Assembly: GCA_944389345.1 (NCBI GenBank)
Contig: CALXMA010000008.1
Coordinates: forward strand, 1 to 35,082
Length of the DNA: 35,082 nucleotides
From: an uncultured Alphaproteobacteria bacterium
Lineage (GTDB): Bacteria > Pseudomonadota > Alphaproteobacteria > Rs-D84
Direction: 5' to 3'
Shown here: one piece after another, positions 1-35,082 of the stretch
Layout of the letters: each line of letters begins with the position of its first letter
Numbering within the stretch: the first letter of the stretch is position 1
Notes under the pieces: model-generated
What the model saw: the letters and a program-made list of their open reading frames with translations, nothing else
The model's database searches: none
What the model was told of the DNA's origin: nothing
Program-made: the position numbers and the translations under genes

Positions 1-11
1 GTATAAATTGA

Positions 12-575
12 TTAAAAACTATAACTGACGGACAGGCCGGTAAAGTTAAACCCGCGATTTATTTCTGTAAAATCGCCATTGGAAAAATGTTGTGTAAAGA
101 ATTCTATGTGCCAATCATTGCCGATATTTTTACCGATGAACACACGTTCGCCGAATACCAGGCGACTTTCCACATATCTGTCGCGTGAATCGCGCATATA
201 TGGTCCGATTCCCGCGCCAATATAGAATCCGCGCCATTGTAAAAACGCAACATCCCAAGAAACCCCAATGGCCATAAAAGACAACCCGCTGTCGTGTCCA
301 TACCCCAGGTTTTGCACAAACGTTGCGTTTATACGTGATGGTAAACGAAACACAGATACCGGTTGGCTGTATTGCAACATTAAATTTGTCATTGGTTCAA
401 ATTCCCATAAAAATGGATCAACCAATTTGAACAGCGACCCCGGCCCGGTTCCCTGGCCAACATACAACGCGATAGAATTTTCGTTGTCGGCCCCGAACAT
501 AGGGTTTACGTCGCCACTTTCCGCAAACGCGGGCAACGTAACCAGCAATGATAAAATTACAAAACACCGTTTCAT
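12..575 (-). CDS. Lipid A 3-O-deacylase (PagL-like) outer-membrane protein
   Basis: The 187-aa protein has a clear signal peptide (residues 1-18, ending AFA). It is followed by alternating beta-type segments and ends in YSF, a typical outer-membrane C-terminal aromatic. Near the C-terminus it has the PagL/acyloxyacyl-hydrolase signature H163-F-S165-N, the catalytic His-Ser pair of the family, followed by N-R-G-F-N-F. PagL removes the 3-O-linked acyl chain of lipid A in the outer leaflet. In Pseudomonas PagL the third triad residue is Glu 14 positions after the His. Here that position is Asn177, while Glu171 lies 8 after the His, so the acid residue may differ. The gene has its own promoter only about 10 nt upstream. 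Family fairly certain; enzymatic activity inferred. Confidence 0.75.
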   Translation of the reverse strand: MKRCFVILSLLVTLPAFAESGDVNPMFGADNENSIALYVGQGTGPGSLFKLVDPFLWEFEPMTNLMLQYSQPVSVFRLPSRINATFVQNLGYGHDSGLSFMAIGVSWDVAFLQWRGFYIGAGIGPYMRDSRDRYVESRLVFGERVFIGKNIGNDWHIEFFTQHFSNGDFTEINRGFNFTGLSVSYSF

Positions 576-585
576 TGTGCGTGGT

Positions 586-614
586 ATTATACATCATTTC
601 GCCAAATAACCCAA
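586..614 (-). promoter_or_regulatory. Promoter of the pagL-like gene
   Basis: On the minus strand TTGGGT (609-614) and TATAAT (586-591) are separated by 17 nt. The -10 ends only 10 nt before the ATG at 575. A start site about 7 nt downstream would give a 5' leader of about 4 nt with no room for a Shine-Dalgarno. Confidence 0.65.
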
Positions 615-652
615 TAGTAATTTTTGCACATTGTAAATGCCCGGTTTTCTTA

Positions 653-681
653 TTTACAGAATGGACCAAAAATGTTATAAT
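653..681 (+). promoter_or_regulatory. Promoter of the 768 exported protein gene
   Basis: TTTACA (653-658), a 17-nt spacer and TATAAT (676-681) with an extended TG at 673-674. The predicted transcript start is near 688. This gives a conventional leader of about 80 nt with a GGAG Shine-Dalgarno before the ATG at 768. Confidence 0.7.
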
Positions 682-767
682 TATACAAAATAGACGTGTG
701 ATTTGCATACAATCACATCGTCAAACATCGGGTTTTCCGGGCGTTTCCGGAATACAGGAGAGTATTT

Positions 768-2993
768 ATGAAAAGCCGTAATTTCGCAGAACATTGTAAA
801 AATGCGATGGGAACAGTGTTCCTGTTGGCGGGGGCGTTTTTTGTTTGTTCGACATTGGTGTCGATGCGTGCCGTTTTCGCAGATCCAATTGCGCCAGCAT
901 CTACAACGACTGTGGCGGTGCCCCAGTCGCCACGTGCAGGTGCGACAACGTCGCGTTCTTCGCGTCCGGCGACATCGCGTGGTGATTCTGCAAACATCGT
1001 CAGTCGCGGTGGAACAACAACGAATGTTGTTTCCCGTGGCGTTTCGTCGCGTACATCGACGGCGCGTGCGACAACCACGCCAACCGCATCACGTACCGCG
1101 ACAACAAATACTGCATCGCGTGCGACTGTTGCATCGGGACGTCCGACAACAACTGCGTCGCGCGGAACAACAGCGACCGCGTCGCGTACGGCGACATCGC
1201 GTGGTGTTGCATCACGTAATGTGGTGTCACGCGTGGCCACAACAAACGCATCGCGTGCAACCGCGTCCAACACATCACGTACGGTTCGTGCCCGCACAAC
1301 AACAACGCCGTCGCGCATTTCTTTACAGGGCAGTGCAATACGTGGCAGCAAGGCCGCAGTAAATTCCAATACGTATACGTATTTGTCCAACCGTTTATAC
1401 ACGGGTAATTATTCGAATATTATTGATTCTACGACTGGTCTGATTTCTGCCGAGGCGTATAATAACTGTCTGGAATCATATTACACATGTATGGACGAAA
1501 TTTGTACGGCGCGTAACGCGGCCCAGCGTCGTTGTGCGTGCGCGGGTCGTGTCAAGGCTTTTGCCGAGGCCGAAGCCGCCCTGGAACAGGCAAACGAAGA
1601 ATTGATTAAGGTTTCTGGTGAATTGGCACTGTTAATCGCGACCAAGGGCAAAGACATCAGCGAAGCGTTCCAGTTAACAGACGCTGAAAAGGTTATGAAC
1701 TGTGTATCATGGAAAGAAACAACCGACAAATATGGTGCGAATTCAGAAGAAGCACAAGAATGGTGCTATGTCCATGGCCTGTTTGACGGCAAAGGCAACG
1801 GCGCCAGCCCGTGTAACAAACCGTCATACTGCGAAGAAAGTGGTAATAACTTTGGATTCAATGTCGACAATATCGACGGTTCCAGCAGTGATATTTTGGC
1901 GTCCTTGCAATCTTGGGCCGATGCCAAAGAAAATACACTGACCATTTTAACGGATGACACGGACAGCCTGACATCCGCGTTCGAAGAATTAACCAATGTT
2001 GTCGGCAACCTGGCCGGGATTGAGGGATCTTTGTCCACTTCGGATGAATTGAAAGATTCTTTGGCCGAAACATGGGGATATGAATTGTTTGAATACGCGC
2101 ATAATAACGTGTGCAACCGCGTGCTGGATTCCTGCTTTAACGGAATATACGAAGCCTGTGGTGCCCCACCGTCCAGCGGACGCAAGTGTGGCAATGGCAA
2201 ATCACAATGCCCGTATAACTATAACAGTTATATTTCCGTATCTAACACGGGTACGTATGAATTGAACTTTATCGAACCGAACACGGGGTATACGGCATCT
2301 AATTCGGCGACATGCTTTGGTTATTCCACGGCATCGGGCGATCCGTATGCAGACCTGCGTGGCCCGGTGGCAGATGCACGTCGCAGTATTATGCAGAAAT
2401 ATGCACTGGATGCGAATGCCGATTGCGATGCGTACGGTGAACAGTTAAGTGCCACCGCACAAAACATCGGATATCAAAAGGTTGCCGCACAACAGGCACT
2501 GCAACAAAAACGTTTGGAATTCTATCAAGAAGAAGAAGAAACGATTTTGGCTGATGCGACCGCCGCGGGTACGAATTTCAATGAATGTATCAGTGAAATT
2601 CTGGATTGCTATGAAACCCAGGCGGATTCGGAACCGAACTGGACCCAGGCACGTATCAAAACATATTGTGCCCAGATTGCGAATGTTCCGCATTGCTATG
2701 AAGAAATGATTTGCAATCCGTCCACGGCCCAATTCCGCGCGGTTATCGATGAACAAGACAGTGTGACATGCAATAATTCCCAGAACAAGGAAGAAAACAC
2801 ATGCCGTAACATCGTGACATTGAACGAAATCTTGAACGGCGTAAATGGTGCCACGGTCAGCGACATTGATGAGAACTTGTGCATCGGCGAAACTGCCAGC
2901 AAGTGCAATTCCGCAGATTTGCGTGAACAGTGCTTGATACAGAATGGTGTCGAAGAAATCCGTGATTGGGTACCATTACGCGATGAACCATAA
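768..2993 (+). CDS. Large exported Cys-rich protein with Ser/Thr/Arg low-complexity N-terminal region (paralog 1)
   Basis: The 741-aa protein starts with a hydrophobic export signal (about residues 14-38, possible cleavage after VFA). Residues of about 40-190 are low complexity, built from Thr, Ser, Ala, Val and Arg with recurring TASR and VVSRG words and almost no Lys or acidic residues. The rest is Cys-rich with helical, Gln/Glu/Ala-rich stretches. The first Cys cluster (C234, C241, C246, C256, C258) has spacing C-x6-C-x4-C-x9-C-x-C. The protein encoded at 3908-6328 has exactly the same spacing, and later Cys blocks also match. The even, dense Cys suggests disulfides in the periplasm or at the surface. 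The start is supported by a GGAG Shine-Dalgarno. I recognise no named domain; a surface or envelope structural role is only inference. Confidence 0.85.
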   Translation: MKSRNFAEHCKNAMGTVFLLAGAFFVCSTLVSMRAVFADPIAPASTTTVAVPQSPRAGATTSRSSRPATSRGDSANIVSRGGTTTNVVSRGVSSRTSTARATTTPTASRTATTNTASRATVASGRPTTTASRGTTATASRTATSRGVASRNVVSRVATTNASRATASNTSRTVRARTTTTPSRISLQGSAIRGSKAAVNSNTYTYLSNRLYTGNYSNIIDSTTGLISAEAYNNCLESYYTCMDEICTARNAAQRRCACAGRVKAFAEAEAALEQANEELIKVSGELALLIATKGKDISEAFQLTDAEKVMNCVSWKETTDKYGANSEEAQEWCYVHGLFDGKGNGASPCNKPSYCEESGNNFGFNVDNIDGSSSDILASLQSWADAKENTLTILTDDTDSLTSAFEELTNVVGNLAGIEGSLSTSDELKDSLAETWGYELFEYAHNNVCNRVLDSCFNGIYEACGAPPSSGRKCGNGKSQCPYNYNSYISVSNTGTYELNFIEPNTGYTASNSATCFGYSTASGDPYADLRGPVADARRSIMQKYALDANADCDAYGEQLSATAQNIGYQKVAAQQALQQKRLEFYQEEEETILADATAAGTNFNECISEILDCYETQADSEPNWTQARIKTYCAQIANVPHCYEEMICNPSTAQFRAVIDEQDSVTCNNSQNKEENTCRNIVTLNEILNGVNGATVSDIDENLCIGETASKCNSADLREQCLIQNGVEEIRDWVPLRDEP

Positions 2994-2997
2994 AATC

Positions 2998-3022
2998 AAA
3001 CCGCCCATTTGGGCGGTTTTTT
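2998..3022 (+). terminator. Intrinsic terminator after the 768 gene
   Basis: A nine-base stem with GC core CCGCCC/GGGCGG is followed by six T residues. It lies 4 nt past the stop codon at 2993. Confidence 0.9.
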
Positions 3023-3041
3023 ATTGCCCCGACGTGGCGCC

Positions 3042-3068
3042 TGGGCGTGGACCCGGGTGGTGCGCCCA
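3042..3068. repeat. GC-rich imperfect palindrome
   Basis: TGGGCG (3042-3047) pairs with CGCCCA (3063-3068) around a loop that contains the palindrome ACCCGGGT. It sits between the terminator at 2998-3022 and the rplU promoter in otherwise AT-rich intergenic DNA. It could be a decayed dispersed palindromic repeat or an operator; nothing further is visible. Confidence 0.35.
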
Positions 3069-3114
3069 ATACACCGATAAAAATATATTTTGTTGAAAAA
3101 ATTATGCAAAACGC

Positions 3115-3142
3115 TTGACTTTTAATAAAAAAATGATAATTT
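3115..3142 (+). promoter_or_regulatory. Probable promoter of rplU-rpmA
   Basis: TTGACT (3115-3120) is followed at 16 nt by TAATTT (3137-3142), in an AT-rich stretch upstream of rplU. A GATAAT at 3135-3140 is a better hexamer but at a poor spacing. The predicted leader is about 45 nt. Confidence 0.5.
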
Positions 3143-3193
3143 TGTAGAAAACTTTGAACAAAACGAACAAGAACAACATAAAAGAGAAAGAAT

Positions 3194-3493
3194 ATGAGCA
3201 ACGTTGCAATCTTTCAAACCGGTGGCAAACAATATCGCGTCAAGGCGGGCGATTTTGTAAAGGTTGAAAAACTGAACGCCGACGGTACGGTCGAATTTGA
3301 CCAGGTTTTGATGCTGGACGACAAGGTTGGCACCCCATTCGTTGACGGGGCCAAGGTTATTGCCCAGGTTGTTGAACAAAAGCGCACACCGAAAATTTTG
3401 GTGTTCAAGAAAAAGCGTCGTCAGAACTATCGTCGCACGCACGGTCATCGTCAGTATATCACCGTGTTGAAAATTACAGAAATCAAGGGTTAA
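3194..3493 (+). CDS. rplU: 50S ribosomal protein L21 (bL21)
   Basis: The 99-aa protein matches bL21 along its full length. It has the N-terminal [12 protein letters not shown] block and the basic C-terminal block [16 protein letters not shown] followed by the TVLKITEI tail. bL21 binds 23S rRNA in the large subunit and usually has about 103 residues. A purine-rich AGAGAAAGA Shine-Dalgarno precedes the ATG. rpmA follows after 25 nt, the standard rplU-rpmA pair. In many bacteria obgE comes next; here a terminator and an unrelated exported-protein gene follow instead. Confidence 0.97.
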
Positions 3494-3518
3494 TCCCCGG
3501 ATATGAAGGAGTTTAATT

Positions 3519-3785
3519 ATGGCACACAAGAAAGCAGGTTCGGCAACCACCAACGGACGCGATTCCGCGGGACGTCGTTTGGGTGTTAAAAAATCCGGCG
3601 GCAGCCGTGTCATTCCTGGCAACATCATCATTCGCCAGCGTGGCACATCTGTGCATCCCGGCCTGAACGTCGGTATGGGCAAGGACCACACACTGTTTGC
3701 GAAAATCGCGGGCATTGTTACATTCAAACGTGGTTTGGGCGACAGAAAGACTGTTTCTGTTATCCCAGAATCCGATGCAAAATAA
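3519..3785 (+). CDS. rpmA: 50S ribosomal protein L27 (bL27)
   Basis: The 88-aa protein has the family signature [14 protein letters not shown], then [12 protein letters not shown] and GKDHTLFA. The N-terminus [11 protein letters not shown] begins directly with the mature-type sequence that reaches the peptidyl-transferase centre. There is no cleavable extension like that of Firmicutes. A strong GAAGGAG Shine-Dalgarno precedes the ATG. It is co-transcribed with rplU and closed by the terminator at 3806-3831. Confidence 0.97.
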
Positions 3786-3805
3786 CTTTGCCGGTACAGA
3801 ATAAA

Positions 3806-3831
3806 GAAACCGTCCGATGGACGGTTTTTTT
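3806..3831 (+). terminator. Intrinsic terminator of rplU-rpmA
   Basis: ACCGTCC and GGACGGT form a stem with a three-base loop (GAT), followed by a run of seven T residues. It lies about 20 nt after the rpmA stop. Confidence 0.9.
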
Positions 3832-3883
3832 GTTGCATATGGCGCATAAAACGCATTTTAGTCTTTTCTGTATGTCTATGTTG

Positions 3884-3892
3884 TGATATAAT
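3884..3892 (+). promoter_or_regulatory. Extended -10 promoter of the 3908 gene
   Basis: TGATATAAT (TG at 3884-3885, TATAAT at 3887-3892) with no good -35. The ATG at 3908 is 15 nt past the hexamer, predicting a leader of only about 9 nt (GGGAACAAGTTA region). Confidence 0.6.
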
Positions 3893-3907
3893 AATGGGAA
3901 CAAGTTA

Positions 3908-6328
3908 ATGATGAAAAGACTGCCTGTATGTTTTTTCTTGATTGCGTTTGGTGCGCCGTTTGCATTTGCGGACGGTACCGCGTCGACCATATCGCGCGTG
4001 ATTCCAACGACTGGTACAAATACTAATACATCGGCCGCAACCCAGATTGCGCGTAATGCGACCGTTGCCACCCGTGCCAGTGCATCGCGTACGACGGCGT
4101 CTGGGCCAACGGTTGTACAATCGACACCGACCGCGACAACCGATGAAGATTCTGAAACAGACGCATCCACCACAACGAACAATCGTTCTGTTGTTGGGCG
4201 CACTGCGACAACGACAACATCTGCCACGACGAAAAATGGTGATAATTCCGGGGTTGTGCGTGTTGGTGCGCGTGTTTTGACATTGAATGATGATGACACC
4301 GCGACATCTTCGCCCCGTGGTTCTAATGATGTTCGTACGACAACGGTATCCCGTTCGGTCCAGGTATCTGCCCCGCGTACGGCGCGTGAAAATCTGGATG
4401 CGACGGTTAACACGGTTGGTCGCAATGCCCGGGTAGAGGCATCCAGTATAAACAATAATCCGGCCATTCGTCGTGCGGGACTGACATTACGTCCATCCAC
4501 GGCCGAGGTTGGCGGTCGTGCCACAATTGCCGGCACAGATATCCAGACGGGATCTAATTTGAACACAGACGGCACGGCCCGCACGGTCCAGGCACGCGCC
4601 ACAACAACGACGGTATCGACGGGTACATCTGGGATATCTGGGGCCACGATTACGAATGAATCCATCAGCCAGACCAAAGAACGTATGGATTTAACGTCTG
4701 ATTTGAATGCTTCGTGCCAGCAACAGTATAACGATTGCATGGACCAGTTCTGTGATGTTATCGATGCGAACCAGGGCCGTTGTTCATGTTCTGCGAATTT
4801 GTCCAGTTATTCCCGCGTGGAAGAGGCCGTAACCGATGCCAATAACCAATTGAACGAGGTTGCACAACGTATCCGCTATGTCGGCCTGTCCGCGGATGAA
4901 ATCCGTGCTATTATGAGCGAGACCGAGGCCGAAGAGGCATTGTCTGGTGCGCGCGATACGACGGAAACGCGCAATATGCTGGACGAGATTGAGGCTTTGA
5001 TTCGCGACCCCAGCAGTTCTACATCGTATTCCGGCACCTATGATGGTTTTGGTCTGGACATGGACATAGACTTTACGACGAACATTGCGGATTTGTTCAG
5101 TTTGGATTTCTTGAACACCGGCACGACCAGTTTTTCAAACCTGCGTGGGTCTGAACTGTATCGCGCGGCCAAGAACCGTTGCAATGTCGTTTTGGAACAG
5201 TGTGAACAGGCCGGTGCCAACATTGACCAGATTACGGCGAACTATGATTTGGCGATTGATCGCGATTGTATTGCGTACGAACAGGGTTTGAACAAAATGA
5301 ACGAAACCCTGGTGTCCAATGTGCGCAGTGCGAATTTAATGTTGCAAAAGGCGCGACTGGCGGTTTTACAGAATAAAAACCAATACGATGCCAAGGGCTG
5401 TATTGGTGCGCTGGACGCATGTATGGCGGACGAAATGGTATGTGGTTCGGATTATTCCAAGTGTCTGGACCCAACCAAGCGTTATATTGATGAAAATGGT
5501 GATGTTGTACTGGGCCAAGATATTACGAATATTCGTGATTTTATGGCGGGGTATAATAATGCAAATATTAATTCGGACTTCTTGTCTGATTCATACGGCA
5601 GTGAAACGTACTTTAACGAAGACTATTGCGCCGGCGAAGGTAATGATGGGCGTTGTGTTGTAAAGTATCTGTTGCAGAAAATCGGCACCAAAGAAGACAG
5701 TACCGCCGAAGGTTTATGTCGTCCTGTTTTGGATAAATGCCAGGCATACACATACGATACACGTGGTCGCTATATGCCGTACAATGATATCGTTGTAAAT
5801 TATGTCCAACGTGCAATGGTTAATATCCAGGCGGAACAGCGTCAAATTATATCCGACTATGCGTCTAATTGTATGTTGGATATTGCCAATTGCTATAACC
5901 AACAGGTGACCCAGGTTAACGCATGGTCTTCGAATGCCAGCGTGGAAAGCATATACAAGGTTATGCGTGGTGCGTGCCGAAACGTTGCGTTAACGTGTGC
6001 ATACGCCGTGTTTGACCAAGATACAACCAGTTGTCCCGTTGGTGCGGATGATACATGCATCGAAAGTATTTCTGAAATGTTCTATCAGTCATTGTTGTGC
6101 CCGGATAATTCTGTGTACGATGAAACTTGCCTGAACGAATATAATTCAGACGCGTCCACCTGTGTGAACGAACGTTGCAGATGTTTGTCCGAATATGAAC
6201 GTTGGGGTGCCCAGTGCTTGGCGGATTGTCCGGACAATTCCCGCAGAAATTCGTATGGTACATGTACTTGCAACACGGGATACACGATGCGCAATGGTGT
6301 ATGCGTATCCGACAGCGAAGGTGATTAA
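3908..6328 (+). CDS. Large exported Cys-rich protein with low-complexity N-terminal region (paralog 2)
   Basis: The 806-aa protein begins with a signal peptide (residues 1-21, cleavage likely after FAFA). A Thr/Ser/Ala/Arg-rich low-complexity stretch runs to about residue 265. The first Cys cluster, C270, C277, C282, C292, C294, has exactly the spacing seen in the 768-2993 product. Later blocks also align (N-x-C-N-x-V-L-x2-C; D-C-x-A-Y-E-Q; L-Q-x2-R-L; C-I-x3-L-x-C). The last 60 residues add an EGF-like run of closely spaced Cys (CRC, C-x3-C, CTC, then CVSD) that paralog 1 lacks. The product is probably periplasmic or surface exposed with many disulfides. No enzymatic motif is recognised. Convergent with dnaQ, sharing a terminator. 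Confidence 0.85.
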   Translation: MMKRLPVCFFLIAFGAPFAFADGTASTISRVIPTTGTNTNTSAATQIARNATVATRASASRTTASGPTVVQSTPTATTDEDSETDASTTTNNRSVVGRTATTTTSATTKNGDNSGVVRVGARVLTLNDDDTATSSPRGSNDVRTTTVSRSVQVSAPRTARENLDATVNTVGRNARVEASSINNNPAIRRAGLTLRPSTAEVGGRATIAGTDIQTGSNLNTDGTARTVQARATTTTVSTGTSGISGATITNESISQTKERMDLTSDLNASCQQQYNDCMDQFCDVIDANQGRCSCSANLSSYSRVEEAVTDANNQLNEVAQRIRYVGLSADEIRAIMSETEAEEALSGARDTTETRNMLDEIEALIRDPSSSTSYSGTYDGFGLDMDIDFTTNIADLFSLDFLNTGTTSFSNLRGSELYRAAKNRCNVVLEQCEQAGANIDQITANYDLAIDRDCIAYEQGLNKMNETLVSNVRSANLMLQKARLAVLQNKNQYDAKGCIGALDACMADEMVCGSDYSKCLDPTKRYIDENGDVVLGQDITNIRDFMAGYNNANINSDFLSDSYGSETYFNEDYCAGEGNDGRCVVKYLLQKIGTKEDSTAEGLCRPVLDKCQAYTYDTRGRYMPYNDIVVNYVQRAMVNIQAEQRQIISDYASNCMLDIANCYNQQVTQVNAWSSNASVESIYKVMRGACRNVALTCAYAVFDQDTTSCPVGADDTCIESISEMFYQSLLCPDNSVYDETCLNEYNSDASTCVNERCRCLSEYERWGAQCLADCPDNSRRNSYGTCTCNTGYTMRNGVCVSDSEGD

Positions 6329-6356
6329 TTCGCGCACCGTGGTTTGCGTGCCCGGA

Positions 6357-6396
6357 TAAAAAACGGCGGTATTAATTTACACCGCCGTTTTTTATG
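6357..6396. terminator. Bidirectional terminator between the 3908 gene and dnaQ
   Basis: AAACGGCGGT and ACCGCCGTTT form a 10-bp stem around an AT-rich loop. It has T runs on both strands (six T after the right arm, six A before the left arm). It fits two convergent genes ending at 6328 (+) and 6392 (-). Confidence 0.85.
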
Positions 6397-7069
6397 CCAT
6401 TAATTTTTCCATAAATTGATTGTGTGCATCCAGTTCTTCGGGATGTGGGGGAAATTCCCTGTGTGGGAATCCGGCACCAACCTTGGGGTGTGCCAAGAAC
6501 GCCTGATGCTGTTGCGCGATTATGTCATTTACATCTGGTGCGGGTGCGGTGTTTTCCAGTTCTTTATATACCTTGGCCAGAATTTTCGCGTCAATCAACG
6601 CACCGTGTGCGTCCGCACGTGCCGTCAGTGATATTCCATACCATTTTGCCAACGCGTCCAAAGAATAACTTTTGGGTCCAAAAACGCGATTACGGGCAAT
6701 TACAATAGAATCCAGTTGTTGTTCACGTGGAATCTGGGGCAACCCCAGCATTTGCAATTCGTGATTGATAAACGGAAAGTCAAAATCCGCGCCGTTATGC
6801 GCGACGATGGGGCTGTCGCCGATAAAGGCCAAGAAACGTGGTGCAACTTCGGCCATTTTGGGTTTGTCTTCCAAAAATGCGTTAGATATTTTATGCACCA
6901 TATATGAATCGGGCGGGATGATTTTACCATCTGGATTAATATATTCGTGGAAACAGTTGTCTGTAATTTTGTCATCTATCATTTCGACGGCCCCGATTTC
7001 GATACACCTGTCGCCCCGTGTGTATTCCAGTCCCGTCGTTTCGATATCAAAACAAATTACACGCTTCAT
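6392..7069 (-). CDS. dnaQ: DNA polymerase III epsilon subunit, proofreading 3'-5' exonuclease
   Basis: The 225-aa protein is a DEDDh exonuclease. ExoI has D8 and E10 (FDIETTG), ExoII has H-N-G-A-D-F-D with D97, and ExoIII has H155-G-A-L-I-D160. After the nuclease domain, residues 186-191 read QQHQAF, resembling the clamp-binding Q-x4-F motif of E. coli epsilon (QTSMAF). That supports a replicative epsilon subunit over a generic exonuclease. It would excise misincorporated nucleotides in the Pol III core. A GGGGATGGGA Shine-Dalgarno lies before the ATG. The gene diverges from the helicase gene at 7137. Confidence 0.92.
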   Translation of the reverse strand: MKRVICFDIETTGLEYTRGDRCIEIGAVEMIDDKITDNCFHEYINPDGKIIPPDSYMVHKISNAFLEDKPKMAEVAPRFLAFIGDSPIVAHNGADFDFPFINHELQMLGLPQIPREQQLDSIVIARNRVFGPKSYSLDALAKWYGISLTARADAHGALIDAKILAKVYKELENTAPAPDVNDIIAQQHQAFLAHPKVGAGFPHREFPPHPEELDAHNQFMEKLMA

Positions 7070-7093
7070 TTCCCATCCCCATAAAATAACTTT

Positions 7094-7121
7094 TTGATAA
7101 CTACGTTTTGTGTATTATAAT
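7094..7121 (+). promoter_or_regulatory. Promoter of the UvrD/PcrA helicase gene
   Basis: TTGATA (7094-7099), a 16-nt spacer and TATAAT (7116-7121). The predicted transcript start is near 7128, where an in-frame GTG lies; the more likely ATG start is at 7137. The leader is therefore 0 to about 9 nt. Confidence 0.7.
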
Positions 7122-7136
7122 GTGCTGGTGAATTTA

Positions 7137-9260
7137 ATGCTAGAAAATCTTAATCCGGAACAAAAATTGGCTGTGACCACAACAGACGGGCCGTTGTTGG
7201 TGCTGTCTGGGGCGGGAACGGGCAAGACGCGCGTGTTAACGACGCGTATTGCATATATACTGGATTGCGGTTTGGCCGCCCCGTGGCAGGTTTTGGCCCT
7301 GACATTCACGAACAAGGCCGCAAATGAAATGAAGAATCGTTTGATGGCGTTTTCTGCGGATGGGGCGGGGTGGTATGCCCCAGATGTATGGTGTGGAACA
7401 TTTCATTCTATGTGCCTGCGCATATTGCGTACGAATGCACCCGCGATTGGATTGCGTCGTGATTTTTTGATATATGGCGAAGACGAACAAAAAACGGTGT
7501 TGAAAAATGTGTTGGCTGGTATGGGGCTGGACATCAAAGATTTTAACCCCGGCGATTGGATTGAACGCATATCCGCGATAAAGGACAGGGGACTGAATTC
7601 ATCGGAACACACTTCGCCGACGGCGATAAAGATACTGGACGCATATAACGCGGAATTGGCGCGTTTGGGTGCGGTTGATTTTGGTGATATTATATTAAAA
7701 ACATTACAGTTGTTTGATGCGATGCCCGACATTTTGGCCCGGTACCAGCGTCAGTTTAAGTATATTTTGGTTGATGAATTCCAAGACACTAACATTGCCC
7801 AGATGCAATTTTTACAAATGCTGACCCGTGGCAATGATTTTCCGAATATATGCTGTGTTGGTGATGATGACCAGTCTATATATTCATGGCGTGGCGCAGA
7901 AATCAAAAATATTTTGAATTTTGAAAAAACATTTCCAAACGCGAAAATAATTCGTTTGGAAACAAACTATCGCAGTACACCAAATATTTTGGGTGCGGCG
8001 AATTCGTTGATACGCCATAATACGGGACGCCTGGGCAAAGATTTACACACGGCGCCGAACACACCGGCGGGCGAACCCGTGTATGTTTTAACGGTGCCGA
8101 CGGATTTTGACGAAGCGCACTTGGTTTCAGACATAATAATGCGACGTGATTCCACGGACGCGTACAGTAATTATGCGATTTTAATTCGCGCGGGCAGTTT
8201 GTCGCGTCTGTTCGAAGAAGATTTTACATCGCGTGGTATACCGTACAAATTGATTGGTGCGACCAAGTTCTATGACCGCGCAGAAATTCGCGATGCGATT
8301 GCATATTTGCGCCTGTTAACGTCGCCATTTGATGATATATCGTTTATGCGCGTTATTGGTAAACCGCGTCGTGGTTTTGGGCCGTCTGCGATTGCGAAAT
8401 TACGTGCAATGGGTGGGTCTTTGATGGATGGACTGCGTACGGCCCAACTGACCGGGAAACAGCGCGCCATGGCCGATGAATTTTTATCTGCGTTTGATTT
8501 TGATTGGATGTCTATGTCGCCTGCGGATACGGCCCAGAAATTATTAAACGCATCTGGGTACATAAAAATGTGGCAAGAATCCAAGGATGTCGATGCCCCG
8601 GACAGGTTGGATAACATCCGCGAACTGATAACAAACGTAATTGCGAAATACGATACATTGCCAGAATTTTTGGAACACGCATCGTTAATGATGACGGACG
8701 ATAATGATTCTGATGATGCGTCGCCAACATTTGACGCGGTCAGCATTATGACCATTCACGCGGCCAAGGGTTTGGAATTTGATACTGTGTTTTTACCCGC
8801 ATGGGAAGAAGGCATTTTCCCCAGTGATAAAGCGGTCCAATCTGGTGGTCTGGAAGAAGAACGTCGTCTGGCATACGTTGCGATAACGCGCGCGCGCCAC
8901 CGTGCGATAATATTGAATGCGATGTCACGAATGGTGTTTGGTCAACGCCAGTATAATTCGCCCAGTCGATTTATAACAGAAATGGATAATCGTTATTTGG
9001 ATTTCCAGGGCGGTGGTGCGCCATCGGCCCCACGCACATCGTATGGTGATAATTCATTTCGCACACGTGGCCAATCGTCTGGTGCGCCCCGACATCGTCC
9101 GCGTACAACCCCGGAAAAATCTTTGGTTGGCATGCTGGTGGAACACCCGGAAATGGGACGTGGCGTTGTTATCGAAGAAAACGAAGAAATACTGACCGTC
9201 GCATTCAAGTCGCGCGGTATAAAGCGTGTTGCCCGTCAATACGTAAAAATCATAGACTAA
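7137..9260 (+). CDS. pcrA: UvrD/PcrA/Rep-type 3'-5' DNA helicase
   Basis: Superfamily 1A helicase of 707 aa from the ATG at 7137. Motifs in order: the Q-motif region (NLNPEQKLAV), Walker A GAGTGKT (25-31), TFTNKAANEM (Ia), LVDEFQDTN (II), GDDDQSIYSWRGA (III), ETNYRST (IV), MTIHAAKGLEFDTVF (V) and VAITRARH (VI). A PcrA/UvrD-type C-terminal module ends with GRGVVIEE and VAFKSRGIKRV, a Tudor-like fold that binds RNA polymerase in homologues. It acts in nucleotide excision repair, replication-conflict resolution and transcription-coupled repair. Starts at 7110 (GTG) or 7128 (GTG) are in frame, but family N-termini begin at MLENLNPEQ. The stop lies 7 nt from the convergent 9268 gene. Confidence 0.93.
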   Translation: MLENLNPEQKLAVTTTDGPLLVLSGAGTGKTRVLTTRIAYILDCGLAAPWQVLALTFTNKAANEMKNRLMAFSADGAGWYAPDVWCGTFHSMCLRILRTNAPAIGLRRDFLIYGEDEQKTVLKNVLAGMGLDIKDFNPGDWIERISAIKDRGLNSSEHTSPTAIKILDAYNAELARLGAVDFGDIILKTLQLFDAMPDILARYQRQFKYILVDEFQDTNIAQMQFLQMLTRGNDFPNICCVGDDDQSIYSWRGAEIKNILNFEKTFPNAKIIRLETNYRSTPNILGAANSLIRHNTGRLGKDLHTAPNTPAGEPVYVLTVPTDFDEAHLVSDIIMRRDSTDAYSNYAILIRAGSLSRLFEEDFTSRGIPYKLIGATKFYDRAEIRDAIAYLRLLTSPFDDISFMRVIGKPRRGFGPSAIAKLRAMGGSLMDGLRTAQLTGKQRAMADEFLSAFDFDWMSMSPADTAQKLLNASGYIKMWQESKDVDAPDRLDNIRELITNVIAKYDTLPEFLEHASLMMTDDNDSDDASPTFDAVSIMTIHAAKGLEFDTVFLPAWEEGIFPSDKAVQSGGLEEERRLAYVAITRARHRAIILNAMSRMVFGQRQYNSPSRFITEMDNRYLDFQGGGAPSAPRTSYGDNSFRTRGQSSGAPRHRPRTTPEKSLVGMLVEHPEMGRGVVIEENEEILTVAFKSRGIKRVARQYVKIID

Positions 9261-9267
9261 TCAGAAT

Positions 9268-10563
9268 TTATTTTTTACGAAAAAATCCAACGACAGATTT
9301 TCCGTACCCCGAAAACTTGTTCCACAGTTTCTTTACATCGCCACCGAATTCTTTGCCAAAACTGTCGTTGATACTGCCCCCCAGATTCTTGGCAATTTCA
9401 CTTGTGCGATTGGCCAGATATGCGACCAACAATCCCATCAGCAATGTCGTGATATAGTTATCTGATTCCAGCGTCGGCACCGCCGTTGCCAGGTTTGCAT
9501 CCACCGTCCACGACATTAACGCCATGCACAGCGCAACCAGAATCGACAGCGATACGAAATAAATGGCGGCGTTCACAAAGCGCTGAATCTGATTAGATAA
9601 TGATTCTGGTTTGAACAGCCCCAAAAATCCGTTAAATATATCGCCGACAATACCCTTGTACGATGTTTTGTTTATGGTTTCTGCGATTGCGGTAAACGGC
9701 AACATAAACACGCCCAAGAACAAATCCATAATCACCCCCAGTCCCATCAACGCGAACTTGAACGCGTTATACAGGAACAGTACGACAAACACCGCCCCGA
9801 CCAGCATTGTAAACGCGCTGACCCCGATTCCGGCAATCATCCATTTCCATCCGGCGGCAACCGCGGTTGTAAAGAATCCCGACAGACGTGTCGGCACACA
9901 CAGCATGTTTGCAACCGCGTTCGCGTCTATGATTGCATTTGCCGACGTATTTGCCATGGCGTATTCGCGTATTGCGGTACACGTATCAGGCAATTGTGCC
10001 CCGACCAATCCGACCACGGAATTCAATATCAAATCAGACATATACGTTGCGACGCTGATAATTGGTCCCATAACCCACATAAAAACTTGGGCCGGCCCCT
10101 GGACCAGGATGATAGACCATATTGCGACGACGGCGCCTTTTTTGACCAGGTTCACACCTAAATCTAATGCACTGGAACCCTTGGTCATCATATTGTACGC
10201 TTCGAACATGGTCCACAATATGTACGCCAGAATCATAAATATGATTGCAAATCGCACCAACGAAGAATCCAACACATCGGCCAGATATGACAACGCGTTT
10301 ATCATTGCCATCCCGATTTTAGCCTCAATCGGGACATAATCCGGCACCAGTTGTGCGCGCTGGAATTCTGATTGGAATTCGGTCATATCCCCGCGCAAAG
10401 AATCATTAAATTCGACCATGTTTTGCGGGGTCAGCCAATCACCATAATCACTGATTTCGGTATACGGAACATTACTGGCGGCGCCAATTGCATTTGGCAT
10501 GACACCAACGCCGATGAACACAGCGATAAAAATTTTGGCCAAGATTTTTTTTATTTTAATCAT
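9268..10563 (-). CDS. VirB6/TrbL-like multi-pass inner-membrane protein (cluster gene D)
   Basis: The 431-aa protein has an N-terminal signal (residues 1-28, GAA) and then a soluble stretch with an amphipathic helix. Six or more hydrophobic segments follow, including FAIIFMILAYILWTMF and a long Gly/Ala-rich block, and the C-terminus is Lys-rich (FFRKK). The segment NLVKKGAVVAIWSIILVQ followed by GPIISVATYM aligns with the same transmembrane-plus-Pro block in the four neighbouring proteins. The layout fits VirB6/TrbL, the polytopic inner-membrane channel subunit of type IV secretion systems. Last gene of a four-gene minus operon; its ATG directly follows the stop of the previous gene (TAG-ATG). 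Family assignment is by topology and gene-cluster logic, so moderate. Confidence 0.65.
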   Translation of the reverse strand: MIKIKKILAKIFIAVFIGVGVMPNAIGAASNVPYTEISDYGDWLTPQNMVEFNDSLRGDMTEFQSEFQRAQLVPDYVPIEAKIGMAMINALSYLADVLDSSLVRFAIIFMILAYILWTMFEAYNMMTKGSSALDLGVNLVKKGAVVAIWSIILVQGPAQVFMWVMGPIISVATYMSDLILNSVVGLVGAQLPDTCTAIREYAMANTSANAIIDANAVANMLCVPTRLSGFFTTAVAAGWKWMIAGIGVSAFTMLVGAVFVVLFLYNAFKFALMGLGVIMDLFLGVFMLPFTAIAETINKTSYKGIVGDIFNGFLGLFKPESLSNQIQRFVNAAIYFVSLSILVALCMALMSWTVDANLATAVPTLESDNYITTLLMGLLVAYLANRTSEIAKNLGGSINDSFGKEFGGDVKKLWNKFSGYGKSVVGFFRKK

Positions 10564-11997
10564 CTACTTTTTACCAAACGCCTTGGATATACTTGAAAAT
10601 ATTTGTGTTGGTGCGGACCATATTTTTTTACCCAGTCCCTTGGCCCACTGACCAAAGTCGAATTGTTCTTTGCCCCCGACGGTTAATATGCCCATAACCT
10701 TTGGCTTTATAACCCAGAAATACATCAAGAACAACCCAATCATCATGACCAAGAAATCCCATCCGTCGCGCATAAAATCAAATGCGCCCGGGTATTGCGC
10801 TTCGACCACATCCCGTTGCGTGTTAAAGCATTCGCGGAACTTGCCACCGTCCATTTCGCCATCGACGATGGATACCTGTTCACATGTTGCAAACACATTC
10901 ATCACAGACATTACCTGGGCGTCTGGATTTTGTGGTGCCATTCCCATCATGGGCGGTAATACCGCACTGTACCCGTCAACGGGTCCCGGGAAAAACGAAT
11001 CCGCAGAATAAGACACAATTGCATACGTGATAATAACGGTCAGACTGATTCCAACAATTTGTACCGCGGATTTTACCAGCATATTAATCGCATTTTTTAC
11101 CACGCCCCCGGCCAATGCCCACGTCTGTTCGAACGCGGCCGCGGCCAGAATCAAAGGCAAAAAGATAATTAAAAACACTAATTTGAATACCACAGATAAA
11201 ATCTGGAACGCCAAATCAAATCCAATGACCAAGAACATTAACACCAGCGCCAGTCCCGCAATCCATGTCAGAACACCGCCACCCATTCCCAACCATGCAT
11301 AGTTCATCAGTGAAAAACCGCCCGCGGCCCCGGCCAACATAACACTGTTGATATTGCCCATAACGCACATAAACGGTTGCAGTATCGGATTTAATATGTC
11401 GTCGTTATCTGTGATTGTTGCGCCGGCGCACTGCGACGCTTCATTTACGCCCGTTGCGGCCATAGACAGTTCTGCACCGACAAATAAAACGGGTGTAATG
11501 GTAATATCTGCGACCGTTCGCAACGCACTGGTGCCACCCATTCCTAACGCGCCCATTAATGCGCCAACGATTAAAACACGTGCGCCTTGACGCCATACTT
11601 TATCAAACCACGGCCCCAATGCGATTTTCTTTTCCGATGTATCCAGTTTTGCATTTTCTTTGGACGCGTCATAAATATATTTTGCGGTATATACGAACAA
11701 GAACACCCCGAACCCGACGGCCACCAAAATCCATATATTATCGACCATCGCGTCCCAGAACAATTTGGTTGCATCACCAATAACCGCGAATAATTCTTGG
11801 ACATAACGGCACAAGAAACATCCATTTACATTTGCGACGTTCCCATCGGTTGCACCGATTGCGGTCATAAAGTTTCCCATACTGGTATATGTGATGGCGG
11901 TACCACTGATGGACGAAGACAAATACCAAACGCCGACCCCCAACGCAATTGCGCCCATAATCAATTGGATGGCAAACATAATCAGTCGTGCTTTCAC
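10564..11997 (-). CDS. VirB6/TrbL-like multi-pass inner-membrane protein with N-terminal CxxC (cluster gene C)
   Basis: The 477-aa protein starts with a membrane anchor (residues 5-27). A periplasmic-type stretch with the pair C60-F-L-C63 follows, then about seven hydrophobic segments. PWFDKVWRQGARVLIVGALMG followed by an ITPVLFVGAELS block matches the PW...VL...EPV block of genes B and E. The strongly hydrophobic centre (LVFLIIFLPLILAAAAF) and C-terminus KAFGKK are also shared features. It starts with GTG, and its GTGA overlaps the stop of gene B by 4 nt, indicating translational coupling. Predicted to be a type IV secretion inner-membrane channel component; function inferred from topology and paralogy. 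Confidence 0.65.
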   Translation of the reverse strand: MKARLIMFAIQLIMGAIALGVGVWYLSSSISGTAITYTSMGNFMTAIGATDGNVANVNGCFLCRYVQELFAVIGDATKLFWDAMVDNIWILVAVGFGVFLFVYTAKYIYDASKENAKLDTSEKKIALGPWFDKVWRQGARVLIVGALMGALGMGGTSALRTVADITITPVLFVGAELSMAATGVNEASQCAGATITDNDDILNPILQPFMCVMGNINSVMLAGAAGGFSLMNYAWLGMGGGVLTWIAGLALVLMFLVIGFDLAFQILSVVFKLVFLIIFLPLILAAAAFEQTWALAGGVVKNAINMLVKSAVQIVGISLTVIITYAIVSYSADSFFPGPVDGYSAVLPPMMGMAPQNPDAQVMSVMNVFATCEQVSIVDGEMDGGKFRECFNTQRDVVEAQYPGAFDFMRDGWDFLVMMIGLFLMYFWVIKPKVMGILTVGGKEQFDFGQWAKGLGKKIWSAPTQIFSSISKAFGKK

Positions 11998-13187
11998 TTT
12001 TTACCTTTTTCGCCACCTTCACCGCCAGACAGTATAACCTTGCCCAGTTTTTTTGTTGCCTCTACCACATTAGTGGTTAATTTCATTGCGTCATCGGCCA
12101 ACTGTTCACTCAGACTGTTTTCTGTGGATGTGCCGAACGAATCCAGTACCATGGATGTAACCTGTGGAATCTGGCTGTATATAAAGTTTAACACATACAC
12201 CAATATAATGCATCCACCCAATGTCATAGCCCCCAGATTATCGGTGGATAAATCGCCGGCAAATACATTGCCACTGGTAATCAATTGCATTAAATCCGCA
12301 CTGGATTGTCCCGGTTCTGAAAAGAATTTCGCAATAATCGTCATTATAACGGTGTATGTCAACACCGCCGACACCAACGCAATAATCGCATTAATCAGTT
12401 TTTTGAATTGTCCAACGCCAACCGTCTTGCCCAGTCCTGATAACCACGCGGGCGCATTTCCACCCTTGAACCCGACCAGCATTAATGACAACGGAAAGAA
12501 AAACGCAAAAAACGCCATCGCCACGATTATATCCGCGAAATAGAAACAAAACCGCACGAATAACTTAAAGAATCCATAAAACAGATACAGCCCAATAAAA
12601 AATAAAATAATATGTTTAATCAGCGACCCGATACCCAGCAATGCATCCAAAGAAAACGCGCGGTCCATAACGGCGATGCCTAATTTCATATAGGATTGAA
12701 ATTGGGTAATGGTTGTTTTCATCAACATTATAATCGTATCGCGCAGTTGTGGCCGATAAAATCCATCATCGGACATTTCTGATGGTACATAGGTAACTTG
12801 TTCGTTAATAGTATCTGTGTCCATTTGCAACATGTTTTGCGTGTACACCAACGCGATATTTGCAACAGGTTCAAACGTAACAGATGTAATAAAACGTGGC
12901 AGAACAACGCCCATACTCAAAAACGCCAACGACACCAAAGAATTTATCAACACGGGTCGCAAAGATTTCTGGTACCACGGATCGCTGATATTGCTTTTCA
13001 TATTTTGCCAAACAGCGTTGATGATATAGAACGCCATCAGCACACAGAACAATATCCCACAGAAAATAACGAATTGTCCGTACACCGCCCCGGCCGCATC
13101 AGATACGACCTGGAACAGACGATCGAACACCGGGCAACCCCAACATTGCACGGACGAATCAACCAAAGAATTCATAAATCCGTTCAT
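11994..13187 (-). CDS. VirB6/TrbL-like multi-pass inner-membrane protein with N-terminal CxxC (cluster gene B)
   Basis: The 397-aa protein carries C15-W-G-C18 near its N-terminus. About six transmembrane segments follow (for example IFCGILFCVLMAFYIINAVW). The signature PWYQKSLRPVLINSLVSLAFL, then LPRFITSVTFEPVANIALVY, matches LPRLLTSVVIEPVFNVGLSL of gene E. The C-terminus is charged and Gly-rich (GGEGGEKGKK). No cleavable signal is obvious. Its ATGA overlaps the stop of gene A by 4 nt. Likely a VirB6/TrbL-type subunit; which secretion system it serves cannot be seen here because no VirB4, VirB8, VirB9, VirB10 or VirD4 homologue is in the window. Confidence 0.65.
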   Translation of the reverse strand: MNGFMNSLVDSSVQCWGCPVFDRLFQVVSDAAGAVYGQFVIFCGILFCVLMAFYIINAVWQNMKSNISDPWYQKSLRPVLINSLVSLAFLSMGVVLPRFITSVTFEPVANIALVYTQNMLQMDTDTINEQVTYVPSEMSDDGFYRPQLRDTIIMLMKTTITQFQSYMKLGIAVMDRAFSLDALLGIGSLIKHIILFFIGLYLFYGFFKLFVRFCFYFADIIVAMAFFAFFFPLSLMLVGFKGGNAPAWLSGLGKTVGVGQFKKLINAIIALVSAVLTYTVIMTIIAKFFSEPGQSSADLMQLITSGNVFAGDLSTDNLGAMTLGGCIILVYVLNFIYSQIPQVTSMVLDSFGTSTENSLSEQLADDAMKLTTNVVEATKKLGKVILSGGEGGEKGKK

Positions 13188-14479
13188 TTCTTTTTAATCC
13201 ACCCAAACGCCTTGCCCAGTGTTGTACCAATTTTTTTCGCATTCCCCAGTGTTTTTGTCGCATCGCCTTTGACCTGTTTATACAGATTGTCCATACCCTT
13301 GCCGACATAAGAATCCAGTTGCTGGCGTGTCATATCAAATATTTTGAACATCAAATAGAATGTCAATATAGACGACAGCCACAGTATAGAATGTTCGCCA
13401 AATCCCAACGCAGAATTTGCGACCTGGGGCACATTTGACGACGCACTGCCACCGGCGGCGACAACAAACACAGATGAATTCCATTGGAACAAAGATTTAA
13501 CAATCGCCAGATTTACGCACAATATGAACGCACAGGCAATCATAGTAATAACAACTTTTTGTAATGCCTTGGTAATTCCGCTGAATGCGGGCCATATATC
13601 GAACCATTTATCATTCGGCTTAACGACGTACGCCAACACTTGGAACGGGTACAGAACTAATGACATTCCGAATTGGAAAATCGCCTGGATAATCAGCATC
13701 GCCATAAACAAATTACTGGCCACAAAGGTAAATATTAAAAATATCCCAGTTATAACGTTCAAGAAATCTTCCCCGCCATGCGGTATCAGTGTTATCAAAC
13801 CACGCAACCCGCGGTTCAGGAAATCAAAACCGCGCTTTACAATCTGGTTGTTTGCATGGGAAATATCAGATACGGGTTGCACCAAGAATTCGCAACTTTC
13901 CTGGGAAATCCATCCCTGTTGAATTATCGATGGGGGACATTCTACGTCTGGGGCGTGCATTCCCGCGTCGTTAATGGATTTTGTTATGCTTTCTGTATAC
14001 AGTGCCCCGAATTGCAGAAACGGATTAATTAACCATTCGGTCAGATACACGGGTTTTAATTGCAACAAAACGGTCGCGGCAATGATTGCGCGAATTCCGG
14101 GTTTCAACAGGTTTGTTGCGATTGTCATCCCGCTGACCCCACCGGCCATTTCGCCGCCGCCCGAAAAACCAAAGAACGAAACCCATACTTTTGGGAAATA
14201 CATTTTCAACAGGTACAATGCCATAGATACGGCCAAGAATCCCCACACCAATATGTATATAATCCCGTCGCCATTTCCGACAAAAAATTCGTATCCACCG
14301 GTTGCCACCGCCAACAACGCGTCCAAAATTACCGGTATAATCGGGCTCAGGTTTAATGCGTCCACCAAACCATACTGTGTCGCCGCCATCGCATCACACG
14401 GCATCAGCACGGCCATCGCGAACACCACCGCCATTGCGCGAAACGCGTATGAAAAAAATCTGGACGATTTCAGAAACAT
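13184..14479 (-). CDS. VirB6/TrbL-like multi-pass inner-membrane protein (cluster gene A)
   Basis: The 431-aa protein opens the minus operon. It has a signal peptide (residues 1-33, DAMA-ATQ) and a Gly-rich loop (FFGFSGGGEMAGGVSG). NLLKPGIRAIIAATVLLQ is then followed by an INPF block that aligns with the EPV block of genes B and E. Several more hydrophobic segments follow, and the Lys-rich amphipathic tail ends KAFGWIKKK. It lacks the CxxC motif of B, C and E; the Cys residues it has (CPP, ESCEF) lie in a central periplasmic-type loop. The ATG is about 26 nt after an extended -10 and follows AGAGA. VirB6/TrbL-like by topology and cluster membership. Confidence 0.65.
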   Translation of the reverse strand: MFLKSSRFFSYAFRAMAVVFAMAVLMPCDAMAATQYGLVDALNLSPIIPVILDALLAVATGGYEFFVGNGDGIIYILVWGFLAVSMALYLLKMYFPKVWVSFFGFSGGGEMAGGVSGMTIATNLLKPGIRAIIAATVLLQLKPVYLTEWLINPFLQFGALYTESITKSINDAGMHAPDVECPPSIIQQGWISQESCEFLVQPVSDISHANNQIVKRGFDFLNRGLRGLITLIPHGGEDFLNVITGIFLIFTFVASNLFMAMLIIQAIFQFGMSLVLYPFQVLAYVVKPNDKWFDIWPAFSGITKALQKVVITMIACAFILCVNLAIVKSLFQWNSSVFVVAAGGSASSNVPQVANSALGFGEHSILWLSSILTFYLMFKIFDMTRQQLDSYVGKGMDNLYKQVKGDATKTLGNAKKIGTTLGKAFGWIKKK

Positions 14480-14505
14480 TCTCTCTTTATTAATTTATCT
14501 TTTCA

Positions 14506-14514
14506 ATTATATCA
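14506..14514 (-). promoter_or_regulatory. Extended -10 promoter of the four-gene VirB6-like operon
   Basis: On the minus strand TGATATAAT occupies 14514 down to 14506. The predicted start is near 14499, giving a leader of about 20 nt that contains AAGAGA before the ATG at 14479. It lies back to back with the -10 of the divergent gene E, so the two promoters may compete or be co-regulated. Confidence 0.65.
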
Positions 14515-14530
14515 CATTTAATGCAAAATA

Positions 14531-14539
14531 TGATATACT
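14531..14539 (+). promoter_or_regulatory. Extended -10 promoter of cluster gene E
   Basis: TGATATACT with TATACT at 14534-14539. The likely ATG at 14548 begins only 8 nt further on, so the transcript is predicted to start at or within about two bases of the start codon (leaderless). Confidence 0.6.
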
Positions 14540-14547
14540 TAAAAGCA

Positions 14548-15837
14548 ATGAATAGACTAAAAAAGTTCTGGATAGTTTTTTTGTCTTTCCTGCCATTTTC
14601 CGCGGGGGCGGTTGCGCCGTTTGTGGTTGGTGCGATTGCGGGCGTGGGTGTTATCGCGGGTTTTTCTATATACAGGACGGTTGCGCCCGTTAATATGGCG
14701 GACGCGTTGAATTTCTTTACCAGTTGTTGGTCGTGCCAGATGTTTTCAGATATAATGGCGACGATGTCTGGTTTGGTACCGCGTGTGTACGATGCGCTGG
14801 GGTCTGTGATATTGCCATTTTCTGCGGGACTGTTGGCGATATGGTTTGCGTGGAAAATATTTTCTGGGTTTATTAATTCCAAGATAGAAGAACCATGGTC
14901 ATTGACCAGTGATTTTGGAACCAAGGTATTAAAATTGGCCTTTGTTGGTGCGCTGTTGATGATACCGTTGCCCCGCCTGTTGACATCTGTGGTCATAGAA
15001 CCGGTATTTAATGTTGGATTGTCGCTGAACAGGGCGGTTGCCGGCAACGACGAATTTGCAAAATGTGTGGTTGCGACGGCCATTGCCGATCCCACGGTGG
15101 CCAGTGTTGAATCCGCGTCCGCCGGGGCGTTTTCGCCACGTCTGCGTCATAATCTTTCGTGCGAGGTTGCAAACGTTCATCAAATGACGGGATTGGGGAT
15201 GACGGTTGGATGGACGATGTTGAATATGGCGTTTAACGAAGAATATATGCATAAAATGATGTGGGACATACCGATTTTCCCGAACGTTCCGATTTTCTTT
15301 GCGGGTTTGTTGATATTGGTGCTGTTCTTTTTCGCACTGTTGCCGGTCCCGTTGTATTTTTTAGAGGTATTTATAAAACTGTCCATGGATTTGATAATGT
15401 TGCCATTTATGCTGATGTCATGGCTGTTCAAGGGATGGGGCATATTCCCCAATGGGGGACGTAATATCAAGAACATGATAAACGATGTGGTGCGCGCAAC
15501 GGCCGGTATTGCCATGGTTGGCGTGTTTATAACATTTGCTGTTATGTTTTTGAATGCGGTATTTGGTCGTTGGGACGGTGCGGACAGATTGGCGTTGGCA
15601 TTGTCTGAAAACGATGCGACGATATTGATGGACGGCCTGATGATGCGCAACGACAGTATTATAACGATTCTGTTGATGGGAATATTTATTGCGATGTTTA
15701 TGACAATGATACCCGCGCTGGTCAAGACGTTGTTCGCCCAGGTTGAAATTCCCACATCATTTTACGAATCGACACGTAAAAATCTGGACATTATGTGGAA
15801 AAACCTGAAAAAATGGTACGCCACATTAAAAAAATAA
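14548..15837 (+). CDS. VirB6/TrbL-like multi-pass inner-membrane protein with N-terminal CxxC (cluster gene E)
   Basis: The protein has 429 aa from the ATG at 14548. An upstream in-frame ATG at 14521 overlaps the -10 element and is unlikely. It starts with a signal or anchor (residues 5-21, FSAGAVA). C60-W-S-C63 sits in the same place as in gene C, followed by PWSLTSDFGTKVLKLAFVGALLM and LPRLLTSVVIEPV, clearly homologous to gene B. About seven hydrophobic segments follow, including LLILVLFFFALLPVPLYFL, and the tail is basic (WYATLKK). It is the only member on the plus strand, divergent from A-D. Likely a type IV secretion inner-membrane channel subunit; this is inference. Confidence 0.65.
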   Translation: MNRLKKFWIVFLSFLPFSAGAVAPFVVGAIAGVGVIAGFSIYRTVAPVNMADALNFFTSCWSCQMFSDIMATMSGLVPRVYDALGSVILPFSAGLLAIWFAWKIFSGFINSKIEEPWSLTSDFGTKVLKLAFVGALLMIPLPRLLTSVVIEPVFNVGLSLNRAVAGNDEFAKCVVATAIADPTVASVESASAGAFSPRLRHNLSCEVANVHQMTGLGMTVGWTMLNMAFNEEYMHKMMWDIPIFPNVPIFFAGLLILVLFFFALLPVPLYFLEVFIKLSMDLIMLPFMLMSWLFKGWGIFPNGGRNIKNMINDVVRATAGIAMVGVFITFAVMFLNAVFGRWDGADRLALALSENDATILMDGLMMRNDSIITILLMGIFIAMFMTMIPALVKTLFAQVEIPTSFYESTRKNLDIMWKNLKKWYATLKK

Positions 15838-15888
15838 AAAATCAAGTGCTTTATTTAACCGCACCCCCTTTTTTAGACAATCCGAATC

Positions 15889-15897
15889 TGATATAAT
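15889..15897 (+). promoter_or_regulatory. Extended -10 promoter of the 15906 gene
   Basis: TGATATAAT with TATAAT at 15892-15897. Only 8 nt separate it from the ATG at 15906, so a leaderless mRNA is predicted. No convincing -35 (T-rich) is visible. Confidence 0.6.
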
Positions 15898-15905
15898 TCA
15901 TATCA

Positions 15906-16424
15906 ATGAAGCAGTTTCCGATTCTTTATTGGCCACGAAAAACAACCGCTGATACCGACTATCAATTGGCGCGCAAGGTTATAAACAGTGCGACGGGTGT
16001 AATGCCGGACGTTTTGACGGGTGATTTGGATTTGATGGGTATATTATCTGCGAATCCGAATGCGACGGTATATTATCCCGTGTTTTGTGAATCTACGGGT
16101 TGGTGGGGCGAATTATTGGGTGGCGATGCGATTGTAATTGACAAGATGATTATATCACCAGAATGTCAATTAATGGTTATTGAATCCGAACGCACTGCGA
16201 CGAAATCGGCACGCAGTGGAAAAAATCAACTGTTGGCGGCGGAAATTCGCCCGACCAGCGGTTTTTTCAAGAAAATGAATTCTGGGATTGCGACGGTTTC
16301 TGATATGTTGGCGACGGATGCGGGCACGATATTGGCGTTGTTCACCGGGAAAAGCCAGACACAATTCATAAATATTTTGGAATCTACGGGCAATTCGTAT
16401 TTGGGCTGTATTGGCCGATACTAA
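15906..16424 (+). CDS. Hypothetical protein, 172 aa
   Basis: I do not recognise this protein. It lacks a signal peptide and clear transmembrane segments. It starts MKQFPILYWPRK, has a central YYPVFCESTGWWGELLGG stretch and a C-terminal half with possible amphipathic helices, and contains three Cys in all. Base composition matches its neighbours, so recent transfer is not indicated. It lies between cluster gene E and rpmE, with its own -10 directly upstream. It could belong functionally to either neighbour; nothing in the sequence decides. Confidence 0.7.
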   Translation: MKQFPILYWPRKTTADTDYQLARKVINSATGVMPDVLTGDLDLMGILSANPNATVYYPVFCESTGWWGELLGGDAIVIDKMIISPECQLMVIESERTATKSARSGKNQLLAAEIRPTSGFFKKMNSGIATVSDMLATDAGTILALFTGKSQTQFINILESTGNSYLGCIGRY

Positions 16425-16438
16425 TGTGTTAATATTGC

Positions 16439-16466
16439 TTGATTTCTGGAAAAATAATTGTATAAT
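16439..16466 (+). promoter_or_regulatory. Promoter of rpmE
   Basis: TTGATT (16439-16444), a 16-nt spacer and TATAAT (16461-16466). The predicted start is near 16473, giving a leader of about 29 nt with AGGG before the ATG at 16502. Confidence 0.65.
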
Positions 16467-16501
16467 TTCCGGGCTTATGGAAATAATAAAAGGGTCAAAA
16501 G

Positions 16502-16714
16502 ATGAAAAAAGGCATTCATCCAGAATACTATGAAATTAACGTCACGATGACGGACGGCAACACGGTCAAGATGTATTCTTCTGTTAAAAAGGATTTGGTA
16601 TTATCCACAGATAACTTGAATCATTCGGCCTGGACGGGCCAGCGTACTAACGCCGGCGAAAAGGGCAAACGTGCCGCCGAATTCAAAAGTAAATTTGCTG
16701 GGTTCAAATTCTAA
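16502..16714 (+). CDS. rpmE: 50S ribosomal protein L31 (bL31)
   Basis: The 70-aa protein has the bL31 hallmarks: the N-terminal MKKGIHPEYYEINVTMTDG, a central HSAWTGQ and a C-terminal FKSKFAGFKF. Family length is about 70-90. The zinc-binding Cys residues of the C+ type are absent (no Cys at all), so this is a C- type protein that does not need zinc. It bridges the ribosomal subunits. The next gene (SuhB-like) starts 30 nt downstream and is probably co-transcribed. Confidence 0.9.
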   Translation: MKKGIHPEYYEINVTMTDGNTVKMYSSVKKDLVLSTDNLNHSAWTGQRTNAGEKGKRAAEFKSKFAGFKF

Positions 16715-16744
16715 AAACATTGCTGAAAACATTGGGACGAACAG

Positions 16745-17449
16745 ATGGAACTGCTGATTAAGGGTTCAACCGAATTAAACAAAATGTTTATGGCGTTGCA
16801 ACGGACCGCGTCCGGTTTGCGCCACGATTTTGGAGAAGTTGAAAACCTGCAACAGTCCCTGCGTGGTGCCCGTGATTTCGTTGCGCGTGCATCTGCCAGA
16901 ATCGAAGAAAGCATCCTGTCGGATTTGTTGTTGGTGCGTCCGTCGGCGGGATTGTTAACGCCGAATGTCACGCATGATGGCGATGGGCGTGATGAATTTG
17001 TTTTGGCGTTGTCGGGCGCGGGGAACTTTGTCCGTGGTAATCCGCATTTTGCGATTTCGTTGGCATTGCGTTCTAATGATGAAACGAAAATTGCACTGGT
17101 GTATTCCCCGATTGACGAACGCCTGTATTACGCAGAATCTGAACGTGGTGCGTATGTGTTTTCCGCATACCATTCTGCGCGCATACGCGTGTCCAATTTA
17201 TCAGAACCATCGGATGTAACGGTTGCATATAATACATCTGATGCGCGTGCCACGATTGGTGATGTGCGCCGTACCGGATGTCCCGCATTGGATTTGGCGT
17301 GGGTTGCGGCGGGTAAATTTGATGCGTATGTATCTGATCCGCTGGATTTTGCGGAAATTGCGGCGGGCGATTTGCTGGTCCGCGAAGCGGGCGGAAAAAT
17401 TCAAATGGACGCGGACTTGGTTGCGTCAAATGGTTGCATAGAATTATAA
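16745..17449 (+). CDS. SuhB/inositol-monophosphatase-like protein lacking catalytic residues
   Basis: The 234-aa protein follows the inositol monophosphatase fold order: an N-terminal GARDFVARASARIEESI, then GAGNFVRGNPHFAISLAL (family DPLDGTTNF...HFAISIAL), YSPIDERLYYAE, RTGCPALDLAWVAAGKFDAYV and AAGDLLVREAGGKI. The metal-binding residues are missing. The EE of the GEE motif is replaced by TPN, the DPLDGT motif by LALSGAG, and the WDxAAG motif by FAEIAAG. A phosphatase is therefore unlikely. Known: E. coli SuhB helps the Nus antitermination complex in rRNA synthesis, a role reported not to need its catalytic activity. Linkage to rpmE would suit a retained RNA or ribosome role, but this is inference. 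Confidence 0.75.
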   Translation: MELLIKGSTELNKMFMALQRTASGLRHDFGEVENLQQSLRGARDFVARASARIEESILSDLLLVRPSAGLLTPNVTHDGDGRDEFVLALSGAGNFVRGNPHFAISLALRSNDETKIALVYSPIDERLYYAESERGAYVFSAYHSARIRVSNLSEPSDVTVAYNTSDARATIGDVRRTGCPALDLAWVAAGKFDAYVSDPLDFAEIAAGDLLVREAGGKIQMDADLVASNGCIEL

Positions 17450-17497
17450 AAAAAATTACCCGTTTTTGTTTCGGATAAAATTGTTGAAACAGATAAT

Positions 17498-17523
17498 AAA
17501 AAAACCGCCATTTTGGCGGTTTT
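17498..17523 (-). terminator. Intrinsic terminator, stronger on the minus strand
   Basis: AAAACCGCCA pairs with TGGCGGTTTT around a short loop. There are seven T in a row on the minus strand but only four on the plus strand. It therefore best serves the minus-strand ncRNA from about 17620, and may also stop rpmE-suhB transcription. Confidence 0.8.
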
Positions 17524-17620
17524 AATCTTGGTGACCCGGCAATAAATCAAATGTGTTTTTCAGGAGAGAGAAACACTGCCGACCCGCCGGGTCAATATAA
17601 TACTGAACTCTCCCTACAAC
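17498..17620 (-). ncRNA. Putative structured small RNA of about 120 nt, unassigned
   Basis: On the minus strand an extended -10 TGATATAAT (17635-17627) is followed about 7 nt later by a predicted start near 17620. An intrinsic terminator at 17523-17498 closes the transcript. In between, a 9-bp stem forms from 17586-17594 with 17532-17540 (TGACCCGGC/GCCGGGTCA). Inside it is a hairpin 17553-17558/17571-17576 (GTGTTT/AAACAC). Its loop CTCTCTCC can pair with GGGAGAG near the 5' end (17608-17614), a potential pseudoknot. GACCC/GGGTC at 17581-17593 can form an alternative hairpin. No open reading frame is apparent in this stretch. It might be a 6S-type or lineage-specific RNA; I recognise no family. 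Confidence 0.55.
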
Positions 17621-17626
17621 GTGGGT

Positions 17627-17635
17627 ATTATATCA
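17627..17635 (-). promoter_or_regulatory. Extended -10 promoter for the minus-strand small RNA
   Basis: TGATATAAT on the minus strand, with TATAAT at 17632-17627. The -35 is weak (TGGAAT at 17 nt). The same motif type drives several protein genes in the window. Confidence 0.55.
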
Positions 17636-17686
17636 TATATTTTTTTGCGATTCCATAAAAATTTATCAAAATCGTATTTACGATGA

Positions 17687-17713
17687 TTTACACAAAACTT
17701 GCAAAGATAAAAT
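17687..17713 (+). promoter_or_regulatory. Possible promoter of the PBP1A gene
   Basis: TTTACA (17687-17692) and TAAAAT (17708-17713) at a short 15-nt spacing, in AT-rich DNA 24 nt before the ATG at 17737. Weak evidence only. Confidence 0.35.
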
Positions 17714-17736
17714 AAATATCCTAAGATTCAAAAGTT

Positions 17737-19785
17737 ATGAAATTCAAGAAATTTTTACGTATTTTTTTGAACATCTTGTTCTGGGGATTCACGTTTGGTA
17801 TCGCGGCATTGGCGATATTACTGTTAATTTACGGGAACGATTTACCAGATTATAAAAAATTGGCGACATATGCACCACCGGTTGCGACGCGTCTGTACGC
17901 ATCTGATGGCAGTTTGTTAATCGAATACGCCGAAGAACGCCGTGTATTTATTGACTTTGACGATTTACCGCCCCAGTTGGTAAATGCGTTCATTGCGGCC
18001 GAAGATCAAAATTTCTGGACACATCCCGGCATTGATATCCAGGGTATAACCCGCGCGGCGGTAAATAATGGGTTGCGTATGTTGGGCTTTGACGCGCGTT
18101 TTTCTGGTGCGTCCACAATCACGCAACAGGTGGCCAAGAATTTCTTTTTAACGTCTGAACGCACGATTTCGCGCAAGATAAAAGAGGCTATATTGGCCAT
18201 GCGTCTGGAACGTACATTTTCCAAAGAACATATTTTGACACTGTACCTGAATCAAATATATTTGGGGGCGCGTGCGTATGGTGTTGGTTCGGCGGCATTG
18301 ATGTATTTTAATAAACCTGTATCTGAATTAACGCTGTCTGAATGCGCATTTTTGGCCGCTTTGCCCAAGGCGCCAAATAACCGCGACCATGCCATAGAAC
18401 GTCGTAATTATGTTTTGAACCGTATGGTGGACGAAGGATATATAACCCAATCCGATGCGACCACGGCGATGGCGGAACCATTAAATATCAACAGTGGTTT
18501 TACCGCCCAAATGGATGCAGATTTTCAATACTTTGCCGAAGATGTCCGTCGTCAATTATTAGAAACATTGGGGCGCGATACACTGTATAACCAGGGTCTG
18601 TACATAAAAACGACCATTGTCCCGGAATTACAGCACGCGGCCAGTTCTGCGTTAAACAAAGAACTGGACAGATATAATTCTGTTCGCGGTGAAAACGAAC
18701 CGAAATTACAGGGCGCGATTATTGCGATGAATCCGCACACTGGGCGTATTGTCGCGATGTCTGGGGGGCGTTCATTCGCGGACAGTTCGTTTAATCGCGC
18801 GACCCAGGCCATGCGTCAAATCGGCAGTACGATAAAACCATTTGTGTATCTGGCGGCGCTGGAACGCGGAATGTCGCCCCAGGCATTAATATTGGATGCA
18901 CCGATTGTTGGTTGGCGCGAAGATAATTCTTTGTGGAAACCTGAAAATTACGACAAAAAATTCTTGGGTGATATTCCGTTGCGTTATGCACTGGAAACAT
19001 CGCGTAATGTTCCCGCGGTCCGATTGGTGCAACAGTTGGGCGTTGAAAACGCCATAGAGGTTGCACAACGCTTTGGTGTATATCCGCCAGATTTGAAAAA
19101 TGTAAATTTGTCTTTGGCACTGGGGTCTGGTGAAACGACACTGGAACGTTTGGTGTTGGGTTATTCGGCGTTTGTAAACGGTGGCCACGTGGTTCAACCT
19201 AAATTGGTTGATTATATCGAAGACAGATATGGTCGTGTCATAAATGGCCCAGAAACGGAATTAATCGAATGGCAACCAGATATGTTGCCACCGGAACGCG
19301 TTGATGAAAACGAACCGTTGTCTGACCCACAAAGTCTGTATCAAATGGTGTCTATTTTACAGGGCGTTGTTGAACGTGGTACCGGGAAACAGGCACGTGT
19401 TCCGGGGCATACAATTGCTGGTAAAACGGGCACGACGAATGATGTCAAAGATATATGGTTTGTCGGATTTTCCAAGAATCTGATTGCCGGCGTTTATTTG
19501 GGCTTTGATATGCCACGTCCGTTGGGCACCGGCGCGGGCAGTCATATGGCCGCGCGCGTATTTGCGGATTTTATGAAGACCGCATTGGCCAATGAAAAAG
19601 ACCAGGCATTTTCCATTCCGGACGGATTGACATTTGTTCGTGTTAACAGAATGTCCGGGGCGGCCGCCACCGAAGATCCAAACGGCACCATTATTACCGA
19701 GGCGTTTAAGCCGGGCCAGCATCCAAATCCGGCGCCTGCGACCAAGGCAACTACAACGGGGCCGGTTGTTGGTGGCGTATTTTAA
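17737..19785 (+). CDS. mrcA: Penicillin-binding protein 1A (bifunctional transglycosylase/transpeptidase)
   Basis: The 682-aa class A PBP has one N-terminal transmembrane anchor (about residues 10-32). The GT51 glycosyltransferase domain has E89-D-Q-N-F-W-T-H-P-G, GASTITQQVAKN (124-135), KIKEAILAMRLE and HILTLYLNQIYLG. The transpeptidase domain has S364-T-I-K367, S422-R-N424 and K563-T-G565. It polymerises lipid II into glycan strands and cross-links the stem peptides in the periplasm. Many proteobacterial PBP1A proteins are about 800-850 aa, so this is a compact form with little or no inserted domain between the two catalytic modules. The short low-complexity tail is Pro/Ala/Thr-rich. It leads the mraY-ftsW-murG block. 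Confidence 0.95.
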   Translation: MKFKKFLRIFLNILFWGFTFGIAALAILLLIYGNDLPDYKKLATYAPPVATRLYASDGSLLIEYAEERRVFIDFDDLPPQLVNAFIAAEDQNFWTHPGIDIQGITRAAVNNGLRMLGFDARFSGASTITQQVAKNFFLTSERTISRKIKEAILAMRLERTFSKEHILTLYLNQIYLGARAYGVGSAALMYFNKPVSELTLSECAFLAALPKAPNNRDHAIERRNYVLNRMVDEGYITQSDATTAMAEPLNINSGFTAQMDADFQYFAEDVRRQLLETLGRDTLYNQGLYIKTTIVPELQHAASSALNKELDRYNSVRGENEPKLQGAIIAMNPHTGRIVAMSGGRSFADSSFNRATQAMRQIGSTIKPFVYLAALERGMSPQALILDAPIVGWREDNSLWKPENYDKKFLGDIPLRYALETSRNVPAVRLVQQLGVENAIEVAQRFGVYPPDLKNVNLSLALGSGETTLERLVLGYSAFVNGGHVVQPKLVDYIEDRYGRVINGPETELIEWQPDMLPPERVDENEPLSDPQSLYQMVSILQGVVERGTGKQARVPGHTIAGKTGTTNDVKDIWFVGFSKNLIAGVYLGFDMPRPLGTGAGSHMAARVFADFMKTALANEKDQAFSIPDGLTFVRVNRMSGAAATEDPNGTIITEAFKPGQHPNPAPATKATTTGPVVGGVF

Positions 19786-19792
19786 TAAATTG

Positions 19793-19801
19793 TGGTATAA
19801 T
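19793..19801 (+). promoter_or_regulatory. Extended -10 promoter of the small lipoprotein gene
   Basis: TGGTATAAT with TATAAT at 19796-19801, placed just after the PBP1A stop. The predicted leader is about 25 nt, with a GGGGGG Shine-Dalgarno before the ATG at 19833. Confidence 0.6.
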
Positions 19802-19832
19802 ATGGGCAAAGGTTTTTCTGATGGGGGGCAAG

Positions 19833-20126
19833 ATGAAGAAATTATTTGCGATTTTATGTTTGGGGTTAATTGTTGGCGGATGTGAATCTGAAAATCCGGT
19901 CATCCAGTGTGGTGGATATTCCGTTGAAATTACCATGTCCCAAGATGGCGAAACGTTGAATGCGAATATCAATGGCGACGAAATGGTCTTGACGCACGCG
20001 ATATCTGCATCTGGGGCGCGTTATGTTGGTGAATTGAATGACACGATTGTAACGTTGTGGAACCAGGGCAACGATTGGACGATGTTTTTGAACGATGACG
20101 CACCAATAGAATGCACCAGCAAATAA
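19833..20126 (+). CDS. Small predicted lipoprotein, 97 aa
   Basis: MKKLFAILCLGLIVGGC is a lipoprotein signal with lipobox IVGGC, making C17 the predicted lipidated first residue. After it comes an 80-residue domain of alternating hydrophilic/hydrophobic strands (VEITMSQDGETLNANINGD, TIVTLWNQGNDW) with one further Cys pair partner candidate (C24) and C94. The ATG at 19821 is in frame but lies inside the Shine-Dalgarno-like G run, so 19833 is preferred. No family is recognised. Its place between PBP1A and mraY suggests an envelope role, but this is guilt by association. Confidence 0.7.
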   Translation: MKKLFAILCLGLIVGGCESENPVIQCGGYSVEITMSQDGETLNANINGDEMVLTHAISASGARYVGELNDTIVTLWNQGNDWTMFLNDDAPIECTSK

Positions 20127-20181
20127 CTTTTGTTTTATAATATTTATGTGATAGAATGTCAGCATAAGAAGGAGATTTTTT

Positions 20182-21270
20182 ATGCTGACATCTTTGTTTT
20201 TGGAACGTGGTGTTTCTTTCTTTGCCAGTGGATGGACCCAGTTTGCGTTGGCGTTTGGTCTGGCATTTTTAATAGTTTTGTTATTCGGGCGTCCGTTTAT
20301 TAACGCCATGCACCGCATTCAAAAACGGGGCCAACCAATCAGTGAAAATGTCCCCCAATCCCATCGGGCCAAGGCCGGTACCCCGACAATGGGCGGACTG
20401 TTGGTGAATGTCGCCATTATTATCCCCAGTATTTTATTTATGCCCATATTAAATCCGACGGGTTGGATTGCGTTATTGGCACTGGTGATGTTTGGTGCGA
20501 TTGGATTCTTTGATGATTATAAAAAGGTCGTATCCCAATCCAAAAAGGCGTCTAATGGTTTGTCGCCGATGTTGCGCCTGGGGCTAGAAGCGATATGTGT
20601 AATCATTTTGGCGTATTTGATTAACCAGACGATACCGCTGTACATTCCGGAATTATCGTTGGCGTTGCCGTTTGGAATCATTTTACCATTGGGTATATTC
20701 TATTACGTATTTGCGTATTTTGTCATCGCGGGCAGTGCGAACGCCACAAACATCACAGATGGTTTGGACGGTATGTTGGCCAAGATATATATGCCTGTGT
20801 TGGTCGTATTGGTTGTTGCGTTGTACGGGGCGACCCGTATTGGATTTATGGACACGGTTATGTTCTTGCCGACGGCCAGTGGCCTGTATGCGCCATTGGG
20901 GGCGGCGTTTGGTGCCGTGCTGGGGTTCTTGTGGTTTAATGCGCGTCCGGCGTCGATATTTATGGGCGATGTTGGTTCGTTGGCGTTGGGCGGATTTATG
21001 GGTACGGTTGCGATGCTGTTAAAGTCTGAAATAATAATGGCAATATCTGCGGGTATGATGGTTTTGATATTGCTGTCGTCTTTTATCCAGACGATGTATT
21101 TCAAGGCCACACGCAAAATCACGGGCACGGGGCGTCGTGTGTTTTTACGTGCGCCGTTGCACCACCATTTCGAAGAATTGGGATGGCCAGAAACAAAAAT
21201 TGTCGACAGATTTTTTATAATGTCGATACTGTTTTCTGGATTGGCATTGGTTTTATTAAAATTTGCATAA
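20182..21270 (+). CDS. mraY: Phospho-N-acetylmuramoyl-pentapeptide transferase (lipid I synthase)
   Basis: The 362-aa protein is polytopic with about ten membrane segments and all MraY marks. These are SHRAKAGTPTMGG, the Asp pair D111-D112 (FDDYKK), NATNITDGLDG (D193, D196), MGDVGSLALGG and the late HHHFEELGWPE motif. It transfers phospho-MurNAc-pentapeptide to undecaprenyl phosphate on the inner face of the membrane, giving lipid I, the substrate of MurG. A strong AAGGAG Shine-Dalgarno precedes the ATG; TATAAT at 20136-20141 may be its -10. Unlike the classical cluster, murD does not follow; an intrinsic terminator and then ftsW come next. Confidence 0.97.
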   Translation: MLTSLFLERGVSFFASGWTQFALAFGLAFLIVLLFGRPFINAMHRIQKRGQPISENVPQSHRAKAGTPTMGGLLVNVAIIIPSILFMPILNPTGWIALLALVMFGAIGFFDDYKKVVSQSKKASNGLSPMLRLGLEAICVIILAYLINQTIPLYIPELSLALPFGIILPLGIFYYVFAYFVIAGSANATNITDGLDGMLAKIYMPVLVVLVVALYGATRIGFMDTVMFLPTASGLYAPLGAAFGAVLGFLWFNARPASIFMGDVGSLALGGFMGTVAMLLKSEIIMAISAGMMVLILLSSFIQTMYFKATRKITGTGRRVFLRAPLHHHFEELGWPETKIVDRFFIMSILFSGLALVLLKFA

Positions 21271-21280
21271 ATATATGCAC

Positions 21281-21307
21281 AAAAACCCCGAACTTTCGGG
21301 GGTTTTT
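21281..21307 (+). terminator. Intrinsic terminator after mraY
   Basis: AAAACCCCGAA/TTCGGGGTTTT-type stem with a very small loop followed by T residues, 10 nt after the mraY stop. It separates mraY from ftsW transcriptionally. Confidence 0.85.
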
Positions 21308-21345
21308 ATAAAAATATTTTCACCAGTACATTTTCTTGAAAAAGA

Positions 21346-21354
21346 TGATATAAT
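21346..21354 (+). promoter_or_regulatory. Extended -10 promoter of ftsW
   Basis: TGATATAAT with TATAAT at 21349-21354. The ATG at 21364 is 9 nt further, predicting a leader of about 3 nt or none. No Shine-Dalgarno is visible. Confidence 0.6.
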
Positions 21355-21363
21355 TCCATTGAA

Positions 21364-22503
21364 ATGATAAGACGAACCGAAGAAAGTAAACTGACCAGTT
21401 GGTATTTTGAAATAGACCGGCGTTTGTTGGGCTATGTGTTATTTATGATTTTTGTCAGCGTTGTGTTCATGATATCGGCGGGATCGGTTGCGGCGGAACG
21501 CATCGGCCAACCGTGGAATTTCTTTATAGTCAAAGCGATACCGTTTTACTTTTTGGGGATATTGGCATTACTGGGGTTCAGTATGGTCAATCGTCGGATT
21601 GTTATGTTGGCGTCAATCGCGGACATCGCGTTGGGATTGCTGTTATTATTGATAACGTTTATATTGCCACATCCGATAAATGGTTCGGACCGATTTGTAT
21701 CACTGGGGTTTGTGAACCTGATGCCGTCGGATATAATGAAGCCCGGGTTTATCATAATAACTGCGTGGTTTTTGTCCAAGATGCGCGAAACGTACGGGGC
21801 CGATATATTCTTTAATAAATCCGCGTGGCAGTTCAAGTGGTTGTCTTGGTGGCCATATTTGATAACGTTTGCGATTTCATTGGCGATAATATTCCAACAC
21901 CCGGATTTGGGGACGTCTATCTTGTATTTGGCTGTGCTGGGGGCGATGTTGTTTATTGCGGGTTTACCAATGTCGGTCATACCTGTTTTGGGCGGTGTTT
22001 TAATTGGTATGTTGGCGGTGGCGTTTTTTGCGTTTGGCCACGTGCACGACCGTATAATTTCATTTTTTACCGGTACGGGCGACACGTACCAGGTGACCCA
22101 GTCTATCCAATCTATTCAGCATGGTGGCCTGTTGGGCAGTGGCGATGACGCATTCGTGAAACAGTCTTTGCCCGACGCGCACACAGACTTTATATTCGCG
22201 GCAATTGCCGAAGATGCGGGGGCCATAGTGGCGTGTCTGTTGCTGGTATTATTGCTGTTGGTGTTAAAGCGCTTGGTTGTTGATGCGACAAATGCGCGCG
22301 ACAGATTTGTTTTCTATGCGGCGGGTGGCACGGTGGCGTTGTTTGGTGCCCAGGTGTGCATTAATTTGATGTCGACATTGCACCTGTTCGCGCCCAAGGG
22401 TATGACATTACCGTTCATATCGTACGGGGGCAGTTCGCTGTTATCATACTGTATATTGTTTGGAATGATTTTGGCAATTGTCCGCGAAGATAAATGGTCA
22501 TAA
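21364..22503 (+). CDS. ftsW: SEDS glycosyltransferase FtsW (septal peptidoglycan polymerase)
   Basis: The 379-aa protein has about ten membrane segments and the SEDS family blocks. These are NGSDRFVSLG, PSDIMKPG (E. coli FtsW P-S-E-x-x-K), FQHPDLGT, the extracellular QSIQSIQHGGLLGSG and KQSLPDAHTDFIFAAIAED, and the terminal PKGMTLPFISYGGSS. It polymerises lipid II at the division septum with a class B PBP. Position before murG favours FtsW over RodA. The gene begins right after a -10 element with no Shine-Dalgarno. murG follows 18 nt downstream and is probably co-transcribed. Confidence 0.93.
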   Translation: MIRRTEESKLTSWYFEIDRRLLGYVLFMIFVSVVFMISAGSVAAERIGQPWNFFIVKAIPFYFLGILALLGFSMVNRRIVMLASIADIALGLLLLLITFILPHPINGSDRFVSLGFVNLMPSDIMKPGFIIITAWFLSKMRETYGADIFFNKSAWQFKWLSWWPYLITFAISLAIIFQHPDLGTSILYLAVLGAMLFIAGLPMSVIPVLGGVLIGMLAVAFFAFGHVHDRIISFFTGTGDTYQVTQSIQSIQHGGLLGSGDDAFVKQSLPDAHTDFIFAAIAEDAGAIVACLLLVLLLLVLKRLVVDATNARDRFVFYAAGGTVALFGAQVCINLMSTLHLFAPKGMTLPFISYGGSSLLSYCILFGMILAIVREDKWS

Positions 22504-22521
22504 GACAAAGGGGATAAAAAT

Positions 22522-23568
22522 ATGAAAATATGGATTGCAACAGGTGGCACCGGGGGACATGTCTTTCCCGCACTCAGTGTTGCCCAAGAATTAACATCGC
22601 GCGGACACAGGGTTATAATATCGCGTGATGGTCGGGTCAAGAAAATGGTTGCCGACGGTGCGCCGGCCGGTGCACGTATTGTGTCTGTGTGGGCATCTGG
22701 GGTTGGCGCCAAAAGTAAAATGCACCAGGTTTTGGCATTGTCCAAGATTGGCCTGTCCGCGATGTGGTTGGTGTTGCGTTTTGTGTTTTCGCGTCCTGAT
22801 CGTATGGTTGCGTTTGGTGGATACGCATCTGTGCCGGCGGTGTTTGCGGCGCACATATGGCATATACCGACATTTTTGCATGAACAGAACGCGGTGATTG
22901 GTCGCGCGAACAAGTTTTCTATGCGGTGGGTTCGTACATTGATGACCAGTTTTCCAACCGTTGATGGCATCCCAGAAAATACGTCTGCACGTGTTGTGTA
23001 TACGGGTCTGCCGGTGCGCCGTGAATTTTTGGATTTGGCGGGTGCATCATTACCACATGCATCCAAATTGTTAATCACGGGCGGTTCATTGGGGGCCCAG
23101 ATTTTGGATGATGTTGTTCCAACCGCGATATTACAGATGAAAAATAAAAAGATTTTTATAACGCATCAAACACGTCCTGAAAATGTTGCGCGCCTGCAAA
23201 AATTATACGCAGAAAATAAAATTCGTGCGAATGTTTTGTCGTTCGTTCATGATATGGCGTCTGCGATTGCGGATTCAGATTTAATAATCGGTCGCAGTGG
23301 TGCCAGCACGGTCGTAGAACTGGAAACAATTGGTCGTCCTGCGATATTGGTTCCATTGGGAATAAACCCAGATCAAAATGCGAACGCGACCAGTTTTGCG
23401 AACTTGGGCGGTGGATTTAATATTCCCCAAGATAAATTTACACCGAAATGGTTGTCTGCGACATTGACGGAATTATTTGAAAATCCGTCGCGTCTGGACA
23501 AGATGGCAAAAAAAGCGTTGGTTCCGAATAACGCAGTAAAAATAATTGCGGATGAAGTAATAAAATAA
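22522..23568 (+). CDS. murG: UDP-GlcNAc:lipid I GlcNAc transferase
   Basis: The 348-aa GT28 glycosyltransferase has the N-terminal G-loop ATGGTGGHVFPAL (residues 6-18), FGGYASVP, HEQNAVIGRANK, a second G-loop ITGGSLGAQ, and the UDP-GlcNAc-binding segment IGRSGASTVVELETIGRPAILVPLG, then DQNANA. It adds GlcNAc to lipid I, producing lipid II at the inner leaflet of the membrane. An AAAGGGG Shine-Dalgarno precedes the ATG. It forms an operon with ftsW; murC, its usual neighbour, is not next. Confidence 0.96.
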   Translation: MKIWIATGGTGGHVFPALSVAQELTSRGHRVIISRDGRVKKMVADGAPAGARIVSVWASGVGAKSKMHQVLALSKIGLSAMWLVLRFVFSRPDRMVAFGGYASVPAVFAAHIWHIPTFLHEQNAVIGRANKFSMRWVRTLMTSFPTVDGIPENTSARVVYTGLPVRREFLDLAGASLPHASKLLITGGSLGAQILDDVVPTAILQMKNKKIFITHQTRPENVARLQKLYAENKIRANVLSFVHDMASAIADSDLIIGRSGASTVVELETIGRPAILVPLGINPDQNANATSFANLGGGFNIPQDKFTPKWLSATLTELFENPSRLDKMAKKALVPNNAVKIIADEVIK

Positions 23569-23639
23569 CATAAATTGCATTTTTCTGCTTGCTTGCGATT
23601 CGTCATTTGTTCTATGATGGATTAAGGAAGGAAAGGAAA

Positions 23640-25199
23640 ATGCGACATATTGCAGTTTCTGTGTTATCGCTGTTTATTGCGTTGCCGGCATTTGCAGACG
23701 TGCGTTTGCCGGTGGTTAACTTGGCCAGTGGCGGAATTTCCGCACGTGCCGCGTTTGGTGAACCAATTGTTGCACCGGTTAAAAATACACCGGCGCCTGT
23801 ATCACAGGTAAAAAACGTCGCATCAAATATTTCAAAAAAATCAGAACCCGCGCCGATTGCATCTGGGGATGTGACGCGTGAAACAAATACGGTTGCGCGT
23901 GCAACCGTTGCAACAGAAACGGTTTCTACCACGCCGACGCACGTTGATGCGGGCGCCAATATTGTTGCGTCTGCGGATGTGTTGGCACCACGCCGGCCCA
24001 GTTCGGATTTATGGGCATATAACAATCGTGGCGAATCGCAAATTGTGCCATTACGTTTACCATCGCCCGACGAATTTTCTGTAATTCGTTCCGATTCCGC
24101 ATTACCCGAAGAATCTTTGGATTCCGCATCTGCCCAGACGCGTGTTGCGTCGGCAAATGTATCTGTGCCGGCCCCGGCCGTTGCGCGCAAATCTGTGGAA
24201 AGCGCACCGGTTGCGGAACCTATGTCTGAATTGGATGCCCAGATTGCACGCTTGAACGAATTACAACGTCGTGCCGATGCCAGTGTGAATAATGATATTA
24301 TGGATGCGGTTGATATTGATCCGGTGTCGCATCCGGCACCCGCGCCACGTGTTGCGGTTGCGCCGGCGACCACCCCGCGCGTTGTGTCGCGTGGTGTTGT
24401 TGCACGCCCGGCTGTTATGCGTGATACCGCAACCCGTACGGCGGTTGCGCCAACAAATATTGCGGCGTCGCGTAATGATGCATCATCAATGGTTGCAATG
24501 GCGGAACCGGTTGCATCGCAACGTAATGTTTCTGGTAATGATTCCGACGTGCATTTGTCCCAGATGGTTGTTCCGATGGATGACGATGTTGTTGTTCGTG
24601 CGGTGGAACGTTCCACTTCGCCACGCATTGTATCTGTGCGAAATGATATGACACAAATGACGCCCAGTGAATTGCGTCGCGCATTTCGCAAAACGTTTTT
24701 GTCGGAAAACAAACACCTGTCCACGTTCCAGATTGACGACAGATTTGACGTGGCCAGTGATATGACCGCCAACGCCCAGGGATTCACCGCACAGCCGGAC
24801 TTATCAGAATCTGGTGGAATTCGTCCATTGGAAATCAAGATAAAATTCCGCAATTCTGATTCCGCCCTGTCGCGCGACAATTACAATTTGTTGACCGAAT
24901 ACGCGGGCATAGTGTTAAGCAATCCAACCCGCGCGGTCCAGGTGTCTATTCCGCAAAGTGCGACCGAAAATGCCGATGACCGTAAATTGGTGGCGCGCCG
25001 TTTGGCCATAGTGGAACAGGTTTTGCGTGATAACGGCATATCGGAACAGCGTATTTTACCGGTGCTGTCCCAACGCGACGAAGAAGGATTAGTTTTGCGT
25101 ATGATATCACTGGACCAATATGAAACATTGACCAAGCGCCAGCGTGATATTTTCGGCGACACGGTCAGCAAGAAAACGTACAGAAGTATGTCTTGGTAA
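23640..25199 (+). CDS. Exported protein with Ala/Val/Arg-rich linker and C-terminal OmpA-like domain
   Basis: The protein has 519 aa from the ATG at 23640, after a GGAAGGAAAGG Shine-Dalgarno. It starts with a signal peptide (residues 1-20, LPAFA). A long low-complexity region (to about residue 390) is rich in Ala, Val, Pro, Ser, Thr and Arg, with words such as VVSRGVVARP that recall the linker of the 768-2993 product. The C-terminal 130 residues resemble an OmpA/MotB peptidoglycan-binding domain: IKIKFRNSDSALS, NLLTEYAGIVLSNP and DDRKLVARRLAIVEQVLRDNGI, then RI. It probably links the outer envelope to peptidoglycan. The domain is divergent, so the call is moderate. Confidence 0.75.
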   Translation: MRHIAVSVLSLFIALPAFADVRLPVVNLASGGISARAAFGEPIVAPVKNTPAPVSQVKNVASNISKKSEPAPIASGDVTRETNTVARATVATETVSTTPTHVDAGANIVASADVLAPRRPSSDLWAYNNRGESQIVPLRLPSPDEFSVIRSDSALPEESLDSASAQTRVASANVSVPAPAVARKSVESAPVAEPMSELDAQIARLNELQRRADASVNNDIMDAVDIDPVSHPAPAPRVAVAPATTPRVVSRGVVARPAVMRDTATRTAVAPTNIAASRNDASSMVAMAEPVASQRNVSGNDSDVHLSQMVVPMDDDVVVRAVERSTSPRIVSVRNDMTQMTPSELRRAFRKTFLSENKHLSTFQIDDRFDVASDMTANAQGFTAQPDLSESGGIRPLEIKIKFRNSDSALSRDNYNLLTEYAGIVLSNPTRAVQVSIPQSATENADDRKLVARRLAIVEQVLRDNGISEQRILPVLSQRDEEGLVLRMISLDQYETLTKRQRDIFGDTVSKKTYRSMSW

Positions 25200-25951
25200 A
25201 GAATCTGATATTACGCGCCGGACGATTGATTTCGATTCCGGCGCATTTCACAGCAGAATTTTTATTCCCATCATCTTGTCCGTTGTGTGGTGCGCGTGTT
25301 TCGACCGATGGTGAATTGTGTGCGGATTGTTGGGTTGGATTTAATTGGATTGGTAATCCAAAGTGTTCTGTTTGCGGTTATCCGTTCCCGGCGAATCTGG
25401 ACCTGGGAACACATCCGATTTGTCCGCATTGTTATCAAATGCCATCGCGTTTGAAATGGATACGGTGTGCATGTGTGTACGACGACGTGTCGCGGTCTGC
25501 GATGTTGCCGTTCAAACATGGTGGTCGGATTCAGTATGCGCGTTTTATGTCGCGTGCGATAATGTGGGCAATGCGCGATATCCCAGAATACCCGGATTTA
25601 GTAATGCCTGTGCCACTGGCGTGGCGCAGGTTATTTCACCGTGGATACAACCAGGCAACATTACTGGCGCGTCCAATTGCACGCGCATTAGGTGTCCGGA
25701 TGGATTTGACATCTGTGCGTCGTCGCTATCGCCCGGATATGGGGCATAAAACCGCGTCCCAACGTTCAGAAAATATCCGTGGTGTGTTCAGTGTTGTTGC
25801 CCCGGACAAGATTCGCGGACGCAGTATATTGTTGATTGATGATGTTATGACAACGGGCGCGACACTTAACGAATTGGCGCGTGTGTTAAAGCGTGCGGGT
25901 GCACGTGCGGTATACGGCGCCACATTCTGTCGTGTTGTGCACGCGATATAG
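25193..25951 (+). CDS. comF: ComF family phosphoribosyltransferase-like protein
   Basis: The 252-aa protein begins with two zinc-ribbon Cys sets: C29-x2-C32 with C43-x2-C46, and C58-x2-C61 with C77-x2-C80. A type I phosphoribosyltransferase domain follows, with PVPLAWRRLFHRGYNQATLLA and the PRPP-loop ILLIDDVMTTGATLNEL (about residues 211-227). ComF is a competence-associated protein in transformable bacteria, also widespread elsewhere with unclear biochemical role. The start is TTG at 25193, overlapping the stop of the OmpA-like gene by 7 nt. Translation is therefore likely coupled; no in-frame ATG exists before the zinc ribbon. Confidence 0.88.
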   Translation: MVKNLILRAGRLISIPAHFTAEFLFPSSCPLCGARVSTDGELCADCWVGFNWIGNPKCSVCGYPFPANLDLGTHPICPHCYQMPSRLKWIRCACVYDDVSRSAMLPFKHGGRIQYARFMSRAIMWAMRDIPEYPDLVMPVPLAWRRLFHRGYNQATLLARPIARALGVRMDLTSVRRRYRPDMGHKTASQRSENIRGVFSVVAPDKIRGRSILLIDDVMTTGATLNELARVLKRAGARAVYGATFCRVVHAI

Positions 25952-25960
25952 TTTTTTGAA

Positions 25961-26374
25961 TCAGTGGATTTTTATATTGGTGTTGTTGATAAATGTTTTC
26001 AGCATATGGCGCGATTGCGCATCGATTTCTTGCAGAATAACTTTTTCAGAACATTTGCGTGCCAACAGTTCTAATTGTTCTGCGGTTGACATTTTGTCTA
26101 TGGTTTTATTCGCGGTCTTGGCGAACACGGGTCTGATTCCAGACAATACAAAATCCCCGTCCATATACAGTTCAAATTTTGCGTATGAATTTTTATGATC
26201 GGTATATGAATAAGAAATTTCCAGTTCCACAATGGTTTGCTGTGGCGGATTTTGCGCCGTGTCAACCAGTGTAAAAGAATATGTTGTAACAAACGGGGTA
26301 TTATGAACAGACACAAAACTGTCTTTCAGCCCCATATACAAAGCATAGAAAAAAATAGTATTACCGTTGCTCAT
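25961..26374 (-). CDS. Hypothetical protein, 137 aa
   Basis: I do not recognise this protein. Its N-terminus (NTIFFYALYMGL) is mildly hydrophobic but not a convincing signal. The middle is beta-rich (TIVELEISYSY, AKFELYMDGDFVLSG) and the C-terminal third is helical with one Cys (ELLARKCSEKVILQEID). The 26433 product has the same general order, strands followed by a helical tail with Cys and a Gln-rich stretch, so the two may be distant paralogs. No Shine-Dalgarno is visible before the ATG at 26374, which lies just downstream of a hairpin with a T run. Start site uncertain. Confidence 0.6.
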   Translation of the reverse strand: MSNGNTIFFYALYMGLKDSFVSVHNTPFVTTYSFTLVDTAQNPPQQTIVELEISYSYTDHKNSYAKFELYMDGDFVLSGIRPVFAKTANKTIDKMSTAEQLELLARKCSEKVILQEIDAQSRHMLKTFINNTNIKIH

Positions 26375-26379
26375 ACTTG

Positions 26380-26413
26380 AAAAAAATGGTCCCAGGTGTT
26401 TTTACAACCTGGG
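26380..26413 (-). terminator. Hairpin with T run between two minus-strand genes
   Basis: On the minus strand CCCAGGT (26413-26407) pairs with ACCTGGG (26397-26391). After ACCA there is a run of seven T. It lies 20 nt after the stop of the 26433 gene and 5 nt before the start of the 25961 gene. It may be a terminator or an attenuator for the downstream gene. Confidence 0.65.
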
Positions 26414-26432
26414 CCAAATACCTTGTTTTATA

Positions 26433-26804
26433 TCAGCGTTGTTTTACAGCCCCTGTGTTGTTCAAGATATTCAGAATATCTTTGTCTTTCTGGGTTAATT
26501 TTTCCATCAGCATCCGTTGCTTTGCAATTTCCGAATGTCTTTTGCAACACGCATCAACAATTTGCAGGGTTGCAATCTGTTCGGGTGTTTTGTTCGGGGC
26601 GTCTGGATTGCATTCAATATACGAAACCACGATACCACCAACTTTTACGCTGTAAATACCATAATCCCAACCGTTGACGACGTTCAGTACGGGTTGTCCT
26701 GTTTTGTTGATAACGGTGTATTCGTCTGTCCCCGGCATGCGTTTCAGATTAATATTATTTGTGTTGATTGTGTCAATAATCGTTTTCTTGACGATATCGT
26801 TCAT
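26433..26804 (-). CDS. Hypothetical protein, 123 aa
   Basis: I do not recognise this protein. It appears cytoplasmic: an N-terminal Asn/Ile-rich helix (MNDIVKKTIIDTINTNNIN), a strand-rich middle (YTVINKTGQPVLNVVNGWDYGIYSVKVGGIVVSYIE) and a helical tail with the Cys pair CC (DACCKRH) and KLTQKDKDIL. It has an excellent promoter and a GAGGAG Shine-Dalgarno, so it is very likely expressed. The next minus gene (25961) may be a diverged relative. It is divergent from valS. Confidence 0.75.
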   Translation of the reverse strand: MNDIVKKTIIDTINTNNINLKRMPGTDEYTVINKTGQPVLNVVNGWDYGIYSVKVGGIVVSYIECNPDAPNKTPEQIATLQIVDACCKRHSEIAKQRMLMEKLTQKDKDILNILNNTGAVKQR

Positions 26805-26832
26805 AATAAACTCCTCGGTTTTATATACAGGA

Positions 26833-26860
26833 AATATAACACATAATTTTATTTTGTCAA
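26833..26860 (-). promoter_or_regulatory. Strong promoter of the 26433 gene
   Basis: On the minus strand TTGACA (26860-26855), a 16-nt spacer and TATATT (26838-26833) with an extended TG. This is among the closest matches to the vegetative consensus in the window. Confidence 0.8.
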
Positions 26861-26902
26861 TTATATATATGTATTTTTATTTTATGTGTGGTTTAACTGT
26901 GC

Positions 26903-26930
26903 TTGAAATTTATTTTTTATCTGGTACGAT
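26903..26930 (+). promoter_or_regulatory. Probable promoter of valS
   Basis: TTGAAA (26903-26908), a 16-nt spacer and TACGAT (26925-26930) preceded by TGG (extended -10). The predicted start is near 26937, giving a leader of about 25 nt. Confidence 0.6.
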
Positions 26931-26961
26931 TTTCAACATATTGAATTTATGGGATACACAG

Positions 26962-29364
26962 ATGAAAATTGAACTGGGAAAAAACATAAACGCACGTGAA
27001 ATAGAAACAAAAATCCAGGCATTCTGGGATTCTAACAATTTTTGGGATAACGATACTGCGTCTGACAAGACGCCGTTTTGTGTTATGATGCCACCACCAA
27101 ATGTGACGGGCAACCTGCACATGGGGCATGCACTGGACAATGTATTGACGGATATAATATGCCGTTATAAGCGTATGTGTGGTTATGATGTATTGTGGCA
27201 ACCTGGTACGGACCACGCGTCAATCGCCACCCAGTTATTGGTGGAACGCGATTTGTCCAAGCGTGGAATAAACCCGCGTTCTTTGACCAAAGAAGAATTA
27301 TTGAAAACCGCCTGGTCGTGGAAGGCGGAAAAGGGCGGACAAATCATAGCCCAGTTACATACATTGGGTGTGACGCCTGTGTGGAAACGCGAACGCTTTA
27401 CCATGGACGACGGATTGTCCCGTGCGGTTGTGAAATTGTTTGTTAAGATGTACAATGCGGGGATAATCTATCGTGCAAAACGCCTGGTGAATTGGTGTCC
27501 TAAACAACAGACATCTGTTTCGGATCTAGAAGTTGAAACCCGCGAAGAACACGGCAAATTCTATTATTTCAATTATCCTTTGGTTGGTGGCGGTTTTGTT
27601 GAAATTGCAACAACGCGCCCAGAAACATTATTCGGGGACCAGGCGATTGCCGTTCACCCAGACAATGCGAAATTAAATCATTTGATTGGGCGTCGTGCGA
27701 TTATTCCACTGACCGATATAGAAATTCCTATTATTGGCGATGAACATGCCGATCCGGACAAGGGTACCGGGGCCGTGAAAATTACGCCCGCGCATGACTT
27801 TGACGACTGGGAAGTTGGATTACGCCACAACCTGACGCCGGTGAATATTCTGACGCCTGATGCGCGGTTGAATGATGCAACGGTTGTCCCGGAAAAATAT
27901 CGTGGCATGGACCGGTTTACCGCGCGTGCGGCGGTTGTTGCGGATATTGATGCGGCGGGTCTGTTGGTCAAGGTTGAAGACAAGGTTATTCCGACCCCGT
28001 ATTCAGAACGCGGTGGTGTTGTCGTTGAACCGTATTTGACGGACCAGTGGTTTGTGGATACGACCAAACTGGTTGGCCCGGCCATAGACGCGGTTGAATC
28101 TGGTAAAATTAAATTTATGCCAGAACATCGTTATAATTTGTATATGTCTTGGATGCGCGATATACGCCAATGGCCCATTTCGCGCCAGTTGTGGTGGGGA
28201 CACAGAATTCCTGCATGGTATGACGCGGACGGAAATGTCTATGTCGCAGAAACCGAAGCGGACGCCATAAAACAATCCGGTGGCAAAGAATTAACGCGTG
28301 ATAACGACGTGCTGGATACATGGTTTTCGTCGGCACTGTGGCCGTTTTCGACATTGGGTTGGCCCGATGAAACCCCTGAATTAAAGAAATATTATCCCAC
28401 AGATTTATTGTACACTGGGGCGGACATAATATTCTTTTGGGTTGCGCGAATGATAATGATGGGAATGTACGTCATGGGCGATGTTCCATTCAGAACGGTG
28501 AATTTCCACGGTTTGGTTCGTGATTCGCGCGGTCAAAAAATGTCCAAGACCAAGGGCAATGGTACCGATCCATTAACGACGGTTGAAAAATTTGGCGCAG
28601 ACGCATTGCGCTATTGGGTGGCAACGGCGCCGATTGGCACGGACATCAGATACAGTGATGACGAGGTTAAACGTGGTTCTAAATTATTGACCAAGTTGTG
28701 GAATGCGTCAAAGTACGTATTGATGAATTTGTCTGATTTTGAACCAGATACGGCGCCGGCGGTTGCGGTATCTGACCGCTTTATCGAAGACAGATGGGTG
28801 TTGTCTGAATTGAATAAATCGATTGCGGACGTCCGTCGTCATTTGGACAAGTACGACAATTATAATTCTCGTGCGGCGATAGACACATTTTTCTATGAAA
28901 TCTTTTGCGACCAGTATTTGGAATTTATCAAGGACAGATTCTGGTCCCCAGAAAAATACAGTGCACAATCTAAATTATCGGCGCAATGGACTTTGTACGA
29001 AGTGTTGCGTGCGGTAATCGGGTTGTATGCGCCGTTTATACCGTTCTTGACCGAAGAATTATGGCAACAGATTTACAAACCGTACGAAGGTGGTGAAACG
29101 TTGCATCTGACGGCGTACCCCGCCACAGACGTTGCGCGTGACACAGATGTGTCAGATATGCAGGTTGCGCTGGATATATTGCATACTGTGCGTGGTTTGC
29201 GTACAGAACGCAAGGTTGGCAATGGTGCAAAATTGGAAACGTTGACGATTCCGTCTGCAACACCAACGGCGTTGCATGGGGTGATAAAATCGGCCGCACG
29301 TGCGAATGAAATAGTTTTGGGTGATACGGTTGATTTTGTTGTTGCGCCGGCAATTGCAAAATAG
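26962..29364 (+). CDS. valS: Valyl-tRNA synthetase, compact form
   Basis: The protein has 800 aa from the ATG at 26962; family N-termini begin with this KIELGKNINAREIE-type segment. Class I motifs are PPPNVTGNLHMGH (HMGH at 53-56) and KMSKT (526-530). The CP1 editing domain is present (TTRPETLFGDQAIAV, GTGAVKITPAHD). It charges tRNA-Val and edits mischarged Thr. Typical bacterial ValRS has about 880-950 aa and ends in a coiled-coil arm; here the protein ends soon after the anticodon-binding domain without that arm. KMSKT replaces KMSKS. From memory, Rickettsia ValRS is also short and of archaeal type, so a shared origin is plausible but untested. Confidence 0.95.
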   Translation: MKIELGKNINAREIETKIQAFWDSNNFWDNDTASDKTPFCVMMPPPNVTGNLHMGHALDNVLTDIICRYKRMCGYDVLWQPGTDHASIATQLLVERDLSKRGINPRSLTKEELLKTAWSWKAEKGGQIIAQLHTLGVTPVWKRERFTMDDGLSRAVVKLFVKMYNAGIIYRAKRLVNWCPKQQTSVSDLEVETREEHGKFYYFNYPLVGGGFVEIATTRPETLFGDQAIAVHPDNAKLNHLIGRRAIIPLTDIEIPIIGDEHADPDKGTGAVKITPAHDFDDWEVGLRHNLTPVNILTPDARLNDATVVPEKYRGMDRFTARAAVVADIDAAGLLVKVEDKVIPTPYSERGGVVVEPYLTDQWFVDTTKLVGPAIDAVESGKIKFMPEHRYNLYMSWMRDIRQWPISRQLWWGHRIPAWYDADGNVYVAETEADAIKQSGGKELTRDNDVLDTWFSSALWPFSTLGWPDETPELKKYYPTDLLYTGADIIFFWVARMIMMGMYVMGDVPFRTVNFHGLVRDSRGQKMSKTKGNGTDPLTTVEKFGADALRYWVATAPIGTDIRYSDDEVKRGSKLLTKLWNASKYVLMNLSDFEPDTAPAVAVSDRFIEDRWVLSELNKSIADVRRHLDKYDNYNSRAAIDTFFYEIFCDQYLEFIKDRFWSPEKYSAQSKLSAQWTLYEVLRAVIGLYAPFIPFLTEELWQQIYKPYEGGETLHLTAYPATDVARDTDVSDMQVALDILHTVRGLRTERKVGNGAKLETLTIPSATPTALHGVIKSAARANEIVLGDTVDFVVAPAIAK

Positions 29365-29374
29365 TGGTGAAATC

Positions 29375-30103
29375 ATGACAGAAAAATTAATCGAAAAACG
29401 CGTATTACAGGCGTATCAGTGTGATCGTTACGGTTATGTTCGTCCATTGATATTGATGAATGAATTACAGGGTGTTGCCGACACGCATGCGGAACGTTTG
29501 GGGTGCGGTCGCACATACTTGTTGGAACACAATATGGCGTGGGTTGTGACGCATTACCTGGTTGATATCATCGAAGACCCACGCGAAGGCGAAGAATTAT
29601 CGTTTATCACGTGGCCATCTGCGCACAGTGGTCTGCGTGCCACCCGTGATTTTGAGGTTCGTGGTGCCGACAATCGTCTGTTGGTGCGCGCCACGTCCCA
29701 ATGGATATTAATCGATATGGCGCGTCGCCGTCCGTTGCGTTTGGATGAAAATCTGCCATATTGGGAAATCATCCCCCAGCGTGCGTGGGATATGCCGTTT
29801 GAAAAATTCCCAGATTTCACCCCGGCCAAGACCCATGTTATGAAATGTCGTTTTGATGACATTGACGTGAACCAGCATATTAATAATGCGGTCTATGCGG
29901 TATGGGCGACGGAAAGTGTTGGTTATGTTTATCGGAACCAGCATAAGTTAAAGCGGATTGAATTAAACTTTCAAAAAGAAATCAGTCCCGACACCCCCCA
30001 GATTCAGGTTGATGTCGCGATTGATGGTTTGACCAGTCGTCACAAGATTCGTACAGACGATACGGAACACGCAATTGTTGTTTGTACATGGACAGATTTA
30101 TAA
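29375..30103 (+). CDS. Acyl-ACP thioesterase (FatA/FatB-like, double hotdog)
   Basis: The protein has 242 aa from the ATG at 29375, 10 nt after the valS stop. It contains two hotdog halves. The first has the N-terminal YQCDRYGYVRPLILMNELQ block and LSFITWPSAHSGLRATRDFEV. The second has the catalytic-type motif DVNQHINNAVYAVWATE (N-x-H-x2-N), the core of bacterial and plant acyl-ACP thioesterases. It hydrolyses acyl-ACP to free fatty acid. Such enzymes are, to my knowledge, common in Firmicutes and Bacteroidetes and unusual in Alphaproteobacteria, so transfer is possible. Codon use looks like its neighbours. Probably co-transcribed with valS; ends in a terminator. Confidence 0.85.
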   Translation: MTEKLIEKRVLQAYQCDRYGYVRPLILMNELQGVADTHAERLGCGRTYLLEHNMAWVVTHYLVDIIEDPREGEELSFITWPSAHSGLRATRDFEVRGADNRLLVRATSQWILIDMARRRPLRLDENLPYWEIIPQRAWDMPFEKFPDFTPAKTHVMKCRFDDIDVNQHINNAVYAVWATESVGYVYRNQHKLKRIELNFQKEISPDTPQIQVDVAIDGLTSRHKIRTDDTEHAIVVCTWTDL

Positions 30104-30109
30104 ATACTT

Positions 30110-30139
30110 AACCGCGCACGGAACAGTGCGCGGTTTTTT
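30110..30139 (+). terminator. Intrinsic terminator of valS-thioesterase
   Basis: ACCGCGCAC pairs with GTGCGCGGT, followed by six T. It lies 7 nt after the stop at 30103. Confidence 0.92.
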
Positions 30140-30163
30140 AATATACAAAATTTTTCGCACAAT

Positions 30164-30186
30164 TAAAAAACCGCCACCGGCGGTTT
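30164..30186 (-). terminator. Intrinsic terminator of rpmH
   Basis: On the minus strand AACCGCC and GGCGGTT form a stem with a three-base loop followed by six T (counting the stem end). It lies just after the rpmH stop at 30188. Confidence 0.85.
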
Positions 30187-30187
30187 C

Positions 30188-30340
30188 TTAATTAATTGCG
30201 CTAACAGCCAATCTTTTACGGCCCGTTGCACGACGACGATTCAGAACATCGCGACCGGCACGTGTTGACATACGTTCACGGAACCCATGGGTACGAACGC
30301 GACGTGTCTTAGACGGCTGATATGTACGTTTAGTTGCCAT
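30188..30340 (-). CDS. rpmH: 50S ribosomal protein L34 (bL34)
   Basis: The 50-aa protein shows the L34 pattern [11 protein letters not shown], then [29 protein letters not shown]. The family usually has 44-47 residues; here there are a few extra residues at both ends (MAT and AVSAIN). An AAGGA Shine-Dalgarno precedes the ATG. It has its own promoter and terminator and is not followed by rnpA and yidC as in most bacteria, because a convergent thioesterase gene lies next. Confidence 0.95.
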
Positions 30341-30362
30341 AATAAAATCCTTTTGTGCCCCT

Positions 30363-30391
30363 ATTTAATCATACGTTTTGTAAAAACGCAA
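30363..30391 (-). promoter_or_regulatory. Promoter of rpmH
   Basis: On the minus strand TTGCGT (30391-30386), a 17-nt spacer and TTAAAT (30368-30363) preceded by TGA (extended -10). The predicted start is near 30356, about 16 nt before the ATG. Confidence 0.55.
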
Positions 30392-30396
30392 CATTT

Positions 30397-30492
30397 TTAT
30401 TTAGATTTTACCAACCCCAGTTTTTTCATTCCTTCCAGGGTCATATAGTATATAAACAGCGCGACAAATAATCGCCAAACTGGTAAAAACAT
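30397..30492 (-). CDS. Putative small membrane protein, 31 aa
   Basis: The small ORF begins MFLPVWRLFVALFIYYM and ends LEGMKKLGLVKSK. This is one hydrophobic segment followed by a basic tail, a typical small membrane-protein layout. AAGGGAACAGG lies just before the ATG as a possible Shine-Dalgarno. It starts 11 nt after the stop of the 30504 gene and could be translated from the same mRNA. Too short to be sure it is a gene. Confidence 0.45.
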   Translation of the reverse strand: MFLPVWRLFVALFIYYMTLEGMKKLGLVKSK

Positions 30493-30503
30493 AACCTGTT
30501 CCC

Positions 30504-30692
30504 TTATCTTTTGCGTGCGCGTCTGTTGGCCAAAAATGCGTCGCGTCTGTCCAGTATATTGCGCAGACGTTGCAGGTTGCCCACCATAACAGTCAGTTGG
30601 GCGCGTGTAATAATGTCGCGTTTGTCGCAGTTTTTCAACATTTCCGACGTTAAATTATATGTTTCTTCTAATGTTTCTCTTATCGTTGTCAT
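30504..30692 (-). CDS. Hypothetical small protein, 62 aa
   Basis: I do not recognise this protein. It is predicted to be almost wholly helical, with an acidic N-terminal half (MTTIRETLEETYNLTSEM) and a very basic end (LDRRDAFLANRRARKR), and one Cys. The charge pattern suits nucleic-acid or ribosome binding but proves nothing. A near-consensus promoter places the transcript start about 4 nt before the ATG. It is divergent from gyrA. Confidence 0.65.
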   Translation of the reverse strand: MTTIRETLEETYNLTSEMLKNCDKRDIITRAQLTVMVGNLQRLRNILDRRDAFLANRRARKR

Positions 30693-30702
30693 AGTGGTGA
30701 GT

Positions 30703-30730
30703 ATTGTATTACAAATGTTTGTTTTGTCAA
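30703..30730 (-). promoter_or_regulatory. Strong promoter of the 30504 gene
   Basis: On the minus strand TTGACA (30730-30725), a 16-nt spacer and TACAAT (30708-30703). The -10 ends 10 nt before the ATG at 30692, so the leader is about 4 nt, without a Shine-Dalgarno. Confidence 0.7.
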
Positions 30731-30752
30731 GCGTTTTTTTAGGGTTTATGTC

Positions 30753-30782
30753 TTGACCGAAACCGCAAAAATTTGCTATTCT
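30753..30782 (+). promoter_or_regulatory. Promoter of gyrA
   Basis: TTGACC (30753-30758), an 18-nt spacer and TATTCT (30777-30782) preceded by TGC (extended -10). The predicted leader is about 24 nt with AAGGGAA before the ATG at 30813. Confidence 0.65.
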
Positions 30783-30812
30783 TGATTTGTTAAAAGCAAG
30801 GGAAATTCCAGT

Positions 30813-33560
30813 ATGTCAGAAACAAATAATAACAACGAAATTAACGAAATAAAAATTCCGCAATCGTCCCTGGAACACGAAATGCGTACCAGTTTTTTGG
30901 ACTATGCGATGTCGGTTATTGTTGACCGTGCGTTGCCGGACGTTCGTGATGGATGTAAACCGGTGCATCGTCGTATTTTGTACGTTATGAATGATGTTGC
31001 GCCTGCGACGAAACCAACGGTAAAATCCGCACGTATTGTGGGTGATGTTATGGGTAAATACCATCCCCACGGCGACAGTTCTATATACGAGGCTATGGTA
31101 CGTATGGGCCAAGATTTCTCTATGGGTGAAATGTTGGTCCAGGGCCAGGGTAATTTTGGTTCGCGCGACGGGGACAAGGCCGCGGCCATGCGTTATACCG
31201 AGGCCAGACTTTCCAAACTGGGCGCGTCTATGATGGACGACCTGGACAAAGATACGGTTGATTGGCAACCGAACTTTGACGGTACATTACAAGAACCGGT
31301 TGTTTTACCGACCAAGTTCCCGAATTTCTTGGTGAACGGTGGTTCTGGGATTGCGGTTGGTATGGCAACGAATGTGCCGACGTATAATTTGGGCGAAATT
31401 TGCAATGGTATCTTGGCGATATTGGACAATCCGAATTTGTCAGATGATGAATTGTTCGGCATAATCCCGGGGCCAGATTTCCCCACAGGCGCAATTATTA
31501 TGGGACGGGCCGGCGCGTACAAGGCGCACACCACCGGGCGTGGTTCTATTATTGTTCGGGCCAAAACGCACATGGAAACGTTCCACGACCATCCTGCGAT
31601 TGTTGTGGACGAAATCCCGTACCAGGTAAACAAATCGCAACTGATTATAAAAATTGCTGAATTAAGCAAAGAAAAACGGATTGAGGGAATATCCGAAATT
31701 CGCGATGAATCGTCCAAGGAAGGTCTGCGTATCGTTATTGAATTAAAGCGTGATGCGATTCCAGACGTTGTACTGAATCATTTGTTCCAGTACACAGAAA
31801 TGCAGACTAATTTTCCTGTGAACATGATGGCGTTGAATCGTGGTCGTCCGATGCTGTTTAACATTCGTGGCGTATTGGACGCGTTCATAGATTTCCGATG
31901 CGAAGTTATACGTCGTCGTACGATATTTGATTTGAATCGTGCGCGTAATCGTGCGCATACATTGCTGGGGCTGTCGGTGGCGGTTGGCAATCTGGACGAA
32001 GTAATTGAATTGATTAAATCCAGTGAAAACCCGGATTCCGCGCGCCAGGCGTTGGTGTCGCGTGGTTGGCGTGCGTCGGATATAGAAAACTATATCCAGT
32101 TAATCGATGACCCGAACACAGAATACAAAGACGGTATGTTCTATATGTCCGAAGACCAGGCGCGTGCGATTTTGGAATTGCAATTGCATCGTCTGACTGG
32201 TTTGGAACGTGAAAAATTGCATGCTGATTTGGTTGAACTGGGGGCGCAAATCAAAGACCTGTTGGACATTTTGGGCAGTCATGCGCGCATCATTCAAATT
32301 ATTCGCGACGAAACAACGATGGTCCGCGACAATTGGGCCAGTGATCGTCGTACCGAAATTTCCGATGCGGAAATAGATATCGATGTCGAAGATTTGATTG
32401 CCCGCGAAGATATGGTTATCACGGTATCTAATACGGGCTATATCAAACGCGTTGCATTGGATACATACCGTGCGCAAAAACGCGGGGGCAAGGGCCGTAA
32501 TGCCATGGCGACCAAAGACGATGATTATGTGGTCCAGGTGTTTGTGGCAAATACTCATACGCCACTGCTGTTTTTCAGTTCGCGCGGTCTGTGCTATAAA
32601 TTAAAGACCTATAAATTACCCGAAGCGGCCGCCGCGGCCAAGGGTCGTCCACTGGTAAACCTGTTGCCATTGGAAAACGGTGAAACGATTACGGCAATAT
32701 TGCCCGTTCCCGAAGAAGATGTGGCCAACGCGCGTGAATCTGGCAAAGAACATTATCTGATGTTTGCAACGGCGTCCGGAACGGTGCGTCGCAATCGCAC
32801 ATCTGATTTCGATTCAATTCGTGCAAACGGTAAAATTGCGATGAAATTGGACGACGGGGACAGTTTGATTTCCGTCCTGCCATGTACCGAAGACCAAGAT
32901 GTGTTCTTGGCGACATACCGCGGTCGTTGCATACGATTCCCTGTATCAGAAATCCGTGTGTTTGCGGGACGCAATTCGACGGGTGTGCGCGGAATGACGT
33001 TGGGTGCGGACGATAAGATTATTGGTATGGCAATGTTGACGCATGGTGAATCTGACGCCGCCATACGTGGTGCGTATATCAAACAAAGTCGCGCATTGCG
33101 TCGCGCCACCACCGGCATCGAAGAAGATGCTGGCGATGACGAAGAAGACGCAACAACACTGACATTAACCGACGAACAAATGGCACGTATGGCCGCCGCA
33201 GAACAGTTTATTTTGACTGTGTCAGAAAACGGATTTGGTAAACGTACCAGTTCGTATGAATACCGCACGACACACCGTGGTGGTGGTGGTTTCACAAACA
33301 TTAAACTGGGCGGTAAAAATACGGCGGTGGCGGGTTCTTTCCCGGTTGCCGATGATAATGACATTATCATGGTAACCGATGGTGGCAAGATAATTCGTAC
33401 ACCTGTGCGTGATGTTCGTATTGCGGGACGCAGTACCGCGGGCGTGACATTGTTCCGTACCGCCGAAAATGAACGTGTTGTGTCTGCAATATCGATACTC
33501 AGCGACGAAGGCGAAGAATCCGAAGTGGAATCTGAACTTGCAAACACAGAAAATAATTAA
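30813..33560 (+). CDS. gyrA: DNA gyrase subunit A
   Basis: The 915-aa type IIA topoisomerase subunit has catalytic Tyr128 in [11 protein letters not shown]. The quinolone region [15 protein letters not shown] has Ser89 and Glu93 at the E. coli 83 and 87 positions (Ser retained, acidic residue Glu). The C-terminal beta-pinwheel carries the GyrA box QKRGGKG, which separates it from ParC. With GyrB it introduces negative supercoils. The pinwheel contains an acidic insertion ([14 protein letters not shown]) and the protein ends in an acidic tail. An AAGGGAA Shine-Dalgarno precedes the ATG. A MerR-type gene follows after 19 nt. Confidence 0.97.
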
Positions 33561-33579
33561 GACCGTGGGGGGTGCCGTT

Positions 33580-34020
33580 ATGGAAAACGAATATTTTGCA
33601 TCAATAAATGACGTATCAAAGCGTTTGTCTGTACCGGCACATACCCTGCGTTATTGGGAAAAACAGTTCCCATTGATTATACGTCCAACAACGGGGGCGG
33701 GTGGTCGGCGTTATTATCGTGCCGATATGGTGGATAAATTGGTCGTAATTCGTGATTTGTTGTATAAACACGGCTTGACCATTGCGGGGGTCAAAAAACT
33801 GTTGCACGATGGAAATTTCCCGTCGTCTGCGGATGAATTTATTGCATCTGTATCAGACGGTGGAAATGCATCGCAACCCGCGCAACCGATGCAACAAACA
33901 TCACCCCGGGAATCTGTATCAACATTTGTACAAATTCAATCCGCGCCACACGTTGACACTAAACAGGTTGAATTGGCGATATCTTTGCTGAACCGTGCGC
34001 GTGAATTGTTAAAGAATTAA
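33580..34020 (+). CDS. MerR-family transcriptional regulator
   Basis: The protein has 146 aa from the ATG at 33580 after a GGGGGG Shine-Dalgarno. The N-terminal winged helix-turn-helix (about residues 7-75) reads SINDVSKRLSVPAHTLRYWEKQFP, then GGRRYYRADMVDKL and KHGLTIAGVKKLL, the MerR pattern. After a Gln/Ser/Pro-rich linker, a short helix (VELAISLLNRARELLK) could dimerise. No Cys effector site is seen. This resembles the MerR-like protein often found near ihfA in Alphaproteobacteria; here it sits behind gyrA, with which it is probably co-transcribed. Target genes unknown. Confidence 0.88.
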   Translation: MENEYFASINDVSKRLSVPAHTLRYWEKQFPLIIRPTTGAGGRRYYRADMVDKLVVIRDLLYKHGLTIAGVKKLLHDGNFPSSADEFIASVSDGGNASQPAQPMQQTSPRESVSTFVQIQSAPHVDTKQVELAISLLNRARELLKN

Positions 34021-34054
34021 TCAGGCTTATCGATACCTCAACAAATACAAATTA

Positions 34055-34129
34055 TGGCAGTCCCAACGGGAATCGAACCCGTGTTACCGGAATGAGAATC
34101 CGATGTCCTAACCGCTAGACGATGGGACC
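34055..34129 (-). tRNA. tRNA-Glu (anticodon CTC)
   Basis: The 75-nt cloverleaf on the minus strand has an acceptor stem GGTCCCA/TGGGACT with G1-T72 wobble, the Glu-type D-arm segment TCGTCTAGCGGTTAGGACA, and an anticodon stem TCGGA/TCCGG with loop TTCTCAT (anticodon CTC at 34096-34094). The T-arm has GGTTCGATTCC, and the discriminator G is followed by an encoded CCA. It reads the GAG codon. A second tRNA-Glu (TTC) must exist elsewhere to read GAA. Confidence 0.93.
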
Positions 34130-34188
34130 AACGCGACAATATTATCAATTATTTACTGTTTTGCAAATCTAAAAATCGTTGAATGGAA

Positions 34189-34764
34189 TCAGTACTGTCG
34201 TGTTAATTTCAGCAATGATTGAATAGATTGAATAGATTTATCGGTTATCACCAATCTGCGCCCGAATACAGATTGTATCAGTTTGCGTGCAAATACATTT
34301 TTTGGAATATAAACATCAACGCCGTCTGCCTTTATAATATCGGGCGTGATATCAATCCGGGCCAGAATCCGCACATCGTCAAAGTTCACATATTCGTCGC
34401 GTACGCCGGCGTCGTATTCGTGCAATCTGCGCTGTTCAAAGTTGGTGGGACACACCTGGTACACATAACTGACAGGATTCATACTGTACGCGATGAACGT
34501 CCGGTCGTATTGTTCTGTGTTTGGTCGCCGGGTCAGGATATACAACCCGTCCAGTTTATAATCGTCGCGAACCTGGCCCGCGTGCAGATGCGGGAAAATA
34601 TGATATTGTAATGCATACGAAAACACGGACGTTGCGAATATAGCCACCTGGGTTTGTCCGTTTGCATTTCGTTCAGAACTGATTGCATCGCGGACCCGCA
34701 ACATATCCCCCACGGCCAGTTTTTGTTTATTTGCACTGTATAAAATCTTGGGCACTAATACCAT
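34189..34764 (-). CDS. Hypothetical protein, 191 aa
   Basis: I do not recognise this protein. No signal peptide or membrane segment is seen. It is a mixed alpha/beta protein with several Tyr- and Asp-rich stretches (QVRDDYKLDGLYILTRR, DEYVNFDDVRILARIDI) and a basic C-terminal half (RKLIQSVFGRRLVI, LLKLTRQY). It contains a single Cys (QVCPTN). A TATAAC lies only 5 nt before the ATG at 34764, so the start may be leaderless or slightly further in. Downstream on the same strand is tRNA-Glu. Base composition is like the neighbours. Confidence 0.7.
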   Translation of the reverse strand: MVLVPKILYSANKQKLAVGDMLRVRDAISSERNANGQTQVAIFATSVFSYALQYHIFPHLHAGQVRDDYKLDGLYILTRRPNTEQYDRTFIAYSMNPVSYVYQVCPTNFEQRRLHEYDAGVRDEYVNFDDVRILARIDITPDIIKADGVDVYIPKNVFARKLIQSVFGRRLVITDKSIQSIQSLLKLTRQY

Positions 34765-35082
34765 ACCGTGTTATACAATGAACCATTTACGCCACAAAGT
34801 AAAGTCTTTTTGTTTTCGAACCGGCAACCGTTGGTTGCAGATTGCGAACTGTGGCCACGAACCAAAAATAAAAACGCCACAGGGGCGTTTTAATAATGTT
34901 GAATATTAAATGCGTCTGCCACACTTCGTTAAAACTTCGTGTGGCACTCCTTCGCGTGAACTGTTCCGCTTTGGCTTGCCAGCGCATCGTCACAGACGCG
35001 AAGGGTGGTTGGGGCGCACTCAATTCCCTCGCACGGCGCGGTGCGCCGGCTGTGGGGAAACCGTGACGATTTGACTGCGCGA
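34765..35082. repeat. Gene-free, palindrome-rich terminal segment
   Basis: No convincing gene is present. The segment holds a hairpin with T runs (34871-34891, stronger on minus), TGCCACAC/GTGTGGCA (34917-34924 with 34939-34946), CCTTCGCGT/ACGCGAAGG (34949-34957 with 34996-35004), ATCGTCAC/GTGACGAT (34986-34993 with 35063-35070), TTCCC/GGGAA (35024-35028 with 35055-35059) and CGGCGC/GCGCCG (35034-35039 with 35043-35048). The nested pairs imply a folded RNA or a dispersed structured repeat. It runs off the window edge. Confidence 0.5.
34866..34893 (-). terminator. Possible terminator on the minus strand
   Basis: AAAACGCC pairs with GGCGTTTT at 34871-34891; on the minus strand the arm continues as TTTTTATTTTT. 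It could end a transcript coming from the structured segment to the right. Confidence 0.6.

Follow-up and report, generated by a model that had tools for sequence, protein, structure and literature searches.

The locus studied here raises the question of whether five adjacent genes for membrane proteins encode VirB6/TrbL-like parts of a type IV secretion system (T4SS), a machine that injects proteins or DNA, and whether the five act together. They lie in a window (the whole 35,082-nucleotide stretch of DNA that was analysed) from a Candidatus Enterousia sp. (Alphaproteobacteria, order Rs-D84), a gut bacterium whose genome is very small (0.89 Mb). A sequence-only reading had taken them for an amplified set of T4SS channel proteins and had pointed to the five VirB6 genes of Rickettsiales.

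Layout of the array

An ORF check found five adjacent ORFs of 397-477 aa exactly where that reading had placed them. Four are on the minus strand, in the order D (431 aa, 13184..14479), C (397 aa, 11994..13187), B (477 aa, 10564..11997) and A (431 aa, 9268..10563). D and C overlap by 4 nt, as do C and B, B and A abut, and E (438 aa, 14521..15837, plus strand) is divergent, bearing out the operon that had been described. Transcription of the operon and of E presumably starts from signals within the 41-bp gap between D and E (14480..14520). All five proteins end in the Lys-rich tail that had been claimed for them. The shared sequence block is present as well, in the form LPRFITSVTFEPV in the protein encoded at 11994-13187 (here named C) and LPRLLTSVVIEPV in E. 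C also has a CWGC motif near its N-terminus.

Directly after E lies a plus-strand gene for a 172-aa protein of unknown family (15906..16424). Its position is kept in four other Enterousia loci (L043, L060, L061 and L076), its product has no significant match in Pfam or PADLOC, and it is possibly a gene associated with the array. Two further Cys-rich proteins of the window, X and Y, were considered as parts of the system and set aside, since nothing beyond proximity favours them.

Homology among the five proteins

The pairwise identity among the five paralogues is mostly 20-25%. Single-sequence comparisons detected similarity between C and E, the closest pair (phmmer, 4e-13), between B and E (blastp, 3e-8) and between A and B (blastp, 7e-6). 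An order-wide profile of each position matches the other four window proteins at E ≤ 2.4e-4, mostly at 1e-9 to 1e-32; A, recognised from its ORF and its blastp match to B, is also matched by the profiles rsC, rsD and rsA. The same profiles gave no match at E ≤ 10 to reversed sequences or to six other polytopic membrane proteins. The mutual similarity therefore goes beyond composition, and profile comparison indicates a membrane core common to all five.

In related genomes all five reading frames remain open and are conserved, and 23 Enterousia loci have an A orthologue in the corresponding position. Purifying selection acts on all five, with NG86 dN/dS values of 0.05-0.13 (window versus L041, with synonymous sites near saturation). 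Cys195, Cys222 and Cys346 of A are invariant in 24 aligned rows, a CxxC motif and four more Cys of B are invariant in 24 Enterousia rows, and E has four invariant Cys at 69, 72, 182 and 214. The core of the E block, P-L-P-R...I-x-P, is invariant in 20 E orthologues.

Relationship to VirB6/TrbL

The VirB6/TrbL profile PF04610 has no match at E ≤ 1 in the five window proteins, and a search of the genome with it also found none. Scans of the five proteins with Pfam and NCBIfam and of the window proteins with PADLOC gave no match, and a profile built from 50 array members found no VirB6 when the PDB was searched by sequence. The link is provided by relatives and by predicted structures. Among the 50 array members, 16 match PF04610 at E ≤ 0.01 (best 2.3e-11), and the protein at position E in a different family of Rs-D84 (L066 12022-13677) reaches 2e-6 and 28.1 bits, above the curated cut-off. 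The Rs-D84 position profiles also match arrays of other alphaproteobacterial lineages, at up to 1e-42. The best PDB match of the AlphaFold model of D (pLDDT 66.5) is TrwI/VirB6 of R388 (E 7.8e-4, probability 1.00), which is also the best match of the E model (pLDDT 57.7; E 0.028, probability 1.00). R388 TrwI/VirB6 chains make up the first eight matches for D and seven of the first ten for E. The fold comparison covers these two models, which are of low confidence, and the TM-scores of the best matches are 0.35/0.49 and 0.34/0.49. Homology to VirB6, which the sequence-only reading had drawn from topology, is thus upheld by an indirect route, and the bridging relatives and predicted folds support the view that the five proteins are divergent VirB6/TrbL paralogues.

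Compared with known VirB6/TrbL proteins (PF04610; TrwI of R388, VirB6 of A. tumefaciens), the array proteins share a polytopic core, the predicted fold of D and E and relatives above the Pfam cut-off, and the genome has the partner genes VirB3, VirB4, VirB8, VirB9, VirB10, VirB11 and VirD4. They differ in being five divergent copies in place of one; they also lack a direct Pfam match, bear a conserved CWxC/CxxC and further Cys pairs, and are encoded away from the other genes of the system. The label 'channel' given to the set reflects an older view: in the structure that has been solved, VirB6 forms the base of the stalk as a pentamer, and the greater part of its mass is periplasmic (PMC9259494; PMC12857230).

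The rest of the secretion system

Family searches located VirB3, VirB4, VirB8, VirB9, VirB10, VirB11 and VirD4, all on contigs other than that of the array; these include every partner that the sequence-only reading had proposed to look for. Because VirB3-B4, VirB8-B9-B10, VirB11 and VirD4 lie elsewhere, we assign the array to a dispersed T4SS. VirB4 is closest to TrwK of R388 (1e-35), and directly upstream of it is a VirB3-like gene (PF05101, 23.7 bits, just below the cut-off of 23.9). VirB8, VirB9 and VirB10 follow one another at L063 7021-11784. There are two VirB8-like genes (two PF04335 matches), at least one CagX protein (VirB9) is encoded, and VirB4 is single here and in nearly all genomes of the order. 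No gene for VirB2, VirB5 or VirB7 was identified. By its TrwK-type VirB4 beside a VirB3-like gene and its VirB8-B9-B10 order, the system is classified as a P-like (VirB/Trw-like) T4SS.

It is conceivable that the five are unrelated or transporter-like polytopic proteins, alike in composition and without a part in secretion, given that Pfam, NCBIfam and PADLOC offer no direct match. The composition controls, the bridging PF04610 matches, the fold matches and the other T4SS genes contradict this explanation, and we regard it as extremely improbable.

Conservation within order Rs-D84

Rs-D84 families share the gene order E-D-C-B-A. E is inverted in Enterousia; in the other families it is the first gene of a same-strand array. 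Nine complete arrays, in three further families, have exactly five genes, and C orthologues are found in families f5 and f6. The small size that had been noted for the proteins holds for the window and is a trait of Enterousia's family; the same genes encode up to 986 aa in other Rs-D84 families, the range within the order being about 390 to 986 aa. B is the best conserved position across families; its profile (A3) finds it in 110 of the 114 Rs-D84 genomes. Of the 96 family genomes, 93 have both B and D, and the other three have neither. These three genomes retain VirB4, so that the missing array could reflect assembly gaps or a dispensable array.

This pattern bears on how the paralogues are used. 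Each might form its own homopentamer, with the cell switching among the five according to cargo, partner or conditions. Such isoforms would fit the homopentameric VirB6 of R388 (PMC9259494), the great divergence of the paralogues and the position of E, which is a separate transcription unit in Enterousia and lies on a separate contig in one genome (G068, L086). At such depth, however, isoforms would be expected to be lost one by one, whereas none of the 96 family genomes has B without D or D without B, and complete arrays of other families always number five. We consider independent isoforms unlikely.

A different division of labour, slightly less probable again, would leave one or two true VirB6 proteins and make the others accessory: VirB5-like stalk tips, pilin docks, carriers of peptidoglycan hydrolases, effectors or immunity-like partners. 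M23 (peptidoglycan hydrolase) domains are fused to one VirB6 in three arrays, with fusions in family f53, and the wide size range and the lack of identified VirB5 and VirB2 genes point the same way. Against it stand the membrane core common to all five and the predicted fold of D, which is among the more divergent members and is still VirB6-like.

Comparison with Rickettsiales and other lineages

The rvh system of Rickettsiales, with rvhB6a-e, resembles the Enterousia system in its five tandem VirB6-type genes, dispersed T4SS, reduced genome and two VirB8 (PMC2653234; PMC11077975). It differs in having two VirB4 genes rather than one, in VirB6 genes that are not set apart from VirB3-B4 as the Enterousia array is, and in VirB6 proteins of about 670-1150 aa compared with 397-477 aa (PMC2653234; PMC11077975). 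Taking Rickettsiales-type genomes as recognised by gene order alone, the Rs-D84 profiles match their VirB6 at 4e-4 at best and mostly not at 0.01, compared with 1e-10 to 1e-42 for other lineages. In the VirB4 tree, Rs-D84 is one clade (support 100/99); it groups at 98/99 with the other multi-VirB6 lineages and away from the Rickettsiales type. On the VirB4 and VirB6 trees the system falls outside rvh, within a clade formed by alphaproteobacterial systems from small genomes. Enterousia's VirB4 and VirB6 belong to lineages other than those of rvh.

The equal count, the tandem layout and the two VirB8-like genes might suggest that the array is a version of the rvh set, descended from the same expansion. 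We rejected shared ancestry on the VirB6 profiles and the VirB4 tree; the single VirB4, VirB6 genes that do not adjoin VirB3-B4 and paralogues that are not interleaved with those of other lineages in the array-family tree also make it very unlikely. Of the 'separate or ancestral' version proposed at the outset, 'separate' is borne out and 'ancestral' is not supported. Since the VirB4 and VirB6 trees set Rs-D84 apart from rvh, the two sets probably reached five by expanding in parallel.

Closer relatives are the multi-VirB6 arrays of six other alphaproteobacterial families (f27, f53, f78, f95, f8 and f16), whose VirB6 proteins fall into the subfamily of the Rs-D84 ones (E up to 1e-42) and whose VirB4 shares the Rs-D84 clade at about 35-55% identity. 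Their proteins are larger, and their paralogues branch apart from those of Rs-D84. The arrays have 3, 4 or 5 genes, and the number thus varies once one looks beyond Rs-D84. Positional descent shared with these lineages was considered because the B profile best matches the short member of their arrays, which resembles a lipoprotein; the tree gives it no support. One of the other-lineage array systems has a VirB10 with beta-flower repeats.

Going by the title of a 2009 study by Bao et al., four VirB6 paralogues of Ehrlichia chaffeensis are reportedly expressed and interact. As far as that title goes, E. chaffeensis is alike in having several VirB6 in one system and unlike in being an intracellular pathogen with Rickettsiales-type genes.

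Discussion

Mutual homology, the VirB6 link, the E-D-C-B-A order, joint retention, purifying selection and a distinct VirB4 lineage were established computationally. Our best explanation, to which we give about two chances in three, is that the five VirB6/TrbL paralogues are inner-membrane/periplasmic subunits of a dispersed P-like T4SS and act jointly, most likely as a hetero-oligomer. All five would work together in one machine, in place of the one VirB6 from which R388 builds the pentameric base of its stalk. That R388 protein is homopentameric (PMC9259494), which, together with the joint retention of five paralogues, suggests a hetero-oligomeric, perhaps heteropentameric, stalk base. The subunits may differ in their roles, which could include docking of pilin or VirB5, gating and opening of peptidoglycan. 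The stricter form, in which Rs-D84 replaced the homopentameric base by an obligate heteropentamer with one copy of each paralogue, is a tentative proposal that we consider less likely than not. If it is true, the fivefold ring of the machine would bear five different faces.

Our literature searches found no published description of the fivefold Rs-D84 array, nor any work pairing VirB6 with a heteropentamer or, among the papers listed, with Micavibrio or Holosporales. Rickettsiales are not alone in multiplying VirB6: gut bacteria with tiny genomes did so in a separate T4SS lineage, and as the Rs-D84 families diverged, five genes, no more and no fewer, stayed together. Why the T4SSs of symbionts multiply VirB6, and whether the count mirrors the five positions in the VirB6 ring, can now be tested. 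A 2025 study considered the group likely to be obligate symbionts or parasites whose means of contact are unknown, and does not mention secretion (PMC12306168). Contact with a partner cell is the probable function of the machine, and the array system is a candidate contact machine for Enterousia and the Rs-D84 group.

Identity of the five proteins

The five open reading frames A to E, read from the sequence alone as tandem VirB6/TrbL-like genes, have the positions and 4-nt overlaps claimed for them: A (9268-10563), B (10564-11997), C (11994-13187) and D (13184-14479) are on the minus strand, and E (14521-15837, plus strand) is divergent, 41 bp from D. Mutual similarity had also been claimed. 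Single-sequence searches link C-E (4e-13), B-E (3e-8), A-B (7e-6) and B-C (1e-4). Enterousia-only profiles connect most pairs (best C-E 6e-12, D-A 2e-7) and give no link for B-D and C-D. The order-wide profile of each position matches all five proteins, and finds nothing at E <= 10 either in six further polytopic membrane proteins or in sequences that were reversed. The similarity of A-E is therefore more than composition.

None of the five matches PF04610, the VirB6/TrbL Pfam family, directly; the family assignment stands through bridging homologues that do and through fold matches. The protein at the E position of the same array in another Rs-D84 family (L066 12022-13677) scores 28.1 bits against PF04610, above the curated cut-off. 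Rs-D84-built profiles match arrays in other alphaproteobacterial families with E-values down to 1e-42, and many array proteins of those families match PF04610. Overall, 16 of 50 array members match it at E <= 0.01. AlphaFold models were made for D (pLDDT 66.5) and E (pLDDT 57.7). Both are weak, and both rank TrwI, the VirB6 of R388, first in fold searches: the first eight matches of D are all TrwI chains (best E 7.8e-4, probability 1.00), as are the top two of E (probabilities 1.00 and 0.99, best E 0.028).

Against L041, a locus in a relative, dN/dS of A-E is 0.05-0.13 with synonymous sites near-saturated, indicating purifying selection. Invariant cysteines, a CxxC among them in each protein, occur at residues 69, 72, 182 and 214 of E and at 60, 63, 190, 211, 372 and 390 of B. 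They suggest disulphides in periplasmic parts.

Conservation and genomic context

The window is the entire contig C8 of an 894-kb genome, 98.8% complete. Proteins closely related to E occur in species of Candidatus Enterousia, a genus of the order Rs-D84, and in uncultured Alphaproteobacteria of the animal gut. A 2025 description of Rs-D84 reports reduced genomes and probable dependence on a partner cell (PMC12306168).

A-D were found in every one of the 23 Enterousia loci examined (A being cut by a contig end in L056), and so was E, which contig ends cut in L056 and L059 and which in L045 comes from a tblastn match alone. Complete arrays in other Rs-D84 families (n=9; L066, L069, L071, L072, L073, L074, L079, L080 and L084) each carry five same-strand genes, arranged E-D-C-B-A, with D in L073 and A in L074 assigned from gene order and tree rather than by the first profile. 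E was thus inverted in Enterousia. In G068, E sits on a separate contig (L086).

Across the order, B and VirB4 are each present in 110 of 114 genomes. A family-level profile detected D in 93 of the 96 genomes of the family, and B is in the same 93; their joint presence or absence is all-or-none. The other three (G022, G469 and G471) keep an intact VirB4, and G022 is without E too. Either the array was lost there as a block or the assemblies have a gap. Genome G058 carries B and D in three copies each (contigs C5, C16 and C17), through either recent array duplication or mixed assembly.

A search of the remaining genome for VirB4, VirB8-B10 and VirD4, called for by the sequence-only reading, found them all. 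VirB4 (nearest to R388 TrwK, 1e-35) is preceded by a VirB3-like gene, VirB8, VirB9 and VirB10 are consecutive, and VirD4, a 333-aa VirB11-like ATPase and a second VirB8-like gene are also present outside the window. The parts identified include no VirB2, VirB5 or VirB7. Directly 3' of VirB4 in one locus (L032 17141-17761) lies a gene whose 206-aa product is secreted and has a metallopeptidase-like HEDEH motif.

Several further genes were noted. In the window, 768-2993 and 3908-6328 (both plus strand) encode two long proteins rich in cysteine, with 28 and 33 Cys. Both have a signal-like N-terminus and stretches in which Ser, Thr and Arg abound. They are mutually related (1e-6 to 1e-8) and match no Pfam family; the second is kept at the same array-adjacent place in other Enterousia. 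A 750-1060 aa gene with a common '...FINIFRQL...' N-terminal region, also matching no Pfam family, adjoins arrays in several lineages (L067 5165-8350; L096 468-2711; L099 15265-16978; L100 14475-17257; L101 1-1565). A D-Ala-D-Ala dipeptidase (M15) gene adjoins those of one Rs-D84 family (L066 2128-2838; L069 3806-4516). Arrays of the family f4 are adjoined by a conserved divergent block (L069 15556-19115; also L066, L071 and L084) of four uncharacterised genes, for proteins of about 450-507, 340-370, 187 and 147 aa. A genome with a five-gene array also encodes a VirB10-type protein 1661 aa or more in length (L068 9015-14000), in which 13 five-fold beta-flower repeats precede a TrbI domain.

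Relation to the Rickettsiales

Five tandem VirB6 genes are already known in Rickettsia (PMC2653234), and the present array had been proposed as a possibly separate or ancestral version. The trees and profiles support the first of these and not the second. In the VirB4 tree, Rs-D84 forms a clade (100/99) that adjoins other multi-VirB6 lineages (98/99), apart from Rickettsiales-type VirB4. The VirB6 proteins of Rickettsiales-type genomes, which were identified by carrying VirB4 twice and by the gene order VirB3-B4-VirB6, match strongly among themselves and almost not at all to Rs-D84 profiles (best 4e-4). In the array-protein tree, whose deep support is modest with several long branches, Rs-D84 proteins group by position (9 changes in all versus a shuffled mean of 34.8) and the other lineages are split off together by a branch with SH-aLRT 94. 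The A-E split therefore predates the Rs-D84 families, without interleaving with the paralogues of other lineages. We found no description of this array or of a type IV secretion system in Enterousia or Rs-D84 in the open-access literature searched.

Possible working of the array

R388 VirB6 forms the stalk base as a pentamer, places two helices in the inner membrane and is proposed to offer five sites for VirB2 assembly (PMC9259494). Legionella DotA is likewise pentameric (PMC12857230). Five co-retained, non-interchanging paralogues of one machine could form a hetero-oligomer at the VirB6 stalk-base place. A heteropentamer is an inference here, as are its subunit order and any cargo. The 3-5 VirB6 copies in arrays of other lineages show that there is more than one way of sharing out subunit identity, and that nothing forces the number five.

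An M23 peptidoglycan-hydrolase domain is present in a VirB6-family protein at position A of an Rs-D84 array (L079 4540-7500) and in two that also match TrbL (L095 6726-9818; L096 3974-7501). In one lineage the domain lies at the N-terminus, in the Rs-D84 protein internally, so the fusions are probably independent. Fusion of the peptidase to a single array member shows that the members adopt unlike periplasmic tasks.

Follow-up and report, generated by a model that had tools for sequence, protein, structure and literature searches.

The small RNAs of the alphaR8 family (RF00519; MmgR of Sinorhizobium and SisA-D of Caulobacter) are Hfq-associated alphaproteobacterial RNAs that end at an intrinsic terminator and carry a conserved unpaired pyrimidine-rich stretch complementary to Shine-Dalgarno (SD) sequences, and they usually adjoin an N-formylglutamate amidohydrolase gene. 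In Caulobacter, SisA represses many targets, likely through its anti-SD stretch, and the core of this stretch in alphaR8 is the 10-mer UUUCCUCCCU (PMC12559287). PmaR of Agrobacterium folds like a spoon, with a long stem and a C-rich loop that is exposed and binds the targets (PMC6234868), and sRNA-Xcc1 (RF02221) lies upstream of symE in Xanthomonas integron cassettes (PMC12444791). For Candidatus Enterousia, which is placed in order Rs-D84 (PMC12306168), no regulatory RNA was found in the literature searched. Here, we analysed a 35,082-nt stretch of DNA (the window) from a 0.89-Mb genome of Candidatus Enterousia. Judging from the sequence, a ~120-nt stretch on its minus strand is a genuine small RNA (sRNA) gene, whose transcription we infer, and the gene has not been described before in this gut bacterium. 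The sRNA is a new family of a known kind, the anti-SD sRNAs, with a narrow distribution.

The sRNA gene is located on the minus strand between a convergent suhB-like inositol monophosphatase gene (16745..17449, plus strand; Pfam PF00459, E 1.6e-25) and a divergent class-A penicillin-binding protein gene, pbp1A (17737..19785, plus strand; Pfam PF00912 and PF00905). Its predicted transcript of ~122 nt runs from about 17620 to 17498, with ends set by an extended -10 promoter element, TGATATAAT (17635-17627, minus strand), and an intrinsic terminator, AAAACCGCCA-aaa-TGGCGGTTTT followed by a T run (17523-17501, minus strand), which is bidirectional and common to suhB on the plus strand. The original prediction had placed these two elements around about 120 non-coding nucleotides; both were read in the sequence with its coordinates right, and a comparison of frames across relatives found no conserved coding frame in the transcript. 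As in other anti-SD sRNAs, a promoter and terminator of its own thus surround a non-coding transcript with a conserved unpaired stretch complementary to SD. The extended -10 (TGN and 5 or more of the 6 bases of TATAAT) was kept in 12 of 13 relatives, for the most part at an equal distance from pbp1A; the count is inflated by the relatedness of the genomes and compares with a mean of 1.2 and a maximum of 6 for shuffles. In six relatives, the window counted, the element sits 60-61 bases away from the -35 motif of pbp1A, and this placement identifies it as the same promoter. The pbp1A promoter itself, TTGCAA-17-TAAGAT (window 17699-17739, plus strand), ends only 9 bases 5' of the ATG, so that the pbp1A mRNA looks leaderless, and this layout is also present in the relatives whose intergenic regions were read. 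Two long open reading frames 5' of suhB (14521-15837 and 15906-16424, plus strand) had no Pfam match.

In the predicted fold, the RNA is closed by a perfect 9-bp long-range stem, with the 5' arm TGACCCGGC (RNA UGACCCGGC) at 17594-17586 and the 3' arm GCCGGGTCA (RNA GCCGGGUCA) at 17540-17532, both on the minus strand. The inner hairpin (17553..17576, minus strand; RNA GUGUUU-CUCUCUCCUGAA-AAACAC) pairs GTGTTT at 17576-17571 with AAACAC at 17558-17553 around the loop CTCTCTCCTGAA (17570-17559). The CU-rich anti-SD loop UUCUCUCUCCUGAA, our proposed seed, spans 17559..17572 on the minus strand and is identical in the five short forms of the RNA (window, L043, L045, L046 and L086). The whole transcript folded more stably than shuffles (z = -4.2), as did its 66-nt core (z = -4.8), for which 0 of 200 shuffles were as good. 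The stems are also conserved in relatives; their lack of conservation, named with the original prediction as a ground for refuting it, was thus checked and did not apply. Both results agree with the predicted structured, probably regulatory minus-strand RNA with a perfect long-range stem and an inner hairpin. The prediction had further proposed two alternative folds, and this part is not supported. The loop is complementary to GGGAGAG (17614-17608, minus strand), the suggested pseudoknot partner, but such complementarity is about at chance level, being reached by 9% of shuffles, and it is missing in relatives. Likewise, the mutually exclusive hairpin between GACCC (17593-17589) and GGGTC (17585-17581, minus strand) is present in the window but missing in L043, L045, L046 and L086. 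As both elements are confined to this species, the alternative folds are not the conserved feature.

To describe conservation, we built a covariance model, R1, from four sequences (window, L043, L045 and L046, where L043 matches L079 and is on this basis Ca. Enterousia avistercoris). R1 matched 8 of 156 Enterousia genomes at E <= 0.01, all eight at the suhB-pbp1A locus, and in many or most relatives the gap between the two genes is just 60-143 bases, without the sRNA. A genus-wide BLAST with window DNA matched almost only look-alike terminators, and one candidate homologue, G009:C65, was rejected as it is a promoter and coding start. The stretch UGUUUCUCUCUCCUGAAAA, including the loop UUUCUCUCUCCUGAA, was invariant in all five short forms, whereas the linkers differ in sequence and length. 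Among relatives, the closing stem occurs as GACCCGG/CCGGGUC, GGCCCGG/CCGGGCC and GGCCCAG/CUGGGCC, and its next pair alternates between C-G and A-U. While the first four sequences alone showed little covariation, in the eight-sequence alignment 100% of the closing-stem cells were paired and three pairs had changed on both sides, against none when the partner was slid by 1-3 columns; the sample is small, with eight related sequences from eight species, and so holds little covariation. Compensatory changes were present in both the closing stem and the inner hairpin. At the same locus, upstream of pbp1A, L047, L048, L049, L051, L052, L090, L092, L093 and L100 have a hairpin on the plus strand, ACUCGG..UCUCUCCUCUGGAUCG..CCGAGU, with a U run behind it, which we denote type B. 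It has the same CU-rich motif as the window RNA in the opposite orientation and scores just 12-16 bits with R1.

Comparison with known RNAs gave no family assignment, as had been predicted: Rfam at gathering and permissive thresholds returned just chance or terminator matches. Even at E 10, the RF00519 covariance model matched neither the window nor L045. The window RNA ends in an intrinsic terminator as alphaR8 does, but the core 10-mer UUUCCUCCCU is replaced by UUUCUCUCUCCU. The anti-SD stretch, single-stranded beside a weak hairpin in alphaR8, is here a hairpin loop inside a long-range stem. In addition, the window RNA does not adjoin an N-formylglutamate amidohydrolase gene. As for Hfq, eight genomes had none above the cut-off, while the control gave a signal. 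We take RF00519 to be the Rfam family named suhB; the name and the suhB neighbourhood that it has in common with the window RNA look coincidental. The window RNA most likely works like the alphaR8 sRNAs but, judging by the 10-mer, the model match and the gene neighbourhood, is not a member of the family. PmaR, compared by description, shares the long stem and exposed loop, but its loop is not anti-SD and most of its targets are activated. The original prediction had also named 6S RNA (RF00013) as a candidate. We exclude it as far as Rfam can tell, with no match in the window or in 9 genomes of the genus and a control signal in 8 of 14 known genomes; the central open bubble is also absent, the fold consisting of a closing stem and a small hairpin with freely varying linker lengths.

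Ribosome-binding sites of the form CAGGAGAGAG are complementary to the loop CUCUCUCC, and the window's own genome (G000) contains 10 GGAGAGA..ATG sites and 0 of the reversed pattern. We scanned 762 crude gene starts in 700,508 of 894,394 bases (78% of the genome). The loop formed 25 duplexes of -14 kcal/mol or better; 60 shuffled loops averaged 4.8, and none had as many as 25. A CU-rich loop of any kind will, however, fit SD sequences better than a shuffled one. The best predicted partner was a beta-barrel outer-membrane protein (PF13505; gene at G000:C9:16998), followed by an FAD-type protein and secreted Cys-rich proteins, among them those of the genes at G000:C1:117557 and G000:C21:1536. 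A signal peptide was present in 5 of the 8 top predicted targets (14% expected, p 0.002) and in 2 of 8 with the 16S anti-SD query, but the enrichment fades below the top eight, and the reversed loop equals it at 25 and 50. One lower-ranked target was a false gene call. Start sites with GGAGAGAG occur at about equal frequency in species without the RNA and show no link to its presence, which gives no indication of co-evolution between targets and RNA. A small HTH-like gene (G000:C2:24108-24422; L184 and L185) has the SD CAGGAGAGAGAAAATG, whose complementarity to the loop extends over 13 bases, and a second such site, GGAGAGAGAATG, lies at a distance of ~300 bases; pairs of sites with similar spacing occur in several relatives, whether or not these have the RNA.

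Considering that its best-conserved part is an exposed loop complementary to ribosome-binding sites, the sRNA most likely silences mRNAs by covering these sites. It would be transcribed independently from the extended -10, end at the bidirectional terminator of suhB and fold as a closed rod, in which the long GC-rich stem presents the inner hairpin and the CU-rich loop UUUCUCUCUCCUGAA stays single-stranded. The loop would then base-pair with CAGGAGAGAG-type SD sequences and block ribosome entry on a set of mRNAs. As Hfq was not found, pairing would probably be Hfq-independent or use another helper. We regard such a trans-acting sRNA as the best explanation and hold it with somewhat better than even confidence, where transcription, seed function, repression, targets and Hfq independence are deduced. 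It is based on the gene anatomy, conservation, covariation, the conserved loop and its complementarity to ribosome-binding sites, all of which were observed. Candidatus Enterousia are genome-reduced gut Alphaproteobacteria, and the sRNA gives a concrete candidate seed in genomes apparently without Hfq.

The same locus holds an sRNA gene of varying size among close relatives, which may be short, long or absent. Eight relatives (L033, L036, L038, L039, L040, L076, L078 and L083) have an RNA of ~330 nt from the same promoter position, consisting of a ~130-nt multibranched domain (M1), a hairpin (M2) and M3, in this order. M2 is a hairpin, GGGAAUGCC..GGCAUUCCC, whose loop UCUUAUCUCCACA is nearly invariant; L034 carries M2 alone. 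M3 corresponds to the window RNA; L038, L083 and L039 keep it well, and in the other long forms it is degenerate or absent. Of these parts, the window contains only M3, between the promoter and the terminator, and lacks M1 and M2; the M1 model, R2, had no match there. Given that its promoter position and terminator equal those of the long RNA, and that several long forms (L033, L036, L076 and L078) have a degenerate M3, the window RNA could be a decaying, functionless remnant of it. We consider this unlikely, as the short forms keep the loop perfectly and the closing stem intact or compensated. Another reading, that the RNA has no action in trans and the locus only insulates or interferes by being transcribed away from pbp1A and towards suhB, is likewise rather unlikely. 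The location between these two genes in 8 of 8 genomes and the common use of the suhB terminator would suit such a role, but transcription alone needs neither an invariant loop nor compensated stems, and most relatives manage without the RNA, with just 60-143 bases between the genes.

A conserved hairpin with an exposed conserved loop, in genomes where Hfq was not found, might also serve as a protein-binding decoy instead of a base-pairing seed. The conserved sequence is, however, exactly an SD complement, and there is no protein candidate: CsrA was unmatched by tblastn in 78% of the genome and would need GGA, which is found on the other strand. We therefore judge a decoy very improbable. Least credible is a micropeptide gene, (A/G)UG UUU CUC UCU CCU GAA AAR CAY (MFLSPEKH), whose eight codons are open in 5 of 5 short forms because of the conserved hairpin, but which has no SD ahead, no conserved C-terminus or stop, wobble positions no less invariant than the others and a frame lost in the long forms L038, L083 and L039.

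The more surprising by-product of the sRNA analysis was M1, which is strongly covarying, multicopy and spread through order Rs-D84. The covariance model R2 for M1 gave matches in 83 of 96 Enterousia genomes, as many as 35 in a single genome, and at E <= 1e-4 in 19 of the 23 genera that were sampled from the order. The window's own genome, G000, has eight copies (L174-L181), at C13:14106-14234, C18:656-790, C1:54830-54955, C1:77506-77630, C2:109191-109307, C3:96040-96175, C2:149673-149808 and C5:28469-28591. In 23 aligned matches, 38 of 38 pairs changed on both sides and 97% of cells paired; this alignment was fitted to the model, and slid versions drop to 37-47% paired cells. Among the copies read, many had a hairpin ACCACC..GGUGGU and a U run directly 3', then an SD and start codon, which is the layout of a transcription attenuator. 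The proteins encoded behind them are secreted and Cys-rich, located in the outer membrane, or small and HTH-like. The second half of M1 resembles sRNA-Xcc1 at 34-40 bits (E 0.0004-0.007), under the gathering score of 53 bits, and the window RNA shows no similarity to it. As far as can be read from its sequence, M1 is an undescribed attenuator-like, multicopy leader RNA, new to Rfam and distantly like sRNA-Xcc1.

EutX/Rli55 and Rli39 are sRNAs under riboswitch control. The long forms resemble them in having a structured, attenuator-like leader, M1, ahead of a non-coding part that carries anti-SD loops; in contrast, M1 has no known ligand and the window copy has no M1. We tentatively suggest, as a possibility well short of even, that the window RNA derives, in shortened form, from a locus where M1 controls the anti-SD hairpins M2 and M3. 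Such a locus would serve bacteria that lack Hfq as a regulated ribosome-binding-site sponge, and its targets might be the genes for secreted and outer-membrane proteins that stand under the direct control of other M1 copies. On the minus strand downstream of M1, L163 (~1310-1500) and L172 (~1360-1520) also have a hairpin, GGGCCCG..CUUCUCAUCUCCAAUCAAAGAAAC..CGGGCCC, much like M2 and M3, and the arrangement of M1 and an anti-SD hairpin therefore recurs at other loci.
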